Source of the DNA: Xylanibacter muris
GTDB lineage: Bacteria; Bacteroidota; Bacteroidia; Bacteroidales; Bacteroidaceae
Direction: 5' to 3'
NCBI RefSeq assembly: GCF_013166605.1
Contig: NZ_JABKKF010000002.1
Coordinates: 186,001 to 250,000, forward strand
Length of the DNA stretch: 64,000 nt
A program made the position numbers and the translations under genes. The stretch's first letter is position 1. The number at the start of each line of letters is the position of its first letter. Shown in pieces: positions 1 to 64,000 of this stretch. The notes beneath the pieces are model-generated. The model made no database searches. It was not told the DNA's origin and saw only the letters and a list, made by a program, of their open reading frames with translations.

Positions 1-372
1 CGTCTGCGTGAGGCGAACATACGTCCTACAGCGATGATGGATGTCAGCGACGGTCTCAGCAGCGAGTTGCTGCATATCTGTTCGCAGAGCCATGTGGGTT
101 GCCGTATATTCGAGAAGAATCTCCCTATTGACTATCAGACAGCCGTCATGGCCGAGGAGTTCAACATGAATGTCACGACATGCGCATTGAACGGTGGTGA
201 GGACTATGAGCTTCTCTTTACCGTGCCTATCGGTGATTACGACAAGATAGAGATGCTTGATGATGTGAGGCTGATCGGGCATATAACAAAGGAAAGTCTC
301 GGCAGGGTGCTTGTCACTCGCGACGATAACGAATTTGACCTGAAGGCCCAGGGATGGAATCCTCTTTCCTGA
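1..372 (+). CDS. thiL: Thiamine-monophosphate kinase, C-terminal part (cut by window start)
   Basis: The reading frame is open from base 1 and ends at TGA 370-372, so only the last 123 codons are present. ThiL phosphorylates thiamine monophosphate to the diphosphate cofactor in the cytoplasm. The remaining part shows MMDVSDGLSSELLHIC, matching the conserved ThiL 'DvSDGL' segment of the AIR-synthase-like fold, and LNGGEDYELLFT, the signature 'GGEDYEL' of the C-terminal half. The end LIGHITKE fits the usual end of the family (G.it.g). The upstream part and promoter lie outside the window. The product call rests on two well-known motifs and is firm; nothing odd is visible. Confidence 0.93.
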   Translation, partial: RLREANIRPTAMMDVSDGLSSELLHICSQSHVGCRIFEKNLPIDYQTAVMAEEFNMNVTTCALNGGEDYELLFTVPIGDYDKIEMLDDVRLIGHITKESLGRVLVTRDDNEFDLKAQGWNPLS

Positions 373-535
373 ACGTCTGCGGATAGAATATAATCAGAGA
401 CAGGATTAAAATGCATATTGTTTCTCTATGGAGGCTGTTGCATTTTAATCCTGTCTCTTTTGGATATTATATGTAGATGGTAATATCCCACGTATAACGA
501 TATTGTAAAAAGAGTCCCACAGACTACCAGAAAAG

Positions 536-579
536 GAAGGAGAGCCCCTCCAGCTCCCCAAAGGGGAGAGAAAGGAAGT
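536..579 (-). repeat. Dispersed intergenic repeat, module E copy 1
   Basis: On the minus strand this reads CTCTCCCCTTTGGGGAGCTG followed by GAGGGGCTCTCC. Related copies occur at 15463-15496 and 61599-61640, with a weaker one near 791-812. It lies in the 544-base gene-free stretch 373-916 between thiL and tRNA-Phe. Apparent short reading frames over it (Ser/Pro/Leu-rich) are artefacts of the repeat. Confidence 0.7.
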
Positions 580-627
580 GAAAGAGGAAACATCAGGTAG
601 GTATGCGGATAAAATGCTCATCCTCAA

Positions 628-659
628 TGTAGGGACATGCCTTTGGCATGTGTCAGACG
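628..659 (+). repeat. Dispersed hairpin repeat, module A copy 1
   Basis: Contains TGTAGGGACATGCC-TTT-GGCATGTGTCAGACG; the arms ACATGCC/GGCATGT (635-641/645-651) form a 7-bp stem with a 3-base loop, flanked by the constant ends TAGGGAC and GTCAGACG. Copies of the same design occur at 752-778, 15255-15286, 15391-15428 and 36931-36969. Confidence 0.8.
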
Positions 660-751
660 ACGAACGCCCACACACTTAATTTATTATACACGAGTATGCA
701 GAAAAACGACAACATATATATAAGGTATATTATCCATTGGATGGATATTTC

Positions 752-778
752 CGTCTGACACGTGCCGAAGGCACGTCC
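752..778 (-). repeat. Dispersed hairpin repeat, module A copy 2 (inverted)
   Basis: Plus strand reads CGTCTGACACGTGCC-GAA-GGCACGTCC, the inverse orientation of copy 1 at 628-659. Together the two copies bracket about 90 AT-rich bases (660-751) with no gene. The rest of 779-916 shows only a degenerate piece of module E (near 791-812). Confidence 0.8.
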
Positions 779-916
779 TCGTGGGTGATAGGAGTGGGGG
801 AGCTGGAGCAGCCGATTTATAGGGCGAGCCGGAGCCGGTCTGCTGGTCATGAGTCTTAATTCGGGGTAAAATAAAACCCTGCCGTTTTACACGAACAGGG
901 CTAATGAAAGGAGGAG

Positions 917-989
917 TGGTGCCACCAGGAATCGAACCGGGGACACAAGGATTTTCAGTCCTTTGCTCTACCAACTGAGCTATGGCACC
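917..989 (-). tRNA. tRNA-Phe (anticodon GAA)
   Basis: The minus strand gives a 73-base cloverleaf: acceptor GGTGCCA pairing with TGGCACC, D-arm GCTC/GAGC, anticodon stem AAGGA/TCCTT around CTGAAAA (anticodon GAA), T-arm CCCGG/CCTGG with loop TTCGATT. The 3' CCA is not encoded. A -7 promoter box (CAAAGGTA, read as TACCTTTG) lies at 1016-1023 on the same strand. Confidence 0.97.
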
Positions 990-1161
990 AAGTCTCTTGT
1001 GCTTATTTGCGTGTGCAAAGGTACAATAAATATTTCTAACAGGAGAAAAGAATATTGAAAACGTTCGTTGTGTTAACAACTTTTATGAAATTCCGATACA
1101 AAAAGATATGCGACTTGCTTCTTGACTGTCGGTTGCGGATGAAATGTATTGTATAGGATTT

Positions 1162-1866
1162 TTATTCTTTCCTCATAAGATACTTCCGTTCTTCCTGTGA
1201 GAATTTCTCTATTGCATATCTCAGCATCGTGCGTGGTATGGTTGTATGTCGGCTGTCAATAAAGTCGTATAATATTCTCGGGTCGCGTTTTCCTGCCTCT
1301 CTGAGCATCCATCCCGTTGCCTTGTGGATGAGATCGTGCTTGTGGGTCATCAGTTTCTGTGCCAGTGCATACGTGTCATCGAGGTCGTTGTTGCGTATGA
1401 ATGCCAATGTTGATACGATGGCTATGCGGTTGTCCCATAAAAGGTTGCTTTCGGAAAGTTCGTATAGGATGTCACGTGGTTTGTCGAGCAGGTATTTGCC
1501 TACGATGTAGGGTGCGGACAGGTCTACGAGGTCCCAGTTGTTTATTCTTGCCGTGTTGCCGAGATAGAAGTCGAACACCCTCTGTCTGGTTTCCTCATCG
1601 CCCTTTGCGAACATACGCACCATTATGAGCAATGCGCAAAGCCTTGCCTCATGATATTCCGATGCCAGCAATCCGGATATAGTGTCCATGGATGTGTCTT
1701 TATGTGCTTTGGCAACCTTGCGCGTGTATGGCACAGTCACGCCTAAAAACACATCGCCCTCTCCATACTGGCCTTTTCCTGTCTTGAAGAAATATGGCAG
1801 GAAAAGCCGTTTCTCTTCTGTGGCAAATGATTTCAGTTCTTCTATTATAGTATGTGTTTCACTCAT
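1162..1866 (-). CDS. AlkD-family DNA alkylation repair glycosylase
   Basis: A 234-residue, all-helical HEAT-repeat-like protein matching the AlkD/DNA alkylation repair family, which removes positively charged alkylated bases such as 3-methyladenine and 7-methylguanine. Visible features: the length (about 230 residues), the segment INNWDLVDLSA around residues 111-121, the 'LLWDNRIAIVSTLAFIRNND' block (a family hallmark with Trp and Asp), and HKATGWMLREAGKRD near residue 180, whose W-x-L-R-E-x-G is characteristic. It has no signal peptide, so it acts in the cytoplasm. The start ATG at 1866 lies 11 bases after the stop of the disrupted TPR gene on the same strand, so read-through from that gene is possible, but a functional link is not evident. 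Confidence 0.88.
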   Translation of the reverse strand: MSETHTIIEELKSFATEEKRLFLPYFFKTGKGQYGEGDVFLGVTVPYTRKVAKAHKDTSMDTISGLLASEYHEARLCALLIMVRMFAKGDEETRQRVFDFYLGNTARINNWDLVDLSAPYIVGKYLLDKPRDILYELSESNLLWDNRIAIVSTLAFIRNNDLDDTYALAQKLMTHKHDLIHKATGWMLREAGKRDPRILYDFIDSRHTTIPRTMLRYAIEKFSQEERKYLMRKE

Positions 1867-1877
1867 CTGTTGTTTTC

Positions 1878-3501
1878 TTAATCTTTCTTTTTGCTTTTTA
1901 TTCTCGATCTCATGGATCTTACCGAGCTGCTTCCTATTCCGAAAATTTTCATCAGTTTGTCATCGGTCATATTCTCGTGTTCGAGAATCATAAATAGTTG
2001 GCTTTTGGGTGACAGTCCGTAATAGTTTAGTTTCATCTCAGTCACAAACTTTACGTCTATTGTGCTGTAATAGTCTATGACGCATATAAAATCCGGCTTT
2101 TGCCATGTTACGGTTGCTCCTCCTTCCATAACGTAGGTGTATAGGCTTTTACCATGTTACGGTTGCTCCTCCTTCCATAACGTAGGTGTATAGGCTTTTA
2201 CCCTTATTTATAGATTCAAGTTTATTGTCTTGCAGCAAATTTATAAACTCTTCTTGCTCCTCTATTTTGCTTTTATATTTGTTTTCAATATTCTCTTTAT
2301 CCTTTATTGTATCCTTGTATGTCTGAATCTGATTTTGTGCTTCGTCATAGTTTCCTTTTATTTTATTTATTTTGTGTCTGTGGTAAATGGATATGATCGT
2401 GCTTATCAAGAGTATGGATACAGCCATATATAAAATGTATAAAGTTGTAGTCTCGTTTTTTTTTCTTTCTGCTTTTCTGTCTATTCCCGTTTGCAGGTCT
2501 TTCACGTTTTCTTCAGAATGTTTCTTTTCCCGGTTTTTCCTTACTTTGATGAGTTCTGAAGAAATCTTGCTCGCTTCCTCATGCAGTCCGAATTTATCAT
2601 AATACTTTATCATGTCTTCCATGATATTTATTTTACTGTTGGCATTCGCAGTCTTTAATGCTTCTTTCCATAGCTCATCGGCCTTTTCTATATTTCCGTT
2701 TCTTGCATAAATGCATGCGATATTGTCTAATGTCGATGGGATTGGTTTTATTTTATATGCCTCTTTCAGATATTTCAATGCTTTTGTCGTATCTGTATTT
2801 ATATAATAAAATCCTATATTGTTTAAAAGTATGGTTCTCTCTTTCATAGGAACATCTTTGAGTAGCGGTATACATTTATCTATATAATACATGGCACAGT
2901 CTTGTTTCCATAGGTCTCCATAGCAAAATGCCATGTCATTAAATGCGTATGCCAGCCAGTAGTTGTTTTTACATTTTATTGAAAGGTTCATGTTTTTTCT
3001 TGCATATTTAAGTGCAAGCCCAAATTCACCTGCTTCTTCATTTATCTGGCATAGGCTTCCCCATATTTTATTGTTTAGGGCATTGTCGTTTATTTTATAA
3101 GCCAAAGCCTCTGCTTCTTTTAAACACACAACAGCTTCCTTGGCTCTTCCTATTTCAAGTAAAGTGGCACCCTTATAATAATATGAGCGTGCTAATTTTT
3201 CCTTGTCTCCATTTTGGTAATAATCAATGCTGATGTTTATCAGTGAGTCTGATGTAATAGGCTGATAAAGTCGGTATCTTGTCTGTATTGTCAGCAGATT
3301 ATAATATGCCCGTGCTTCTTTGTCTGAAATATTCTTTTCCGGGATTTGTTCAAGCATTTTCATTGCCGAGTCCGGCATGTTTTTTATTAGCAGAGAGTCC
3401 ACTTGGGCAAGTCTTTTATAGATTTCTCCTTTATTGCATCCTGTAAGTGCAGACAACGGAATGCTTAATATGAATATTATTTTCAGAATGAGTTTTGTCA
3501 T
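1878..3501 (-). pseudogene. TPR membrane regulator-like gene split by a 49-bp tandem duplication
   Basis: Read from 3501, the protein is a close paralogue of the 3653-5227 product: signal peptide with lipobox LTGC (Cys22), TPR helices to about residue 330, a membrane segment, a coiled coil, then it stops at codon 451 right after EGGATVTW. The rest (VIDYYSTID...RSIRSRIKSKKKD) continues in another frame at 1878-2129. The break falls on a perfect 49-bp direct duplication (2103-2202). Taking out one 49-bp copy gives 1575 bases, 524 codons plus stop, exactly the length of the neighbour. So the gene is an intact 524-aa frame plus one slippage-type duplication. It may be inactive, switchable, or partly active as a 450-residue protein lacking the HTH-like C-terminus. 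Confidence 0.85.
2103..2202. repeat. 49-bp perfect tandem duplication inside a coding region
   Basis: Bases 2103-2153 equal 2152-2202 (period 49, two copies plus two bases). The short direct repeat GGCTTTT[G/A]CC begins at 2095, 2144 and 2193, again 49 apart, so slippage between these 10-base near-identical sequences explains the event. As 49 is not a multiple of three, it shifts the frame of the TPR gene and places a TAA stop at the junction. Confidence 0.95.
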
Positions 3502-3606
3502 TGTTCTTGATTGTTATTTGTTGCAAAATTACTCTTTTTAATCGTAAATAATCACCTTTTTGCTTTTTATATGTGATATTTGTATTGTATGATTGTTGCA
3601 TTTTAG
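3502..3606 (-). promoter_or_regulatory. Promoter region of the disrupted TPR gene (copy of 5228-5332)
   Basis: About 105 bases upstream of the two TPR genes are nearly identical, differing at one base (ATGATTG versus AGGATTG). The -7 box reads TAATTTTG on the minus strand (3524-3531 here and 5250-5257 in the other copy). The shared block continues into the first ~60 codons of both genes. Confidence 0.75.
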
Positions 3607-3652
3607 ACTATTAATAATTGTATTATGTTATTTGAGCATTCACTGCTGTTTC

Positions 3653-5227
3653 TTAATCTTTTTTTTTGCTTTTTATTCTTGAGCGTATAGACCTTATAGA
3701 ACTGTCGCCTATGCCATAAATTTTTTTTAGTTCTTCATTATCTTTGCCTTCATTTTCAAGAATCATGAAAAACTGGTATTTGGGTGACAGGTTATTATAG
3801 TTGGTTTTTATGTTTATCACAAATTGTGCGTCGATTGTACTATAATAGTCTATAGCGCATTCAAAGTCGTTTTTATCCCATTTTATAGTGTTTCCTCCTT
3901 CTTTAATCTTGCCGTATAACACGTTGCCATTATTAATAGCTATCGATTTTTTGTCTTGGAGTGTGGTTATCATTTCATTAAGTTTCTCAATATTCTCTTT
4001 ATAATTCTCAGTATCTTTTTTTTGGCTATCGATTATTTCCGTATATTTCTCTATATGTTTCTGTGCCTCGAGATAATGTTTTTTCGTCTTTTTAATATTA
4101 TATATATAATATGTTGTTATGACTATGGCAATAGTCATAATTATAATGACTATTAACTTTAAAACTGTAATTACAGTTGTTTTTTTTGTGTGTTCTATGC
4201 TTTTGTCGAATTCTATCTGCAAGTCTTTTACTTTTTCTTCAGTTCTTTTACTTTTTAAACTGTCTCTTAGTTTTAGTAAATTTACTGCTATGTTGCTTGC
4301 TTCTTCATGAAATCCGAATTGCTCTTTATGTTTGAGCATAGCTTCCATAATTTTAATTCTGCTAAGTAGGCTTTTTGTTGCTAATGCTTTTTTCCATAAA
4401 CTATCTGCTTTTGTGAAATTACCTGTTTTGGCATATAAGTAAGCTAAATTATCTAAAGTTGTATTGTGAGGGTTTATCCTATATGCTTTTTCTAAATAAG
4501 TAAACGCAATAGTGTCGTTTGTTTCTCTATAAAAGTATCCAATGTTGTTTAATATTATGTATTTTTCTTTTGTTGGAACATGATTAAGAATAGGTATACA
4601 TTTGTTTATATAATATATTGCACTGTCTTTATACCCTAAATTTCCATAACATAATGCCATACCATTAAAGGCGAATGCTAACCAATAATCGTTCTTACAT
4701 TTGATGGATAGTTCCATGTTTTTTTTAGCATATTCAAGAGCTAATGAATACTCTCCGGCCAATTCATTTACGAAGTCAAGACTTTCTAAAATTTTATTGT
4801 TTAGGGCGTTGTCGTTTATATCAGAGGCCAATGTTTCCGCCTTTTTCAGGCATACAACCGCTTCTTTCACTCTTCCAATTTCATGTAAAGTAATGCCTTT
4901 ATAATAATATGACCTAGCCAGCTTTTCTCCTTGTTCCTGTTTATAATAATCAATGCTGATGTTTATCAGTGAGTCTGATGTGATAGGCAGATAAAGCCGG
5001 TATCTTGTCTGTGTCATCAGCAGATTGTAATATGCCCGTGCTTCTTTGTCTGAAATGTTCTTTTCCGGGATTTGTTCAAGCATTTTCATTGCTGAGTCCG
5101 GCATGTTTTTTATTAGCAGAGAGTCCACTTGGGCAAGTCTTTTATGGATGTCTCCTTTATTGCATCCTGTAAGTGCAGACAACGGAATGCTTAATATGAA
5201 TATTATTTTCAGAATGAGTTTTGTCAT
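3653..5227 (-). CDS. TPR lipoprotein/membrane protein with C-terminal HTH-like domain
   Basis: 524 residues. Order visible: signal sequence with lipobox LTGC (Cys22); repeated TPR-like helices, roughly residues 25-330 (for example ARSYYYKGITLHEIGRVKEA and LEYAKKNMELSIKCKNDYWL); a hydrophobic membrane span of about 25 residues near 345-370 (VLKLIVIIIMTIAIVITTYY); a charged coiled coil; and a C-terminal segment ending KKIYGIGDSSIRSIRSRIKS. This end resembles the LuxR-type recognition helix layout (E-x-LkkIygi-x-xSSIRsiRsrI). Such proteins in Bacteroidota are thought to sense outside the membrane and act on DNA inside, but the partner is unknown. It is AT-rich, like the peptide locus that follows, and divergent from the DUF3244 gene. 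An exact family name is not certain. Confidence 0.7.
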   Translation of the reverse strand: MTKLILKIIFILSIPLSALTGCNKGDIHKRLAQVDSLLIKNMPDSAMKMLEQIPEKNISDKEARAYYNLLMTQTRYRLYLPITSDSLINISIDYYKQEQGEKLARSYYYKGITLHEIGRVKEAVVCLKKAETLASDINDNALNNKILESLDFVNELAGEYSLALEYAKKNMELSIKCKNDYWLAFAFNGMALCYGNLGYKDSAIYYINKCIPILNHVPTKEKYIILNNIGYFYRETNDTIAFTYLEKAYRINPHNTTLDNLAYLYAKTGNFTKADSLWKKALATKSLLSRIKIMEAMLKHKEQFGFHEEASNIAVNLLKLRDSLKSKRTEEKVKDLQIEFDKSIEHTKKTTVITVLKLIVIIIMTIAIVITTYYIYNIKKTKKHYLEAQKHIEKYTEIIDSQKKDTENYKENIEKLNEMITTLQDKKSIAINNGNVLYGKIKEGGNTIKWDKNDFECAIDYYSTIDAQFVINIKTNYNNLSPKYQFFMILENEGKDNEELKKIYGIGDSSIRSIRSRIKSKKKD

Positions 5228-5249
5228 TGTTCTTGATTGTTATTTGTTG

Positions 5250-5257
5250 CAAAATTA
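5250..5257 (-). promoter_or_regulatory. -7 promoter box of the intact TPR gene
   Basis: Minus strand reads TAATTTTG, a match to the Bacteroidota TAnnTTTG box, 23 bases ahead of the ATG at 5227. The upstream -33 match is weak (TATTTA). The gene-free stretch to 5504 otherwise holds the divergent promoter at 5434-5463. Confidence 0.6.
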
Positions 5258-5433
5258 CTCTTTTTAATCGTAAATAATCACCTTTTTGCTTTTTATATGT
5301 GATATTTGTATTGTAGGATTGTTGCATTTTATACTATACAAGTCATGTTGCATATTATGCAACGTCTTGATATTTAGAAGGATAAGTATAAAATGCCAAT
5401 GCAACACCGTTTTTGAAAAAATATAGGAAAATG

Positions 5434-5463
5434 TTTGGCGAAAAGAAAGAATTTCTAATTTTG
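5434..5463 (+). promoter_or_regulatory. Promoter of the DUF3244 gene
   Basis: TTTG at 5434-5437, 18-base spacer, TAATTTTG at 5456-5463: both boxes of the Bacteroidota primary sigma factor are present. Transcription would begin near 5470, giving a leader of about 35 bases before the ATG at 5505. Confidence 0.8.
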
Positions 5464-5504
5464 CATCAAGAGTAAACGTGAAATAATAACAAAACTTATC
5501 TAAA

Positions 5505-5876
5505 ATGAAAATAAAAAGTATCATATTGTTGGTTGCTGCATTATGTATGAGTTTGATGTTTGCAAATGCGAGTGTTGAGGAAAGTAGTGAAGATAATGCT
5601 TTACGGCCCCGCAAGTCTGAGAAACCTGTAATAACATCCTCATACGATGATGACAGTAAAACTATCAATATTGTGTTTGAAGATGCTGCAAAGGACACAG
5701 AAGTATCTATATATAAAGATGGTGAAATGGTGGAGCAAGAAAATAAGGAAAGTGTTGAAGCCGGACATGTCGGGTCTTATCCTTTGTCCGGATATGGAGC
5801 AGGTGTGTATGATGTATATGTATGTGCAAGCGGAGAAAACGAACTTGTTGAAACTGTAATAATAGCGGATTTTTAG
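5505..5876 (+). CDS. Secreted DUF3244-like small protein
   Basis: 123 residues with a clear signal peptide (MKIKSIILLVAALCMSLMFA, cleavage near residue 22) and a small beta-rich domain: a segment VITSSYDDDSKTINIVFED, then VSIYKDGEMV and SGYGAGVYDVYVCASGENEL. This layout (two or three strands, then G-x-Y-x-V/I) matches the DUF3244 family of Bacteroides/Prevotella envelope or periplasmic proteins of unknown role, often encoded near TPR regulators. It is divergent from the TPR gene and precedes the peptide precursor by 381 bases. It has its own promoter. Whether it belongs to the peptide system (for instance as immunity or carrier protein) is only a guess from position. Confidence 0.65.
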   Translation: MKIKSIILLVAALCMSLMFANASVEESSEDNALRPRKSEKPVITSSYDDDSKTINIVFEDAAKDTEVSIYKDGEMVEQENKESVEAGHVGSYPLSGYGAGVYDVYVCASGENELVETVIIADF

Positions 5877-6015
5877 TTGCTGGCCATTTTAGCCTAATCT
5901 GCAGGTGTTACATTTTTAGGCGTTTTTATGGCATGGTTTTGAGTTAAACAGCTGAATATTAATAGATTAACGTATTTTAAGATGTAACAACAGAAAATAA
6001 ATAATTTTATTTTTT

Positions 6016-6047
6016 CTTGTTTGAAGATTTCTAATTCGTTATATTTG
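6016..6047 (+). promoter_or_regulatory. Promoter of the peptide precursor gene
   Basis: CTTG (6016-6019) or TTTG (6020-6023) lies 20 or 16 bases upstream of TATATTTG at 6040-6047, a match to the Bacteroidota -33/-7 pattern. The transcript leader to the ATG at 6258 would be about 200 bases, unusually long. Near its end is a small perfect hairpin TTGTGGA-AAA-TCCACAA (6210-6226). The gap 5877-6257 shows no other gene. Confidence 0.7.
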
Positions 6048-6257
6048 CAACGTAAAAAGAATAGATTTAAACTTGTAGGCACAGATAGACAACGAAAATA
6101 AACTTGTAATAAAAGAATAGAAAATATATATTTATTCCGGATAGATATGTAGCTGTAGACCTTACTACAATAAAAAAGGAGAGTGTCCGAAAATCTTAAG
6201 AGTAGGCTGTTGTGGAAAATCCACAATGTGTAATATTAATTTCTAAAGAGTAAAACA

Positions 6258-6518
6258 ATGTCAAACGATGATTTTTTTGAAATAGAGCCCTTGGTTTCTT
6301 TCGAAGAGTTTGGACAAGACCTGATGAGCATGGTCTTGGGAGGTACCGGTAGTGGCCCGGTGTCGCCACCGCCATGTGGTAAATATAGCTTTTGTGCAAT
6401 AAATGGCAATTGCGGTAAAAATGAATTTTGTGGTATTTATGGTACATGTGCAGATCTTATGATATGTGGCACATATAAACCGGAAATCTGTAAATTACAA
6501 GCAGAAATAGTACAGTAA
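6258..6518 (+). CDS. Cysteine-repeat RiPP precursor peptide with double-glycine leader
   Basis: 86 residues. The first 29 form an acidic leader ending EFGQDLMSMVLGG, with hydrophobic residues at -4 (V), -7 (M) and -12 (F) from the Gly-Gly, the pattern cut by C39 peptidases. The predicted core starts at Thr30 (TGSGPVSPPP) and carries seven cysteines at residues 40, 46, 52, 58, 64, 70 and 78, an almost perfect six-residue period. The hexads pair into 12-residue units: CGKYSFCAINGN and CGKNEFCGIYGT are clearly related and CADLMICGTYKP is a diverged third. A SPASM radical SAM enzyme follows 102 bases downstream, and a C39 exporter is in the locus. Known SPASM enzymes of this kind attach Cys sulfur to carbon atoms (thioethers), so sacti-/ranthipeptide-like links are the best guess. 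I do not recognise the exact family; it resembles 'GG-Bacteroidales' natural-product precursors in its leader. Confidence 0.82.
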   Translation: MSNDDFFEIEPLVSFEEFGQDLMSMVLGGTGSGPVSPPPCGKYSFCAINGNCGKNEFCGIYGTCADLMICGTYKPEICKLQAEIVQ

Positions 6519-6525
6519 TAATTAG

Positions 6526-6597
6526 AGAGTGTTGAAAGTGTGTAACAGTAATAGGTGTTTATTGTATTTATTTATTGTTACTTTTCAACACTCTTTT
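6526..6597 (+). terminator. Long stem-loop between precursor and maturase genes (partial terminator)
   Basis: Arms AGAGTGTTGAAA (6526-6537) and TTTCAACACTCT (6583-6594) pair perfectly over 12 bp; after a small bulge GTAACAGTAA (6542-6551) pairs with TTATTGTTAC (6572-6581) with one G-U. The stem ends in TCTTTT. It sits between precursor and maturase with no new promoter evident after it, so it likely lets the precursor message accumulate above that of the maturase. Confidence 0.8.
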
Positions 6598-6620
6598 AAG
6601 AAACATATAAAATATAGAAT

Positions 6621-7943
6621 ATGCTGAGAAAATCCATATATACATTCCTCATTCACAGGAACGATGATTATTTGGTATACAACACCGCAAAGAACAATTT
6701 TTGGCGGATAAACGAATTTGTGTACAATTTTATAGAGAATATAGAGACCCATAAGCAGGAAATAGAAAGCGAGGAAGTTATGAAGCGAATTTCAACGCTA
6801 CATTCCATGGGCATTCTCTCTACAGAAGAGGAAGACAACAGTGTTGCCGATGCTATAAGGATGAAACATTTGTCGAACGCATATTCTAAAGAAAAGATAA
6901 GCATCACGCTTGTTCCCACAGTGTCGTGCAATCTTGTTTGCCCGTATTGTTTTGAGACAATCAAACCTAAAGGCATGATGAGCGAAGAGACATGCGACAA
7001 GGTGGTTGAATTCATAAAGAGTCATGTAAATGCCAAATACTTGTATCTTACATGGTTTGGAGGAGAGCCGATGCTCGGAACAAAGATTATGGAGCGTTTC
7101 ATGGGAAAGATAAAAGAGCTTTCCGAAGACCTGCAGCTTGTTCACCATGGTATTATAACAAATGGAACATTGCTCGACAGCAGCCGGTGGGGCGTGTTCA
7201 AGGAATACCCTCTGAATTCTTTGCAGGTGACGTTGGACGGAAAAAAGCCCACCCATGATAAAAAACGTATAAGACCCGACGGACAAGGCACTTTTGACGT
7301 TATAATGGAAAACCTTAATAAATTCGCAGGCGAGTTTCCCGATACCTCAATATCAGTAAGGGTGAACATAGACAAGAATAATGCGGATGAGTTTATGGAT
7401 GTTTATGATTATGTGAAACAACTGTTTCCGGAAAAGAAAAACCTCTTTGTATATCCCGGAATAATCAAGGGCTGCGGAACAGAGGGCATAGACTCGCCTT
7501 TCCTTAAGAATCAGGATATTGCACGGATAAGAGATAAGATGATAGAGCGCGGATATCCGATAAGTTATCCGCAGCACTGTATAGGGGGATGCTGTGCGAC
7601 ATCGCTGTCGAGCTATGTCATAGGTCCTAAGGGTGAGATTTACAAATGCTGGATGGATTTGGGCAAAAAAGAAAGGGAGACAGGCAATGTGTCCGATAGG
7701 AAATACACCAATATGCCGTTGCTCGGAAAATATATGCTATATGGCTCGCATGTGATGACACCTGAATGCTGGAAATGTCCGCTTTTGCCGATATGCTCTA
7801 ATGATTGTGCGCATGAGAGGCTTGAGAATATGGAGAAGAAGGCCGACAATGATTTGTGCTGCATATATAAAGATAATAACGAGGCATTGCTTGACAGTAT
7901 GTACAGGTTTTACAAATCTCATATAAAACAGAAAGAAAAATGA
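6621..7943 (+). CDS. Radical SAM/SPASM peptide maturase
   Basis: 440 residues. The N-terminal ~85 residues (YLVYNTAKNNFWRINEFVYN, then MKRISTLHSMGIL) resemble a PqqD-like peptide-recognition (RRE) domain. Then comes the radical SAM core with the 4Fe-4S motif SCNLVCPYC (Cys103, Cys107, Cys110; C-x3-C-x2-C) and the SAM-binding WFGGEP near residue 145. The C-terminus is a SPASM domain with auxiliary clusters: HCIGGCC, a GEIYKCW segment, and CWKCPLLPICSNDC (C-x2-C-x5-C-x3-C), with a further CC near the end. Such enzymes modify ribosomal peptides. The immediately upstream Cys-repeat peptide is the obvious substrate; thioether formation is inferred, not seen. Expression probably comes from read-through of the hairpin at 6526-6597. 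Confidence 0.9.
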   Translation: MLRKSIYTFLIHRNDDYLVYNTAKNNFWRINEFVYNFIENIETHKQEIESEEVMKRISTLHSMGILSTEEEDNSVADAIRMKHLSNAYSKEKISITLVPTVSCNLVCPYCFETIKPKGMMSEETCDKVVEFIKSHVNAKYLYLTWFGGEPMLGTKIMERFMGKIKELSEDLQLVHHGIITNGTLLDSSRWGVFKEYPLNSLQVTLDGKKPTHDKKRIRPDGQGTFDVIMENLNKFAGEFPDTSISVRVNIDKNNADEFMDVYDYVKQLFPEKKNLFVYPGIIKGCGTEGIDSPFLKNQDIARIRDKMIERGYPISYPQHCIGGCCATSLSSYVIGPKGEIYKCWMDLGKKERETGNVSDRKYTNMPLLGKYMLYGSHVMTPECWKCPLLPICSNDCAHERLENMEKKADNDLCCIYKDNNEALLDSMYRFYKSHIKQKEK

Positions 7944-7952
7944 CGTTTTGTT

Positions 7953-7982
7953 CTTGTAAAGATTAATATTTATGTATATTTG
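7953..7982 (+). promoter_or_regulatory. Promoter of the barrel/exporter operon
   Basis: CTTG at 7953-7956, 18-base spacer, TATATTTG at 7975-7982. This gives the barrel, exporter and small adaptor genes a promoter separate from that of precursor and maturase, with a leader of about 80 bases. Confidence 0.7.
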
Positions 7983-8069
7983 CAAAGAAATGCTGTGATT
8001 TGTTATCATAAATAATAAAAACACAGTGTGTCAGATAAAAAATCAGTAACCAACAAAAACAATTAAAAT

Positions 8070-10373
8070 ATGAAAAAGATAAGTTTATTTTTTGTTTGTT
8101 CCCTATTCTCTTTCTCCTCTATGGCCCAGAAAGAAGGCCATAATGTTATATCCGGTTCTGTTGTGGATGCAAACGGCAAAGCGTTGGCTAATGCCACTGT
8201 GTCGTTGAATAACAACGGAACCGTTTCAGGGGCTAAAGCAGATGAGAACGGAAAGTTCACTATTGAATATAAGGCCGGTGCCGACAGCATAGACATAGAG
8301 TGCAGTCTTGTTGGCTTTGAGACGAAAAGGAAAAGGATAAAGAGCGAAAACGATCAAAAGGTGAATGTTACGCTGAATGAAAAGTCGGTGGAGTTGGCCA
8401 ATGTGACCGTTGACGGACAGACACAGATAATGAAGGACGACCATCTTGTTTTCATTCCCACGAAGAATCAGGTGAACGGTGCAAACTCTGGAATAAGCTT
8501 ATTGTTCAATATGATGATACCGCAACTTATTGTAGACAGAATCACAGGCTCGGTAGAGGCTGCCGACAAGTCGGCTGTGTCGTTTTATATCGACGGCCGC
8601 AAAGCGCTTCAGGGTGAGATAAACCAGTTGCGCCCTAAAGATGTGGTCAGAGTGGAATACTATGATGTGCCGGGCGACAAGTTTCCCGGTGAAGGACAGA
8701 ACAAGATAGTTAACTATATTGTGAAGAAATATGAGTATGGAGGATATGTGGACATGCGCACCGACACACGGTGGCTTTATTCCACAGGCGACTATAACAT
8801 ACAGGCGAAGATAAACCATAAAAAGGCCGACTTCATTATTCTTGCAGGAACAAACTTTTCAAAGGATACGGGGATAGAGACAACAGAAACTGCCAATTAT
8901 GCCCTTGACGAAGGTTTTACCCGACTTACCGTTCCCGAGGACGGGCGCACAAAGAATATTTCCCACTATGGCGTTTTCCGCTCGTCGGTGCAATTGGGAA
9001 AGACTTATCTGAACGCGCAGGCCGGACTTAACTGGAGCGAAAGCCCTTATAACACGCTGCTCTCTACTGTGAGTTATTCGCCGGCTGTGTATCCATCGTC
9101 AATACTGTACCAGAATGTATATAGCAAGGGTATCACACCAAGCGGACAGTTGTATTTCAATACAAAGTTCAACAAGCGGCATTCATTGAGAGGTTTTTTA
9201 TTTTATACGTATGGAAGAAACAGATATAAAAGAAACTATGTGGAGGGAACGGAACTGATGCCCGTATTGAACGACAGCCGTGAGAGCAGTCATGATTTTA
9301 ATGTAAAGTTGATGTATAATCTGAGCATGAACCACAACAATTCGCTGGATGTATTCCTTTGGGGATTTTATGATAAGAGTAAGGTTGACTATGGAGGAAC
9401 GACAGAATCTTATCAGGAAATAACATCCTCCGGTTTCCAGATACTTCCTTCCTATACCCAAATGATAGCAAATAAGTTTCGGCTGTATGTGCAGCCCGGA
9501 ATATACATAGACAGGTATCAGATAAGCGAGCATGAGACTGTGACCAAGCTGTTTCCGCGCCCTTCATTTATGGTGAGTTATTATATGAAAAACGGACATC
9601 ATGTACACTTGAAGGCTTCGATGGGGTCGAGCGAACCAAACATGAGCCGATATAACACCACTGAGCAGTATGTGAACAGCTATGAACTGATGAGAGGAAA
9701 TCCGAATCTGAAAATATTGAAACTGTATGATGCCGGATTGTTTTATAATTTCGTACCGAAGAATTTTTTACCGTCAGGAACGTTTTATGTGACATATACA
9801 GGACATGACGATTTGATCAAGGACCGTTATTTCCAGGAAGGCGATAAAATGGTGCACACTTTCCTTACAGACGGTAATTTCCATCAGTTGCTTGCAGGTC
9901 TGGGGCTTTCGAAAAGCCTTTTCAACAGGTCTCTGCAGCTGCAGACAAACATAAACTACTACTATCAGAAAGTGAACGGATTGTATAGCGATGACAATAA
10001 TTATATGGAATGCAGAGTGAGTGCGGCATATTTTATAAAGGGCTTTACGTTTACGGGCAAATTTGGGACACCAAGCACGCTACTCACCTCAAACTCTACC
10101 CTGTATAGACGCCGTTGTAATTATGGCCTGACTGCCTCATGGGGAAAGAACGGGCTGTTTGTGGAGGCCGGATGCAAAAACATCTTTGACAATAATCCGT
10201 ATACGAGACATTGGGGCGATTACGGCACATATTCTTTCGACCGACATTCGGTGTCGGACAGTATGGGTAAGCAGGTGTATGTGAAACTTTCTTACAACTT
10301 CGACTTCGGCCGCAAGACAACCCGTGAGAACCTGAGTGTTGAGAAGGGTGGCTCGGCCATAATGCAACTTTGA
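8070..10373 (+). CDS. Outer-membrane beta-barrel protein with carboxypeptidase-like N-domain
   Basis: 767 residues with a signal peptide ending SSMAQ. Residues ~25-110 form a carboxypeptidase-regulatory-like beta-sandwich (ISGSVVDANGKALANATVSL). There follows a plug-like part (VSFYIDGRKALQGEINQLRP, VVRVEYYDVPG) and a long alternating barrel ending VKLSYNFDFGRK. The architecture matches the TonB-receptor-related outer-membrane beta-barrel families (OMP_b-brl_3 type). In this operon it precedes, with almost no gap, the C39 exporter (stop 10371-10373, exporter ATG 10379), so it may be the outer-membrane passage or receptor for the matured peptide. No classical VEVLRGPGS-type TonB plug motif is visible, unlike in the receptor at 13263. 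Barrel class certain; role inferred from context. Confidence 0.82.
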   Translation: MKKISLFFVCSLFSFSSMAQKEGHNVISGSVVDANGKALANATVSLNNNGTVSGAKADENGKFTIEYKAGADSIDIECSLVGFETKRKRIKSENDQKVNVTLNEKSVELANVTVDGQTQIMKDDHLVFIPTKNQVNGANSGISLLFNMMIPQLIVDRITGSVEAADKSAVSFYIDGRKALQGEINQLRPKDVVRVEYYDVPGDKFPGEGQNKIVNYIVKKYEYGGYVDMRTDTRWLYSTGDYNIQAKINHKKADFIILAGTNFSKDTGIETTETANYALDEGFTRLTVPEDGRTKNISHYGVFRSSVQLGKTYLNAQAGLNWSESPYNTLLSTVSYSPAVYPSSILYQNVYSKGITPSGQLYFNTKFNKRHSLRGFLFYTYGRNRYKRNYVEGTELMPVLNDSRESSHDFNVKLMYNLSMNHNNSLDVFLWGFYDKSKVDYGGTTESYQEITSSGFQILPSYTQMIANKFRLYVQPGIYIDRYQISEHETVTKLFPRPSFMVSYYMKNGHHVHLKASMGSSEPNMSRYNTTEQYVNSYELMRGNPNLKILKLYDAGLFYNFVPKNFLPSGTFYVTYTGHDDLIKDRYFQEGDKMVHTFLTDGNFHQLLAGLGLSKSLFNRSLQLQTNINYYYQKVNGLYSDDNNYMECRVSAAYFIKGFTFTGKFGTPSTLLTSNSTLYRRRCNYGLTASWGKNGLFVEAGCKNIFDNNPYTRHWGDYGTYSFDRHSVSDSMGKQVYVKLSYNFDFGRKTTRENLSVEKGGSAIMQL

Positions 10374-10378
10374 AATAT

Positions 10379-12571
10379 ATGAAGAAGTTTCCATTTTGTC
10401 ATCAGCATGATGCCATGCAGTGTGGCTTGACATGTCTCATGATGATATGTCGGTATTATGGCAGTTTTTATGATTATGACGAGCTGGAAGAACTGTGTGT
10501 GGCGACCCGCAACGGAGTGTCGATGCTCGATATCAGCGAGGCCGCAACGAAAATAGGTTATCATACGGTTTGCGGCCGTATACCGGCCGCAAACCTGAAA
10601 AGCATGCCGTTGCCTTGCATACTCCATTGGAAGCAGAACCATTTCGTGGTGCTCTATAGGATACACCGTGGGAAATACTATATCGCCGACCCTGCGAAAG
10701 GACTTCTGAAGTATAAGGAGGAAGAGTTCCGTAAATGCTGGGTGAGCACGGAGACCAATGGTGAGGAAAAGGGAATAGTCATGTTTATAAAACCCCGTGT
10801 GGGCTATCAGAGCATGGGCTATACCAAGGAAAAGAACAGGAAGCGCACGCTACAGTTTCTTTTCGGCTACATAAAGCCATATCGGAAATATTTCGGGCAG
10901 ATAATACTCGGACTGCTCCTTGGAAGTCTTCTGCAGCTCATTCTTCCGTTTCTTACTCAGGCTATAGTCGATGTGGGTATAAAACAGCGCGACATAGGCT
11001 TTATATGGCTGATATTGCTGGGACAGCTGATGCTCACCGTGAGCCGTACGGCTGTTGATTTCATCCGCCGGTGGCTGTTGCTGCATATCAGTATGAGGGT
11101 GAACCTTGCTCTTATCAGCGACTTCTTCATAAAGCTTCTGAGCCTGCCGATGACGTTTTTCGACACGAAGCAGCTGGGAGACATAATGCAGAGGATGAAT
11201 GACCACGGGCGTGTGGAGCGATTTCTTACAGGCAACGTGCTTAACGTGATGTTCTCGGTGCTCACATTCCTTGTGTTCGGTGGAGTGCTTTACTTCTACA
11301 GCGGTGTCATCTTCATCATTTTCATTGCAGGCAGTGTGTTGTATGCCTTGTGGATAGCTTCTTTCCTGCGCAGACGTAAGGTTCTCGACTATGAGCTTTT
11401 CGAATTGCAGGCGGAGAACAACAGCAAGACGTATGAGTTTATAAACTCTATGCAGGAAATAAAACTGCAGAACTGCGAACAGCGCCGCAGATGGGAGTGG
11501 GAAGATGTGCAGGCGAGTGTGTTTGAGGTGCAGATGAAGAGCATGAAACTGCAGCAGAGTCAGGAGGCCGGAAGCATATTCCTCAACGAGGTGAAGAACA
11601 TGGTAATAACCGTTGTTGCGGCAACGGCCGTGATAAACGGTGACATGACGCTCGGTATGATGCTGGCTGTGCAGTATATCATCGGGCAGCTTAGCCGCCC
11701 TGTGGAGCTTATTATGGATTTCGTATATTCGTTTCAGGACGTGAGGATAAGCCTTGAAAGAATCAACGATGTACATGGCAGGTTTCCGGAAGACAACAGG
11801 CATTTCGTCTTTTTGCATGTCGAAGACCCTGACTTGGGCATAAGATTTTCGGAAGTGAATTTCAAGTACGATAAGAATATAAAGGAAAAAGTGCTTGACA
11901 ATATAAGTCTGCATATCCCCAAAGGAAAGGTGACGGCCATTGTGGGAGCGTCGGGAAGCGGAAAGACAACTCTTCTGAAACTCCTTCTCGGATATTACGA
12001 GGTGGAAGAAGGCCGTGTGATGGTGGGAAGCATGGAGGTGTGCGAGCTTGACAAGCGATGGTGGCGCAGACAGTGCGGAGTGGTGATGCAGGACGGTGTC
12101 ATTTTCTCGGAGTCAATAGCAAGAAACATTGCCGTGGACGATGGGGATATTGACACAGAGCGGATGATAAAGGCTGCGGAGATAGCCTGTATCAAGGATA
12201 CCGTGATGTCGCTGCCGATGAAGTTTGACACAAAGATAGGCCGCGATGGAATGGGACTGAGTCAGGGGCAGAAGCAGCGTATACTCATAGCCAGGGCTGT
12301 GTATAAGAACCCGGAATACATCATCCTCGATGAGGCGACAAACTCTCTTGACGCCAATAATGAGCGTGCGATAGTGGACAACCTTGCAAGGTTTTATGAG
12401 GGGCGTACCGTAGTGGTGGTGGCCCATAGACTGAGCACTGTGAAGAATGCCGACCAGATAATAGTGATGGACAAGGGTCGTATAGTGGAGCAGGGTACTC
12501 ATGAGTCGCTCACCGCGCGGCATGGAGCATATTACAATCTGGTGAGAAACCAACTGGAAATGGGTAATTGA
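10379..12571 (+). CDS. Peptidase C39-containing ABC exporter (double-glycine peptide transporter)
   Basis: 730 residues from ATG 10379; a TTG at 10370 overlapping the previous stop is a less likely start. The N-terminal C39 protease has the full catalytic set: Gln9 and Cys15 in QHDAMQCGLTC (six apart, as in ComA), His88 in KQNHFVVLYR, Asp104 in YIADPAKG. A six-helix ABC membrane domain spans about residues 155-440 (ILGLLLGSLLQLILPFLTQA). The ATPase shows Walker A GASGSGKTT, signature LSQGQKQR, Walker B YIILDEAT and the H-loop AHRLST. It should cut the precursor after Gly28-Gly29 and export the core. It is translationally close to the barrel (5 bases) and the adaptor gene (17 bases), forming one operon. 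Confidence 0.93.
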   Translation: MKKFPFCHQHDAMQCGLTCLMMICRYYGSFYDYDELEELCVATRNGVSMLDISEAATKIGYHTVCGRIPAANLKSMPLPCILHWKQNHFVVLYRIHRGKYYIADPAKGLLKYKEEEFRKCWVSTETNGEEKGIVMFIKPRVGYQSMGYTKEKNRKRTLQFLFGYIKPYRKYFGQIILGLLLGSLLQLILPFLTQAIVDVGIKQRDIGFIWLILLGQLMLTVSRTAVDFIRRWLLLHISMRVNLALISDFFIKLLSLPMTFFDTKQLGDIMQRMNDHGRVERFLTGNVLNVMFSVLTFLVFGGVLYFYSGVIFIIFIAGSVLYALWIASFLRRRKVLDYELFELQAENNSKTYEFINSMQEIKLQNCEQRRRWEWEDVQASVFEVQMKSMKLQQSQEAGSIFLNEVKNMVITVVAATAVINGDMTLGMMLAVQYIIGQLSRPVELIMDFVYSFQDVRISLERINDVHGRFPEDNRHFVFLHVEDPDLGIRFSEVNFKYDKNIKEKVLDNISLHIPKGKVTAIVGASGSGKTTLLKLLLGYYEVEEGRVMVGSMEVCELDKRWWRRQCGVVMQDGVIFSESIARNIAVDDGDIDTERMIKAAEIACIKDTVMSLPMKFDTKIGRDGMGLSQGQKQRILIARAVYKNPEYIILDEATNSLDANNERAIVDNLARFYEGRTVVVVAHRLSTVKNADQIIVMDKGRIVEQGTHESLTARHGAYYNLVRNQLEMGN

Positions 12572-12588
12572 TTGAAGAAAACACGAGA

Positions 12589-13077
12589 ATGGCAGAGAAT
12601 ATTGAAGTGAGAAGCGAAAAGGTGAGGAATGTCATTGGAATAGTTCCCCGCAGGCTTGTGAGAACCGGCACGGCTGTGATTACCGTTCTGGTGGTGTTGA
12701 TGTTGGTTGCTGTATCCACAGTGCATTATCCGTTTTCTGTGGAGACCGACGGTCGGATTACAGAAACGCGGCTCGTTTCAGGCGAGAGGTTTTATAATGC
12801 CTGTCTGAAGACACCGTATAGCCACAGGACATTATTCTTCGGTTCACGTAAGGTAAACCTTATGTTTGAAGGTGATGACAAAACCGTTGTTGAAGGCAAG
12901 GTGGGAGCCGTTACCGGTATGCTTACCGACAAGAACGGTGATAACTATTGCAACGTCTTTGTCGGCATCGATGAAAAAGATATGGAGCGTTTGGGACTTA
13001 AGCTGAATATGAGGGTGCATGCTGTGACCTATATAAGTGACAAAACGTTGTTGGAACTGATTTCCGGGAGGGAATGA
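12589..13077 (+). CDS. Short membrane-anchored HlyD/membrane-fusion-like protein
   Basis: 162 residues from ATG 12589 (a TTG at 12568 overlapping the exporter stop would add seven). One N-terminal membrane helix (VITVLVVLMLVAVSTVHYPF) is followed by about 110 residues of beta-rich periplasmic domain: VEGKVGAVTGMLTDKNGDNY and MRVHAVTYISDKTLLELI. This looks like the last beta-barrel part of HlyD-type adaptors of C39 exporters, but the usual long coiled-coil and lipoyl domains are missing (typical length 400). It is probably the inner-membrane partner of the exporter. Its small size is real, since no frame extension is available. Family assignment is inferred from gene order and shape. Confidence 0.55.
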   Translation: MAENIEVRSEKVRNVIGIVPRRLVRTGTAVITVLVVLMLVAVSTVHYPFSVETDGRITETRLVSGERFYNACLKTPYSHRTLFFGSRKVNLMFEGDDKTVVEGKVGAVTGMLTDKNGDNYCNVFVGIDEKDMERLGLKLNMRVHAVTYISDKTLLELISGRE

Positions 13078-13113
13078 GACTGTAATGTCTCTGACGTCAT
13101 TGTCTTTATGGAG

Positions 13114-13165
13114 CAGTGCGGGCATGTTTATGCAGATATAATACTGTATAGGCATGCCCGCACTG
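13114..13165. terminator. Inverted repeat after the exporter operon
   Basis: CAGTGCGGGCATG (13114-13126) and CATGCCCGCACTG (13153-13165) pair perfectly over 13 bp with a 26-base loop. It lies 37 bases after the adaptor stop; no T-run follows, so it may stabilise or stop the message. The gap to 13262 also holds the TonB receptor promoter. Confidence 0.6.
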
Positions 13166-13220
13166 TAATTACGGTAATATAAAACGTAATTCATTTAGGG
13201 TGAAAGCCGGATTAATTGTT

Positions 13221-13228
13221 TAACTTTG
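13221..13228 (+). promoter_or_regulatory. -7 box of the TonB-dependent receptor gene
   Basis: TAACTTTG matches TAnnTTTG, 35 bases ahead of the ATG at 13263. A -33 box is not clear. It indicates transcription independent of the peptide exporter operon. Confidence 0.55.
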
Positions 13229-13262
13229 CAGCCGGTTATAATATTCATATATATATATCAGG

Positions 13263-15149
13263 ATGGAAAAAGAAGTCTATCGTTTGTTAAGGGCAGGAGC
13301 GTCCGGCATTTTGTTTATGGCATTCTGCGTACAGCCGGCACGTCCGTCCGGCATTGCGGACACGCTTCGTGCGCATCCGGTGGGGGAAGTGGTGGTGACC
13401 GGCAGCAACAGTGCCACGGGCAGGAACCTGCTTCCGTATACGGTGTCGGTGGTTAACGGCCGGCAGATAGAGGCAACGGGAAAGACACAGTTGCTGTCGG
13501 CCATATCCGGCCAGGTGCCGGGCCTTTTTGTATCGGAGCGTAACATTTTCGGATTCGGTATCAGCAACGGTGGTTCCGGAGGCATAAAGATACGTGGGGT
13601 GGGAGGCGACCCGACCAATGCCGTGCTGATGATGGTCGACGGACAGCCGCAGTTTGCCGGCATATACTCGCATCATGTGGCAGACTTTTACGGAACGGAA
13701 TATGCCGACCGTGTGGAGGTGCTGCGAGGTCCCGGCTCTGTGCTTTACGGTTCCAATGCCATGGGAGGAGTGGTAAACGTGATAACAAAGAATGCGGATA
13801 AAGATGGTGTGCATACCACGTTGACCTCGCAATACGGGTCGTATGACACGTGGCTGTCATCGGTGACAAACACAGTGCGTATGGGCAGATTCTCATCGCT
13901 TGTGTCGTTGGGGTATGACCGTACCGACGGTGTGACGGATGGCTTTGATTTCAAACAGGGCAGCCTGTATGCGAAGCTCGGATACGATTTCAGTGACAGC
14001 TGGAAGCTGCGTGCCGACTATTCGCTGATGAACTTTACAGGAAACGATCCTTTGTATCCCAAGCTTTCGGATCCGGAGTCCACTGATATATATCATCAGA
14101 ATATAACGCGCGGTGAGGCTTCGCTGTCGGCAGGAAACGCATACGGAAATACTGACGGAAACGTGAGGGTATACTATAGTTACGGAAACCATTATGTTGA
14201 CGATCCGCGTCATTTCCACAGCCTTGACGACCGTTTCGGAATACTTGCATATCAGAATTTCCGTCCTTGGGAGGGCGCTTCAGCCACCATGGGATTCGAT
14301 TTTGACACATATACCGGTGAGATTCCTGTTTCGGGAGGAGTCTCACACGTGGACAACACGCGTCCTACCACCATAGGCCGCAAAAGTATAACGGAGTATT
14401 CTCCTTATGTTACATTTTCACAAGAACTGATAAACGGCTCCCTCACCGTTAACGCCGGTCTGCGCATGTCGAACAGCGACCGTTTCGACACGCAGTGGAT
14501 ACCGCAGTGCGGATTTGCGGTGCGTCCGGCAGGAGGATGGATGATAAAGGCGTCGTTGGCTAAGGGCTACCGCAATCCCTCTTTCCGCGAAATGTATCTA
14601 TATGCAACGGCAAATCCTGAGCTTGATCCTGAGACGATGATGAATTATGAAGTGAGCGCGGGTAAGACATTCTCGCGCTATTTCGGTTTCGATGTTACCG
14701 GATACTACAGCAAGGGCGACAATATGATTCAGGTGGTGAGACAGAAGAATGTGAATACCGGAAGTTTTATAAATAAAGGTGTTGAAGTGAGTGCCCACAG
14801 CCATCCTGCCGATAATCTTACGCTCCGTTGCACCTACAGTTATCTTTACACAACGATTGACAACCTTACGGCAGCTCCGAAGAACCAGTATTTCCTCGGT
14901 GTGACGTGGCGTCCGGTGGCAAGGCTCGGTGTGGATGCGGAAATGAAAGGCATCGGAGGACTTTATGTTGCCGATGATGTGGCACGCCAGAACTATACCT
15001 TGTTTAATATAAGGCTCTCATACGATGCTCTTCCATGGCTTGAGATTTTTACTAAGCTCGACAACATCACCGGACGCCACTATACTATAAACGAAGGATA
15101 CGAGATGCCCGGATTCACCGGAATGGGAGGATTTAGGTTGAGGTTTTGA
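13263..15149 (+). CDS. TonB-dependent outer-membrane receptor
   Basis: 628 residues. After an N-terminal signal region, the plug is classical: GEVVVTGSNS, GQVPGLFVSERNIFGF, IKIRGVGG, VLMMVDGQPQ and RVEVLRGPGSVLYGSNAMGG. The rest is an alternating barrel (for example RADYSLMNFTGNDPLYPKLS) that ends in GGFRLRF, an aromatic C-terminus typical of outer-membrane barrels. Such proteins import scarce ligands (iron complexes, corrinoids, copper or others) with TonB energy. No carboxypeptidase-like extension and no SusD partner are present. The ligand cannot be told, and no cobalamin riboswitch was recognised upstream. It could be unrelated to the peptide locus, although it lies 185 bases beyond it. 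Confidence 0.92.
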   Translation: MEKEVYRLLRAGASGILFMAFCVQPARPSGIADTLRAHPVGEVVVTGSNSATGRNLLPYTVSVVNGRQIEATGKTQLLSAISGQVPGLFVSERNIFGFGISNGGSGGIKIRGVGGDPTNAVLMMVDGQPQFAGIYSHHVADFYGTEYADRVEVLRGPGSVLYGSNAMGGVVNVITKNADKDGVHTTLTSQYGSYDTWLSSVTNTVRMGRFSSLVSLGYDRTDGVTDGFDFKQGSLYAKLGYDFSDSWKLRADYSLMNFTGNDPLYPKLSDPESTDIYHQNITRGEASLSAGNAYGNTDGNVRVYYSYGNHYVDDPRHFHSLDDRFGILAYQNFRPWEGASATMGFDFDTYTGEIPVSGGVSHVDNTRPTTIGRKSITEYSPYVTFSQELINGSLTVNAGLRMSNSDRFDTQWIPQCGFAVRPAGGWMIKASLAKGYRNPSFREMYLYATANPELDPETMMNYEVSAGKTFSRYFGFDVTGYYSKGDNMIQVVRQKNVNTGSFINKGVEVSAHSHPADNLTLRCTYSYLYTTIDNLTAAPKNQYFLGVTWRPVARLGVDAEMKGIGGLYVADDVARQNYTLFNIRLSYDALPWLEIFTKLDNITGRHYTINEGYEMPGFTGMGGFRLRF

Positions 15150-15155
15150 TATTAT

Positions 15156-15204
15156 AAATGTAAAGAGGGACATCGTTTTTTTTGCGATGTCCCTCTTTAC
15201 ATTT
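15156..15204. terminator. Strong 20-bp hairpin after the TonB receptor gene
   Basis: Arms AAATGTAAAGAGGGACATCG (15156-15175) and its exact complement (15185-15204) enclose TTTTTTTTG. The inner part GGGACATCG...GCGATGTCCCT matches the dispersed module at 61646-61670. It probably ends transcription in both directions. Confidence 0.85.
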
Positions 15205-15254
15205 ATGTTGCGGTCGTTTTAGACTTAAGTCAGTCTTTTGATTTTCATCCGACA

Positions 15255-15286
15255 TGTAGGGACGTGCCTTCGGCACGTGTCAGACG
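15255..15286 (+). repeat. Dispersed hairpin repeat, module A copy 3
   Basis: TGTAGGGACGTGCC-TTC-GGCACGTGTCAGACG: same ends as the copy at 628-659, with compensating stem changes (ACGTGCC/GGCACGT instead of ACATGCC/GGCATGT). It lies in the 382-base gene-free stretch 15150-15531. Confidence 0.8.
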
Positions 15287-15310
15287 CATAGGCATTGACA
15301 TATTACTAAA

Positions 15311-15358
15311 CGCTGTATACATCGCGAAGCGATGTCCCTACTCGTGACAGCGTTTTTT
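15311..15358 (+). repeat. Repeat hairpin with terminator-like end
   Basis: ACATCGC-GAA-GCGATGT (15319-15335) followed by CCCTACTCG is a module A variant in inverted orientation. It is enclosed by CGCTGT/ACAGCG (15311-15316/15347-15352) and followed by TTTTTT, giving a terminator-like structure. Confidence 0.65.
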
Positions 15359-15390
15359 CACTTGCATATATTCCTATTGTGGTTGTCCAT

Positions 15391-15428
15391 CGCCTGACAC
15401 ATGCCAAAGGCATGTCCCTACTCGTGGG
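15391..15428 (-). repeat. Dispersed hairpin repeat, module A copy 4 (inverted)
   Basis: Plus strand CGCCTGACACATGCC-AAA-GGCATGTCCCTACTCGTGGG. A direct repeat GCATATATTCCTAT flanks it (15364-15377 and 15432-15445), suggesting past duplication or insertion. Confidence 0.75.
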
Positions 15429-15462
15429 TATGCATATATTCCTATGTTTCCACATTCCTTTG

Positions 15463-15496
15463 CCTTCCCTTTTGGGCCGGAGGGGCTCTCTTGTTC
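15463..15496 (+). repeat. Dispersed intergenic repeat, module E copy 2
   Basis: CTTCCCTTTTGGGCCGGAGG followed by GGCTCTCTTGTT resembles the inverse of 536-579. It lies between module A copy 4 and the end of hisC. Confidence 0.6.
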
Positions 15497-15531
15497 CTAA
15501 GGGAAGATTATATCCCCGCTTTGTGAATGGT

Positions 15532-16572
15532 TTATTTGTTGTATGTTCTCAGTGCTCCGAGCAGTTCGTTGTTTTCGCTTTTCTTGCCTACGGTAATTCT
15601 CAGGCAATTGTCGCACATCACCACATTCGTGCGGTTCCTCACAATGATGCCTTTGTCCGTCAGATAGTTGTAAACGCCTTGCGCATCGTTCATTTTAGCC
15701 AGAAAGAAGTTTGCGTCTGTAGGGTATACCTTCTCGCATATAGGCAGCATCTTCATTGCCTCTATCATGCGGCTTCTCTCGAGCAGGATGGTTTTCACCC
15801 ATCCTTCCACGTTTATGGCATTGTCGAGAATATTGGCAGCCTGGTTCTGTGTGAGCAGGTTGATGTTGTATGGATATTTCACATTATTGAATATCCTTAT
15901 GACATCGGCCTGTGCGTATGTCATGCCCAAGCGTATGGCCGCACAACCCCACGCCTTGCTCATGGTGTTCAGCACGATGAGGTTGGGATATTCGGTTATT
16001 TCGTATCTAAGCGACTTGCGTGTGGAGAAATCGCTATAGGCCTCGTCTACCACCACAAAGGCATCGAACCGTTCTATAATCTTTCTTATCACGTCATGGT
16101 TGAGATCATTGCCTGTGGGATTGTTTGGGCTGCAAATCCAGATGGCCTTGGTGTTGTTGTCACATTGTGCGAGGATTGCATCGGCATCGATGTCGTAGTC
16201 GTCATTGAGCCTCACCGGACGATATTCCACACCGTTGATGTCGGCACATACCCTGTACATGCCGTATGTAGGGTCTATCGCCACCACATTGTCTACGCCT
16301 GGAACGGTGAAACACCTGTATATCATGTCTATAGCCTCGTCGCTTCCGTTTCCGAGGAATATGCACTCTTCCGGCACCCCCTTTATCTTGCTTATTTTCT
16401 TCTTAAGCTCCTTCTGCAACGGGTCGGGATACCTGTTCAGCGGAGAGTTATATGGGTTCTCGTTGGCATCAAGAAATACCGTGGCTTCATTTCCGCTGTA
16501 TTCATCGCGTGCGCTGCTGTAGGGCTTGAGGTTCCAAATATTCGGTCTTGTAAGTTGTTGCAAGTTTCTCAT
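15532..16572 (-). CDS. hisC: Histidinol-phosphate aminotransferase
   Basis: 346 residues, the family's normal length. It is a PLP-dependent class I/II aminotransferase converting imidazole-acetol phosphate to histidinol phosphate. Visible: [20 protein letters not shown] at the N-terminus, [28 protein letters not shown], the [10 protein letters not shown] substrate/cofactor loop, [10 protein letters not shown] with the PLP Asp-x-x-Tyr, and the Schiff-base lysine in [16 protein letters not shown]. It is third in hisG-hisD-hisC, 12 bases after hisD. A 569-codon open frame on the opposite strand is a codon-bias shadow. Confidence 0.97.
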
Positions 16573-16584
16573 TGTCTTCTGTTT

Positions 16585-17871
16585 TTATCTGTTGATGTGT
16601 TCAATTCTGACGGTCATCGCGTTTTTGTGACCGTCGAGCTGTTCGGCCGCAGCCATTATCTCCACGGCTCTTCCGATGCTTCTCACTCCCTGTTCGGAGA
16701 GATGCTGGAATGTAATCTTTCGGCAGTAGCTGTCGAGGTTCACTCCGCTATAGGCTGTGGCGTAGCCATGTGTGGGCAGGGTGTGGTTGGTGCCGCTGGC
16801 ATAGTCGCCTGCGCTTTCACAGGCATATTTGCCGAGAAACACGCTGCCTGCGTTTATCACCTTTTCTGCTGTCTCGTTGTAGTTTTCCGTTTGTATTATC
16901 AGATGTTCGGGTGCGTATGCATTGACAAGTTCCATAGCCTCGTCAAGAGTTTCCACCAGTACGGCCTTGCTGTTGTCGAGTGCCTTTTCTGCAAATTCCT
17001 TTCGCGGAAGGTTTTCGAGCTGCTGCTTTATCTCTTTCTCTACGTTGCTTATGAGATGCCTGTCGGTGGTGATGAGCAACACTTGTGAGTCGGTCCCATG
17101 CTCGGCCTGTGAGAGAAGATCCGCGGCAATGAACTCAGGGGTTGCGCTGGCATCGGCCACCACGCACACCTCGGACGGCCCTGCCGGCATGTCGATGGCC
17201 ACGTCGGCAATGCCCACCTGCTGTTTGGCTGCCATGACATATTGGTTGCCGGGGCCGAAAATCTTGTATACCTTTGGCACTGTTTCCGTTCCGTATGCCA
17301 TTGCCCCTATGGCTTGCACACCTCCTGCTTTGTATATGCGGCTCACTCCTGCGATGCGTGCCGCCACGAGTATGGCCGGATTTATCTTTCCGTCACGTGC
17401 CGGTGGGGTACACATTATTATATCCCTGCATCCGGCAATCTTAGCCGGTGTGGCAAGCATCAGCACAGTGCTGAATAGTGGTGCCGTTCCTCCGGGAACG
17501 TACAGCCCCACCTTTTCTATTGGCACGCTTTTCTGCCAGCATTCCACTCCCGGCATGGTTTCCACTTTGTTTCCGGTGAAACGTTGCGACTCGTGAAACT
17601 TCCGGATATTATGATGGGCTGTGGCGATGGCCTCTGCAAGTTCTGGTGAGACGAGCCGTTCGGCCTCAGCCATCTCTTTTTCTGTGACGGCGAGCTGTTC
17701 CGGCCTTATCCCGTCAAACATTTCCTCATATTCTTTCACGGCCTCATCGCCTCTTTTCCTTATCTCGCTGAGTATCGCGCTCACATTCTCGCATAGTTGT
17801 GATGCGTCGATGTGCGGCCGGCCGGTTATGCCTTCCCACTTGTCTTTTGTCGGATATAGTATTGTATGCAT
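16585..17871 (-). CDS. hisD: Histidinol dehydrogenase
   Basis: 428 residues; oxidises histidinol to histidine with two NAD molecules in the last two steps of the pathway. Conserved blocks visible: EKVGLYVPGGTAPLFSTVLM, GGVQAIGAMAYGTETVPKV, KIFGPGNQYVMAAKQQV, IDMPAGPSEVCVVAD, LLSQAEHGTDSQVLLIT (zinc and catalytic His region), YAPEHLIIQTEN and GDYASGTNHTLPTHGYA. It lies between hisG (gap 48 bases) and hisC, presumably one transcript. Confidence 0.97.
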   Translation of the reverse strand: MHTILYPTKDKWEGITGRPHIDASQLCENVSAILSEIRKRGDEAVKEYEEMFDGIRPEQLAVTEKEMAEAERLVSPELAEAIATAHHNIRKFHESQRFTGNKVETMPGVECWQKSVPIEKVGLYVPGGTAPLFSTVLMLATPAKIAGCRDIIMCTPPARDGKINPAILVAARIAGVSRIYKAGGVQAIGAMAYGTETVPKVYKIFGPGNQYVMAAKQQVGIADVAIDMPAGPSEVCVVADASATPEFIAADLLSQAEHGTDSQVLLITTDRHLISNVEKEIKQQLENLPRKEFAEKALDNSKAVLVETLDEAMELVNAYAPEHLIIQTENYNETAEKVINAGSVFLGKYACESAGDYASGTNHTLPTHGYATAYSGVNLDSYCRKITFQHLSEQGVRSIGRAVEIMAAAEQLDGHKNAMTVRIEHINR

Positions 17872-17919
17872 GTTGTTTTGTCTCTGTCTTTTGTCTGCGC
17901 CATTTTCTGTGATATGCTT

Positions 17920-18771
17920 TCAGAGAATCATTTTCTCAATCGGTGTGACGAGTATTCCCTGTGCCCCCATTTCCTTGAGTCTTCCAATGATTTCCCAGAA
18001 CCGTTTCTGGTCGAGCACGGTGTGTACCGAGCACCATCCGTCGTCGGCAAGCGGGATGACGGTGGGGCTTTTCAGTCCGGGCAGTACTCCGATGATATCC
18101 TGCAGGCGGCTTTTGGGTACGTTCATCCTGATGTATTTCTTGTCTTCGGCATTCTTCACGGCCTCAATCCTGAAAAGCATGTCCTGCAGAATGTGCCTTT
18201 TCTCCTCACTGAGGTTTCTGTTGGCTATTATTACCGCCTCGCTTTCCATCACCGTCTCCACTTCCTTGAGATTGTTGCTCACGAGTGTGGAACCGCTGCT
18301 TACAATGTCGAAGATGCCGTCGGCAAGACCTATTCCCGGTGATATCTCGACGCTTCCCGTTATGACGTGTATGTCGGCCGTGATACCCTTGCGGTTCAGA
18401 AACCCTCTGAGTATGTTTGGATATGACGTTGCGATTTTCTTGCCGTTAAGCCATACCGTCCCGTTGTATCCGGCCTCTTTCGGAATGGCAACCGACAGCC
18501 GGCACTTGCTGAATCCCAGCCGGCATATTACCTCTGCATCCTCGCAGCGCTCGGCATATTCGTTTTCGCCCACAATGCCAATGTCGGCCACGCCTGTGGC
18601 CACGCTTTGCGGAATGTCGTCATCACGGAGATAAAGCACTTCGAGCGGGAAATTTGATGATTCGACGAGCAGGGTCCTTTTGCCTGCCCTGATTTTTATA
18701 TCGGCTTCGGAAAGTAAATTCATAGTGTCGTCAAAAAGCCTTCCTTTTGACTGTACTGCAATACGTAACAT
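17920..18771 (-). CDS. hisG: ATP phosphoribosyltransferase (long form)
   Basis: 283 residues, the long HisG type with a C-terminal regulatory ACT-like domain, so no HisZ is needed. It catalyses the first step, joining ATP and PRPP, and is feedback-inhibited by histidine. Visible: LRIAVQSKGRLFDDTMNLL at the start, YLRDDDIPQSVATGVADIGI, CRLGFSKCRLSVAIP, and the PRPP loop ADGIFDIVSSGSTLVSNNL. The C-terminal part has PGLKSPTVIPLADDGW. It is first in hisG-hisD-hisC; its promoter is at 18905-18936. Confidence 0.97.
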   Translation of the reverse strand: MLRIAVQSKGRLFDDTMNLLSEADIKIRAGKRTLLVESSNFPLEVLYLRDDDIPQSVATGVADIGIVGENEYAERCEDAEVICRLGFSKCRLSVAIPKEAGYNGTVWLNGKKIATSYPNILRGFLNRKGITADIHVITGSVEISPGIGLADGIFDIVSSGSTLVSNNLKEVETVMESEAVIIANRNLSEEKRHILQDMLFRIEAVKNAEDKKYIRMNVPKSRLQDIIGVLPGLKSPTVIPLADDGWCSVHTVLDQKRFWEIIGRLKEMGAQGILVTPIEKMIL

Positions 18772-18904
18772 AAGTTTTCGGGTTTTACTGTTTATTATCT
18801 TGTTGTTTACAATCTCTTTTCTATACTAATCGGTCATTGAAAAGACATGGTAAAATGTCGGATTAATGCGTTTTACATTGCAATGACCGATTTGGGTTTG
18901 GACG

Positions 18905-18936
18905 CAAAGTTACTTATTTCTGTGAGAATGTGCAAG
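18905..18936 (-). promoter_or_regulatory. Promoter of hisGDC
   Basis: Minus strand: CTTG (18933-18936), 20-base spacer, TAACTTTG (18905-18912). Downstream toward hisG lies an interrupted inverted repeat (CGGTCATTG near 18831 and CAATGACCG near 18885) that could be an operator or attenuator. It overlaps the divergent promoter at 18945-18952. Confidence 0.7.
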
Positions 18937-18944
18937 AAAATGTG

Positions 18945-18952
18945 TACTTTTG
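18945..18952 (+). promoter_or_regulatory. -7 box of the lytic transglycosylase gene
   Basis: TACTTTTG matches TAnnTTTG. The transcript would start near 18958, only about ten bases before the best ATG (18968), so the leader is extremely short. Confidence 0.6.
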
Positions 18953-18967
18953 CATTCAAATCGTATT

Positions 18968-20212
18968 ATGTTGATAATAATTAGAATAATAATCGTATTT
19001 TTAATCATGGCTTCGGCCTTAATGTCGTGCGGCCGTCGCGACAGTGGTGGTGAAGCTCCTTGGGGAGTGACGGAAGATAGCATAGGCTCGGACGGATGTT
19101 TTGATTTGTCGCAGATTGTGGCGAACGGTGAGCTGATAATGCTCACTCCGGGCGGTCCTGACTCCTATTATGATTATCACGGACGTAAGCTCGGCCTTCA
19201 TTATATGCTATGCCAGCGTTTTGCCGACGGTCTTGGTGTGAGTCTCCGTGTGGAGGTGTGTCGCGACACGTCCGAGATGGTGGCCCGTCTGCTCGGTGGC
19301 GAGGCCGATGTGATAGCCTGTCCGCTGACAGAAGCCGATTTGCGTGCCATGGGCGACAGCGCGGCCCTTCTGGTGCCATGCGGGGTGAGGATTGCTGCCG
19401 GAGGTGGCGGAGCGGAAAAAGCCGGTAATGCCGGCAGGCGTGGCTCAGAGGAGGCTGTGTGGGTGAGCGTGGCGGAAAAGCCGGAGCTGTGCCGTGCGCT
19501 CGACGAGTGGTTCACACCGGAGATACTCTCCGAGGTGAGGAAGGAGGAAGGCCGGTATCTGGACGGCCGCAGCGTGAAGCGTCGTGTGTATTCGCCCATG
19601 CTGAACCGCAGCGGAGGTGTAATATCCCGCTACGACGGGCTGTTCATGACCTACTGCAGGGATATCCGCTGGGACTGGAGGCTCATGGCGGCGCAGTGTT
19701 ATCAGGAGTCAACTTTCGATCCGCAGGCTGTTTCGTGGGCTGGTGCGCGCGGACTTATGCAGATAATGCCGTCAACAGCTTCAGACCTCGGACTATCCAT
19801 TGATGATATACACGACCCGGAGAAGAATATTGCCGCCGCGGCAAAGCTTACGGGACAGCTCGACAGGAAATTTTCCGACATAAAAGACCGTAACGAGCGC
19901 ATAAGCTTCGTGCTCGCAAGCTATAACGGAGGATACCATCACATACGTGACGCCATGGCTCTTGCCGGAAAGCATGGCGGCAATGCCAGCCGATGGGAGG
20001 ATGTGTCGCGGTATGTGCTTCTGCTCAGCACTCCGGAGTATTATCGCGACTCGATAGTGAAGAATGGATACATGCGCGGCTCGGAGACCGTGGACTATGT
20101 GGAGAAAATACGTAAACGATGGGAGGGATACCGCGGAGTGCGCGGCATACGTGCCGGACATTCGGGCATGGAGCCTCGCAAGGCCTCTCACAGGTCGCGG
20201 AAATTCTCATGA
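18968..20212 (+). CDS. MltF-like membrane-bound lytic transglycosylase
   Basis: 414 residues from ATG 18968. N-terminal lipoprotein signal (IVFLIMASALMSC, Cys near residue 21). Residues ~45-215 form a solute-binding-like domain (ELIMLTPGGPDSYYDYHGRK, GEADVIACPLTEADL), followed by an SLT domain: RLMAAQCYQESTFDP with the catalytic Glu, SWAGARGLMQIMP, IAAAAKLTGQLD and FVLASYNGGYHHI. This order matches MltF, which cleaves peptidoglycan glycan strands to 1,6-anhydro products at the outer membrane. It sits between the two halves of the histidine genes, divergent from hisG, with no functional link evident. The region 19390-19470 is rich in Gly/Ala codons and may be a linker. Confidence 0.9.
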   Translation: MLIIIRIIIVFLIMASALMSCGRRDSGGEAPWGVTEDSIGSDGCFDLSQIVANGELIMLTPGGPDSYYDYHGRKLGLHYMLCQRFADGLGVSLRVEVCRDTSEMVARLLGGEADVIACPLTEADLRAMGDSAALLVPCGVRIAAGGGGAEKAGNAGRRGSEEAVWVSVAEKPELCRALDEWFTPEILSEVRKEEGRYLDGRSVKRRVYSPMLNRSGGVISRYDGLFMTYCRDIRWDWRLMAAQCYQESTFDPQAVSWAGARGLMQIMPSTASDLGLSIDDIHDPEKNIAAAAKLTGQLDRKFSDIKDRNERISFVLASYNGGYHHIRDAMALAGKHGGNASRWEDVSRYVLLLSTPEYYRDSIVKNGYMRGSETVDYVEKIRKRWEGYRGVRGIRAGHSGMEPRKASHRSRKFS

Positions 20213-20243
20213 CCGTCTTGCCACGGAAACATATATAATGTGA

Positions 20244-20287
20244 GAAACGGCCTGTTCCCTGTTTTTGGGGGACAGGCCGTTCTTTTT
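20244..20287 (+). terminator. Rho-independent terminator of the lytic transglycosylase gene
   Basis: AACGGCCTGT (20246-20255) pairs with ACAGGCCGTT (20272-20281), followed by CTTTTTG, 34 bases after the stop codon. Confidence 0.88.
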
Positions 20288-20356
20288 GTTTGTAAAACAG
20301 GTCATTTCCAAATCTTAAAGCATACCGTTTCAAACTTCAAATACGCGGTTCTCAAA

Positions 20357-20444
20357 CCTTCCGACTTAAGTCAACCGACCTTCCGACTTAAGTCGGACAC
20401 CTTTCCGACTATAGTCAGACACCCTTCCGACTTAAGTCGGAAGG
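20357..20444. repeat. Array of four 22-bp palindromic units
   Basis: Four contiguous units of exactly 22 bp: 20357-20378, 20379-20400, 20401-20422 and 20423-20444, consensus CCTTCCGACTTAAGTCggacac with the palindromic core GACTTAAGTC (GACTATAGTC in unit 3). Unit 4 is a perfect 22-bp palindrome. The array is bracketed by the inverted repeat GTTCTCAAACC (20348-20358) and GGTTTGAGAAC (20487-20497). The surrounding stretch 20288-20760 holds no gene. Confidence 0.9.
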
Positions 20445-20760
20445 TAAATGAATGGGTATTTCGCGGTTGGACAACAGTCTGTTTTCGGTTTGAGAACAAT
20501 CTGTATGGATAAGTTCGGTATTTAATGAACCGATTTCGGCTGAGGCTGGTATTTGAGTGTTGCGGTCTGTTTCCGGTCAAAGAGGATTCTTGTTGTAGGG
20601 TACTTGAACATAACGTTTGTTTTTGTATCACACGTTGGTATCAAAACGATCACATATTGATATAAAACAGTTGGAATATACTAATATTAGTGAGAATATT
20701 ATACTGTAGCGTTAAGTTCCGGATGTGCAATAAACAGGTCATATAAAGGGTTTCTTTCCA

Positions 20761-20994
20761 TTATGCGGCTGTTCCTATTTCATATAAAAATTCCGGGGCA
20801 AAATCAGCTCCGTTTGCCCATTCAATCGTTACATGGGTCAATCCGTATTGGATGAATTTGTTGAGGTCAATCAATTCACCAAATACATTACCTGTTAAAT
20901 ATGGGTGTAAATCTACTTTTTTGATCACTCCGTCATTGAACTTCAAAAGTAGTTCATAATCCTTGATATAATCAACATCTACTACTCTTAACAT
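20761..20994 (-). CDS. DUF2442 protein
   Basis: 77 residues: a start like VVDVDYIKDYELLLKFNDGV, then KKVDLHPYLTGNVFGEL and VTIEWANGADFAPEFLYE. This is the compact DUF2442 fold (the 'W-x-nG-x-d-x-xPe-lye' end is typical). It follows the DUF4160 gene with a nine-base gap on the same strand. DUF4160-DUF2442 pairs recur in bacteria and are suspected toxin-antitoxin or stress modules; the role is unproved. Confidence 0.85.
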   Translation of the reverse strand: MLRVVDVDYIKDYELLLKFNDGVIKKVDLHPYLTGNVFGELIDLNKFIQYGLTHVTIEWANGADFAPEFLYEIGTAA

Positions 20995-21003
20995 GCATCT
21001 TTA

Positions 21004-21261
21004 TTATTTTAAAGGTTCTATTTTATTCAACGGCTCTCCTTTTTGGGCTTTTTCCCATAGGGTCAGTATCTCTGCCTCATGCAAGTCTATCCATTCGTTT
21101 ACTTTTGCTATGACTTTTGCGGGTGCTTGCCCGTTCACCACCCTGTCAATAACACTTATGGAACATTCATAATTACCGTACGCAAAATGAATGTGTGGCG
21201 GGTTATGGTCTCGCCAAAACAAACTTATTATTATTCCAAAGAATCTACATATTTCAGGCAT
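21004..21261 (-). CDS. DUF4160 protein
   Basis: 85 residues: PEICRFFGIIISLFWRDHNP then PHIHFAYGNYECSISV, the diagnostic DUF4160 opening (I-x-m-f-x-x-dH-x-PPHiHv.y). The end LHEAEILTLWEKAQKGEPLN is also typical. It precedes the DUF2442 gene, with a promoter (CAAA...CAAAGGTA on plus) at 21287-21318. A possible two-gene toxin-antitoxin-like module placed between hisG and hisB. Confidence 0.87.
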   Translation of the reverse strand: MPEICRFFGIIISLFWRDHNPPHIHFAYGNYECSISVIDRVVNGQAPAKVIAKVNEWIDLHEAEILTLWEKAQKGEPLNKIEPLK

Positions 21262-21286
21262 ATATAACTGTTTTTATATTACCTTA

Positions 21287-21318
21287 CAAAGGTAGGTGAT
21301 AATTTTATTACCCACAAA
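21287..21318 (-). promoter_or_regulatory. Promoter of the DUF4160-DUF2442 pair
   Basis: Minus strand TTTG (21315-21318), 20-base spacer, TACCTTTG (21287-21294): a full match to the Bacteroidota consensus. The start ATG is 26 bases downstream. Confidence 0.8.
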
Positions 21319-21451
21319 CTTTTCGGCATTTTTTCAATATTTACTTTCCTTTTACCCATAATTATCCCTTTTTGCTCACATTAGATAGGGACTAAGAAAA
21401 TAGGAACAACCTTAAATAGACCAAAAAATGAAAATTACCATATCGGAATTC

Positions 21452-21595
21452 TTATCTGCGACGGCTGAATAATCCATTCCATAGCCGTATTCCTTTTTTA
21501 GCGGCAAAGTCTACAACCTTATCATAATGCTCGAAAAGGGTTGCGGCAATGACATTGAAGCTAATCCAAACGGAATATGACAAGTCTTTGGCAGA
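21452..21595 (-). pseudogene. Possible gene remnant (47 open codons, no start)
   Basis: One minus-strand frame stays open for 47 codons with protein-like composition: SAKDLSYSVWISFNVIAATL followed by FEHYDKVVDFAAKKGIRLW and ends NGLFSRRR. It has no ATG and a stop directly upstream, so it looks like the 3' end of a lost gene. I do not recognise the family. Low certainty; the frame could be chance. Confidence 0.3.
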
Positions 21596-21616
21596 CTATG
21601 GTAAGGTTATTGTGAA

Positions 21617-21666
21617 AATCAGGGTTGTATTCCTTTTACCTTTGCAAAAGGAATACAACCCTGATT
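21617..21666. terminator. 21-bp perfect hairpin downstream of hisB
   Basis: AATCAGGGTTGTATTCCTTTT (21617-21637) and its exact complement (21646-21666) enclose ACCTTTGC. It lies 44 bases after the hisB stop on the minus strand and would terminate that transcript. Confidence 0.85.
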
Positions 21667-21709
21667 AATGCTCTTTGGTATGTTTACGGTCTGATTGCCT
21701 ATTGGGGAG

Positions 21710-22780
21710 TTACAGCACCCCTTTGCTGCTTGGCAGCTCATAGTGGCGTATGTCCCGCCTGACAGCCATTCTCAGGCTGCGGGCGAGCGCCTTGAATATA
21801 CCTTCTATCTTATGATGCTCGTTTGTGCCTTCGGCTTTGATGTTGAGGTTCATGGCGGCGGAGTCGCTGAGGCTTTTGAAGAAATGCATGAACATTTCCG
21901 TTGGCATTCCGCCGATTTTCTCACGCCTGAACTCCGCGTCCCATACCAGCCACGGTCGTCCGCCGAAGTCGAGTGCCACGGAGCACAGGCAGTCGTCCAT
22001 GGGCAGGCAGTAGCCGTAGCGTTCCGTTCCGCGCTTGTCTCCGAGTGCTTTCCGCAGGCATGTCCCGAGAACGATGGCCGTGTCTTCTATAGTGTGATGG
22101 GAGTCTGTGTGAAGGTCGCCTTTGGCATACAGTGTGATGTCCATCATTCCGTGGCGTGCTATCTGGTCGAGCATGTGGTCGAAGAATCCTATGCCGGTGT
22201 TTATATCGCTTTTCCCCGAACCGTCGAGGTTTATTGTCATGCGTATGTCGGTTTCCTTTGTCACGCGTGTAACTTCGGCCGTGCGTTCTCCGGCGAAGAG
22301 AATCTCGGAAATCTTGTTCCAGTCCATACCGTCCTGTCCGAGTATCAGTGCCTTGCATCCGATGTTTTCTGCGAACATACGGTCGGTCTCACGGTCACCG
22401 ATGACATAGCTGCCTGCGATGTCGTAGCCGGTGTTGGACATGTATTTTTCCACCATGCCTGTGCCTGGCTTTCTTCCGGGTGCGTTGTCTTCAGGGAAGT
22501 GGCGGTCGATGAGTATGTCGTCGAACGTGATTCCCTCGCCTTCGAGAGTCTGGAGTATGAAGTTGTGTACGGGCCAGAAAGTATTCTCGGGAAATGATGC
22601 CGTGCCGAGTCCGTCCTGGTTCGACACCATGACAAAGTGGAAGTCAAGGCTTTCGCGTATGAAGCCGAGATTCTTGAACACCCCTTTGGTGAATCTGAGT
22701 TTTTCAAAGGAGTCGATCTGCTCGTCGGCAGGCTCCTCTATAAGCGTGCCGTCACGGTCGATAAATAGGATTTTCTTCAT
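21710..22780 (-). CDS. hisB: Bifunctional histidinol-phosphatase / imidazoleglycerol-phosphate dehydratase
   Basis: 356 residues, two fused enzymes as in enterobacterial HisB. Residues ~1-165 are a HAD phosphatase: [12 protein letters not shown] with the nucleophile and acid Asp, [10 protein letters not shown], and [20 protein letters not shown]. Residues ~170-356 are the Mn-dependent dehydratase: [35 protein letters not shown] and [17 protein letters not shown], with the metal-binding His pairs present. It acts in steps 6 and 8 of histidine synthesis. It is set apart from hisGDC by about 3 kb and lies 28 bases behind a membrane protein gene on the same strand, which probably shares its transcript. 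No hisH, hisA, hisF or hisI is present here. Confidence 0.97.
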
Positions 22781-22808
22781 GTTTTTATGTTGTTTGTCTA
22801 TATTGTGC

Positions 22809-23720
22809 CTATTGTTGTGCTTTCAGCCTCGACGCCTCTCCTGTCTCGATGGCTCCGTACATCACGCATGTGTTGACAATGGCCGACACACGCAGGTATA
22901 TCTGTATGAATCCGGCTACGGTGTAGACGGTGAATGCCACCGGCATTACGTATGCCGGCATGCCGAGGCTGTCGCCCATGGCCAGTCCGCTGTATGCCTG
23001 TATGTTGGCTGCCGATACAATCCACAGCGGCTGTAGGAGCAGTATGCCTATGACGCTGATTATAATTATGTTGACGAGAATTATGGCCATGATAAATCCG
23101 AAATGCCGCATTCCCGTCCTGTAGTGTCTTGCCATCAGCGGCAGGAAGGCGGTGTCTTTTTCCATCACATATTTCATGGCAGGGTATGTAGCTGGTATGA
23201 TAATCATGAAATTTATGAAAACAATGGCAAGCGCCAGTGCGGTGAGTGCCGGTGATGGCTTAAGCTCTGTTCCTGCCAGTCTTGTGAGCGCATATCCGCA
23301 GGCTCCGGTCTGGGTTGCCGTGAAGACAGTCATCAGCAGCATGAAGATCGCGGCTTTCAGCACTCTGAAGAATATCTGAGGGTTGAATGTGAGCCAGTTG
23401 CGGGGACGCGTCATCCTGTTGTTTTGTGAATATTCCGTCAGCAGTCTCACGCATCCCGAATAGCATGCTGTCTCGGCCAGTCCGCCGGCAAAAAGCAGTA
23501 CGGCAATTATCCATAGTCTGTCCGGAGAGGTATAGATTGTGGGCAGTATGGTGCATATTGCGCTGAGTATGATGGAAAAGAGCATGGCGAACGGCCATGA
23601 TGCCTTAAGTATTGTTATGAAATTGGAGGCCATGAGGCCGTAGCCGAATTTGAGGCTTCCGCTGTAGGTGCGGTCTTTGAAAATGGTTTCTGTGGTATTC
23701 TCAGACATGTTTTTATCCAT
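22809..23720 (-). CDS. Multi-pass membrane protein of unknown function
   Basis: 303 residues from ATG 23720 ([20 protein letters not shown]); an upstream in-frame ATG at 23729 is nearly on the transcription start. Six or so hydrophobic spans are visible, for example [40 protein letters not shown], and [20 protein letters not shown]. The C-terminus is cytoplasmic-like ([12 protein letters not shown]). No transporter or enzyme motif is recognised; similar uncharacterised integral membrane proteins are common in Bacteroidales. It is upstream of hisB in an apparent two-gene operon. Confidence 0.7.
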
Positions 23721-23735
23721 TATTTTCATTTGTCT

Positions 23736-23767
23736 GTTGCAAAGGTAGTGTTTTTTTGCTATCTTTG
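23736..23767 (+). promoter_or_regulatory. Promoter of the Gfo/Idh/MocA oxidoreductase, overlapping a divergent one
   Basis: GTTG (23736-23739), 20-base spacer, TATCTTTG (23760-23767). A minus-strand -7 box (TACCTTTG, 23740-23747) for the membrane protein/hisB transcript lies inside the same 32 bases, so the two promoters compete for one site. Confidence 0.7.
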
Positions 23768-23798
23768 CATATAATAATACCTTCAATTAATAGAAATT

Positions 23799-24782
23799 AT
23801 GAAAATATTAAAATGGGGTTTTATCGGTTGCGGTGAGGTTACGGAAAAGAAGAGCGGTCCGGCTTTCAGCGAGGTTGAAGGCTCAGAGGTGGTGGCCGTG
23901 ATGAGCCGTGAGCTCCGCAAGGCGCGCGGCTATGCTGAAAGAAACGGTATTGGTAAATGGTATTCCGACCCTCAGGAACTTATAGACGATCCGGATGTGA
24001 ATGCCGTATATATAGCCACTCCTCCTTCAAGCCATGCGACGTTTGCCATTATGGCTATGAGGGCGGGCAAACCCGTTTATGTTGAAAAGCCGCTTGCGGC
24101 GTCATACGAAGACTGTGCGAGGGTGAACAGGGTGAGCGAGGAGACGAAGGTCCCTTGTTTCGTGGCTTATTACAGGCGTTATCTTCCTTATTTTCAGTGT
24201 GTGAAGAATATAGTGCTGTCCGGCCGTATAGGCAAGGTCATGAATGTGCAGATACGTTTTGCCGTGCCTCCGCGCGAACTTGACTATGCCAACCCCGGCA
24301 ATCTTCCATGGAGACTCCAGCCGGATATTGCGGGCGGCGGATATTTCTATGATCTTGCGCCTCATCAGCTTGATCTCCTTCAGGATATGTTCGGGGTGAT
24401 AATAGAGGCAAACGGAATATGCGCCAACCGTGGCGGACTTTACAAGGTGGAAGATTCGGTCAGCGCATGTTTTGAGTTCGAGAACGGCCTTCCCGGCAGC
24501 GGTTCCTGGTGCTTTGTGGCGCATGAGAGCGCGAGAGAGGACAGCATTGAGCTTATAGGCGATAAGGGAATGCTCAGTTTCTCTGTGTTTGATTACAAGC
24601 CGATAGTGCTGCAGACTTCCACGGGAAGGGAGGAAATAGCCGTGTCGAATCCGCCATACGTCCAGTATCCGCTGATAAAGAATGTGATAGAGCATATTCA
24701 GGGGATAAGCGTATGCACGTGTACGTGCGTGTCTGCCACACCGGTTAACTGGGCCATGGACCGTATACTCGGGAAGTTCTGA
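23799..24782 (+). CDS. Gfo/Idh/MocA-family NAD(P)-dependent oxidoreductase
   Basis: 327 residues. Rossmann start WGFIGCGEVTEKKSGPAF, then VNAVYIATPPSSHATFAIMA and the hallmark GKPVYVEKPLAASYEDC with the catalytic Lys of the EKP motif. The C-terminal alpha/beta domain includes DIAGGGYFYDLAPHQLDLLQ with the conserved D-x-x-x-H. Members oxidise or reduce sugars, inositol or related polyols; the substrate is not evident here. It has its own promoter and is followed 56 bases later by the DUF4421 gene. Confidence 0.92.
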   Translation: MKILKWGFIGCGEVTEKKSGPAFSEVEGSEVVAVMSRELRKARGYAERNGIGKWYSDPQELIDDPDVNAVYIATPPSSHATFAIMAMRAGKPVYVEKPLAASYEDCARVNRVSEETKVPCFVAYYRRYLPYFQCVKNIVLSGRIGKVMNVQIRFAVPPRELDYANPGNLPWRLQPDIAGGGYFYDLAPHQLDLLQDMFGVIIEANGICANRGGLYKVEDSVSACFEFENGLPGSGSWCFVAHESAREDSIELIGDKGMLSFSVFDYKPIVLQTSTGREEIAVSNPPYVQYPLIKNVIEHIQGISVCTCTCVSATPVNWAMDRILGKF

Positions 24783-24838
24783 TGACTTAATATATTGTAC
24801 GGCCGGTGAAGACACTGCTCTTTCATAAAGAATCAGAC

Positions 24839-25924
24839 ATGAGCCTTTGCAGGAAAGGCGTACTTTTGGGATGGGGAATGCTTGTGGCGTCTCTCATGTG
24901 TGTGGTGTGTGTGCCGGCGGTTGCGAGGAAGAAGGAATTTCGCAACGTGAAAAAGGTGGTGCGCGGTTTCAGTGCTATAGATACTGCTTATATAGAACCG
25001 CAGCATTTTGAGTTTACGGCCATGCTTCAGACTACTTTTACATACGACATATATGAATTGCGCAGCCCGGGAGGCCAGAGCATAACCTTCTCGCCCGATG
25101 TGATAATGAAGGTGGGGCCATATTTCGGATGGCGGTGGTTTTTTCTCGGATATACGTTTGACCTGAAGAATATAGGCTTCAGCAGCGACAAACGTAAGCA
25201 GGAGTTGGATCTTAGCATATACAGTTCGCAGATAGGGGTGGACTTTTATTACCGCCGTACGGGGAGCGACTATAAGATACGCGATGTGAATCTTGGCGAC
25301 GATACCGACATGTCAGGGCTCAGCCCATTGTCGTTCGACGGGTTGAGTGTGGGAATCACCGGTGCAAGCCTTTATTATATTTTCAATCATAACCGTTTTT
25401 CATATCCTGCGGCATTCTCGCAGAGCACATGCCAGAAGATAAGCTGCGGTTCGTGGATGGCAGGTATAGGATACACTCGCAACAGTCTCGACCTCGACTA
25501 CGGGAAACTGCAGGATGCCGTGAACAGCTATATGGGGCGCACAGATGTGAAGCTTGACAGCGGAATGATGTTCAACAGCGTGAAGTATTACAATGCCAAC
25601 GTATCCGTAGGCTACGGATACAATTGGGTGTTTGCGAAAAACTGTCTGTTGAATGCAAGCCTGTCGGCAGTGCTGGCATATAAGCGTTCTAAGGGCGATA
25701 CAAACGACGGTGTGGATGAGTTCAGTTTTAATAATGTGAATTTCGACGGTGTGGGACGCTTCGGCATAGTATACAACAATATGCGGTGGTATGTCGGGGC
25801 AAGCGCCATCATACATTCCAATAACTACCGTAAGCCGCGCTTTCAGACGAATCAGGTCTTCGGAAGCATGAACATTTATGCCGGATATAATTTCGGAAAG
25901 AAGAAAAAATATCGTAAGAAATAG
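24839..25924 (+). CDS. DUF4421 outer-membrane-like protein
   Basis: 361 residues from ATG 24839; GTG 24806 is a weaker start that would spoil the signal peptide. A signal segment ends at VPAVARKKEF. The mature part has the DUF4421 pattern: AIDTAYIEPQHFEFTAMLQT, then ITFSPDVIMKVGPYFGWRWF and LDLSIYSSQIGVDFYYRRTG. Regular beta-strands and the aromatic-rich end AGYNFGKKKKYRKK suggest an outer-membrane barrel. The function is unknown. It overlaps nothing, and the DUF1460 gene begins 10 bases later, so they may be cotranscribed. Confidence 0.85.
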   Translation: MSLCRKGVLLGWGMLVASLMCVVCVPAVARKKEFRNVKKVVRGFSAIDTAYIEPQHFEFTAMLQTTFTYDIYELRSPGGQSITFSPDVIMKVGPYFGWRWFFLGYTFDLKNIGFSSDKRKQELDLSIYSSQIGVDFYYRRTGSDYKIRDVNLGDDTDMSGLSPLSFDGLSVGITGASLYYIFNHNRFSYPAAFSQSTCQKISCGSWMAGIGYTRNSLDLDYGKLQDAVNSYMGRTDVKLDSGMMFNSVKYYNANVSVGYGYNWVFAKNCLLNASLSAVLAYKRSKGDTNDGVDEFSFNNVNFDGVGRFGIVYNNMRWYVGASAIIHSNNYRKPRFQTNQVFGSMNIYAGYNFGKKKKYRKK

Positions 25925-25934
25925 ATTACTCCGT

Positions 25935-26876
25935 ATGAGCAGTATTATCCAGTTATTAACTACACTATTTTTATTTAACGTGGCGGCTGACGCCAGCAGG
26001 CCTGTGCAGGGGAAAATCCCGGTGGAGCGCGCCACGGTTTACCGTCACGGCGGAAGTTCCGCTGCGGAGTGTACTCCAATTTACAGTCGCGAGGACAGCA
26101 TAAGAGTCATGGAACTGCTTGCCTATGCCGCATCGCTGCCCGACAGCGTGTCTGTTCCCGTGTCTGTTGCCCGCAGGCTCACCGGAGTGCCTTATGTGGC
26201 GTCTGTCCTTGAGCGGGGCGTTACTGCCCGTGGGCTTAAGGAGCGTATGGTGGTGAATCTGCGGGAACTCGACTGCACCACGCTTGTCGAGACCGTCACG
26301 GCCGTCACACTATGCCGCCGTGCCGGTGTGAAGTCGTTTGAAGGATATGTAGGCATGCTTGAAAAATTGCGCTACCGTGACGGATGCAACAGCGGATATG
26401 TCAGCCGGCTGCACTATTTCACCGACTGGATAAAGGATAACGGGAAGATGGGATTTGTAAGGGAGACAAACTGTTCCGGCATTCCGTTTAACTCTGTGCA
26501 GACGATAAGCCTGAACTATATGACCACGCATCCGCAGTCATACCGGGCACTGAGGGAAAATGCAAGCCTGGTGCCGCTTATACGTAAGACGGAGAAGGCT
26601 CTCAACGGACTGCAGTTCCGGTATATTCCTAAAAACATGGTGGCCCATAGTTCCGTGCGTAAGTTCGTAAGGGACGGCGACATTATCGCCATAACATGCA
26701 GGAAGGCCGGTCTTGACATTGCCCATGTGGGCTTTGCCGTGTGGCATGAAGACGGGTTGCACCTTCTCAATGCCTCGTCCATCCATCATAAGGTGGTGGA
26801 AGAGCCGATGACACTTTCCGAATATCTTAAAAAGCATCCTTCACACACAGGAATCCGGGTTGTGCGTATATTGTAG
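25935..26876 (+). CDS. DUF1460 amidase-like protein (NlpC/P60 fold)
   Basis: 313 residues from ATG 25935, which gives the signal peptide MSSIIQLLTTLFLFNVAADA; a longer frame from 25878 would run through the previous gene. DUF1460 features: LRELDCTTLVETVTAVTLC with the likely nucleophile Cys114, DWIKDNGKMGFVRE, and the catalytic His in GLDIAHVGFAVWHEDGLHLL. Proteins of this family are N-acetylmuramoyl-L-alanine amidases with a cysteine-peptidase fold, acting on peptidoglycan fragments in the periplasm. It probably shares a transcript with the DUF4421 gene. Confidence 0.9.
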   Translation: MSSIIQLLTTLFLFNVAADASRPVQGKIPVERATVYRHGGSSAAECTPIYSREDSIRVMELLAYAASLPDSVSVPVSVARRLTGVPYVASVLERGVTARGLKERMVVNLRELDCTTLVETVTAVTLCRRAGVKSFEGYVGMLEKLRYRDGCNSGYVSRLHYFTDWIKDNGKMGFVRETNCSGIPFNSVQTISLNYMTTHPQSYRALRENASLVPLIRKTEKALNGLQFRYIPKNMVAHSSVRKFVRDGDIIAITCRKAGLDIAHVGFAVWHEDGLHLLNASSIHHKVVEEPMTLSEYLKKHPSHTGIRVVRIL

Positions 26877-27041
26877 TGTATATATGGGATTACAATCCGG
26901 TTTTATTGCTTTTTATTTTCATGTTCAAAGTATTTTTTAACATGAACAATAGAATAAAATACATGAAACGCAGTTATATAACTATTGGTGTACCCGTAAT
27001 GGTGCATATAAATTAATGTGAAACAATTAAATATCAGAGTT

Positions 27042-27422
27042 ATGGAAATGCCGGATTTTATGAATTATGCAAATAAGTTCTCATCATCAGAGTTTGTTGA
27101 GAAGATATCCCGTATAGCCAAGCGCGCAGGTGCCAAGCTTGTGTATGCGGCATTCATCCTTTTCTATACATTGCAGAGCGACAAGGTTTCCGCAAAGGAC
27201 AAGGCACTGATAATCGGTGCGTTGGGATATATGATAAGTCCGCTCGATGCGATTCCGGACGCGATACCTATCGTCGGTCTTTCCGATGATCTCGGAGTAC
27301 TTCTCTTTGTGCTTAAGAAGGTGTGGGGAGATGTCGACCCGGAGATAAAGGCAAAGGCAAAGGAAAAGCTTTCCAAGTGGTTTGACGATGATGAGATAAG
27401 CGAGATAGACGATTTGATTTAA
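27042..27422 (+). CDS. DUF1232 (YkvA-like) small membrane protein
   Basis: 126 residues from ATG 27042 (GTG 27018 is an alternative). The core VSAKDKALIIGALGYMISPL then DAIPDAIPIVGLSDDLGVLL is the DUF1232 signature (Y-x-isPiDliPDfiPviG-x-lDD). The family is widespread, with two hydrophobic helices and no established function. A terminator follows at 27444-27476. Confidence 0.92.
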   Translation: MEMPDFMNYANKFSSSEFVEKISRIAKRAGAKLVYAAFILFYTLQSDKVSAKDKALIIGALGYMISPLDAIPDAIPIVGLSDDLGVLLFVLKKVWGDVDPEIKAKAKEKLSKWFDDDEISEIDDLI

Positions 27423-27443
27423 CAGCTGTTTATCTATAGAATA

Positions 27444-27476
27444 AAAATCGGCCCCAATCGGGCCGATTTTTATTTT
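27444..27476 (+). terminator. Rho-independent terminator after the DUF1232 gene
   Basis: AAAATCGGCC (27444-27453) pairs with GGCCGATTTT (27461-27470), then TATTTTTA. Close to it, 27480-27577 shows no further feature. Confidence 0.88.
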
Positions 27477-27577
27477 TATACCTTGTTTTCAATAAATGCT
27501 TCGTCTTGGCATAATCAAAAGTAAACTTTGGCGAAGTGTTCGACATGCTGTTTGTTTACTGTGCCCGGCATGGCTTC

Positions 27578-29236
27578 TTAGTCCTTGATGTTCGGTTCCT
27601 CAAGGCCGTATCCTTTTTTCTTGTCAACCACTTTCAGCACGAATCCGAGGATGAGCGCAGCCACACCGAGGCTTGCAAGCATAATCAGCGGAGCGGTATA
27701 GTCGTAAGACACGGCAGCCTCCTCGGCGGAGATTACACCGTTCTGCAAATCGGCGACGAGCTGCGGATTGGTCTTGTCAAGCACCTTGCCTATGAGGAGC
27801 GGGAAGAGCCACAGACCGATATTCTGTATCCAGAAGATAAGGGCGTATGCGCTGCCGATAATCTTTGCGTCCACAAGTTTCGGGACGCTTGGCCAAAGTG
27901 ATGCCGGTACGAGCGAGAAGCTTGCTCCAAGCACGAGTATTGTCAGGTAGGCCACGATGATTCCTCCTACGGCATTTCCTTTGAACATAGGAAGAACGAA
28001 GGCGAATGTCAGGTGGCAGAGGATAAGCAGCACAGAGCCCATTACGAGCATTGACGCGGCCTTTCCCTTATGATCAACATAATGTCCGAGAATAGGGGTG
28101 ATGCCAACGGCCAGCAGCGGGAATACGGCGAACACCGTCTCTGCGCTCTGGCGCATGTAGCCCATATAGCAGAATACCACAAGAGCGGCCACGGCCACAC
28201 CGAGCAGGCTGTATTTCATATTCTTCTTTTTTGAGAAGTTGCTTGCGAAAGCGGCTGCGGCCACAATGAGCATTATGCAGTATTGGATTAGGGTCACAGT
28301 GTTGCTTCCCCAGAATGAGTCGGGGTCAACTTTCGTGAAGGTGAGGTTACACTGCAGCATGTTTACCGCATATTTCTGGAACGGGAATATAGCTGAATAA
28401 TAGAGCACGCAGAGAAGCGCGACAAGCCAGAAACCGCTGCTTGTGAGAATCTTTCCGATGTCGCTTATCTTGAAAGGATCGTCTTTCTCTTCCGCCTCAC
28501 CTGTTTGTGCATCGAGTTTCTTGTCCATGAAGAAATAGACGATGAACATAATCAGTGCAATCATAAGGAGAACGACACCGAAGGCAACCGAGCGTGACAC
28601 ATCGATGACTCCGCCCATCTTTGCGAATACCGGAGAGAAGATCATGCATGTGGCCACACCGAGGCGTGCAAGTGCCATCTCTGAACCCATGGCCAAAGCC
28701 ATCTCTCTTCCTTTAAACCACTTTACGATGCCTCTCGATACCGTAATTCCTGCCATCTCAACGCCACATCCGAAAATCATGAAGCCTACTGCCGCAAATT
28801 TTGCGGATGCAGGCATGCCGAGATAAAACGGTGATATTCCAAGTTCGTCGAAGCCGGGGATGTAGTTGAGATTATTGTTGAACCATGTCTCTATGCCGCT
28901 GCCAATGAATGCCTCTGTCACTGCATACCAGTTTATGACGGCTCCTATGAGCATCACCACACCGGAGAGTATGGCTGTGAAGCGCACTCCCATTTTGTCG
29001 AGGATGATACCCGCGAAGATAAGGAAGAATACAAATACGTTGAGGAAAGTCTCCGAGCCTTGCATCGTGCCGAAGGCTGTGGAATCCCAGCCACGTGTTG
29101 ACTGCATCAGGTCTTTTATGGGCGAGAGAATGTCCATGAAGATGTAGGAGCAGAACATGGCAAATGCGAGAAACAGCAGTACGGTCCATCTTGCACCGGC
29201 TGAGTCTCTGAGGGTTTTCTTTAATGTTTCAGTCAT
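27578..29236 (-). CDS. MFS transporter, likely peptide/oligopeptide-type
   Basis: 552 residues with about 12 hydrophobic spans. Typical MFS layout: WTVLLFLAFAMFCSYIFMDI at span 1, LIFAGIILDKMGVRFTAILS (motif A-like D-K-x-G-x-R between spans 2 and 3), a loop with EEKDDPFKISDIGKILTSSG between halves, and LAVGITPILGHYVDHKGKAA in the second half. It lies 28 bases behind the S9 peptidase gene, so it is second in that operon and may take up dipeptides released outside. Substrate is inferred from this context; the family in Bacteroidota includes uncharacterised members. Confidence 0.75.
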   Translation of the reverse strand: MTETLKKTLRDSAGARWTVLLFLAFAMFCSYIFMDILSPIKDLMQSTRGWDSTAFGTMQGSETFLNVFVFFLIFAGIILDKMGVRFTAILSGVVMLIGAVINWYAVTEAFIGSGIETWFNNNLNYIPGFDELGISPFYLGMPASAKFAAVGFMIFGCGVEMAGITVSRGIVKWFKGREMALAMGSEMALARLGVATCMIFSPVFAKMGGVIDVSRSVAFGVVLLMIALIMFIVYFFMDKKLDAQTGEAEEKDDPFKISDIGKILTSSGFWLVALLCVLYYSAIFPFQKYAVNMLQCNLTFTKVDPDSFWGSNTVTLIQYCIMLIVAAAAFASNFSKKKNMKYSLLGVAVAALVVFCYMGYMRQSAETVFAVFPLLAVGITPILGHYVDHKGKAASMLVMGSVLLILCHLTFAFVLPMFKGNAVGGIIVAYLTILVLGASFSLVPASLWPSVPKLVDAKIIGSAYALIFWIQNIGLWLFPLLIGKVLDKTNPQLVADLQNGVISAEEAAVSYDYTAPLIMLASLGVAALILGFVLKVVDKKKGYGLEEPNIKD

Positions 29237-29264
29237 TTTTGTTATAATTTTATTGTTTGATATC

Positions 29265-31448
29265 TTATTTCTTCAGCCATTTGTCAAGCCATCCGAAGAA
29301 TGTGCGCTGCCACAGCACCCCGTTTTGGGGTTTAAGTACCCAATGGTTCTCGTCGGGGAATATAAGGAGCTCTGCAGGTATGCCTTTCATTCGTGCGGCG
29401 TTGAATGCGCCCATACCCTGGTTGGCGTTTATGCGATAGTCTTTCTCACCGTGTATGCACAGTATAGGGGTGTCCCAGTTGTCGATGAAGCGGTGAGGAG
29501 AGTTCTCGTATGTCTTTTTGGCGTTGGCAGAGATATTCTTTTTCCAGTAGGCATCCTCGTACTCCCAGTTGCTGAACCAGTTTTCTTCAGTATCCGTATA
29601 CATCGACTCAAGGTTGAATGCACCGTCGTGTGATATGAAACACTTGAAGCGTTTGTCGTGGTGCCCGGCAAGATAATAGACGCTGAATCCTCCGAAGCTT
29701 GCACCTACGGCTCCGAGACGGTCCTTATCTACAAACGGCAGGTTTGCTGCTGCGTTGTCGATGGCCGACAGATAGTCGTCCATACACTGGCCTGTCCAGT
29801 CTCCGCTGATTTCCTCATTCCATTCGCTTCCGAATCCGGGAAGTCCGTGACGGTTGGGGGCGACAATCACGTATCCGTTGGCTGCCATTATCTGGAAATT
29901 CCATCTGTAGCTCCAGAACTGGCTTACAGGGCTTTGCGGTCCGCCTTCGCAGAATAGTAGTGTAGGATACTTCTTGTTAGGGTCGAAGTGTGAGGGAAGG
30001 ATTATCCAGCAAAGCATGTTCTTGCCATCGGTGGTCTTGACCCACCTCTGCTGTACTTTCCCGAAGCTTAGCTGGTCGGTTATATGTTTGTTTTCCTGTG
30101 TGATTCTCCTTATCTCCGTTTTCTTTATTTCCTTTCCTGGATTCACCACATAGATGTCTGTCGGTGCGGAATAGCTTTGGCGCATGGCCAGAATCTTGTT
30201 GCCGTCGTTGGCCGGAGATATCGAAACGTAGTCGGCCCAGTCGTTTGTGAGTTGTCTCACTTCGCCTTTGAGGCTTGTCTGATACATGTTCACGCATCCG
30301 TGCCATACTCCGATGAATGATAGTGACTTTGAATCGTGGTTCCAGCAGAAAGCGTCAACGTTTGAGTCAAAAGTCTCTGTCACGTATGTCTTGTCTCCTG
30401 TGGCAATATTATAGACGCAAAGGCGGTTGCGGTCTGACTCATATCCGTCGCGTGCCATACTCTGCCATGCGATGTACTTTCCGTCGGGCGAGAATTGCGG
30501 ATTGGTGTCATATCCGGGATTGTTTGCCAGATTCTCTGCACTGTTCACCTTCTGGTCCTTCATCGTGTGTGTGGCATCGGTTTCTATAGGCCTGTAATCG
30601 TCTGGTTTGCACAGATTCTTTGTTTCTCCGGTTTCTGTATTATACAGGTATATGTCAGAATCTGTGGATATGGAGTAGTCTTTTCCAGTCTTTTTTCTGC
30701 TTGTGTATGCTATTGATTTTGAATCCATGCTCCATGCAAGCTGCTCTATTCCTCCGAAAGGTTCCATCGGACATTCAAAAGGTTCGCCTTTCATTATGTC
30801 GTATTCACTGTCTATGCCGTTTTCCGTAACCTTGGCAACGAAAGGATGTTGTATAGACTCCACATAGTGATCCCAGTGGCGGTACATAAGGTCTGTGGCC
30901 ACGCGTCCTGTGGCCAACGGGAGGTCGTCAGGGTTTTTCTTTATTATGTCATGGAACGGAAGGGATTTGATTATTATAACCTTCTTGCCGTCCGGTGAGA
31001 ATTTGAATCCTTCCACACCGTCCTTTATATTTGAAAGTCTTGTGCGTCCGCTACCGTCGGGATTCATAGCCCATATCTGTCCTTCGGAAAGGTATGCGAT
31101 GCGCTTGCCGTTTTCGATCCATGTCGGATCTGTTTCATTCTTTGCCGATGTCGTCAGCTGTCTGTTGTCGTTTCCTTTTGCATCGGTAATACATATAACA
31201 TGATGGCTTTTGTTTTCCTTCACACTGTAGTATCCCACCTGGTATACAATATGCTTGCCGTCCGGTGACGCCTCTGCCGAGGAAATGCGGCCCATAGCCC
31301 ACAGGGCTTCCGGTGTCATAAGGTCGCTGCCCAGCCTGATGTCGCTTTTCCCGATGTTCACTTCGTTTTGCTTCACGTTGTCTTGTGCGTTAATGCCGTT
31401 GTTGAATGCTATCATTGATGCAACGGCGATTGTGGTCAGTTTGTTCAT
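29265..31448 (-). CDS. Secreted S9 (prolyl oligopeptidase-family) dipeptidyl peptidase
   Basis: 727 residues from ATG 31448, which yields the signal peptide MNKLTTIAVASMIAFNNGIN followed by AQ; the longer frame to 31514 is unlikely. N-terminal beta-propeller repeats (SPDGKHIVYQVGYYS, FSPDGKKVIIIKS, QFSPDGKYIAWQS) are followed by an alpha/beta hydrolase domain with Ser in GAVGASFGGFSVYYLAGH, Asp in ILCIHGEKDYRINAN and His in FPDENHWVLKPQNG. It resembles DPP5-type dipeptidyl peptidases of Bacteroidales, which act in the periplasm on oligopeptides. It is first in an operon with the MFS gene. Confidence 0.9.
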   Translation of the reverse strand: MNKLTTIAVASMIAFNNGINAQDNVKQNEVNIGKSDIRLGSDLMTPEALWAMGRISSAEASPDGKHIVYQVGYYSVKENKSHHVICITDAKGNDNRQLTTSAKNETDPTWIENGKRIAYLSEGQIWAMNPDGSGRTRLSNIKDGVEGFKFSPDGKKVIIIKSLPFHDIIKKNPDDLPLATGRVATDLMYRHWDHYVESIQHPFVAKVTENGIDSEYDIMKGEPFECPMEPFGGIEQLAWSMDSKSIAYTSRKKTGKDYSISTDSDIYLYNTETGETKNLCKPDDYRPIETDATHTMKDQKVNSAENLANNPGYDTNPQFSPDGKYIAWQSMARDGYESDRNRLCVYNIATGDKTYVTETFDSNVDAFCWNHDSKSLSFIGVWHGCVNMYQTSLKGEVRQLTNDWADYVSISPANDGNKILAMRQSYSAPTDIYVVNPGKEIKKTEIRRITQENKHITDQLSFGKVQQRWVKTTDGKNMLCWIILPSHFDPNKKYPTLLFCEGGPQSPVSQFWSYRWNFQIMAANGYVIVAPNRHGLPGFGSEWNEEISGDWTGQCMDDYLSAIDNAAANLPFVDKDRLGAVGASFGGFSVYYLAGHHDKRFKCFISHDGAFNLESMYTDTEENWFSNWEYEDAYWKKNISANAKKTYENSPHRFIDNWDTPILCIHGEKDYRINANQGMGAFNAARMKGIPAELLIFPDENHWVLKPQNGVLWQRTFFGWLDKWLKK

Positions 31449-31580
31449 AACGTTATATATGAATAAAGTTCTTTCGGACATTTTGTCTTTTATAAATGTA
31501 TAAGGCGTTCGCACAGGAACGCCCTATATATTTATTGTGTCCTTTCTTTCCGTTAATGATTAGGATTAGGAACCGCAGTG

Positions 31581-33458
31581 TTATTTTCTGTTCATTCTTT
31601 GTTTTCTCAACTCTTCGGCTTCTTTCTGCATGGCTTCGAGGCGTGCTGCCAGTCCTCCTGTCTTCTTGGGGTTTGCCTGGTTTTCCCTGTAGCGTGCTTC
31701 GAGCAGTGCAAGCAGCTTCTCGTCGTTTGTTGTCTTGCGGAGTATCCACATAATGGCTGCGCTTAGGAACAACGAAACGAAGTAGTAGAAGTTGAGGCCG
31801 GCCGAATAGTCGTTAAACATGAAGAAGAACATCAGCGGCATGAGATACATCATCCATTGCATCATCTTCATCTGTTCTGCCTGCTGTCCGACCATCTGGT
31901 CTCTTTGTTGGCGCATTGTCATTATAGAGTATAGGATGTTTGTAGCGCAGAACAATATACATGTCAGACTCAGGTGGTCTCCGATGAGCCAGATGTTTGT
32001 GCTCCATTCTATTATCGGGTCGTATGTTGACAAGTCGTCAATCCACAGGAAACTCTGGCCGCGCAACTGTATGGCATTAGGCACAAAGTTGAACATTGCA
32101 ATCCAGATAGGCATCTGTATGAGCATGGGAAGACATCCGCTGAGCGGGCTTACACCGTATTTCGCATACAGCGACATCATCGCCTGTTGCTTCTGCATCT
32201 GGTCTTCCGGCTTGTTATATTGCTTGGTGGCTTCTTCCAGTTTAGGTTTCAGGACACGCATTTTTGCCGAACTCATATAGCTCTTCTTCACCAACGGATA
32301 GGTGATGGCTTTCAGAAGCATTGTTATGAGAATCAACACTATACCCATGTTAAGGCCTAAACCAGTGAGCCAGTCGAATACATATATTGTGAACCAGCGG
32401 TTTATTATGCGTACCAAAGGCCATCCGAGATATACGAGTTTCTGAAGCTCTATATCCTTATTGAAGCTTATTTCCTCTTCGACATCCTGAAGCAGGCGGA
32501 AGTCGTTCGGGCCGATGAACATTGCGAACTCCGTTGGCTTGGCTCCCGTAGGATCGAAGGCGGTCTTGAATTTTGCATCGAACTGTTTGAGATATCCGGA
32601 GCCTTTCTCCTGCGGTATACTTGAAAGAAGAGAGTTTGCGGCAATGTCATCTTCCGGTATGAGTACGGCACTGAAGAATTGCGTCTTGAATGCTATCCAA
32701 TCCAGTTTCTCTTCAATTTTCTCGTTTATCTCCTCAGATGTCTCGCTCAGATAATCCGTGCCGCTGTCTTTTTCCTTATAGGTAAGTGTGGCATACCTGT
32801 TTTCAAATGTGAAGCCTTTTTCCTGTTGGCGGCATTTCTCACCCCATTGGATATCCATTTCCTTATAATTGGGGGCGAATATTCCGCTAAGTCCCTCGGT
32901 CTTGAGTGAGATGCGCAGCAGATAGTCTTTTCCTAATGTATATGCTATGCTTAGATATCCTCCGTTATTTGCCGTTGCCGTCATTATGACGGTGCTGTCG
33001 GTGACGTTTGAAGGAGTGAAATATAAATCATTTGTTATGATGTTCGTACTTTTACCGGCAAGCATGAAGTTGAGGCTTTGCTCATTCTTGTCGAACAGTG
33101 TCACATCTTCAGCACCGTTCCTGTCTTTGAATCCAAGAATCCTTGCCGTTTTCAGTGTTCCGCCTTTTGTGTCGAAAGTAAGTTCAAGCTTGTTGTTTTT
33201 CAGTGTTATATCCTTGCTCTTTCCGTTCTGTGCGCTGTAGAACAGGGCAGTGGAATCGTTTTGTGCAGCTTCCATTGCCTCTGCGTCTTTTGCAAGTTTT
33301 CTTGCCTCTGCTCTCCTTGCCTTGTCCTTTATCACATTGTCGATAGAGTCTTGTACGCGCATTGCGGCCATCTGTTCCTCTGAAGGCTGTGTGTATATTC
33401 CGTAGCCTATAATTACTGCGGTCATCAGAAGCAGGCCGATGATGGTGTTTTTATTCAT
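31581..33458 (-). CDS. yidC: Membrane protein insertase YidC
   Basis: 625 residues. First membrane helix MNKNTIIGLLLMTAVIIGYG, a large periplasmic beta domain (LELTFDTKGGTLKTARILGF), then the conserved C-terminal insertase spans: NMGIVLILITMLLKAITYPL, KMRVLKPKLEEATKQYNKPE, GVSPLSGCLPMLIQMPIWIA and FYYFVSLFLSAAIMWIL. It ends in a basic tail. It inserts proteins into the inner membrane, alone or with SecYEG. It is 17 bases downstream of pyrG on the same strand, a pairing seen in Bacteroidales. Confidence 0.97.
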   Translation of the reverse strand: MNKNTIIGLLLMTAVIIGYGIYTQPSEEQMAAMRVQDSIDNVIKDKARRAEARKLAKDAEAMEAAQNDSTALFYSAQNGKSKDITLKNNKLELTFDTKGGTLKTARILGFKDRNGAEDVTLFDKNEQSLNFMLAGKSTNIITNDLYFTPSNVTDSTVIMTATANNGGYLSIAYTLGKDYLLRISLKTEGLSGIFAPNYKEMDIQWGEKCRQQEKGFTFENRYATLTYKEKDSGTDYLSETSEEINEKIEEKLDWIAFKTQFFSAVLIPEDDIAANSLLSSIPQEKGSGYLKQFDAKFKTAFDPTGAKPTEFAMFIGPNDFRLLQDVEEEISFNKDIELQKLVYLGWPLVRIINRWFTIYVFDWLTGLGLNMGIVLILITMLLKAITYPLVKKSYMSSAKMRVLKPKLEEATKQYNKPEDQMQKQQAMMSLYAKYGVSPLSGCLPMLIQMPIWIAMFNFVPNAIQLRGQSFLWIDDLSTYDPIIEWSTNIWLIGDHLSLTCILFCATNILYSIMTMRQQRDQMVGQQAEQMKMMQWMMYLMPLMFFFMFNDYSAGLNFYYFVSLFLSAAIMWILRKTTNDEKLLALLEARYRENQANPKKTGGLAARLEAMQKEAEELRKQRMNRK

Positions 33459-33475
33459 TTCAGTTTATCTATGTT

Positions 33476-35101
<1,626 letters not shown>

Positions 35102-35134
35102 TCAGTTTATTCTTGTTACCTAATATACAAGGCG

Positions 35135-35166
35135 CAAAATTACATAAAAAAAATGAATGTAACAAG
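35135..35166 (-). promoter_or_regulatory. Promoter of pyrG-yidC
   Basis: Minus strand CTTG (35163-35166), 20-base spacer, TAATTTTG (35135-35142). The gap to the divergent promoter at 35185-35215 is only 18 bases. Confidence 0.7.
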
Positions 35167-35184
35167 GATTAACGGTTTTTTCAT

Positions 35185-35215
35185 TTTGTATTCTCTTGCT
35201 TTTACAGTAACTTTG
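35185..35215 (+). promoter_or_regulatory. Promoter of the DUF3078 gene
   Basis: TTTG (35185-35188), 19-base spacer, TAACTTTG (35208-35215): an exact consensus. As the box overlaps the GTG at 35215, the real start must be the ATG at 35236. Confidence 0.85.
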
Positions 35216-35235
35216 TGGCGCAAATTGATTTTGGT

Positions 35236-36531
35236 ATGAATTTCAGAACACTTGTTATAGCTCTTCTATTGGCTTTTGGATATGCCGGTGCAGGAGCGTC
35301 ACGCCCGGTAAAACGTACGTTGAAGAAAGATACGATGGCAATTGTCAACGCATATATCGATTCTTTGAAAATGAGAAAGCTGTATGTAGACTCACTTGCT
35401 GCAGAGGGAGCCTACAATACCGGTTCGGACGCACGTTATTTTAAGTTGTTCGCTCCTCTTACCTTTTATCATTCTCCGGCTGGAAAATCACTGCTTCTCG
35501 GAAAAGGCGGAGCAGGGGCTGACAGCGTTAACGATGAGATTGACAAGGCTCTGATGGACATTTATCTCACACGTCCGGAACTTGTGATATCCACAGAGAC
35601 CGGCCTTAGAAAGGCCGGTTCCATACGTGATGATTTTGACAAGCCGGTGAGACAGGAGATGGAGCTTGTTGATGTCATATTGCCGGAGAAGGATGAGCCG
35701 GAGACTGTGCCGGAAGGACTTTTTATAAAGAAACCCAATTTTTGGAGTTTCAGCGGTGACAGTTATCTGCAGGTGCTACAGAATTATGTGTCGGATAATT
35801 GGTATAAGGGAGGGGAAAGCAATTATTCTATGGTGGCGAATGTGACTTTGGTGGCGAATTACAATAACAAGAGGAAGCTTAAGTTTGATAATAAACTTGA
35901 GATGAAACTCGGATTTCAGACATCGCCCAGTGATACTCTTCACAAATTCAAACCGAGTGAGGATTTGATCAGATATACCGGCAAGGTTGGTCTTCAGGCC
36001 GCTGACAGATGGTATTATACTTTCCAGCTTTTGGCTTATACGCAATTTGCCAGAGGATTGAAAAGTAATGATAAAAAAGTGTATTCTGACTTCATGTCTC
36101 CTTTTAACTTGAATCTTGGTCTCGGTATGGATTATTCTGTGCGGACAAAGAACAACAGGCTCACAGGAAACATCAACCTCTCATTGCTTTCGTTTAACTT
36201 CAGATATGTTGACCGTAAGAGTCTTGCATCACGTAACGGGGTAAGGGGAGACCATCATACTCTTGAGGATTTCGGTTCCCAACTGACAGCGGATCTTACA
36301 TGGAAAATATCTGAGCAGGTGAAATGGAAAACGCGTCTTTACGGATATACAACTTATAGGCGTGCCCTCATAGAGTGGGAAAATACGTTTACAATAATGA
36401 TAAGTAAGTACATAAGCTCAAATATATTCCTTTATCCGCGCTTTGACGATTCTGCAAAGAAAAAGGACAGCGATATAGGATATTGGCAGTTTAAGGAGTA
36501 CTGTTCTTTTGGTTTTTCATATTCATTCTGA
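35236..36531 (+). CDS. DUF3078 outer-membrane-like protein
   Basis: 431 residues from ATG 35236, giving the signal peptide MNFRTLVIALLLAFGYAGAG. The middle and C-terminal part is the DUF3078 pattern: FWSFSGDSYLQVLQNYVSDN, then WYKGGESNYSMVANVTLVAN, LEMKLGFQTSPSDTLHKFKP and DRWYYTFQLLAYTQFARGL, ending in an aromatic strand CSFGFSYSF as outer-membrane barrels do. The function is unknown, conserved across Bacteroidales. The first 110 residues are a charged, low-complexity N-terminal extension. Confidence 0.9.
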   Translation: MNFRTLVIALLLAFGYAGAGASRPVKRTLKKDTMAIVNAYIDSLKMRKLYVDSLAAEGAYNTGSDARYFKLFAPLTFYHSPAGKSLLLGKGGAGADSVNDEIDKALMDIYLTRPELVISTETGLRKAGSIRDDFDKPVRQEMELVDVILPEKDEPETVPEGLFIKKPNFWSFSGDSYLQVLQNYVSDNWYKGGESNYSMVANVTLVANYNNKRKLKFDNKLEMKLGFQTSPSDTLHKFKPSEDLIRYTGKVGLQAADRWYYTFQLLAYTQFARGLKSNDKKVYSDFMSPFNLNLGLGMDYSVRTKNNRLTGNINLSLLSFNFRYVDRKSLASRNGVRGDHHTLEDFGSQLTADLTWKISEQVKWKTRLYGYTTYRRALIEWENTFTIMISKYISSNIFLYPRFDDSAKKKDSDIGYWQFKEYCSFGFSYSF

Positions 36532-36715
36532 TAGGAAAGATTGAATCCCATATAAAGTTTCCGCAGAACCGTTTCCGATATAACCGTTTCTGTGGATATG
36601 TAATAAAAATTCGTAGTGTGGGTATACCCTGTTCCGCGTAATTTTGATAAAACCTGTAATTTGTTGATACACAATGTGTTGGCGGTAATCAAAAGTGTGC
36701 CAAAAATAAAGGTGC

Positions 36716-36803
36716 CATTCACGCTCGATGAACATGCTATTCACGCTCAATGAATGGCATGTTCATCGAGCGTGAATGGCCTATTCATTGAAAGAGAATT
36801 TTA
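36716..36803. repeat. 22-bp-period repeat array with long inverted repeat
   Basis: Four 22-bp steps start at 36716, 36738, 36760 and 36782, each containing TTCA...TGAA-type dyads (units CATTCACGCTCGATGAACAT.., TATTCACGCTCAATGAATGG.., TGTTCATCGAGCGTGAATGG.., and a degenerate fourth). Units 1 and 3 are inverted to each other: 24 bp at 36714-36737 pair perfectly with 36757-36780. The gap 36532-36713 and 36804-36930 has no other feature. Confidence 0.8.
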
Positions 36804-36930
36804 CATATACCATGATATGTAAATAGATTTCAAAAAATGCATTGATGTGCTTTTTCTGGAAAAGTAACAGGCCTTCTCGCCATGGAAATATCCGAGCAAG
36901 CTTGGCATTGCTCATTTTGCTTATGGAATG

Positions 36931-36969
36931 CGTCTGACACGTGCCAAAGGCACGTCCCTACATGTCGGA
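36931..36969 (-). repeat. Dispersed hairpin repeat, module A copy 5 (inverted)
   Basis: Plus strand CGTCTGACACGTGCC-AAA-GGCACGTCCCTACATGTCGGA. Same ends and loop as the copies at 752-778, 15255-15286 and 15391-15428. Confidence 0.8.
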
Positions 36970-36995
36970 TGATTGCGATAAAAGGATAACACTAT

Positions 36996-37034
36996 AAAAA
37001 AACCGGTGTTATTCCGAAAACAGAATAATACCGG
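36996..37034 (-). terminator. Rho-independent terminator of the DUF1573 gene
   Basis: CCGGTGTTATTC (37003-37014) pairs with GAATAATACCGG (37023-37034) with one G-U; on the minus strand a run of T (plus AAAAAAA at 36996-37002) follows the stem. Confidence 0.88.
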
Positions 37035-37071
37035 CTTGGTTTTACTTATATTCAATCTAAACTGGTGTCTT

Positions 37072-37476
37072 TTATTTCTTTTCCTCTGTCATATTGCCTT
37101 CAATGAAAAGGCGTGTCATTTCCACTGTTCCGTTGGTTCTTACAGTTATGGATTTCTTGAAATATCCCGGAAACTTTCCTGCACCGTTATACGTTACTTT
37201 TAATTGTCCTTTCTCTCCCGGCATTACCGCTGTCTTTGTGTATTCCGGCACAGCGCAACCGCAACTTGCCACAGCCTGATTTATTACAAGCGGTGCGTTT
37301 CCTGTGTTTGTGTATGTGAATACACATGTTACTTTTGGCGATGATTCGGAGAATGTACCGAAATTATGGATTGTTTTATCAAACTTTATCTCAGCCTGTT
37401 TCTTGTCTGTAGCTTGTGCGGCAGCAAAAGTTATTCCGCAAAACACTAAAAGTGTCATTAAAAAAATCCTTTTCAT
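37072..37476 (-). CDS. DUF1573 secreted protein
   Basis: 134 residues from ATG 37476, giving signal peptide MKRIFLMTLLVFCGITFAAA. The domain has KFDKTIHNFGTFSESSPKVT, FTYTNTGNAPLVINQAVASC, GCAVPEYTKTAVMPGEKGQL, and VTYNGAGKFPGYFKKSITVR: the DUF1573 pattern (i-x-d-f-G-x-i and 'SCGC'), an immunoglobulin-like fold of unknown function common in Bacteroidota. A -7 box lies at 37502-37509 (minus). Terminators flank it on both sides. Confidence 0.9.
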   Translation of the reverse strand: MKRIFLMTLLVFCGITFAAAQATDKKQAEIKFDKTIHNFGTFSESSPKVTCVFTYTNTGNAPLVINQAVASCGCAVPEYTKTAVMPGEKGQLKVTYNGAGKFPGYFKKSITVRTNGTVEMTRLFIEGNMTEEKK

Positions 37477-37524
37477 TGCTTTACATTTATTTATTCTGTG
37501 GCAAAAATACATCATTTAAATGAT

Positions 37525-37578
37525 AAAGCGTGTAAATCTGCTGATTGTTTTTTATAAATTAACAGATTTACACGCTTT
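37525..37578. terminator. 16-bp hairpin between the DUF1573 and GH105 genes
   Basis: AAAGCGTGTAAATCTG (37525-37540) pairs exactly with CAGATTTACACGCTTT (37563-37578). It lies 47 bases after the GH105 stop and would end that transcript. Confidence 0.82.
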
Positions 37579-37625
37579 TCATTATTTTTATAAAAGAGGG
37601 AGCCTTTACTTGATGTGTTCGATTT

Positions 37626-38747
37626 CTATTTTCCTAAGAGTTTGTAGTATTCCACAGCTCCGAGAAGGAAGCATCCCACGCCGTAATCATCGAAGTCGGG
37701 CACTTTGTCGTATGTCACAGGCTGTCCGGCGGAAGGGTCTTTGCCTGTTCCCTGTACATATCCGAGGAATCCGTCTTTATGAACGGCATCCTTTGCCATT
37801 GCGTTCCATGCCTTGTCGGCGATGGGGCGGAATGTCTTTTCTTTCAAGTAGCCTTTCTGTAGTCCCCAGCTGATGCCGTAGAGGAACAGGGCTGTACCGG
37901 TAGTTTCCTTTCCTCCGTATGTTACCGGCGATACCAGGCTTACATTCCAGAATCCGTCTTCGCGCTGGCATTTTGACAGGCCGTCGCACATCATCAGGAA
38001 GTCTTTTTTCAGTTCTTTGTATATCTTGTCTTTCGGTGACAGCTGATCCATCACCCTCACGAGTGCGGCTATAACCCATCCGTTGCCTCTTGACCAGTAG
38101 CAGTCCTTTCCGTCTTTTTCCTTATATGGCGGGACATAGTCAGCGTCACGCCACCACAGTCCGTCTTTTTCGTTGAACAGCCCGCCTCCGCATTCGTTTC
38201 TGCTCCATCTGTATAATTTCATTCCGTGTTCGATGTATGAACGGTCACCGGTTATCTTATACATCTGGGCATACACAGGCATAGCCATCTGAATGGCATC
38301 TATCCATGTCCAGTAGTCTATTCTGGTTTCGTTCATCTGTCCACGCAGGTTGTCGCGTGTGGCGAAGAGCATGGTGGAATCGCCTGTCATGACAAACCTG
38401 TCAAGATAAGTCTGGGAACAGCACTGGTCGTCGGCATGACGTGTCGCGATGCCGTTACGCGGAGTCCACTTGTGTGCATTGGCCCATGTGTCGGTATAGT
38501 CTATATATCTTTGTTGTTTGTCCAATCCGTATAATGCCATCAGTCCTTCGTAATACACGGCACGTGTCCAAAGGCTGCTTGGGCGCATACGTTTCACAAA
38601 CGTAGGAGCGGCCGGATCCTGATACTTGGCCATGAAGTAGTCGTTGACGTTTCTTGCCGTATTCAGTACTTCTGTCTGGCTCGGCGATTGGGCTAAGCAC
38701 GTAAGGGAAAGTGCTGCCGCAGAAAGTAGTGTTACAAGTTTTTTCAT
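37626..38747 (-). CDS. GH88/GH105-family unsaturated glucuronyl/galacturonyl hydrolase
   Basis: 373 residues with signal peptide MKKLVTLLSAAALSLTCLAQ. An (alpha/alpha)6 barrel with ATRHADDQCCSQTYLDRF, TWIDAIQMAMPVYAQM (Asp typical of the catalytic region), LWWRDADYVPPYK, and CYWSRGNGWVIAALVRV, which is the common GH105 signature (WsRgnGW). Members remove the 4,5-unsaturated uronic acid left by pectate or rhamnogalacturonan lyases. It is monocistronic and divergent from aspS; the GH78/GH35/GH2 cluster about 10 kb away may serve the same pectic polymers. Confidence 0.88.
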   Translation of the reverse strand: MKKLVTLLSAAALSLTCLAQSPSQTEVLNTARNVNDYFMAKYQDPAAPTFVKRMRPSSLWTRAVYYEGLMALYGLDKQQRYIDYTDTWANAHKWTPRNGIATRHADDQCCSQTYLDRFVMTGDSTMLFATRDNLRGQMNETRIDYWTWIDAIQMAMPVYAQMYKITGDRSYIEHGMKLYRWSRNECGGGLFNEKDGLWWRDADYVPPYKEKDGKDCYWSRGNGWVIAALVRVMDQLSPKDKIYKELKKDFLMMCDGLSKCQREDGFWNVSLVSPVTYGGKETTGTALFLYGISWGLQKGYLKEKTFRPIADKAWNAMAKDAVHKDGFLGYVQGTGKDPSAGQPVTYDKVPDFDDYGVGCFLLGAVEYYKLLGK

Positions 38748-38792
38748 TATTTTAGTAAATTGTTTAATTAGTTGACAAAGGTAGTGAATTTA

Positions 38793-38824
38793 TTTGTAAG
38801 TTTCCGCTTTTTTGTATACTTTTG
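38793..38824 (+). promoter_or_regulatory. Promoter of aspS
   Basis: TTTG (38793-38796), 20-base spacer, TACTTTTG (38817-38824). A divergent minus-strand -7 box (TACCTTTG) for the GH105 gene lies at 38776-38783. As the -7 box covers the TTG at 38822, the aspS start is the ATG at 38861. Confidence 0.8.
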
Positions 38825-38860
38825 CATTTAAGAACAGAAAACTTACTTATATATAATAAT

Positions 38861-40621
38861 ATGTATAGAACAAAAACTTGTGGAGAGTTGCGGCTCTCTG
38901 ATGCAGGAACTGTGGTGACGCTTGCGGGATGGGTTCAGCGTAGCCGTAAGATGGGCGGAATGACATTTGTAGATATACGCGACCGTTACGGCATTACCCA
39001 GCTCGTTTTCAATGAATCGTTGGATAAGGACTTGTGTGACCGTGCCAATAAGCTTGGCCGTGAGTTCTGTATACAGGCGAAAGGCTTGGTGAATGAGCGT
39101 GAGAGCAAAAATGCCAATATGCCTACCGGTGATGTGGAGATTATTGTCAATGAACTGAATGTGCTCAGCGATAGTCTGACGCCTCCTTTCACTATAGAAG
39201 ACAATACTGACGGAGGTGATGATATCCGTATGAAATACCGTTATCTGGATTTACGCCGTAACGCTGTGCGCAAGAATATGGAATTGCGTCACCGTATGAC
39301 GATTCTTATCCGTAACTTTCTCGACTCACATGATTTCATAGAGGTTGAAACTCCAATCCTTATCGGTTCCACACCGGAAGGCGCGCGAGATTTTGTTGTT
39401 CCTTCACGCATGAATCCCGGACAGTTTTATGCCCTTCCTCAGAGTCCGCAGACACTGAAGCAACTTTTGATGGTAAGTGGTTTTGACCGTTATTTCCAGA
39501 TTGCAAAATGTTTCCGTGATGAAGACCTTCGTGCCGACCGTCAGCCGGAGTTTACGCAGATTGACTGTGAAATGAGCTTTGTCGACCAGGACGATGTGAC
39601 GAGTCTTTTTGAGGAAATGGCCCGCCATATCTTTCGCGAAGTTCGCGGAGTGGAGCTTCCTGCAAAGCTCCGCCAGATGACATGGCATGACGCCATGCGT
39701 CTTTACGGTAGCGACAAGCCGGATCTTCGTTTCGGCATGGAGTTTGTTGAGCTGATGGAGGTGTTGAAGGTCGGGGTCTTTCCTGTGTTTGACAATGCGG
39801 AATATATTGGCGGAATATGTGTGCCCGGTTGTGCCGGTTATACGCGCAAGCAGCTTGACCAGCTTACGGACTTCGTTAAGAAACCTCAGGTCGGTGCAAA
39901 AGGACTTGTATATGTGAAGTACAATGAGGACGGGACCGTCAAGTCAAGTATCGATAAATTCTATTCGGCCGATGTGCTTCTTCAGCTGAAAGAAAGAATG
40001 GGGGCGAAAGACGGTGACCTCGTGCTGATACTTTCAGGCGATAATGCCAACAAGACACGCACACAGTTGTGCGCGTTGCGTCTGGAAATGGGCGAGCGTC
40101 TCGGGCTTCGTGACAAGGATAAGTTTGAGTGTCTTTGGATTGTTGATTTCCCGTTGTTTGAATGGAGCGATGAAGAACAGCGTCTTATGGCTACACACCA
40201 TCCGTTCACGATGCCTAATCCGGATGACATTCCGTTGCTTGACATCCATCCGGAACTTGTGCGTGCCAAGGCATACGACTTTGTGTGCAATGGGACAGAG
40301 CTTGGAGGAGGCAGCCTCCGTATACACGATGGCAAGCTCCAGGAAAAGATGTTCGGAATACTCGGTTTTACTCCCGAGAGGGCCATGGCACAGTTCGGTT
40401 TCCTTATCAATGCCTTTAAGTATGGGGCGCCTCCACATGCAGGACTTGCATTCGGTCTTGACCGTTTTGTCAGCATTATGGCAGGTCTTGACTCTATACG
40501 CGACTGTATAGCCTTCCCGAAGAACAACAGCGGCAGAGATGTGATGCTTGATGCTCCGGGTGTATTGGATGAAAAACAGCTTGATGAGCTTCAACTGAAA
40601 GTTGACATACATCAAGAATAA
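38861..40621 (+). CDS. aspS: Aspartyl-tRNA synthetase
   Basis: 586 residues from ATG 38861. Class II synthetase with N-terminal OB fold ([30 protein letters not shown]), motif 1 [20 protein letters not shown], the bacterial-type loop [20 protein letters not shown], motif 2 [20 protein letters not shown], the bacterial insertion domain, and motif 3 [20 protein letters not shown]. It charges tRNA-Asp. Monocistronic with its own promoter. Confidence 0.98.
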
Positions 40622-40673
40622 CGGCTGTTTTTGAAAAAACGGTTGTAAATCAGCATTTTATGTAATGGAAAAT

Positions 40674-40704
40674 TTTGCTGTTAATAAAAAATAGTTTACT
40701 TTTG
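40674..40704 (+). promoter_or_regulatory. Promoter of the wHTH gene at 40763
   Basis: TTTG (40674-40677), 19-base spacer, TACTTTTG (40697-40704), an exact consensus. Confidence 0.8.
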
Positions 40705-40762
40705 CATCAGAAACGTAAATGGAATATTGAATTATTCGGAAAGCGTATTTAATAAATAAATT

Positions 40763-41059
40763 ATGGCAGAAAAGAAAACTACAAAAAGTGCGGCTGCAAC
40801 AAAGGCAGCTGAAGCAAAAAAAGCAACCGTTAAAAAGACAACAGCTAAGAAAACTGAAGTGGCTTTGAATGCAGAGAATGTCGGTTTCAGAGCCGGTGAT
40901 GTATATCAGGCACTTGCAGCGGAAGGAAAAGCTTTGACATGGAAGGAAATTGCAAAGGTTGCAAAAATGTCGGAAGAAGAGACACTGCTCGGTATGGGCT
41001 GGCTTTTGAAAGAAGGAAAGATACTTGTCTCTGAGGATAACAGAATTACATTGGCATAA
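40763..41059 (+). CDS. Winged-helix DNA-binding protein (DUF2582-like) with Lys-rich tail
   Basis: 98 residues. Residues 1-35 are almost all Ala, Lys and Thr (AEKKTTKSAAATKAAEAKKA, TVKKTTAKKT), like histone H1 tails. Residues ~37-98 form a small winged helix (VGFRAGDVYQALAAEGKALT, WKEIAKVAKMSEEETLLGMG, WLLKEGKILVSEDNRITLA) as in the DUF2582/'winged helix-turn-helix' family. It is likely a small nucleoid-associated or regulatory protein. A strong promoter and a terminator (41080-41116) make it monocistronic. Confidence 0.8.
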   Translation: MAEKKTTKSAAATKAAEAKKATVKKTTAKKTEVALNAENVGFRAGDVYQALAAEGKALTWKEIAKVAKMSEEETLLGMGWLLKEGKILVSEDNRITLA

Positions 41060-41079
41060 TAAATGTAACTTAATAAATG

Positions 41080-41116
41080 AAAGGCTGGTAAACTTAAGTA
41101 TTACCGGCCTTTTTGT
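41080..41116 (+). terminator. Rho-independent terminator after the wHTH gene
   Basis: AAGGCTGGTAA (41081-41091) pairs with TTACCGGCCTT (41101-41111) with one G-U, followed by TTTTG. Confidence 0.88.
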
Positions 41117-41131
41117 TTTTCATATAATATA

Positions 41132-41485
41132 ATGTATATGGCTTACGACCGTCAGATATTGAAAATACTTTCAGAAGTGGGAGAGAGGGGGCTTAGCGTG
41201 CGTCTTTTGGCAAAGAATGTGTACAACATGAACTGCAACCTGTTTTCCTCACAGGATTTCAATGAGGTTTATGCCTATGTACAGCAATATCTGCTGCGTA
41301 ATTCAAAAGGTCCTAATTCTGTCATCGAGCGTACAGACAAGAGAGGGCATTACAGGCTTAATGTGAATAATTCTTCTGATGCCCGTCAGTTGCTTTTTGA
41401 TTTTTCGGAACAGCAGGAGGAACAGGACGGGGCTGTTGACACAAATCCGTATGCGGTAGACATGTCTCTCAGTCTTTTTGACTGA
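41132..41485 (+). CDS. Small hypothetical protein, possibly winged-helix
   Basis: 117 residues (an ATG two codons later, MAYDRQ, is equally possible). The first 75 residues read like a winged helix: DRQILKILSEVGERGLSVRL, LAKNVYNMNCNLFSSQDFNE and YVQQYLLRNSKG, then a strand pair VIERTDKRGHYRLN. The rest is acidic and unstructured (FSEQQEEQDGAVDTNPYAVD). I know it only as a conserved hypothetical of Prevotella/Bacteroides. It begins 16 bases beyond the terminator of the preceding gene. Confidence 0.6.
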   Translation: MYMAYDRQILKILSEVGERGLSVRLLAKNVYNMNCNLFSSQDFNEVYAYVQQYLLRNSKGPNSVIERTDKRGHYRLNVNNSSDARQLLFDFSEQQEEQDGAVDTNPYAVDMSLSLFD

Positions 41486-41532
41486 TTGGATTTTCAGGTA
41501 TGTCCTGTGGCGGAAAGCTATTGGCGATGTCG

Positions 41533-41913
41533 TTATCCGTGTTTCTTCACGAAAAACCTCACAAGTAGAAAATTCAGCGGCATACATATCATATACATCG
41601 GTATGGGTGCCGATGTCTCGGGCACTCCAACCCATATAAAAAAGTTAAGCGTTGCTAACTGCATAAACCAGTTTATTATATGGCTGAGAGCGAATCCTCC
41701 GGCTTTTTTCCTGTTTGGTCTCACTTTGAAGGTGAAGTAGGTTGTCATTATGAAATTAAATATAAAACTTATTGCATAGCCTATTGTCCATGCAATGGAT
41801 GCTCCTGTTACGGTTACCAGTATGTAGTAAATGGCATATTGCACTATAGTGGCGATCGTGCCGGTTATGGCAAACCGTACAAGTTCGTTGTGTTTTATAT
41901 CGTGTATGTTCAT
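41533..41913 (-). CDS. GtrA-family membrane protein
   Basis: 126 residues with four membrane helices. GtrA signature: HNELVRFAITGTIATIVQYA, AWTIGYAISFIFNFIMTTYF, then TFKVRPNRKKAG and the fourth span ending in FLLVRFFVKKHG. Members move or flip undecaprenyl-linked sugars for polysaccharide modification. No gtrB-like partner is adjacent. A -7 box (TAAGTTTG on minus) lies at 41936-41943. Confidence 0.9.
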   Translation of the reverse strand: MNIHDIKHNELVRFAITGTIATIVQYAIYYILVTVTGASIAWTIGYAISFIFNFIMTTYFTFKVRPNRKKAGGFALSHIINWFMQLATLNFFIWVGVPETSAPIPMYMICMPLNFLLVRFFVKKHG

Positions 41914-42127
41914 TGCCTTGTATGCGTTTGGGGTGCAAACTTACAAAATATAATTCTTAAATGCAAATAAACAAGCCTTCTTTCCGTTTTTTTATTGTCG
42001 GAATCAGTATCTGATAATGATACTGGCATTTGACATGTAAGTCATGGCTTTTTTGTTTTATGCTGTTTCTGAAAAGGCAAGAAAAAAGAAAAATGGCAAT
42101 GTTGTTTAAAATTATGAGGCAAAAAAT

Positions 42128-42158
42128 TTTGTGTAATCAAATATAATTACTACCTTTG
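42128..42158 (+). promoter_or_regulatory. Promoter of the tandem tRNA-Lys genes
   Basis: TTTG (42128-42131), 19-base spacer, TACCTTTG (42151-42158), an exact consensus. The first tRNA starts 22 bases downstream. The rest of 41944-42127 shows no gene. Confidence 0.85.
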
Positions 42159-42179
42159 CACCCGCAAACGGAAAATAAT

Positions 42180-42252
42180 GCGCTTGTAGCTCAGTTGGTA
42201 GAGCACCTGACTCTTAATCAGGGTGTCCAGGGTTCGAACCCCTGCAGGCGTA
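42180..42252 (+). tRNA. tRNA-Lys (anticodon CTT), copy 1
   Basis: 73-base cloverleaf: acceptor GCGCTTG/CAGGCGT (with G-U at 1-72 and at 5-68), D-arm GCTC/GAGC, anticodon stem CCTGA/TCAGG around CTCTTAA (anticodon CTT), T-arm CAGGG/CCCTG with loop TTCGAAC. No encoded CCA. Confidence 0.95.
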
Positions 42253-42273
42253 CTTCCGGTGCAGAATATCAAT

Positions 42274-42346
42274 GCGCTTGTAGCTCAGTTGGTAGAGCAC
42301 CTGACTCTTAATCAGGGTGTCCAGGGTTCGAGCCCCTGCAGGCGTA
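42274..42346 (+). tRNA. tRNA-Lys (anticodon CTT), copy 2
   Basis: Identical to the copy at 42180-42252 except one base in the T-loop (TTCGAGC instead of TTCGAAC). A tandem duplicate, 94 bases apart, in one transcription unit. Confidence 0.95.
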
Positions 42347-42350
42347 CAGT

Positions 42351-42392
42351 AAAGAGTCGCGAAACATTATTCAGTTTCGTGACTCTTTTTTT
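42351..42392 (+). terminator. Terminator after the tRNA-Lys pair
   Basis: AAAGAGTC-GC-GAAAC (42351-42365) pairs with GTTTC-GT-GACTCTTT (42374-42388), then TTTTATC. Confidence 0.92.
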
Positions 42393-42477
42393 ATCCTTTT
42401 AAGGATATTCCATTTTTATCCTAATATAATCCATTATATTAATATGTTTTTCTATTATGACAGTGTTGTATAATTGA

Positions 42478-42485
42478 TAACTTTG
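42478..42485 (+). promoter_or_regulatory. -7 box of the sugar MFS gene
   Basis: TAACTTTG matches the consensus, 36 bases before the ATG. No convincing -33 box, which may point to activator-dependent expression. Confidence 0.5.
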
Positions 42486-42520
42486 CATCCGTAATACAAA
42501 ACCTGATTAATTATAATTGT

Positions 42521-43909
42521 ATGAATGTATTTAATAAGAATTTCACTTACTTTATATGTATGGTCTCCGCAATGGGCGGACTGCTGTTTGGTTACGACTG
42601 GGTGGTGATAGGGGGTGCGAAACCGTTTTATGAACTTTATTTTGAGATAGCGGACTCACCGGTGGCCCAAGGTCTGGCGATGACCATTGCCTTGATAGGA
42701 TGTATGCTTGGTGCCATGATGTGCGGATTCCTGGCGGATAGGATAGGGCGTAAGAGGTTGCTTGTTGTTTCTGCGTTTATCTTTCTTTTTTCATCTGTCG
42801 GGACCGGTGCCTTTTCTTCGTTCGTTCCATTCCTTATAGCACGTTTCTTTGGAGGTATAGGAATTGGAGTTGCGTCAGGTCTGTCACCGATGTATATAGC
42901 GGAGGTGGCTCCGTCGCATGTAAGGGGAAAGCTCGTTTCCCTGAATCAGATGACCATCGTACTCGGAATACTCGGAGCTCAGATAACCAACTGGCTGATA
43001 GCAGATGATATTCCGGCAGGATACGGTGATGCAGACATTCTCTTGTCGTGGAACGGGCAGATGGCATGGCGATGGATGTTCTGGGCAGCTGCGGTTCCAT
43101 CGGCTTTGTTCCTTGTATTGGCTTTCTTTATACCGGAAAGCCCCCGTTGGCTTGCGATGAAAAGCCGGGAATCAGATGCCCGTGATGTCCTGATGCGTAT
43201 TGGTGGAAATGAGTATGCCGATGCGGAGCTGGGTGCGGTTAGGGCTGCGAATATTAATGATGCGGGACGGTGCGGACTGAGAATGCTTTTCCGCAAGCCT
43301 TTCCGTAAAGTGCTGCTGGTTGGAGTGGTGATAGCTGTGTTTCAGCAATGGTGCGGCACGAATGTCATATTCAATTATGCGCAGGAGATTTTCCAGTCTG
43401 CAGGATATGAAATCGGTGATGTGCTCTTCAATATAGTGATTACCGGTGTGACGAATGTCATATTCACAATTGTCGCCATCTTCACTGTAGACCGTCTTGG
43501 CAGACGGATGCTTATGCTTTTCGGGGCCGGAGGGTTGTGTGGAATATACCTGACACTCGGAGCGTGCTATTATTTTCATATAACCGGAATTACCACAGTT
43601 GTTATGGTTATGGCAGCAATAGCCTGTTACGCAATGACTCTCGGTCCTTGCACATGGGTGCTCATTTCAGAACTGTTCCCGAATAATGTGAGGGCTGTGG
43701 CTGTTGCTACGTGTACATTGGCATTGTGGATAGGTTCTTCCACACTTACTTTCACTTTCCCGTTCCTGAATGCATCGTTAGGAAGCTATGGCACATTCTG
43801 GATTTATTCTGGAGTATGCATGGCGGGATTTATATTCTTTATAATAAGACTGCCTGAGACAAAAGGCAAATCTTTGGAAAATCTTCAAAAAGAACTCATA
43901 GATAAATAA
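42521..43909 (+). CDS. Sugar porter (MFS, GLUT/XylE-like)
   Basis: 462 residues with 12 spans. Sugar-porter motifs are clear: GGLLFGYDWVVIGGAKPF in span 1, GFLADRIGRKRLLVVSAF (G-x-x-x-D-R-x-GRR/K), FGGIGIGVASGLSPMYIAEV, APSHVRGKLVSLNQ, FIPESPRWLAM, DRLGRRMLMLFG and RLPETKGKSLE at the end. It imports a monosaccharide by proton symport. It leads a cluster with DUF5107-TPR, GH78, GH35 and GH2 genes, so galactose, rhamnose or a related hexose/pentose is likely. Confidence 0.93.
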   Translation: MNVFNKNFTYFICMVSAMGGLLFGYDWVVIGGAKPFYELYFEIADSPVAQGLAMTIALIGCMLGAMMCGFLADRIGRKRLLVVSAFIFLFSSVGTGAFSSFVPFLIARFFGGIGIGVASGLSPMYIAEVAPSHVRGKLVSLNQMTIVLGILGAQITNWLIADDIPAGYGDADILLSWNGQMAWRWMFWAAAVPSALFLVLAFFIPESPRWLAMKSRESDARDVLMRIGGNEYADAELGAVRAANINDAGRCGLRMLFRKPFRKVLLVGVVIAVFQQWCGTNVIFNYAQEIFQSAGYEIGDVLFNIVITGVTNVIFTIVAIFTVDRLGRRMLMLFGAGGLCGIYLTLGACYYFHITGITTVVMVMAAIACYAMTLGPCTWVLISELFPNNVRAVAVATCTLALWIGSSTLTFTFPFLNASLGSYGTFWIYSGVCMAGFIFFIIRLPETKGKSLENLQKELIDK

Positions 43910-43924
43910 ACCTATAATATTTTT

Positions 43925-46900
43925 ATGGTAAAGGCATGGAAGGAAAAGGTCGTGATACCGACTTATGAGGTAGGACAGGCCGAAAAGAATCCGATATTTC
44001 TCGAAAAGCGTGTTTATCAAGGTTCAAGCGGAGTTGTTTATCCGTATCCTGTGATAGAGAAAATAGCAGACAGCAAGACAGATAAGGAGTATGATGCTGT
44101 ATGGATAGAGAACGAATATATAAAAGTGATGATATTGCCGGAGCTTGGCGGACGTGTACAGATGGCTTACGACAAGTTGAAGAAGCGTCATTTTGTATAC
44201 TATAATCATGTGGTCAAGCCTGCGCTTGTCGGACTTACCGGTCCTTGGATTTCCGGAGGCATAGAGTTTAACTGGCCTCAGCATCACCGTCCGAGCACAT
44301 ATCTGCCGGTTGATTGTCGTATAGAGGAAAACAGTGACGGGTCTGTCACAGTATGGGTGAATGAGATGGAACGTATGTTTCATCAGAAAGGAATGGCCGG
44401 TTTCACATTGCGTCCGGGATGCGCGTATCTTGAGATAAAAGGTGTGCTGTATAACCGTACGGACATACCCCAGACTTTTCTCTGGTGGGCTAACCCTGCC
44501 GTAGCGGTGAACGAACATTATCAGAGTGTGTTTCCGCCGGATATAAATGCCGTGTTTGACCATGGGAAAAGGGCGGTGTCGACTTTTCCCATAGCAACAG
44601 GCACTTATTATAAGATGGACTATTCTGCCGGAGTGGACATTTCTAATTATAAGAATATAAAAGTGCCTACATCTTATATGGCCGTAAACTCAAAATATAA
44701 TTTTGAGGGTGGCTATGAGAATGACACCAAAGGAGGAATGCTTCATGTTGCAAGCAATCATCTTTCGCCGGGAAAGAAACAGTGGACATGGGGAAACGGT
44801 GATTTTGGCCGGGCGTGGGACAGGAACCTGACAGACGATGACGGACCGTATATTGAGTTGATGGCAGGGGTGTATACCGAGAATCAGCCTGATTTTACAT
44901 GGCTGATGCCATACGAAGAAAAGAGGTTTACACAGTATTTTATGCCGTACCGTGAGCTTGGTATAGTGAAAAACGCTTCCAAAGACCTGATTATGAATAT
45001 AACAGAGGCAGGCGGAGGCGTTAATATAAAGGTGATGGCAACGAGAAGTCTTAAAGTGAAGGCTGTGCTTAGAAGCGACTCTGGTAAAGAACTTTATGAC
45101 AACACAATGGAACTAAGTCCTGAGTTTGTTTTCGATGAGACTGTGGCTGTCGGTGATACGCGTTTTGACGAATTGTCCTTGCTGCTTTATGTTATAGACG
45201 GGAATCATACGAAGCTGAATCTCTCATGGCATTCAGAACCGGACGACATCATGCCTGTGCCGGATGCAGCGGAGGCCGCACTTCTTCCTGTGGACATAAA
45301 GACAAACGAGCAGCTTTATCTGACCGGTCTTCATCTGGAACAGTATCGTCATGCCACATATAATCCTGTGGATTACTATGAGGAGGCGCTCCGCCGCGAC
45401 CCTCTTGACTATCGCTGCAACAATGCGCTCGGCTTGTGGTATATCCGCAAGGGGCGTTTTGAAAAGGCAGAGGGATATCTCCGCAATGCAGTTAAGGTGA
45501 TAATGAGGCGCAACCCGAATCCATACGACAGTGAGCCGTTGTATAATCTTGCTTTGGCTTTGAGATATCAGGGACGTTATGACGAGGCTTACAGCCTGTT
45601 CTGGAAGTCAACATGGAGTAAGGCATGGGCCGATGCGGGATATTTTTCCGCCGCACAGCTCTCTGTGATGCAGGGCCGCTATGATGATGCGCTTGACGAG
45701 TTGGAGCGTTGTCTCGACAACAACAGCCACAACCACAAGGCGCGTGCCCTGAAAGTGTCTGTGCTAAGAATCCTTGGCCGAACAGACGAGGCTTTTCGGT
45801 TGTGTGACGAATCATTGTCTATAGATAATTTCAACTACGGTTGTATGTATGAGAAGGCTCAGATAAAAGGTGACGAGACTGTGCTCGAGGCAATGGCAGG
45901 CATAATGCACGGAATGTCGAATAATTATGATGAGCTGGCACTTGACTATTTCCAGGCCGGTCTCTATGAAGATGCCCTCTGCATCTGGTCGTTGGCAATA
46001 AAGAAAGGTGCTGTAACTCCTATGACATATTATTATATGGGACTGGCTTCTGCCGTTATGGGTAATTCTTCGTGCGTAATGTTTTTCAATACAGCCGAAG
46101 CTACATGCCCGGACTATTGTTTCCCAAACCGTCTCGAAGACATCGTTGCATTGCAAAAGGCAATGGAGGTTTGTCCGGAGGCGTCCAAGGCTCCGTATTA
46201 TCTCGGATGCCTTTATTACGACAAGCGTCAGTATGATGTGGCTTTGGAAATGTGGAACAAGTCGGCTGTGCTTGCCCCGTCATTCCCTACTGTCTGGAGA
46301 AATCTCGCGCTTGCATGCTTCAATAAGGAAAACGATGTGGAAAAAGCCTTGGAGTATATGGAAAAGGCATTTCTGCTCGACACAGATGACGCGCGTGTGT
46401 TTATGGAGCTTGACCAACTGTATAAGAAACTGCAAAGGCCCCACGAAGAACGTCTCGCGCGTATGCGTGAATACGGCTCTCTGGTTGCCAGACGTGACGA
46501 TTTGCTGCTCGAGGAAATCACCTTGCTTAATCAGACCGGATGCTATGAGGATGCTATGCGGATGATAGACAATCATATATTCCATCCGTGGGAAGGCGGT
46601 GAAGGCAAGGTGACGCTTCAGTATCAGGTATGCCGTGTGGAACTTGCAAAGAAAGCCATTGCCGGTGGAGATTACGACAAGGCCATCTGTCTGCTTAAGG
46701 AATGTCTTGATTATCCCGAAAATCTTGGAGAAGGAAAACTGTATGGTGCGCAGGAGAATGATTTTTACTATTTTCTCGGGTGTGCATACGACGGTCTCGG
46801 TGATGCGGACATGGCAATGGAATGTTGGGAGAAAGCCGCAGAAGGACCAACCGAGCCTGCCGCGGCAATGTATTACAACGATGCCAAGCCAGACAAGATT

Positions 46901-47230
46901 TTTTATCAGGGACTTGCATTGTTGAGGCTCGGACGTGGCGGTGAGGCCAACGGAAGATTCTATAAGCTTGTCAATTTCGGAAAGAATCATTTGTTTGAGA
47001 AACAGGTGATGGATTATTTCGCAGTATCGCTGCCCGACCTGCTTATATGGGAAGATTCGCTTGACATACGTAACCGTATACACTGTCTCTATATGATTGC
47101 GTTGGGATATTACGGACTTGGTGACAGCCCCCGTTCAATGAGATATCTGAATGAAGTGGAGGCTATGGATATAAATCATCAGGGAATACAGGCGTTTGCA
47201 ACGCTTATGTATATTGACAATATTAAGTAA
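43925..47230 (+). CDS. DUF5107 sugar-hydrolase-like protein with TPR repeats
   Basis: 1101 residues without a signal peptide. Residues ~20-320 are the DUF5107 domain: VYPYPVIEKIADSKTDKEYD, IENEYIKVMILPELGGRVQM (galactose-mutarotase-like fold), LVGLTGPWISGGIEFNWPQH and FLWWANPAVAVNEHYQSVFP. The C-terminal ~650 residues are TPRs (for example CNNALGLWYIRKGRFEKAEG, YEDALCIWSLAIKKGAVTPM, FYYFLGCAYDGLGDADMAME). Such proteins occur next to sugar porters; their exact activity is unknown. It starts 15 bases after the MFS gene, in one operon. Confidence 0.85.
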   Translation: MVKAWKEKVVIPTYEVGQAEKNPIFLEKRVYQGSSGVVYPYPVIEKIADSKTDKEYDAVWIENEYIKVMILPELGGRVQMAYDKLKKRHFVYYNHVVKPALVGLTGPWISGGIEFNWPQHHRPSTYLPVDCRIEENSDGSVTVWVNEMERMFHQKGMAGFTLRPGCAYLEIKGVLYNRTDIPQTFLWWANPAVAVNEHYQSVFPPDINAVFDHGKRAVSTFPIATGTYYKMDYSAGVDISNYKNIKVPTSYMAVNSKYNFEGGYENDTKGGMLHVASNHLSPGKKQWTWGNGDFGRAWDRNLTDDDGPYIELMAGVYTENQPDFTWLMPYEEKRFTQYFMPYRELGIVKNASKDLIMNITEAGGGVNIKVMATRSLKVKAVLRSDSGKELYDNTMELSPEFVFDETVAVGDTRFDELSLLLYVIDGNHTKLNLSWHSEPDDIMPVPDAAEAALLPVDIKTNEQLYLTGLHLEQYRHATYNPVDYYEEALRRDPLDYRCNNALGLWYIRKGRFEKAEGYLRNAVKVIMRRNPNPYDSEPLYNLALALRYQGRYDEAYSLFWKSTWSKAWADAGYFSAAQLSVMQGRYDDALDELERCLDNNSHNHKARALKVSVLRILGRTDEAFRLCDESLSIDNFNYGCMYEKAQIKGDETVLEAMAGIMHGMSNNYDELALDYFQAGLYEDALCIWSLAIKKGAVTPMTYYYMGLASAVMGNSSCVMFFNTAEATCPDYCFPNRLEDIVALQKAMEVCPEASKAPYYLGCLYYDKRQYDVALEMWNKSAVLAPSFPTVWRNLALACFNKENDVEKALEYMEKAFLLDTDDARVFMELDQLYKKLQRPHEERLARMREYGSLVARRDDLLLEEITLLNQTGCYEDAMRMIDNHIFHPWEGGEGKVTLQYQVCRVELAKKAIAGGDYDKAICLLKECLDYPENLGEGKLYGAQENDFYYFLGCAYDGLGDADMAMECWEKAAEGPTEPAAAMYYNDAKPDKIFYQGLALLRLGRGGEANGRFYKLVNFGKNHLFEKQVMDYFAVSLPDLLIWEDSLDIRNRIHCLYMIALGYYGLGDSPRSMRYLNEVEAMDINHQGIQAFATLMYIDNIK

Positions 47231-47310
47231 GTAGGTGTGGAAATGTTGTTTCATTTTATTTGAAACGGCATTTCTTTTCTTTTTATCTTAATTAATAATG
47301 GAGTGTAATG

Positions 47311-47341
47311 ATTGCAGATAGATGAAAAAATAGTAAATTTG
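47311..47341 (+). promoter_or_regulatory. Promoter of the GH78 gene
   Basis: ATTG (47311-47314), 19-base spacer, TAAATTTG (47334-47341), 44 bases before the ATG. Confidence 0.6.
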
Positions 47342-47385
47342 AAGTCAGAAACATAGTTTGTCAAATAAACATTAAATAAAACAAT

Positions 47386-49728
47386 ATGCTAAAACGTTTT
47401 TTTTCTACTCTGACAGTAGTATCATGTATTGGTGTCGGTCAGGCCTTTGCAACTGTTATTTCAGATAAAATACATGCAATGGATTTTTCCAATGCAAAAT
47501 GGATAGCAATGGATCCTGATTCCACTATCCTTTTTCCACACATTCATCTTCTGAACGCCAAATCACAGGAGGCAAGGTCGTTGAAAGTATACGCTATGCC
47601 AACGTTTTATAAATCGTTTAATATAGATGGTAAAGTGAGGAAGGCAAGGGCTTATATCTGTGGCATGGGACAATATGAACTTTTCATAAATAAGGATAAG
47701 GTTGGGGAATACTTTCTTACGCCCGGCTGGACAAAATATGACAAGGAAATGCTGTATAATGAGTTTGATGTGACAGACTTACTACGGAAAACGGCAAAAA
47801 AACATGTGGATATAAAGGTGATGCTTGGAGGCGGTATGTATGACATACCGATAAAAGGCTATCATAAGATGGCCGGTTCATGTGGTGCTCCCAAGCTGTT
47901 GTTTTGTCTTCACATAGAATATAAAGACGGGAAGACCCGGACCATTGTAAGTGATGAGTCTTGGACGGCAGAGGAAAGTCCGGTGCGCTATTCGAGCATA
48001 TATGCCGGTGAGTGGCATGATGCCGGATTCAATGGAAAAAAAGAACCTGTTGTTGTTACAAAACCGAAGTGGCCTGCTGCTTCTTTAATAAAGCAGCAGG
48101 CGGGAACTTTTGTTAAGGTCAACATGGAATTGCCTTTTCAAAAGCTGTCGTCAGGTTTATACGATATGCGGCAAAATTGTTCCGGTATAGTGCGCATAAA
48201 GGTAAAAGGTGAAAAAGGTAGGAGTATAGTTTTACGTCCGGCCGAGATTTTGAAGAATGGTAGTATATACCAAAAATGTATGCCCCAATATGAATGGAAA
48301 TATACATTGAAAGGAGATAAAGGAGGCGAAACGTGGCAGCCTCAGTTTTCTTATACCGGTTTCAGGTATGTTGAAGTGGAGGCTGAAGAGGGTGTGGAAC
48401 TGATGGAACTTACCGGTTTACATACCACGACCGATGCACCGGAAGTCGGAACATTCGAATGTTCTGACACACTCTTCAATAAGATTCACACCCTTATAGA
48501 CTGGGCCGTAAGGAGCAATATTGTAAGTATAACCACAGATTGTCCGACACGTGAGAAGCTCGGATGGCAGGAGCAAAACCATCTTATGGCATATTCCATG
48601 ATGTATAGGTATGATATGCATGCCCTGATGAATAAGATAGCAGACGACATGGCCGCTTCACAGCATGCAAATGGAGCCATACCGACTATAGCACCCGAAT
48701 ATACTATGTTTGAGCCTGGCAGCGGTTTTGAGGACACTCCAGAGTGGGGCGCGTCATTTATTCTGTGTCCGTGGTATACATATTTATGGTATGGAGATGA
48801 CTCGGCTATCCGCAAGCATTATGTCAGGATGAAGAAATATATAAACTATCTTGTTGGCCGTTCTGAAAACGGAATACTCAGTTACGGACTTGGCGACTGG
48901 TTTGATATGGGACCCAACAGGCCAGGAAAGGCACAGCTTACAAGTGTAGCGCTTTCGGCCACGGCAATGTTTTACTATGAATTGACTGTCATGGAGAAAG
49001 TGGCTTTCCATCTTGGCAAAGATGTTGACCGTCGTTATTTTTCAGGTTTGGCAGATGATGTAAAGAAGGTATTCAATGAAAAGTTTTATACCGGCCCGGA
49101 CAAAGTGTATGAGAACGGCAGTCAGACAGGCCTTGCAATGGTGCTTTATACAGGTCTTGTGACAGACAGCACCCGTTTGCAGACACTTGATGCCCTTGTG
49201 CGTGATATAGAGTCGCGTGACTATGCTCTTACTGCCGGTGATGTCGGTTTCCGCTATGTGGTGCAGGCTCTTCAGCAAAATGGCAGGAGTGATGTCATTT
49301 ATAAAATGAATGTCAATGATAAGGTACCGGGTTATGCTTATCAGATGAAGAAAGGCGCCACATCGCTTACCGAGAGTTGGCAGGCATACGATAATGTATC
49401 GAACAACCATCTCATGCTTGGTCATCTTATGGAATGGCTCTATAGCGGACTTGGCGGCATAATGTTTAAGGAACCTGCAAATGATTTAGGAAAAGAGTCG
49501 GCGTGGAAGCATATTGTCATAGCTCCACAAATGGTTGGAGATATAACATGGGCAAAGACCTCTTTAAACACACCCAATGGCAAGGTTTCATGCCATTGGA
49601 CGAGAAATACAGCAAATACTGGCGGCAAGATAGATGTTTGTATTCCGGATAATTCGGATGCGGAGATACATCTTCCTGATGGCAGGATTGTCCTGGTAAA
49701 ACCCGGCAGTCACAGTTTTTCTTTTTGA
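47386..49728 (+). CDS. GH78-type alpha-L-rhamnosidase
   Basis: 780 residues with signal peptide (LTVVSCIGVGQAFA). N-terminal beta-sandwich (KARAYICGMGQYELFINKDK, VGEYFLTPGWTKYDKEMLYN), then the typical GH78 (alpha/alpha)6 catalytic domain: SNIVSITTDCPTREKLGWQE, then HANGAIPTIAPEYTMF, DTPEWGASFILCPWYTYLWY, LSYGLGDWFDMGPNRPG and LTESWQAYDNVSNNHLMLGH. It removes terminal alpha-L-rhamnose from plant polysaccharides or glycosides outside the cytoplasm. The C-terminal beta domain ends HLPDGRIVLVKPGSHSFSF. Confidence 0.93.
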   Translation: MLKRFFSTLTVVSCIGVGQAFATVISDKIHAMDFSNAKWIAMDPDSTILFPHIHLLNAKSQEARSLKVYAMPTFYKSFNIDGKVRKARAYICGMGQYELFINKDKVGEYFLTPGWTKYDKEMLYNEFDVTDLLRKTAKKHVDIKVMLGGGMYDIPIKGYHKMAGSCGAPKLLFCLHIEYKDGKTRTIVSDESWTAEESPVRYSSIYAGEWHDAGFNGKKEPVVVTKPKWPAASLIKQQAGTFVKVNMELPFQKLSSGLYDMRQNCSGIVRIKVKGEKGRSIVLRPAEILKNGSIYQKCMPQYEWKYTLKGDKGGETWQPQFSYTGFRYVEVEAEEGVELMELTGLHTTTDAPEVGTFECSDTLFNKIHTLIDWAVRSNIVSITTDCPTREKLGWQEQNHLMAYSMMYRYDMHALMNKIADDMAASQHANGAIPTIAPEYTMFEPGSGFEDTPEWGASFILCPWYTYLWYGDDSAIRKHYVRMKKYINYLVGRSENGILSYGLGDWFDMGPNRPGKAQLTSVALSATAMFYYELTVMEKVAFHLGKDVDRRYFSGLADDVKKVFNEKFYTGPDKVYENGSQTGLAMVLYTGLVTDSTRLQTLDALVRDIESRDYALTAGDVGFRYVVQALQQNGRSDVIYKMNVNDKVPGYAYQMKKGATSLTESWQAYDNVSNNHLMLGHLMEWLYSGLGGIMFKEPANDLGKESAWKHIVIAPQMVGDITWAKTSLNTPNGKVSCHWTRNTANTGGKIDVCIPDNSDAEIHLPDGRIVLVKPGSHSFSF

Positions 49729-49789
49729 CAAGGCTGATAATAAAGAGATGACTATTAATGAAAACAATTATAACTAAAACAGTTCAAGT

Positions 49790-51916
49790 ATGAAGAAAAG
49801 AAGTATGATGGTTGCTTTTGTCATGACAGCATCATTGTTTCTTGCATCTCCTTACGCACATCAGTCGGTTGTATATGCCGCTGGGGCGGAGAAGTCGGAG
49901 GTGAAGGCTGTTATTCAGGAGGTGAAATGGGATTCGCGCAGCCTTATCATTGGCGGCAAACGCGTTGTGCCGGTAATGGGTGAGGTGCACTATTCACGTA
50001 TTCCGGCAGAAGAATGGAAGACGGAAGTGCGAAAGATGAAAGACGGAGGGGTGACGGTAATTGCCGCTTACGTATTCTGGAACCATGTTGAAGAAATGGA
50101 AGGTGTCTACAACTGGAGCGGTCAGCGTAATCTGCGCCGTTTCCTGGAAATATGCAAGGAAGAGAATATGCCGGTGGTTCTCCGCCTCGGTCCGTTCTGT
50201 CATGGAGAGGTGCGTAATGGAGGTATTCCGGACTGGATGTTTGCCAAAGGCTGCAAGATGCGTGAGGAAAATAAGATATTCATGCACTACTGCAAGCAGC
50301 TTTACAGGCAGATATTCTCACAGGTGCAGGGATTGCAATGGAAAGACGGTGGTCCGGTGATGGCGGCTCAGTTTGACAATGAATATCGCGGACGCGGAAG
50401 CTATCTCATGGCTTTAAAGAGAATAGCTCTTAATGCAGGTTTCGACCTTCCTTTCTATACGCGCACAGGATGGCCCGAGTTGCGTACTCCCGTTCCATAC
50501 GGTGAAATGATTCCGCTCTATGGCGACTATGCCGACGGATTCTGGGAACGCAGTATAAAGGAAACAGCCGGAAACTATTACAAGGCGTTCAATTTTAAGG
50601 CTTTCCGCAGCTCTACAGCCATAGCCTCAGAGCAGCTTGGTGTTCAGAAAGAAAAACTGAACAAAGGTGACGAAGAGTATCCTTACTTTACCTGCGAGCT
50701 TGGCGGAGGTATGATGACCTCTTATCACCGCCGTGTTTATCTTTATCCTGAGGATGCCTATTCAATGGCACTTGTGAAGTTGGGTAGCGGAAGCAATTTG
50801 CTCGGGTATTATATGTATCACGGAGGAACCAATCCTGAGGGTTTCCAAAGAGGTTCTAATGATGACGGGAGCCTTATTTACCTGAATGAGAATCAGAAGA
50901 CACTGGCAACAAATTACAATGACTTGCCGGTAAAGACATACGACTTCCAGGCGCCTCTCGGAGAGTTCGGACAAATAAATCCTCATTATTATATGCTGCG
51001 TAAGATTCATCTGTTCATGCACGACTATGCGGAGACACTTGCTCCGATGGATGCCGTGTTCCCTTGCGAGCAGGATATTCCAAAGGGCGATGACACCCAT
51101 TTGCGCTGGGCATACCGTGTGGAAGGCAACAGTGCTTTCGTTTTTGTCAACAACTATGAGCGTCTGCAGAATCTCACGGCAAAGAAGAATGTGCGCTTTG
51201 ATGTTTGCGGGGTCAGGTTTCCGCAGCGTCCGATAACAGTTCCGGCCGGTGCCATGTGCATATTTCCTGTGAATATAGACGGCATAAGATATGCAACGGC
51301 ACAGATTATAGCAAAGCGCGAAGGCAAGATTTATCTTGAGCAGATAAAGGGCGTGCCGACGGAAATATGCGTTGAAGAAGGAGGCCGGCAAAAGGTTCTT
51401 AAGAATGTCAAGGCAAAAGGAACTGAAAAACCTGTGTATGGCAATATATATCTTGTTGACTCCCAAACTGCCGAAAGACTCTTCCTTTCCGGAACATCGT
51501 CAGATAAAGCGACGGAGGATGTTCCGACTCCGATTGTCACAAAGATGAGCAATGCCGGCGTCCCGAGAAAGATAACCGTTGGAGTGCAGAAAGTGGCAGA
51601 GGAGCCGGTAGATGCCGATTTCAAGGCGGCAGCTGTGTATACGATAGACAATCTTCCGATGAAGGAAAGGGAAGACAGAATTCTTACTATAAACTATCGC
51701 GGAGACTGCGCTCGTCTGTATGCCGGTGGCAAATTAGTGGCGGACAACTTCTACAACGGCCGTCCGTTCCTTTTCGGGCTGTGGCGTTTGCCTGAGGATT
51801 GCGGCAAGCTTGAACTGCGTATTCTGCCTTTGCAGAAGGATATGCCTGTATATTTCCCGCGCGAGGCCGATGTGAAAGAGCCGGGCGAAGAGGTCAAGAG
51901 TGTTGTGATTGAATAG
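49790..51916 (+). CDS. GH35 beta-galactosidase
   Basis: 708 residues with signal peptide (MKKRSMMVAFVMTASLFLAS). GH35 TIM barrel: IIGGKRVVPVMGEVHYSRIP, WKTEVRKMKDGGVTVIAAYV, FWNHVEEMEGVYNWSGQRNL, LRLGPFCHGEVRNGGIPDWM, acid/base Glu in MAAQFDNEYRGRG (instead of the common Q-x-ENEYG), and nucleophile Glu in PYFTCELGGGMMTSYHRR. YYMYHGGTNPEGFQRGSND is also typical. It releases terminal beta-galactose. It follows the GH78 gene after 61 bases, likely one operon. Confidence 0.9.
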   Translation: MKKRSMMVAFVMTASLFLASPYAHQSVVYAAGAEKSEVKAVIQEVKWDSRSLIIGGKRVVPVMGEVHYSRIPAEEWKTEVRKMKDGGVTVIAAYVFWNHVEEMEGVYNWSGQRNLRRFLEICKEENMPVVLRLGPFCHGEVRNGGIPDWMFAKGCKMREENKIFMHYCKQLYRQIFSQVQGLQWKDGGPVMAAQFDNEYRGRGSYLMALKRIALNAGFDLPFYTRTGWPELRTPVPYGEMIPLYGDYADGFWERSIKETAGNYYKAFNFKAFRSSTAIASEQLGVQKEKLNKGDEEYPYFTCELGGGMMTSYHRRVYLYPEDAYSMALVKLGSGSNLLGYYMYHGGTNPEGFQRGSNDDGSLIYLNENQKTLATNYNDLPVKTYDFQAPLGEFGQINPHYYMLRKIHLFMHDYAETLAPMDAVFPCEQDIPKGDDTHLRWAYRVEGNSAFVFVNNYERLQNLTAKKNVRFDVCGVRFPQRPITVPAGAMCIFPVNIDGIRYATAQIIAKREGKIYLEQIKGVPTEICVEEGGRQKVLKNVKAKGTEKPVYGNIYLVDSQTAERLFLSGTSSDKATEDVPTPIVTKMSNAGVPRKITVGVQKVAEEPVDADFKAAAVYTIDNLPMKEREDRILTINYRGDCARLYAGGKLVADNFYNGRPFLFGLWRLPEDCGKLELRILPLQKDMPVYFPREADVKEPGEEVKSVVIE

Positions 51917-51938
51917 AACCGGATTTCAGGTGATTAAT

Positions 51939-51986
51939 AATGCCGCATGGTCTCAGTCATATCCATGGCAGGGACTATGCGGCATC
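51939..51986. terminator. Hairpin between the convergent GH35 and AraC genes
   Basis: AATGCCGCATGGTC (51939-51952) pairs largely with GACTATGCGGCATC (51973-51986). It lies after both convergent stops and could serve both strands. Confidence 0.75.
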
Positions 51987-52022
51987 ATTCATTTTCCGGG
52001 ACATACCCCGAAGACCTTAAGG

Positions 52023-52958
52023 TCATGGATGCGAATGACGGACATTTGCCGGTGCTGTATAGGAATTTAAACATTCTTCACTGTTTTTTGTTTCCCTGTA
52101 TTGTTTTGGTGACATGCCCATAATCTTGCTGAACATACGTGAGAAATAGTAGCAGTCGTTAATGCCCACCTTATGGCAAATCTGGTTTATTTTCATTTCC
52201 GTTGTCTCAAGCATCCTGCATGCGTTCTGTACTCTCAGCAGGTTCAGGTAGCTGAGGGGGCTGTGCCCGGTATGCTGTTTGAATATCACCGAGAAATGTG
52301 TGGGCGAGAATCCTATGTAGTTGGATATTTCTTTTAGCGACAGGTGCTTTTCCATGTTCTCTTTCATGTAATGTATCGATGCACTTATGATATTCGTGTC
52401 TTTCTCTGTGCTTCCGGCTTTTCTGTATTGTTGCAGATATCTCATTGATGCAAGATAGTGGTGCAGGAGCGATGAGGCATATCTCAGGTTCTCGCGGCCG
52501 TATCCTTCGTGCAAAGTGTTGAATATTTCTTCAAATATATTGTTTCTCTCGTTTATTCTTGAATAAAGTCCCGGCTTTACTTCCTGCGGGCATTGTGCGC
52601 CTTCTGAATATATGGCGGCGTGTGCTCCTGTGAAATGCACCCAGTAAATAGTCCATGGGTTTTCGTCAAATGAAGCGTATGCGTGCGGTTTGTTTGCCGG
52701 AAGGATGAAATACTGGTTTTCACATACTTCAAACTTTTTGCTGTCAATGCTATACCATCCGGCACCGGAAATGCAGAATATAAGAACATACTGGTTTATT
52801 GGAATCTTTCTTTCCCGAAAATGGTTTATGGCCTTTGGATAATATCCTATGTCTGTTATGTAAAGACTTGACGTAAGGGCATCGTCTCTTTCCATCTCCA
52901 CAGCCATTTGCGGCAGTATTATTGAGCGTTCTCCGGTAAATCCATCCTTCTGTTTCAT
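52023..52958 (-). CDS. AraC-family transcriptional regulator
   Basis: 311 residues. N-terminal cupin-like sensing domain (NQYVLIFCISGAGWYSIDSK, ILPANKPHAYASFDENPWTI), a linker, and two HTH motifs: LSLKEISNYIGFSPTHFSVI and INQICHKVGINDCYYFSRMF, closing with FSKIMGMSPKQYRE, the classic AraC end. It is placed between the GH35 and GH2 genes, so it likely controls this cluster in response to a sugar. Confidence 0.95.
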   Translation of the reverse strand: MKQKDGFTGERSIILPQMAVEMERDDALTSSLYITDIGYYPKAINHFRERKIPINQYVLIFCISGAGWYSIDSKKFEVCENQYFILPANKPHAYASFDENPWTIYWVHFTGAHAAIYSEGAQCPQEVKPGLYSRINERNNIFEEIFNTLHEGYGRENLRYASSLLHHYLASMRYLQQYRKAGSTEKDTNIISASIHYMKENMEKHLSLKEISNYIGFSPTHFSVIFKQHTGHSPLSYLNLLRVQNACRMLETTEMKINQICHKVGINDCYYFSRMFSKIMGMSPKQYRETKNSEECLNSYTAPANVRHSHP

Positions 52959-53023
52959 GTCGCGAAGATAGTGATTTTAAGCGATAATCCGTTATATTGT
53001 CCATTAAAAAGTGAAGGTTGTAT

Positions 53024-53055
53024 ATTGATTTATAAGACAAATATGTATAACTTTG
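53024..53055 (+). promoter_or_regulatory. Promoter of the GH2 gene
   Basis: ATTG (53024-53027), 20-base spacer, TAACTTTG (53048-53055), 56 bases ahead of the ATG and 66 bases from the divergent AraC start. Confidence 0.65.
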
Positions 53056-53110
53056 CATCCGGATATGTTAAATGCTTAAAACAAAACGGATTATATAAAA
53101 ACAAATCTTT

Positions 53111-55999
53111 ATGAACAAGAGAATTCTTACTTTCTTTCCATTTGCCGTATTGTGTATCTCCATGCATGCACAGACAATGGATATTTCAGGAAAATGGAAT
53201 TTTGCCATCGGTGGCGACAAGCCTGTATATAATGATGAGATCGTGTTGCCGGGATCTATGCTGACAAATGGCAAGGGCGATGATGTGACTGTAGATACGA
53301 AATGGACAGGTTCATTGTATGACTCTTCTTTCTATTTCAATCCCTATATGGCAAAATATCGTGTCGCAGGAAAGATGAAGTTTCCGTTCTTCCTTACTCC
53401 TTCAAAACATTATGTTGGTGACGCATGGTATGGAACAGTGGTGAACGTGCCTAAAGAATGGAAGAAGCGTAAGGTGTTTCTTTATCTTGAGCGTCCCCAT
53501 ATCGAGACGACGGTATACATTAACGGAGAAAAGGCCGGAAGGGACTCTTCGCTCAGTGTAGGGCATGAGTTTGATATCACTCCGTTTGTAAAACCGGGAG
53601 CGGAGAACCGTATAGACATACGTGTATACAACGGGATTGAAAACGTATGTGTTGGACAGGATTCACACAGCGTCACAGACCAGACCCAAGGCAACTGGAA
53701 CGGAATAGCGGGAAGGATAGAACTCGTATCACGTCCTGCAGAATATATAAATAATGTGCAGGTATATCCGAATATAAGTGATAAGTCCGTAGAGCTGCGC
53801 ATGTCAATTTCAGGAGGGAAGGTAAATACCGACGCAAAATATAAAGTAGGTTTCCGTTTAAGGGATAATGACGGAAACGATGTTTTCAATGGCGGATTCA
53901 TATCTCGTAATGTTACCGTTGACGATAGCGGAAATGCCACTGTGAATTTGGCGATGGGCGATGGTGTGAAGCTTTGGGACGAGTTTAATCCTATGCTGTA
54001 TACCGTAGAGGCTGTGCTGAACAGGGATACCGTGCGCACCACTTTCGGAATGCGCGAGATAACCATTAAAGGCCGTCAGTTCTACATGAACGGAATTCCT
54101 ATATGGATACGCGGCACGGTAGGCAACTGCTGTTTCCCGCTCACGGGCTATCCTCCAACTGATGAGGCTTCATGGATGGCGATATTCAGGAAATGCAAGG
54201 AGTATGGCCTTAATATGATGCGTTTTCATTCTTATTGTCCTCCGGAGGCAGCGTTTGCTGCGGCCGACAAGGTGGGATTCTATCTTCAGCCCGAAGGCCC
54301 ATCATGGCCGAACCATGGCGTGAGGCTTGGGCGAGGCATGACCATAGACAAGTATCTTCTTGAAGAAACCCGGCGTATGGTTGAGGCATACGGCAACCAT
54401 CCGTCGTTTTGCATGCTTGCCGCCGGCAATGAGCCGGCCGGAGATTGGGTGAAATGGGTAGGCAATTTTGTTGATTACTGGAAGCAGACCGGTGACCGTC
54501 GCAGGGTATATTGCGGAGCATCGGTAGGCGGAGGATGGGCCTTCGACCCAAAGAGCGAATATCATGTCAAGGGCGGTGCACGCGGTCTCGACTGGAACAA
54601 CCGCCTGCCGCAGTCGGAGGATGACTATTATCAGTCGATAGTCAGTTTCACACAGAAAGGGCGCACACCTGTGACGTTTGAGATAAACGAGCCTTATCTC
54701 AGTCATGAGCAGGGACAATGGTGCGCATTTCCTGATTTGAAGGAGACTGTTCAATATACCGGTGCATATAAGGCTGGTAATTTCGAGATTTTCAGTGATT
54801 TGTTGCGTGACAACGGTATGGCGCCGCAGGCGGAGAAATTTCTTATGGCAAGCGGCAGGTTGCAGACGCTTGCATATAAATATGAGCTTGAGCGCAATTT
54901 GCGTACAAAGGATTATGCAGGCTTCCAGCTTCTCGGACTTAATGACTACAGCGGTCAGGGCACTGCATTGGTCGGGGTCTTGAATGTGTTTTGGCGTGAG
55001 AAAGGCTACTGTTCATCCGATGATTGGACGCAGTTCTGTTCGGCAGTGGTTCCTTTGGCCAGATTCCCTAAATTTGTGTATAGCAATGAAGATACACTTT
55101 CTGTGCCGGTGGAATTATATAATGCCTATAACGAACCTTTACACGATGCGGTGGCAGAATACACAGTGACATCCGGTGACCGTGTGATAATGAAAAGGTC
55201 TCAGACGGTGGATGGCGATATTTCTATAGGTAAGAATAATCCGTTGTGTGATGTGGCGATGCCACTCGCAGATATATGCGGGCCGTCAAAACTGAAACTG
55301 TCTGTGACGGTAAGGTCTAAGAATGCGCCTTTGGCTAATAACAGCTGGGAGTTCTGGGTGTATCCGTCGGATGTGGATATGCCGGAACCGGAAGATGTGT
55401 TCATAACCGACACACTTGATGCGAAGGCCGTTGCCATACTGGAAAAGGGAGGTAAGGTGCTGGTGACGGCAGCGGGTAAGGTGCGTTTCGGCAATGATGT
55501 GAAGCAGACGTATCTTCCCGTGTTTTGGAATACAAGCTGGTTTAAGATGCGTCCGCCTCATACGACAGGAGCGTATATAGACAACAGTCATCCGCTGTTC
55601 AGGTATTTCCCTACGGACGAATGGAGTAACCTCAACTGGTGGGAATTATTAAACAAGGCGCAAGTAATGAATCTAAGCCGTTTTCCGCATGAGTATCAAC
55701 CGGCCATTCAGCCTATTGACACATGGCATGTGAGCCGTAAGCTGGGTATGATGATAGAGGCTAACGTGCTTGGAGGAAAGTTGCTTATGACGACAATGGA
55801 TATAAGTAATGATCTTGACCGTCGTCTTGTGGCACGGCAGATGCGCAAGGCAATATTGAATTATATGCAGAGTGAGAGTTTTGTTCCTTCGTTGTCTATA
55901 GACCCGCAGGAGATATTCAACCTGTTTGAAAACGAAGCGCAGGGAGTGAATATGTTTACCAGCGATTCTCCGGATGAGCTTAAGCCAAAACTTAAATAA
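53111..55999 (+). CDS. GH2-family glycoside hydrolase
   Basis: 962 residues with signal peptide (ILTFFPFAVLCISMHAQ). Order: sugar-binding jelly-roll (DAWYGTVVNVPKEWKKRKVF, ERPHIETTVYINGEKAGRDS), immunoglobulin-like domain, TIM barrel (QFYMNGIPIWIRGTVGNCCF, KEYGLNMMRFHSYCPPEAAF), acid/base Glu in FCMLAAGNEPAGDW and a probable nucleophile Glu in TPVTFEINEPYLSHEQGQW. The C-terminal ~250 residues are further beta domains. Sequence resembles Bacteroidetes GH2 enzymes used on pectic side chains; the glycosidic bond cut is not evident (galactose, arabinose or uronic acid possible). Confidence 0.87.
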   Translation: MNKRILTFFPFAVLCISMHAQTMDISGKWNFAIGGDKPVYNDEIVLPGSMLTNGKGDDVTVDTKWTGSLYDSSFYFNPYMAKYRVAGKMKFPFFLTPSKHYVGDAWYGTVVNVPKEWKKRKVFLYLERPHIETTVYINGEKAGRDSSLSVGHEFDITPFVKPGAENRIDIRVYNGIENVCVGQDSHSVTDQTQGNWNGIAGRIELVSRPAEYINNVQVYPNISDKSVELRMSISGGKVNTDAKYKVGFRLRDNDGNDVFNGGFISRNVTVDDSGNATVNLAMGDGVKLWDEFNPMLYTVEAVLNRDTVRTTFGMREITIKGRQFYMNGIPIWIRGTVGNCCFPLTGYPPTDEASWMAIFRKCKEYGLNMMRFHSYCPPEAAFAAADKVGFYLQPEGPSWPNHGVRLGRGMTIDKYLLEETRRMVEAYGNHPSFCMLAAGNEPAGDWVKWVGNFVDYWKQTGDRRRVYCGASVGGGWAFDPKSEYHVKGGARGLDWNNRLPQSEDDYYQSIVSFTQKGRTPVTFEINEPYLSHEQGQWCAFPDLKETVQYTGAYKAGNFEIFSDLLRDNGMAPQAEKFLMASGRLQTLAYKYELERNLRTKDYAGFQLLGLNDYSGQGTALVGVLNVFWREKGYCSSDDWTQFCSAVVPLARFPKFVYSNEDTLSVPVELYNAYNEPLHDAVAEYTVTSGDRVIMKRSQTVDGDISIGKNNPLCDVAMPLADICGPSKLKLSVTVRSKNAPLANNSWEFWVYPSDVDMPEPEDVFITDTLDAKAVAILEKGGKVLVTAAGKVRFGNDVKQTYLPVFWNTSWFKMRPPHTTGAYIDNSHPLFRYFPTDEWSNLNWWELLNKAQVMNLSRFPHEYQPAIQPIDTWHVSRKLGMMIEANVLGGKLLMTTMDISNDLDRRLVARQMRKAILNYMQSESFVPSLSIDPQEIFNLFENEAQGVNMFTSDSPDELKPKLK

Positions 56000-56132
56000 C
56001 GGTGGGGTATGTTTTTCATATTCAGTAATTTTTATACACGGTATACAATGTTTTTTATTTAATTTTGCATCTGGAACGGTAATGTGTATGGTGGCATGCG
56101 CTTATGTCACAGACATATAATTATAACAGGTA

Positions 56133-57056
56133 ATGTATTTCATGACAGGTATGGAAAATATGGTCAGAATAGACTCAATAGAGGATTATAATAAAATGTA
56201 CGGATTCGAAACTCTTCATCCGTTAGTCACGGTTATTGACATGAATGAGACAACGGCAAGGTTTCCTCTTGAGGTTTCGTACAGCTATGGAGTTTATGCG
56301 ATTTTCCTTAAACAGACATACTGTGGAGACATCACTTATGGCAGACAGCCGTATGATTATCAGGAGGGTACAATCACAAGTTTCGCTCCCGGACAGGTTG
56401 TACATGTCAGGCATGCCGAGGGATTCAAACCTGATGCCAGGGGTGTCTTATTTCATCCTGACCTTATTAGCGGGACATCGCTCGGACGTGAAATAAAGAG
56501 CTACGGATTCTTTTCTTATAGTTCAAACGAAGCTCTCCATTTGTCGGAAAGGGAGAAAGTCATATTTCTCGATTGCCTTGAAAAAATACGCATAGAACTG
56601 GAAAGACCGATTGACCGCCATACAAAGACGCTCGTCTGTAAGAATATAGAATTGTTGTTAGACTACTGCATGAGGTTTTATGACCGCCAGTTTATTACCC
56701 GTGAGAATGTGAATCATGATGTGTTAGTGCGTTTTGAGTCCTTGTTGGACGGCTATTTCAAAAGTAGGAATCCAATTGAGCATGGATTGCCGTCGGTTAA
56801 GTATTTTGCAGAGAACTGTTATCTTTCCCCAAATTATTTTGGTGATTTGGTGAAGAAAGAGACCGGGCGTACACCCCAGGAGATTATTCAAAATAAAATT
56901 CTTGATATGGCAAAGAACGAGCTTTTGGGGACGAACAGCACAATAGGTGATATATCATACCGCCTGGGATTTCAATATTCGCAGCATTTCAACCGCTTTT
57001 TTAAGAAAGGTGCCGGGATGACTCCAAGTGAATACCGCATGCTTAATGTGAATTAA
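56133..57056 (+). CDS. AraC-family transcriptional regulator
   Basis: 307 residues from ATG 56133; ATGs at 56145 and 56151 are alternatives. N-terminal cupin-like sensing part (GVYAIFLKQTYCGDITYGRQ, FAPGQVVHVRHAEGFKPDAR, GVLFHPDLISGTSLG) and C-terminal double HTH: SVKYFAENCYLSPNYFGDLV, GDISYRLGFQYSQHFNRFF, then FKKGAGMTPSEYR. A -7 box TAATTTTG is at 56060-56067. It follows the GH2 gene but has its own promoter; a role in redox/aldehyde response, as in similar regulators, cannot be excluded. Confidence 0.92.
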   Translation: MYFMTGMENMVRIDSIEDYNKMYGFETLHPLVTVIDMNETTARFPLEVSYSYGVYAIFLKQTYCGDITYGRQPYDYQEGTITSFAPGQVVHVRHAEGFKPDARGVLFHPDLISGTSLGREIKSYGFFSYSSNEALHLSEREKVIFLDCLEKIRIELERPIDRHTKTLVCKNIELLLDYCMRFYDRQFITRENVNHDVLVRFESLLDGYFKSRNPIEHGLPSVKYFAENCYLSPNYFGDLVKKETGRTPQEIIQNKILDMAKNELLGTNSTIGDISYRLGFQYSQHFNRFFKKGAGMTPSEYRMLNVN

Positions 57057-57174
57057 ACGTAACCGGAAAGGATATAAATATTCTTACGGATAATCATTTA
57101 CCGTCAGGAAACGGCTTCGCACTGTGTAAGAGAGAGCCTGTTTATTTTGATGGATTATATAAGCGGAACATATT

Positions 57175-57211
57175 ATAACGTTTGTTTTTTCATATAATAT
57201 ATAAACGTTAT
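57175..57211. other. Inverted repeat upstream of rprX
   Basis: ATAACGTTT (57175-57183) pairs with AAACGTTAT (57203-57211) with a 19-base AT-rich loop. It may terminate the AraC transcript or bind a regulator. Nothing else is seen in 57057-57306. Confidence 0.45.
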
Positions 57212-57306
57212 GATATGTTTTTGTGTTTTTACTTTTGTATTTTAAATTAAAACAAAAGTTTTTGGTTAACATTGTTAAATTTAACGCAATTAATTAACTG
57301 ATTAAT

Positions 57307-57336
57307 TTTGACGTCTGCTATTTTGTGTTATCTTTG
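57307..57336 (+). promoter_or_regulatory. Promoter of rprX
   Basis: TTTG (57307-57310), 18-base spacer, TATCTTTG (57329-57336). Transcription would begin around 57341-57343, at or within the ATG of rprX, so the mRNA appears leaderless. Confidence 0.7.
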
Positions 57337-57340
57337 CAAC

Positions 57341-58903
57341 ATGAAGAAATCAATGATTTGGACAATAGCGATAGTAATGGGATTCGCGTTTCTCGGGTTG
57401 CTTTATCTTCAGCTCTCCTATATAGAGGAGATGGCAAAGATGAAAAAGGAGCAGTTTGATGAATCAGTAAACCGCAGCCTCTATCAGGCTTCAAGAAACC
57501 TTGAGGTGAACGAGACTTTACGCTATCTGGAAAAAGATGTCAATGAGACAGAGCGCCGTGCTTTCAGGCATGATTCGCTGATGTCGCGCTCTGGAAAAGT
57601 AAACGGAGGGGTGGTGCAACATTCTCATCAGTATTCCGTGTCGGGGAAAGACGGTACAGTGTATTCTTCATTCCAACTGAAGACGATCACTACAAAGCCT
57701 TCCACAATACCAAAGGCGATGATTCTGAAATCAGACCGGAATTCCATAAGTGAAGCTTCGAAGTCGTTGCAGGAAATAGTGAGAAACAGATATGTGTATC
57801 AGAAGGCATTGCTCGACGAGGTGGTCTATAACATATTGTATACAGCCAGTGACAGACCGTTGAAGGAACGTATAAACTTCAAACTGTTGGATCAGGACTT
57901 GAGAGCCGAACTGTTGAATAACGGAATAAACATTCCATATCATTTTACGGTGTCTACAGCCGACGGACGTGAGGTTTACCGTTGTCCTGATTATACTGAC
58001 GAGGGATTGGCATACACCTATTCGCAGGTGTTGTTCCGCAACGATCCGTCTTCGAAGATGGGAGTGGTGAAGATTCATTTTCCCGATATCAACAGCTATA
58101 TATTCTCAAGTATACGCTTCATGATACCTTCGGTGGTGTTTACGTTGGTGCTTCTAATAACGTTTGTGTTCACGATAGTCGTGATATTCCGTCAAAAGAG
58201 ATATACGGAGATAAAGAACGACTTCATAAATAATATGACACATGAGTTGAAAACACCCATTGCAAGTATTTCACTCGCTGCACAGATGCTTAATGACGAG
58301 GGGGTTACCAAGAGTGCGACAATGATGAAACATCTTGGCGGAGTGATAAACGACGAGTCAAAGCGATTGCGCTTCCTTGTTGAGAAAGTTCTTCAGATGT
58401 CAATGTTTGACCGTAAGAAGGCTGTGTTCAAGAAAAAGGAGATAGACTTGAACGAACTCGTGGAAAATACAGCTAACTCGTTCTCGTTGCGTGTAGAACA
58501 TACCGGTGGCAAGATATATACGGATATAGGAGCTGTTGATTCAACGATATATGTGGATGAGATGCACTTCCAGAATGTGGTGTTTAACTTGATGGATAAT
58601 GCCGTGAAGTATAGGAATCCGGATAAGCCGCTTGACATATACATGAAGACATGGAACGATAACGATCGTCTGTTCCTTTCTATAAAGGATACGGGAATGG
58701 GAATAAGAAAAGATAATCTGAAAAAGATCTTTGAAAAGTTCTATCGGGTGCATACCGGCAACCGTCATGATGCCAAAGGATTCGGTCTCGGTCTTGCTTA
58801 TGTAAAAAAGATTGTGGACCTTCATAAAGGTGAGATACATGTTGAGAGCGATTACGGAAAGGGAACCACATTCACAATATCCCTTCCGGTAATAAAGAGC
58901 TGA
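57341..58903 (+). CDS. rprX: Sensor histidine kinase, RprX-like
   Basis: 520 residues from ATG 57341 (a TTG at 57308 lies in the promoter). Membrane helix 1 (WTIAIVMGFAFLGLLYLQLS), a large periplasmic domain, membrane helix 2 (VVFTLVLLITFVFTIVVIFR), then the kinase: H-box INNMTHELKTPIASISLAAQ with His in HELKTP, N-box NVVFNLMDNAVKYRNPDKP, G1 IKDTGMGIRKDNLKKIFEKF and G2 AKGFGLGLAYVKKIVDLHKG. It pairs with the regulator 72 bases downstream. The pair matches the RprX/RprY two-component system of Bacteroides; the signal is not certain. Confidence 0.9.
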   Translation: MKKSMIWTIAIVMGFAFLGLLYLQLSYIEEMAKMKKEQFDESVNRSLYQASRNLEVNETLRYLEKDVNETERRAFRHDSLMSRSGKVNGGVVQHSHQYSVSGKDGTVYSSFQLKTITTKPSTIPKAMILKSDRNSISEASKSLQEIVRNRYVYQKALLDEVVYNILYTASDRPLKERINFKLLDQDLRAELLNNGINIPYHFTVSTADGREVYRCPDYTDEGLAYTYSQVLFRNDPSSKMGVVKIHFPDINSYIFSSIRFMIPSVVFTLVLLITFVFTIVVIFRQKRYTEIKNDFINNMTHELKTPIASISLAAQMLNDEGVTKSATMMKHLGGVINDESKRLRFLVEKVLQMSMFDRKKAVFKKKEIDLNELVENTANSFSLRVEHTGGKIYTDIGAVDSTIYVDEMHFQNVVFNLMDNAVKYRNPDKPLDIYMKTWNDNDRLFLSIKDTGMGIRKDNLKKIFEKFYRVHTGNRHDAKGFGLGLAYVKKIVDLHKGEIHVESDYGKGTTFTISLPVIKS

Positions 58904-58975
58904 CGGAAGCTTAGACTGTTACTATGATAATGTATAATAAATAAAATAATAATAACCCTTTAAAATAAAAGAATT

Positions 58976-59674
58976 ATGGACGATAACTTGAAAATTCTTC
59001 TTTGTGAAGACGATGAGAACTTGGGTATGTTGCTTCGTGAGTATCTTGCAGCAAAGAACTACACTGCAGAGCTGTGCCCCGATGGAGAAGCCGGATACAA
59101 GGCATTTCTGAAAGGAAAGTTCGATATCTGTGTGCTTGATGTTATGATGCCTAAGAAGGACGGCTTCACGCTTGCACAGGAGATACGTTCCGCAAATGCA
59201 GAGATTCCGATTATATTCCTTACAGCGAAGACATTGAAAGAGGATATCCTCGAAGGTTTCAAGATTGGTGCGGATGATTATATAACCAAGCCATTCTCAA
59301 TGGAAGAACTCGTATTCCGTATTGAAGCCATACTTCGCCGTGTACGTGGAAAGAAGAGCAAGGAGAGTACTCTTTACAATATCGGCCGCTTTACATTCGA
59401 CACGCAGAAGCAGCTGCTGACAATCGGCGACAAGCAGACAAAGCTTACAACCAAGGAGAACGAATTGCTTGCATTGCTTTGTAGTCATGCAAATGAGATA
59501 TTGCAGAGAGATTTCGCACTTAAGACGATATGGATAGATGACAACTATTTTAATGCAAGGTCAATGGACGTGTACATCACCAAGTTGCGTAAGCATCTTA
59601 AGGATGACGACCAGATAGAAATCATCAATATCCACGGAAAGGGATATAAACTTATCACTCCTGAGGAAGAATAA
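58976..59674 (+). CDS. rprY: Response regulator, RprY-like (OmpR/PhoB type)
   Basis: 232 residues. Receiver domain with phosphoacceptor Asp55 in DICVLDVMMPKKDG, the acidic pair EDDENLG near the start, Thr83 in FLTAKTLK and Lys105 in DDYITKPFS. Effector winged helix: RFTFDTQKQLLTIGDKQTKL, TTKENELLALLCSHANEILQ, SMDVYITKLRKHLKDDDQIE, and INIHGKGYKLITPEEE. Partner of the kinase upstream; both are presumably on one mRNA. Confidence 0.95.
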   Translation: MDDNLKILLCEDDENLGMLLREYLAAKNYTAELCPDGEAGYKAFLKGKFDICVLDVMMPKKDGFTLAQEIRSANAEIPIIFLTAKTLKEDILEGFKIGADDYITKPFSMEELVFRIEAILRRVRGKKSKESTLYNIGRFTFDTQKQLLTIGDKQTKLTTKENELLALLCSHANEILQRDFALKTIWIDDNYFNARSMDVYITKLRKHLKDDDQIEIINIHGKGYKLITPEEE

Positions 59675-59711
59675 TATTTCCAGGCTGAGGAATGATGTCT
59701 GAATTCAGAAA

Positions 59712-59891
59712 TCAATATCGGCTGTTTTTCTTGGAAATTGCAACATAGATTGCGATGCCGAGTATAATAAATGCCAATGCTGTCAGTAGAGCGGCATTGG
59801 CATTTTTACATCCTGACAGAAATTCACCGACGAGCATAAGTGCCCCTGTCGCAGTAATTATAATACCTATATATTCTTTATTCTTTCTCAT
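59712..59891 (-). CDS. Small membrane protein of unknown function
   Basis: 59 residues from ATG 59891 (MRKNKEYIG); an ATG at 59906 adds five. Two hydrophobic segments, IGIIITATGALMLVGEFLSG and ALLTALAFIILGIAIYVAIS, with a basic tail KKNSRY. A -7 box (TACCTTTG on minus, 59927-59934) supports transcription, so the longer open frame to 60005 is not the start. It is convergent with rprY. Confidence 0.6.
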   Translation of the reverse strand: MRKNKEYIGIIITATGALMLVGEFLSGCKNANAALLTALAFIILGIAIYVAISKKNSRY

Positions 59892-60001
59892 TGTATCGAA
59901 TCGCATTTTATTTGCATTATCGAATGCAAAGGTAATGTAAATCCATAATATGTGTATAATTTGAAGCAGAAATATTCTGCTGGATATTGATCCCGGATAG
60001 T

Positions 60002-60220
60002 TCATCTGACCTTGAAACGTATGAAACCAATATTTTTCTCAGGCCTTTTCAACTCACAGATGTATTTCTTTAGGTATATTGCTTCAGTCTTCGTCTTGAT
60101 ATAGCCGTTTGTGTCTTGTTTCCGGTGTCGCAACCAGAACAAATCAAAATGAGTACTTGTTTTACATCTGACAATCAGTTCGGATTTATTGCATTTACTA
60201 AAATGATTCCGTAAAAATAG
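60002..60220 (-). pseudogene. Possible gene remnant (72 open codons, no ATG)
   Basis: A minus-strand frame is open for 72 codons with protein-like composition: NKSELIVRCKTSTHFDLFWL, RHRKQDTNGYIKTKTEAIYL, then KKYICELKRPEKNIGFIRFK. It has no ATG and a stop just upstream, so it looks like the tail of a decayed gene in the gap 59935-60324. The family is not recognised. Low confidence. Confidence 0.3.
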
Positions 60221-60253
60221 TTAAATATACATAATGGTACTTGCGCTATGTAT

Positions 60254-60281
60254 TTTGTATGGAATAAAAATGCTACCTTTG
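60254..60281 (+). promoter_or_regulatory. Promoter of the rpsF operon
   Basis: TACCTTTG at 60274-60281 is a strong -7 box; TTTG at 60254-60257 is 16 bases upstream, slightly short spacing. Leader to the ATG at 60325 is about 36 bases. Confidence 0.65.
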
Positions 60282-60324
60282 CACCACATTTTGCGAATTT
60301 AATAAATTTTTAATCATTTAAAGC

Positions 60325-60669
60325 ATGAATCAATACGAAACCGTTTTCATTTTGACTCCCGTTTTGTCTGATGAACAGATGAAGGAAGCGGTCGCAAAGT
60401 TCAAGAAGATTCTTACCGATAATGGTGCGGAAATTCTGAATGAAGAGGCTTGGGGACTGAAGAAGATGGCTTATGCTATTCAGAAGAAGTCTACAGGTTT
60501 CTACTGCCTGTTAGAGTTTAAGGCAGAGCCGTCAGTAATTAAAAAACTTGAGGTTGGCTATCGTCGTGACGAGAAAGTTATCCGTCACATGACAGTTAAG
60601 CTTGACAAGTATGCTGCAGAATATGCAGAAAAGAGAAGAAAGAAGTACGCTAAAACAGAGGAGGCATAA
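60325..60669 (+). CDS. rpsF: 30S ribosomal protein S6
   Basis: 114 residues. [20 protein letters not shown], the conserved [20 protein letters not shown] and [20 protein letters not shown] identify S6, which binds 16S rRNA with S18 in the platform. First gene of rpsF-rpsR-rplI, with a 3-base gap to rpsR. Confidence 0.98.
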
Positions 60670-60672
60670 GTT

Positions 60673-60939
60673 ATGGCACAAGAATCAGAAATAAGATATT
60701 TGACACCACCGTCAGTGGATGTAAAGAAAAAGAAATATTGCCGTTTCAAGAAAAGCGGTATTAAATATATAGATTATAAGGATCCGGAGTTCCTTAAGAA
60801 ATTCCTCAACGAGCAGGGTAAGATTCTGCCGCGTCGTATTACAGGTACATCTTTGAAGTATCAGCGTCGTGTGGCACAGGCTGTTAAACGTGCACGCCAG
60901 ATTGCCTTGTTGCCTTACGTAACAGACTTGATGAAATAA
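60673..60939 (+). CDS. rpsR: 30S ribosomal protein S18
   Basis: 88 residues. Basic small-subunit protein: [20 protein letters not shown], then [20 protein letters not shown] and [18 protein letters not shown]. It is the usual partner of S6. 15 bases separate it from rplI. Confidence 0.98.
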
Positions 60940-60954
60940 TAGGAGGGGACATAT

Positions 60955-61479
60955 ATGGAAATAATACTGAAAGAAGATATCATTGGCTTAGGATTTAAGA
61001 ACGATATCGTAGAAGTAAAGCCAGGTTATGGACGTAACTACCTTATTCCTACAGGAAAGGCTGTTATCGCTTCTCCGTCTGCAAAAAAAGTATTGGCAGA
61101 AAACCTCCGTCAGCAGGCTCATAAGCTGGCTGCTTTGAAAGAAGCCGCAGAAAAGAAGGCAGAGGCTATAAAGAATGTTGCACTTACCATTTCTGCCAAG
61201 GTTAATAGTTCAACAGGTGTGACTTACGGTTCTGTAAACGTAGCTCATGTTGCAGAAGAACTGAAGAAACTGGGTCACGATATTGACCGTAAGATTATCT
61301 TGATGCGTGATATTAAGACTGTAGGTGATTATGTTGCCACAGTTTGTTTCCACAAGGAAGTTTCTGTAGAGATACCGGTTAAGGTGGTTGCAGAAAATGC
61401 TCCTGTTGCAAAGGAAGAGGTTGTAGAGGCTGCTGCTGAAGTTCCTGCGGTAGAAGAGAATGCCACTGTAGCAGAATAA
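60955..61479 (+). CDS. rplI: 50S ribosomal protein L9
   Basis: 174 residues. The N-domain MEIILKEDIIGLGFKNDIVE, VKPGYGRNYLIPTGKAVIAS, a long helix, and the C-domain YGSVNVAHVAEELKKLGHDI. An extra C-terminal tail rich in Glu, Ala and Val (KEEVVEAAAEVPAVEENATV) goes beyond the ~150-residue norm. Last gene of the S6 operon; a terminator follows. Confidence 0.98.
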   Translation: MEIILKEDIIGLGFKNDIVEVKPGYGRNYLIPTGKAVIASPSAKKVLAENLRQQAHKLAALKEAAEKKAEAIKNVALTISAKVNSSTGVTYGSVNVAHVAEELKKLGHDIDRKIILMRDIKTVGDYVATVCFHKEVSVEIPVKVVAENAPVAKEEVVEAAAEVPAVEENATVAE

Positions 61480-61516
61480 TTTTAGCTGTAAAGCAACATC
61501 ATATTTATTATACGGT

Positions 61517-61556
61517 AAAGACTCCGTCCTTTTTTGTAAGGATGGGGTCTTTTATT
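61517..61556 (+). terminator. Terminator of the rpsF operon
   Basis: AAAGACTCCGTCCTT (61517-61531) pairs with AAGGATGGGGTCTTT (61538-61552) through two G-U pairs, followed by TATTAT. Confidence 0.85.
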
Positions 61557-61598
61557 ATATATAGTCCTCTGTTTAATTGGCCGCTGGTTCAGCGGTCT

Positions 61599-61640
61599 CT
61601 TTCTTTCTCTCCCTTTTGATGAGCTGGAGGGGCTTCTTCC
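61599..61640 (+). repeat. Dispersed intergenic repeat, module E copy 3
   Basis: CTTTCTTTCTCTCCCTTTTG then ATGAGCTGGAGGGGCTTC resembles the inverse of 536-579. Just upstream is the small hairpin CCGCTG-GTT-CAGCGG (61581-61595). It is followed at 61646 by module A variant D, repeating the E-then-A order of 536-659. Confidence 0.65.
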
Positions 61641-61645
61641 AGCAA

Positions 61646-61670
61646 GTAGGGACATCGCTTTGCGATGTGT
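61646..61670 (+). repeat. Dispersed hairpin repeat, module A variant (ACATCGC type)
   Basis: GTAGGGACATCGC-TTT-GCGATGTGT: same GTAGGG-ACAT start as module A but with the stem ACATCGC/GCGATGT. A similar stem is at 15319-15335 and inside the terminator 15156-15204. The rest of 61671-61813 shows nothing. Confidence 0.7.
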
Positions 61671-61813
61671 ATGTTTTTGTATAATAAATAGGTTTGTGTG
61701 GTCGTCTGCCGCTTGAAAAATACAGAAGCTATGCTCTACTTTGACTTTGGGATGACTGTTCTAAAATCTTTATATTTGTGTAGCAATGATTTCAGTATTG
61801 AAACTGTCTTGTG

Positions 61814-61866
61814 CCCAAATAAAAGCCGGATGCGCTGAAATTTTGCGCATCCGGCTTTTATTTGGG
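61814..61866 (-). terminator. 22-bp hairpin terminator of the OMP gene
   Basis: CCCAAATAAAAGCCGGATGC GC (61814-61835) pairs without mismatch with 61845-61866, enclosing TGAAATTTT. It lies 14 bases after the stop of the minus-strand OMP gene. Confidence 0.88.
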
Positions 61867-61880
61867 TGAAAAAACTATAA

Positions 61881-62471
61881 TCAGAAGTTATAAATAAGTG
61901 AGAACTTAAGATTTTCACCGTTCAGGTTGAAGTCAAATTCAGATGAAGCTTTAATGTTGTCTCCATCAGGTTTGTAGCTGGTGTAACCGAGGTAACCGAC
62001 TCTTGTGAGGAGTGTGAGCTTGTCTGTCAGATCTATTGCGATTCCTGGACGTACGCCAATTCCCCATTCGCTTGCTTTTTCACTTTCAGAATACTCTTTA
62101 CCGGTGTCTTCGTCGTTATAAGTCTTGGTTTCTTTTAAATGTGCATAACCGAAGCTGGCTTCTCCAAACAGGCTGACCTTATTCCATTTTACGAATGTGT
62201 ATCTGATATACGGCTCGATTGCGAATACATCATTTTTTAAGTCTCCTTCTTTAGAATGACCGTAACCGAGCATAAGACCGATGCTCATGTTGTCATCAAG
62301 TTTGTATCCGATTTCCGGTACAAGATTTATTGTTGTCTTAGTGTCTACATCTGCTTTCTCATGATGGTAAGGTTTGTATGAATTGAAACCGATACCACCA
62401 CCGATATAAACCTGTGCACTTGCACTGAACGTTACAGCCATAAAGGCAATCATTAACATTAGTTTCTTCAT
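61881..62471 (-). CDS. Outer-membrane beta-barrel protein (OmpW/OmpX-like size)
   Basis: 196 residues with signal peptide MKKLMLMIAFMAVTFSASAQ. Eight or so strands: VYIGGGIGFNSYKPYHH, NLVPEIGYKLDDNMSIGLML, IEPYIRYTFVKWNKVSLFGE, WGIGVRPGIAIDLTDKLTLL, ending in LKFSLIYNF with a terminal Phe, as outer-membrane barrels do. It belongs to the small outer-membrane beta-barrel family; role unknown (porin-like or structural). Promoter at 62536-62566. Confidence 0.88.
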   Translation of the reverse strand: MKKLMLMIAFMAVTFSASAQVYIGGGIGFNSYKPYHHEKADVDTKTTINLVPEIGYKLDDNMSIGLMLGYGHSKEGDLKNDVFAIEPYIRYTFVKWNKVSLFGEASFGYAHLKETKTYNDEDTGKEYSESEKASEWGIGVRPGIAIDLTDKLTLLTRVGYLGYTSYKPDGDNIKASSEFDFNLNGENLKFSLIYNF

Positions 62472-62535
62472 AATCGTAAGAAATTTAATTGTTTGACATA
62501 AATGTTTTTGTCTCTAAATTTATAAGAGTACTTTG

Positions 62536-62566
62536 CAAAGATATGTTTATTTTTTAATATAACAAA
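62536..62566 (-). promoter_or_regulatory. Promoter of the OMP gene
   Basis: Minus strand TTTG (62563-62566), 19-base spacer, TATCTTTG (62536-62543), a full consensus. Overlapping it begins an AT-rich hairpin (CTTGAAAAAAA...TTTTTTTCAAG, 62573-62609). Confidence 0.85.
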
Positions 62567-62857
62567 TGTTTTCTTGAAAAAAAATGACTTAGTCGCATTT
62601 TTTTCAAGAAAGATATTGACTGTTTGGTTTATATGGGAATAATATTTTCCTATTTGTAAGATATTGTATGTTTATAGACTGTTTTGGTGCATTTTATGTA
62701 TCCTTCAATTTTGTAGATTAAGGATTATGCTTGTATTTTTGTTTTAATCATTATTATTTGTATGGTGACTATTATGGAAATCCAAGTTTTATTATTATAT
62801 ATACTTAATGTAGTAGATAAAATAAAGAAAAAACTCATTGTTTCGGATAAAAAGCAT

Positions 62858-62865
62858 TAATTTTG
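62858..62865 (+). promoter_or_regulatory. -7 box of the C1B peptidase gene
   Basis: TAATTTTG, 29 bases ahead of the ATG at 62895; an ATTG at 62837-62840 could be the -33 box (17-base spacing). The stretch 62610-62857 is AT-rich and shows no gene. Confidence 0.55.
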
Positions 62866-62894
62866 CAGTAATTATATATAATAATGTAAATAGA

Positions 62895-64000
62895 ATGAAT
62901 AAACAACATTTTTTTATTGCCGCAGCTTTCATGTTCGCCGTGTCTTCGTATTCTCAGACAAAAGACGGTGGTATTTCTCAGCAGATGCTGAGTGAGATAC
63001 AGAAAGCCCAGAAAATGACGAGTGCCGACAAGGCTTTGGCAAATGCCATTGCCGCAAACTCTATTGACAATCTTGCGAAAAATCATGCCGCTGCAGGTGA
63101 ACTTGACACTTATTTCAGTGTTGAGACAAAGAAGCAAAGCATTACCGACCAGCAGAGTTCAGGACGTTGTTGGATGTTCAGCGGGATGAATGTCTTGCGT
63201 TCGAATTTTGCGCAGAAAACAGACTCGCTTACTGTGGATTTCTCACAGAGCTATCTTTTTTTCTGGGATCAGCTGGAGAAAGCAAATCTTTTTCTGCAGG
63301 GAGTCGTAGATAATGCGAAAAAGCCGATGGAGGATGTGCGTGTGCAGTTCTTTTTCAAGAATCCTCTTAATGACGGCGGTACTTTTTGCGGAGTCGCGGA
63401 TTTGGCAGAAAAGTATGGACTTGTGCCTAAATCTGTAATGCCGGAGACGTTCTCAAGTGACAATACTTCGCGCATGTCAAGGCTCATATCATCCAAATTG
63501 CGTGAGTTCGGTCTGCAGTTGCGTCAGATGGTGGCCGACGGGCGTAAAGCTTCCGAAATAAAAGCAGCAAAGACAAAGATGCTTGCCACAGTATATCACA
63601 TGTTGGCCATAACAATTGGCGAGCCACCGGCAAAGTTTACATACGCATTTAAAAATAAGAGCGGCCGGACGGTTGGTGAGGAGAAGACTTATACTCCTTT
63701 GGAATTTTATAAAGAGGTGGTAGGCGATAAACTGAACGGTTCGTTTATCATGGCCATGAATGATCCGCGTCGTCCGTACTACAAGACATACGAAGTTGAA
63801 TACGATCGTCACACATACGACGGCCATAACTGGAAATATATCAATCTGCCTATGGATGAGATTGAGCAGATGGCCATAGCATCTTTGAAAGACGGCCGTA
63901 AGCTGTACAGCTCTTATGATGTGGCGAAGTTCCTCGACCGTAAGCGCGGCTATGCAGACCTTGAAAATTTCGACTATGAGTCGCTTATGGGTACGACATT
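62895..64000 (+). CDS. Peptidase C1B (bleomycin hydrolase/aminopeptidase C), N-terminal part
   Basis: Frame open from ATG 62895 to the window end (368 codons so far). Signal peptide MNKQHFFIAAAFMFAVSSYS indicates secretion, unlike cytoplasmic PepC. The catalytic Cys lies in TDQQSSGRCWMFSGMNVLRS, the typical C1B motif (Q-x-x-GRCW-f-s). Other family traits: FSQSYLFFWDQLEKANLFLQ, NPLNDGGTFCGVADLAEKYG, and FIMAMNDPRRPYYKTYEVEY. The His and Asn of the triad would lie beyond the end. It is a periplasmic aminopeptidase of Bacteroidales type. Confidence 0.95.
   Translation, partial: MNKQHFFIAAAFMFAVSSYSQTKDGGISQQMLSEIQKAQKMTSADKALANAIAANSIDNLAKNHAAAGELDTYFSVETKKQSITDQQSSGRCWMFSGMNVLRSNFAQKTDSLTVDFSQSYLFFWDQLEKANLFLQGVVDNAKKPMEDVRVQFFFKNPLNDGGTFCGVADLAEKYGLVPKSVMPETFSSDNTSRMSRLISSKLREFGLQLRQMVADGRKASEIKAAKTKMLATVYHMLAITIGEPPAKFTYAFKNKSGRTVGEEKTYTPLEFYKEVVGDKLNGSFIMAMNDPRRPYYKTYEVEYDRHTYDGHNWKYINLPMDEIEQMAIASLKDGRKLYSSYDVAKFLDRKRGYADLENFDYESLMGTT

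What the first reader, a model, noticed from the sequence alone, without database searches (positions are those of the whole stretch)
6258..6518. Precursor peptide with a six-residue cysteine repeat (CX5) and a Gly-Gly leader
Seven cysteines at residues 40, 46, 52, 58, 64, 70 and 78 give five exact six-residue steps and one of eight. The core is built from 12-residue units (CGKYSFCAINGN, CGKNEFCGIYGT, then CADLMICGTYKP), each encoded in 36 bases (6375-6410, 6411-6446, 6447-6482). The leader ends VLGG with hydrophobic residues at -4, -7 and -12. Together with a SPASM radical SAM enzyme and a C39 exporter this looks like a RiPP class whose ladder-like Cys spacing I cannot match to a described family. 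Inference: each Cys may be joined by sulfur to a carbon in a neighbouring hexad.
Basis: partly seen in the sequence, partly recalled or inferred. Interest (0 to 1): 0.93.

Follow-up and report, generated by a model that had tools for sequence, protein, structure and literature searches.

The report
Six-step cysteine-ladder peptide precursor
A bacterium, likely a Prevotella, carries a gene for a small peptide with a cysteine at nearly every sixth position, next to an enzyme that is predicted to tie the cysteines to nearby residues and an exporter predicted to release the peptide; many relatives space their cysteines differently but keep one of the same few residues three places after most of them, so where the links would form becomes testable.

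Summary
In detail: ORF 6258-6518 (86 aa) has a 29-residue double-glycine leader and Cys at 40, 46, 52, 58, 64, 70, 78; two homologues keep the five six-residue steps. It precedes a radical SAM/SPASM enzyme, a TonB-transporter-like barrel, a C39 exporter and a short membrane-fusion-type protein. The enzyme's predicted fold matches the thioether maturase CteB best among solved structures. The peptide hits no Pfam or NCBIfam family; the enzyme misses the cut-off of every peptide-maturase model shown. Sister clusters share leader and enzyme type, yet their cores are CX4 or CX3 ladders, CX4/CX6 dodecads, or short cores without a ladder, so the step is not the conserved property. What recurs is the residue three places after each Cys: Asn, Asp, Tyr, Phe, His or Trp in 58 of 85 Cys of 12 held-out cores (shuffle mean 28; 0 of 2000). 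I read this as a C-x-x-acceptor unit, most likely a beta-thioether, with spacers of variable length. Exceptions exist, some among the nearest kin, and no chemistry was measured. New variant of a known kind (radical-SAM cysteine-rich RiPPs); the closest named ladder is NCBI's CefA.

The parts
6258..6518 (+). RiPP-type precursor, 86 aa, CX5 cysteine ladder
   Evidence: homologues P0002, P0003 keep the register
6258..6344 (+). leader, 29 aa, ends VLGG; of one type with the leaders of sister clusters
   Evidence: alignment A3 of 8 precursors; its profile finds 16 proteins at E<=10, the window's own included
6375..6482 (+). six Cys hexads as three 12-residue units; +3 residues Y43, N49, N55, Y61, L67, Y73
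6524..6596 (+). strong terminator-like hairpin between precursor and radical SAM gene; its 3' arm ends in T's
   Evidence: fold -28.2 kcal/mol, z -5.36, 0 of 200 shuffles as stable; the simple terminator scan, limited to loops of 3-8, did not list it
6621..7943 (+). radical SAM/SPASM peptide maturase, 440 aa, N-terminal RRE-like winged-helix domain (about residues 1-90)
   Evidence: Pfam PF04055; CX3CX2C and seven SPASM Cys in 48 of 48 aligned relatives; model pLDDT 91; closest PDB fold CteB
8070..10373 (+). outer-membrane beta-barrel with CarboxypepD_reg-like N-terminus; TonB-dependent transporter fold (plug inferred from the fold match)
   Evidence: Pfam, no Plug model hit; model pLDDT 84; Foldseek best hits are TonB-dependent receptors, E 7e-18; homologues in sister clusters
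10370..12571 (+). C39 peptidase-containing ABC exporter (PCAT)
   Evidence: PF03412, PF00664, PF00005; QCG, NHF, DPA, Walker A and signature motifs present
12568..13077 (+). short membrane-fusion-type protein, 169 aa
   Evidence: no Pfam/NCBIfam hit; N-terminal homologues within about 300 bases after the exporter in L123, L124/L025, L029, L030, L066, L098, L099; role inferred from position
5505..5876 (+). small secreted protein upstream of the precursor, weakly DUF3244-like; probable cassette member
   Evidence: 28% identity, E 2e-9, to the protein at the same place in L104; Pfam match below cut-off
3653..5227 (-). TPR lipoprotein-like protein, putative regulator (lipobox and HTH-like tail read by eye)
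   Evidence: TPR models; homologue beside the precursor in L125; regulatory role inferred
2149..3501 (-). second, paralogous TPR protein
   Evidence: TPR models

Best explanation
The ORF at 6258-6518 is the likely precursor of a cysteine-ladder RiPP in which the adjacent RRE-SPASM radical SAM enzyme is predicted to join the cysteines, most likely through beta-carbon thioethers, to the residue three places downstream, after which the C39 exporter would cut the leader after Gly-Gly and release the peptide. Shown by sequence: the ladder, the double-glycine leader, the intact enzyme and exporter motifs, the cassette order, and a family-wide excess of C-x-x-[N/D/Y/F/H/W]. Inferred: that the enzyme binds this leader, that the +3 residue is the acceptor (C40-Y43, C46-N49, C52-N55, C58-Y61, C70-Y73; C64-L67 doubtful; C78 probably free), that the bond is to the beta carbon, and that the peptide is secreted. 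The unit would be Cys plus acceptor at +3, and the ladder step 4 plus a spacer of 0 to 3 residues, which accounts for CX3, CX5 and alternating CX4/CX6 cores in relatives. The residues enriched at +3 are those whose beta C-H lies next to an sp2 carbon, which suits a radical beta-thioether. The outer-membrane transporter-like protein is probably the exit or recapture site.
Against: No chemistry was measured. Near kin of the window by enzyme or leader fit badly: L104 0 of 4, P0135 1 of 5, L024 2 of 5. L108, a CX4 ladder, has Tyr/His at +2 instead. Of 46 cores 25 reach 60% at +3 and six have none: the CxC cores L005, L030, L032 and also L077, L104, L004. For the window's core alone the pattern is not significant once all offsets are allowed (348 of 5000). 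C64 has Leu and C78 Gln at +3. The residue class was chosen after looking at cores. 149 control Cys-rich ORFs show a slight excess at +3 too (188 of 878, mean 160.2, 5 of 500). In the class-free test other offsets also deviate, though far less: +4 (G 36, 0 of 2000), -2 (43, 2), -1 (34, 4), +1 and -6 (9 each). The three window-type peptides are related, so their 18 hexads are not independent. A linker Cys (C285, 30 of 48 relatives) might fill the open Aux I site. A review reports PapB as strict for CX3D (passage of PMC8172795).
Confidence: 0.5

Rival explanations
1. A sactipeptide: Cys sulfur is bonded to alpha carbons of acceptors, as in subtilosin or thuricin Z.
For: Radical SAM enzyme beside a Cys-rich peptide; thuricin Z also has evenly spaced Cys and Asp/Thr/Tyr/His acceptors, and streptosactin shows that unnested sactionine rings exist (passages of PMC8172795).
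Against: The solved sactisynthase SkfB is a much weaker relative than CteB. Nested hairpins need a Cys-free acceptor half, but here Cys run almost to the C-terminus (8 residues remain). Ser and Thr are depleted at +3.
Confidence: 0.17
2. A thioether RiPP whose acceptors are not the +3 residues; the +3 aromatic/Asn residue serves recognition or folding.
For: +3 fails in L104, is weak in L024 and P0135, and is shifted in L108; acceptor choice in this enzyme class cannot be read from sequence with certainty.
Against: The +3 signal is by far the strongest of all offsets and reappears in held-out cores.
Confidence: 0.2
3. The Cys stay thiols or disulfides and bind metal; the radical SAM enzyme does another reaction (epimerisation, C-C link, cyclopropane), and the TonB-transporter-like barrel takes up the metal complex.
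For: The barrel's best structural matches include siderophore and copper transporters; relatives of the enzyme fold include TigE and the epimerase EpeE.
Against: CteB is the best match in three comparisons. Evenly spaced single Cys are not a usual metal site (recalled).
Confidence: 0.13

Closest known systems
CefA/CefB, NCBIfam NF038108/NF038107 (Cys-every-fifth peptide and maturase)
   Same: Long even Cys ladder beside a radical SAM/SPASM maturase; a CefA-positive peptide (L138, 53.1 bits over cut-off 30) has N/D/Y at +3 of 9 of 12 Cys.
   Different: Step 5, not 6; the window peptide has no hit and its enzyme scores 171 of 600 bits. A sample of 198 genomes of the order, the window's included, had no CefA match, although L138's genome belongs to the same order.
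Ranthipeptides: freyrasin (PapA/PapB), thermocellin (CteA/CteB), NxxC peptides
   Same: RRE-SPASM enzyme, CteB is the nearest solved structure; repeated Cys-plus-acceptor units as in PapA CX3D.
   Different: Acceptor would be at +3 and often aromatic; PapB uses Asp/Glu at +4, NxxcB an upstream Asn; PapB model 121.6 of 340 bits.
Bacteroidales radical-SAM/PCAT clusters of PMC10352776
   Same: GG leaders and, in varying combination, PCAT, OMP, MFP and TPR genes around a radical SAM enzyme (section 3.2 read).
   Different: No cysteine ladder is described in the parts I saw (abstract, passages, section 3.2); the figure with their precursor sequences is not held.
Sister clusters L104, L106/L025, L107, L108, L024 and L026-L029 (this work)
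   Same: Same leader type and/or enzyme clade, starred 99/99; barrel and exporter follow in L123 (L107), L124 (L106) and L125 (L104).
   Different: Cores of other Cys steps: CX3, CX4, alternating CX4/CX6, or short cores without a ladder.

Membership tests
RiPP (leader-guided, radical SAM type) | short precursor with leader next to an RRE-bearing modifying enzyme | tested here: met
   leader conserved in sister clusters
RiPP (leader-guided, radical SAM type) | modified core peptide | not testable with these tools
   needs mass spectrometry
Double-glycine/C39-exported peptide | GG leader with hydrophobic -4, -7, -12 and an intact C39 exporter | tested here: met
   V, M, F in the sequence; PF03412 and catalytic motifs
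Ranthipeptide | Cys sulfur bonded to a non-alpha carbon | not testable with these tools
   no chemistry available
Ranthipeptide | enzyme nearer CteB/PapB than sactisynthases | tested here: met
   CteB E 3.2e-37, SkfB 2.9e-10; PapB model 121.6 bits, sactisynthase models GggB 53.5 and RumMC 53.2 bits; other sactisynthases not among the models shown
Ranthipeptide | three-Cys Aux I with open site, as in CteB | tested here: inconclusive
   seven SPASM Cys in 48 of 48, but linker Cys285 in 30 of 48 could be a fourth ligand
PapB family, NF047865 | curated cut-off 340 bits | tested here: not met
   121.6 bits
SCIFF maturase, TIGR03974 | curated cut-off 425 bits | tested here: not met
   84.8 bits
CefA/CefB | NF038108 for the peptide (30 bits), NF038107 for the enzyme (600 bits) | tested here: not met
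   peptide no hit, enzyme 171.4 bits; no match in the window's genome
TIGR04463 C-rich peptide maturase | curated cut-off 525 bits | tested here: not met
   191.1 bits, the best-scoring model
CXXX-repeat maturase, TIGR04115 | curated cut-off 350 bits | tested here: not met
   63.4 bits; core is CX5, not CX3
GG-Bacteroidales maturase, TIGR04148 | curated cut-off 300 bits | tested here: inconclusive
   not among the best 25 of 65 models shown for the window enzyme; sisters L106 58.9 and L026 56.7 bits
Sactipeptide (type I, nested hairpin) | Cys half facing a Cys-free acceptor half | tested here: not met
   seven Cys run to 8 residues before the end

The most novel reading that the evidence does not exclude
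The window belongs to an undescribed, widespread class of Bacteroidales RiPPs built from a modular C-x-x-acceptor unit, in which one enzyme lineage writes ladders of small beta-thioether rings at any spacing, including the first radical Cys-to-Tyr/Phe benzylic beta-thioethers, and a dedicated TonB-dependent-type transporter exports or recaptures the product.
Probability: 0.28. Interest if true: 0.85.

Novelty: new variant of a known kind. Interest (0 to 1): 0.62.

Why it matters
If true, the place of many cross-links could be read from sequence in a large set of uncharacterised Bacteroidales peptides. It would also show why related enzymes accept ladders of different step, and would add aromatic side chains to the acceptors of non-alpha radical thioether chemistry, which matters for peptide engineering. 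The prediction is cheap to test: five to six losses of 2 Da placed at stated residues.

Tried and rejected
Rejected: the six-residue step as the conserved property, because sister clusters of the same clade use other steps. Rejected: CefA, PapB, SCIFF, CXXX-repeat, Clo7bot and TIGR04463 membership of the window's genes by curated cut-offs. Rejected: the TonB receptor 13263-15149 as part of the cassette, since no homologue was found in the fetched loci of related enzymes. Rejected: a DNA tandem array.

Led nowhere: the single-sequence scan of named genomes with the window enzyme. Literature searches: family names CefA/CefB, TIGR04463, FlmE/OhkG (20 listed of 295 papers, none on this subject), CefA/Clo7bot with radical SAM and RiPP (2 papers, neither on it), Cys-repeat and ladder wordings (no paper), thioether with Bacteroid and Cys-Tyr/Cys-Asn (10 listed of 17), Prevotella lacticifex with RiPP terms (10 listed of 202). 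These cover only the held open-licence library, and I saw listings. The simple terminator scan missed the hairpin because its loop limit is 8. The automatic precursor rule missed visible precursors, among them L026, L029, L034, L141, L144 and L167, and took only the most Cys-rich ORF per locus. Seven of its 19 held-out cores repeated earlier loci and were dropped, leaving 12. L019 was left out of the tree because no enzyme ORF met the motif filter, and L017 entered as a fragment. The barrel was absent from Pfam's Plug hits, so its plug rests on the fold match.

Full report
Observation. The ORF 6258-6518 is as described: 86 residues, leader ending VLGG, seven Cys with steps 6,6,6,6,6,8. Of 200,000 shuffles of the core, 23 repeat any one step five or more times. 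A word-based search of about 5.8 billion proteins gave three hits, the window's own and two homologues, P0002 (74%) and P0003 (59%); both keep five six-residue steps, their last step being 7. Units 1 and 2 of the 12-residue repeat share 24 of 36 bases; unit 3 shares 16 with each.

Cassette. Downstream on the same strand are a radical SAM/SPASM enzyme (6621-7943), an outer-membrane barrel (8070-10373), a C39-type ABC exporter with intact motifs (10370-12571) and a short membrane-fusion-type protein (12568-13077). A strong hairpin whose 3' arm ends in T's sits between precursor and enzyme (z -5.36); in RiPP operons such hairpins often let more precursor than enzyme be made (recalled; inferred here). 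Upstream lie a small secreted protein and two tandem TPR proteins. In sister clusters the order precursor, enzyme, barrel, exporter, fusion protein recurs in L123 (barrel gene split) and L124 (L124 and L025 come from contigs of the same length, 90,961 bases, and carry the same precursor); L125 shows precursor, enzyme, barrel and exporter; L122 only precursor, enzyme and barrel. The TonB receptor at 13263-15149 has no match in these loci.

Barrel. The model (pLDDT 84) matches TonB-dependent receptors, first PirA, PfeA and Bacteroides XusA (E 7e-18 to 4e-17). Export or recapture of the product is a guess from this.

Family. Related enzymes, the window's own genome counted in the first three: 18 of 399 genomes of the family at E<=1e-30, 18 of 398 of the genus at E<=1e-60 with P0007 as query, 14 of 393 of the order at E<=1e-80; and 28 of 397 of another family, apparently Muribaculaceae, at E<=1e-70. 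The genus is probably Prevotella in the GTDB sense: same-genus genomes carry precursors identical to those of Hoylesella marshii (L030), an uncultured Prevotella (L025) and Prevotella lacticifex (P0125). In a tree of 34 enzymes the window falls in a starred clade of seven (100/99) inside a starred clade of eleven (99/99). The cores in it are a CX5 ladder (window and P0002; the enzyme P0004 was labelled with P0002's steps because both come from contigs of 5156 bases), a CX4 ladder (L108), CX3 runs (L106, L107), alternating CX4/CX6 dodecads (L026-L029) and short cores without a ladder (L104, L024). A profile of eight precursors finds 16 proteins at E<=10, among them P0135, a second, different CX5 core with steps 6,6,6,7.

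The +3 rule. In the window, P0002 and P0003 the mid-hexad residue, three after each Cys, is Y, F, N or H in 15 of 18 hexads, against 1, 3, 1 and 6 of 18 at the other offsets. With N, D, Y, F, H and W as the class: 98 of 143 Cys in 20 hand-picked cores (shuffle mean 38.6, 0 of 5000). A fixed extraction rule applied to 137 earlier loci gave 34 distinct cores, 111 of 213 (mean 60.3, 0 of 2000), and applied to 28 freshly fetched loci gave 19, 101 of 148 (mean 42.5, 0 of 2000). Seven of those 19 repeated earlier loci; the 12 new ones give 58 of 85 (mean 28.1, 0 of 2000) with no other offset enriched. A test without any residue class on 44 non-redundant cores gives G 146 at +3, the largest of 2000 shuffled values there being 36; then come -2 (G 43, 2 of 2000 shuffles; it is the same residue in a CX4 ladder), +4 (36, 0), -1 (34, 4), -6 (34, 9) and +1 (32, 9). 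Y, F, N, H and W are enriched, D slightly; S, T, E and P are among the depleted. In L167, 9 of 10 Cys have Asn at +3. Control Cys-rich ORFs show 188 of 878 against 160.2 (5 of 500), a small excess.

Results against it. Six of 46 cores have no fit at all (L005, L030, L032, L077, L104, L004) and 25 of 46 reach 60%. L024 (2 of 5), L046 (3 of 7) and P0135 (1 of 5) are weak; L108 has its Tyr/His at +2. L104, L024 and P0135 are close kin of the window. The window alone is not significant over all offsets (348 of 5000). C64 (Leu) and C78 (Gln) of the window do not fit.

Reading. The conserved unit is C-x-x-acceptor, and spacers of 0 to 3 residues make the different ladders. The enriched residues have a beta C-H beside an sp2 carbon, as do the Asp of PapB and the Asn of NxxcB, so a beta-thioether is the likeliest bond. 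This is inference from sequence; alpha links (sactionine) are not excluded.

Known or new. The kind is known: radical-SAM RiPP clusters with GG leaders and PCATs in Bacteroidales were mined in PMC10352776 (outline with abstract, passages and section 3.2 seen). The closest ladder name is CefA. I found no description of a CX5 ladder or of the +3 rule in the listings, which cover an open-licence library only; only the papers cited here were opened, and those in part.

Noticed in passing
window 2149-3501 and 3653-5227 (-): Two paralogous TPR proteins; about 180 bases across their 5' ends and upstream regions are nearly identical, pointing to a recent duplication.
   Followed up: partly
window 13263-15149 (+): BtuB-like TonB-dependent receptor directly after the cassette, without a match in the fetched related loci.
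   Followed up: partly
L138:2808-3050 (-): Peptide with 12 Cys, eleven steps of five, many CGG[N/D] units; passes the CefA cut-off while its enzyme stays far below the CefB cut-off.
   Followed up: partly
L167:1214-1498 (-): Core with ten Cys, mostly in CX4/CX6 alternation, nine of them followed by Asn at +3.
   Followed up: yes
L123:4601-6899: The barrel gene is split into two ORFs (a broken copy or a sequencing error).
   Followed up: no
P0136: A variant of the CX4-ladder precursor P0125 with the same leader but a core that looks as if read in another frame (by eye).
   Followed up: no
window 6020-6047 and 5434-5463: Bacteroidetes-type promoter-like TTTG/TAnnTTTG pairs before the precursor (16-base spacer, read by eye) and before the small secreted gene (motif recalled).
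   Followed up: partly
L106:552-971, L107:710-1105, L104:3211-3585, window 5505-5876: Each of these clusters has a small secreted protein just upstream of the precursor; L106 and L107 are alike (59%), window and L104 are alike (28%), but window and L107 show no significant match.
   Followed up: partly
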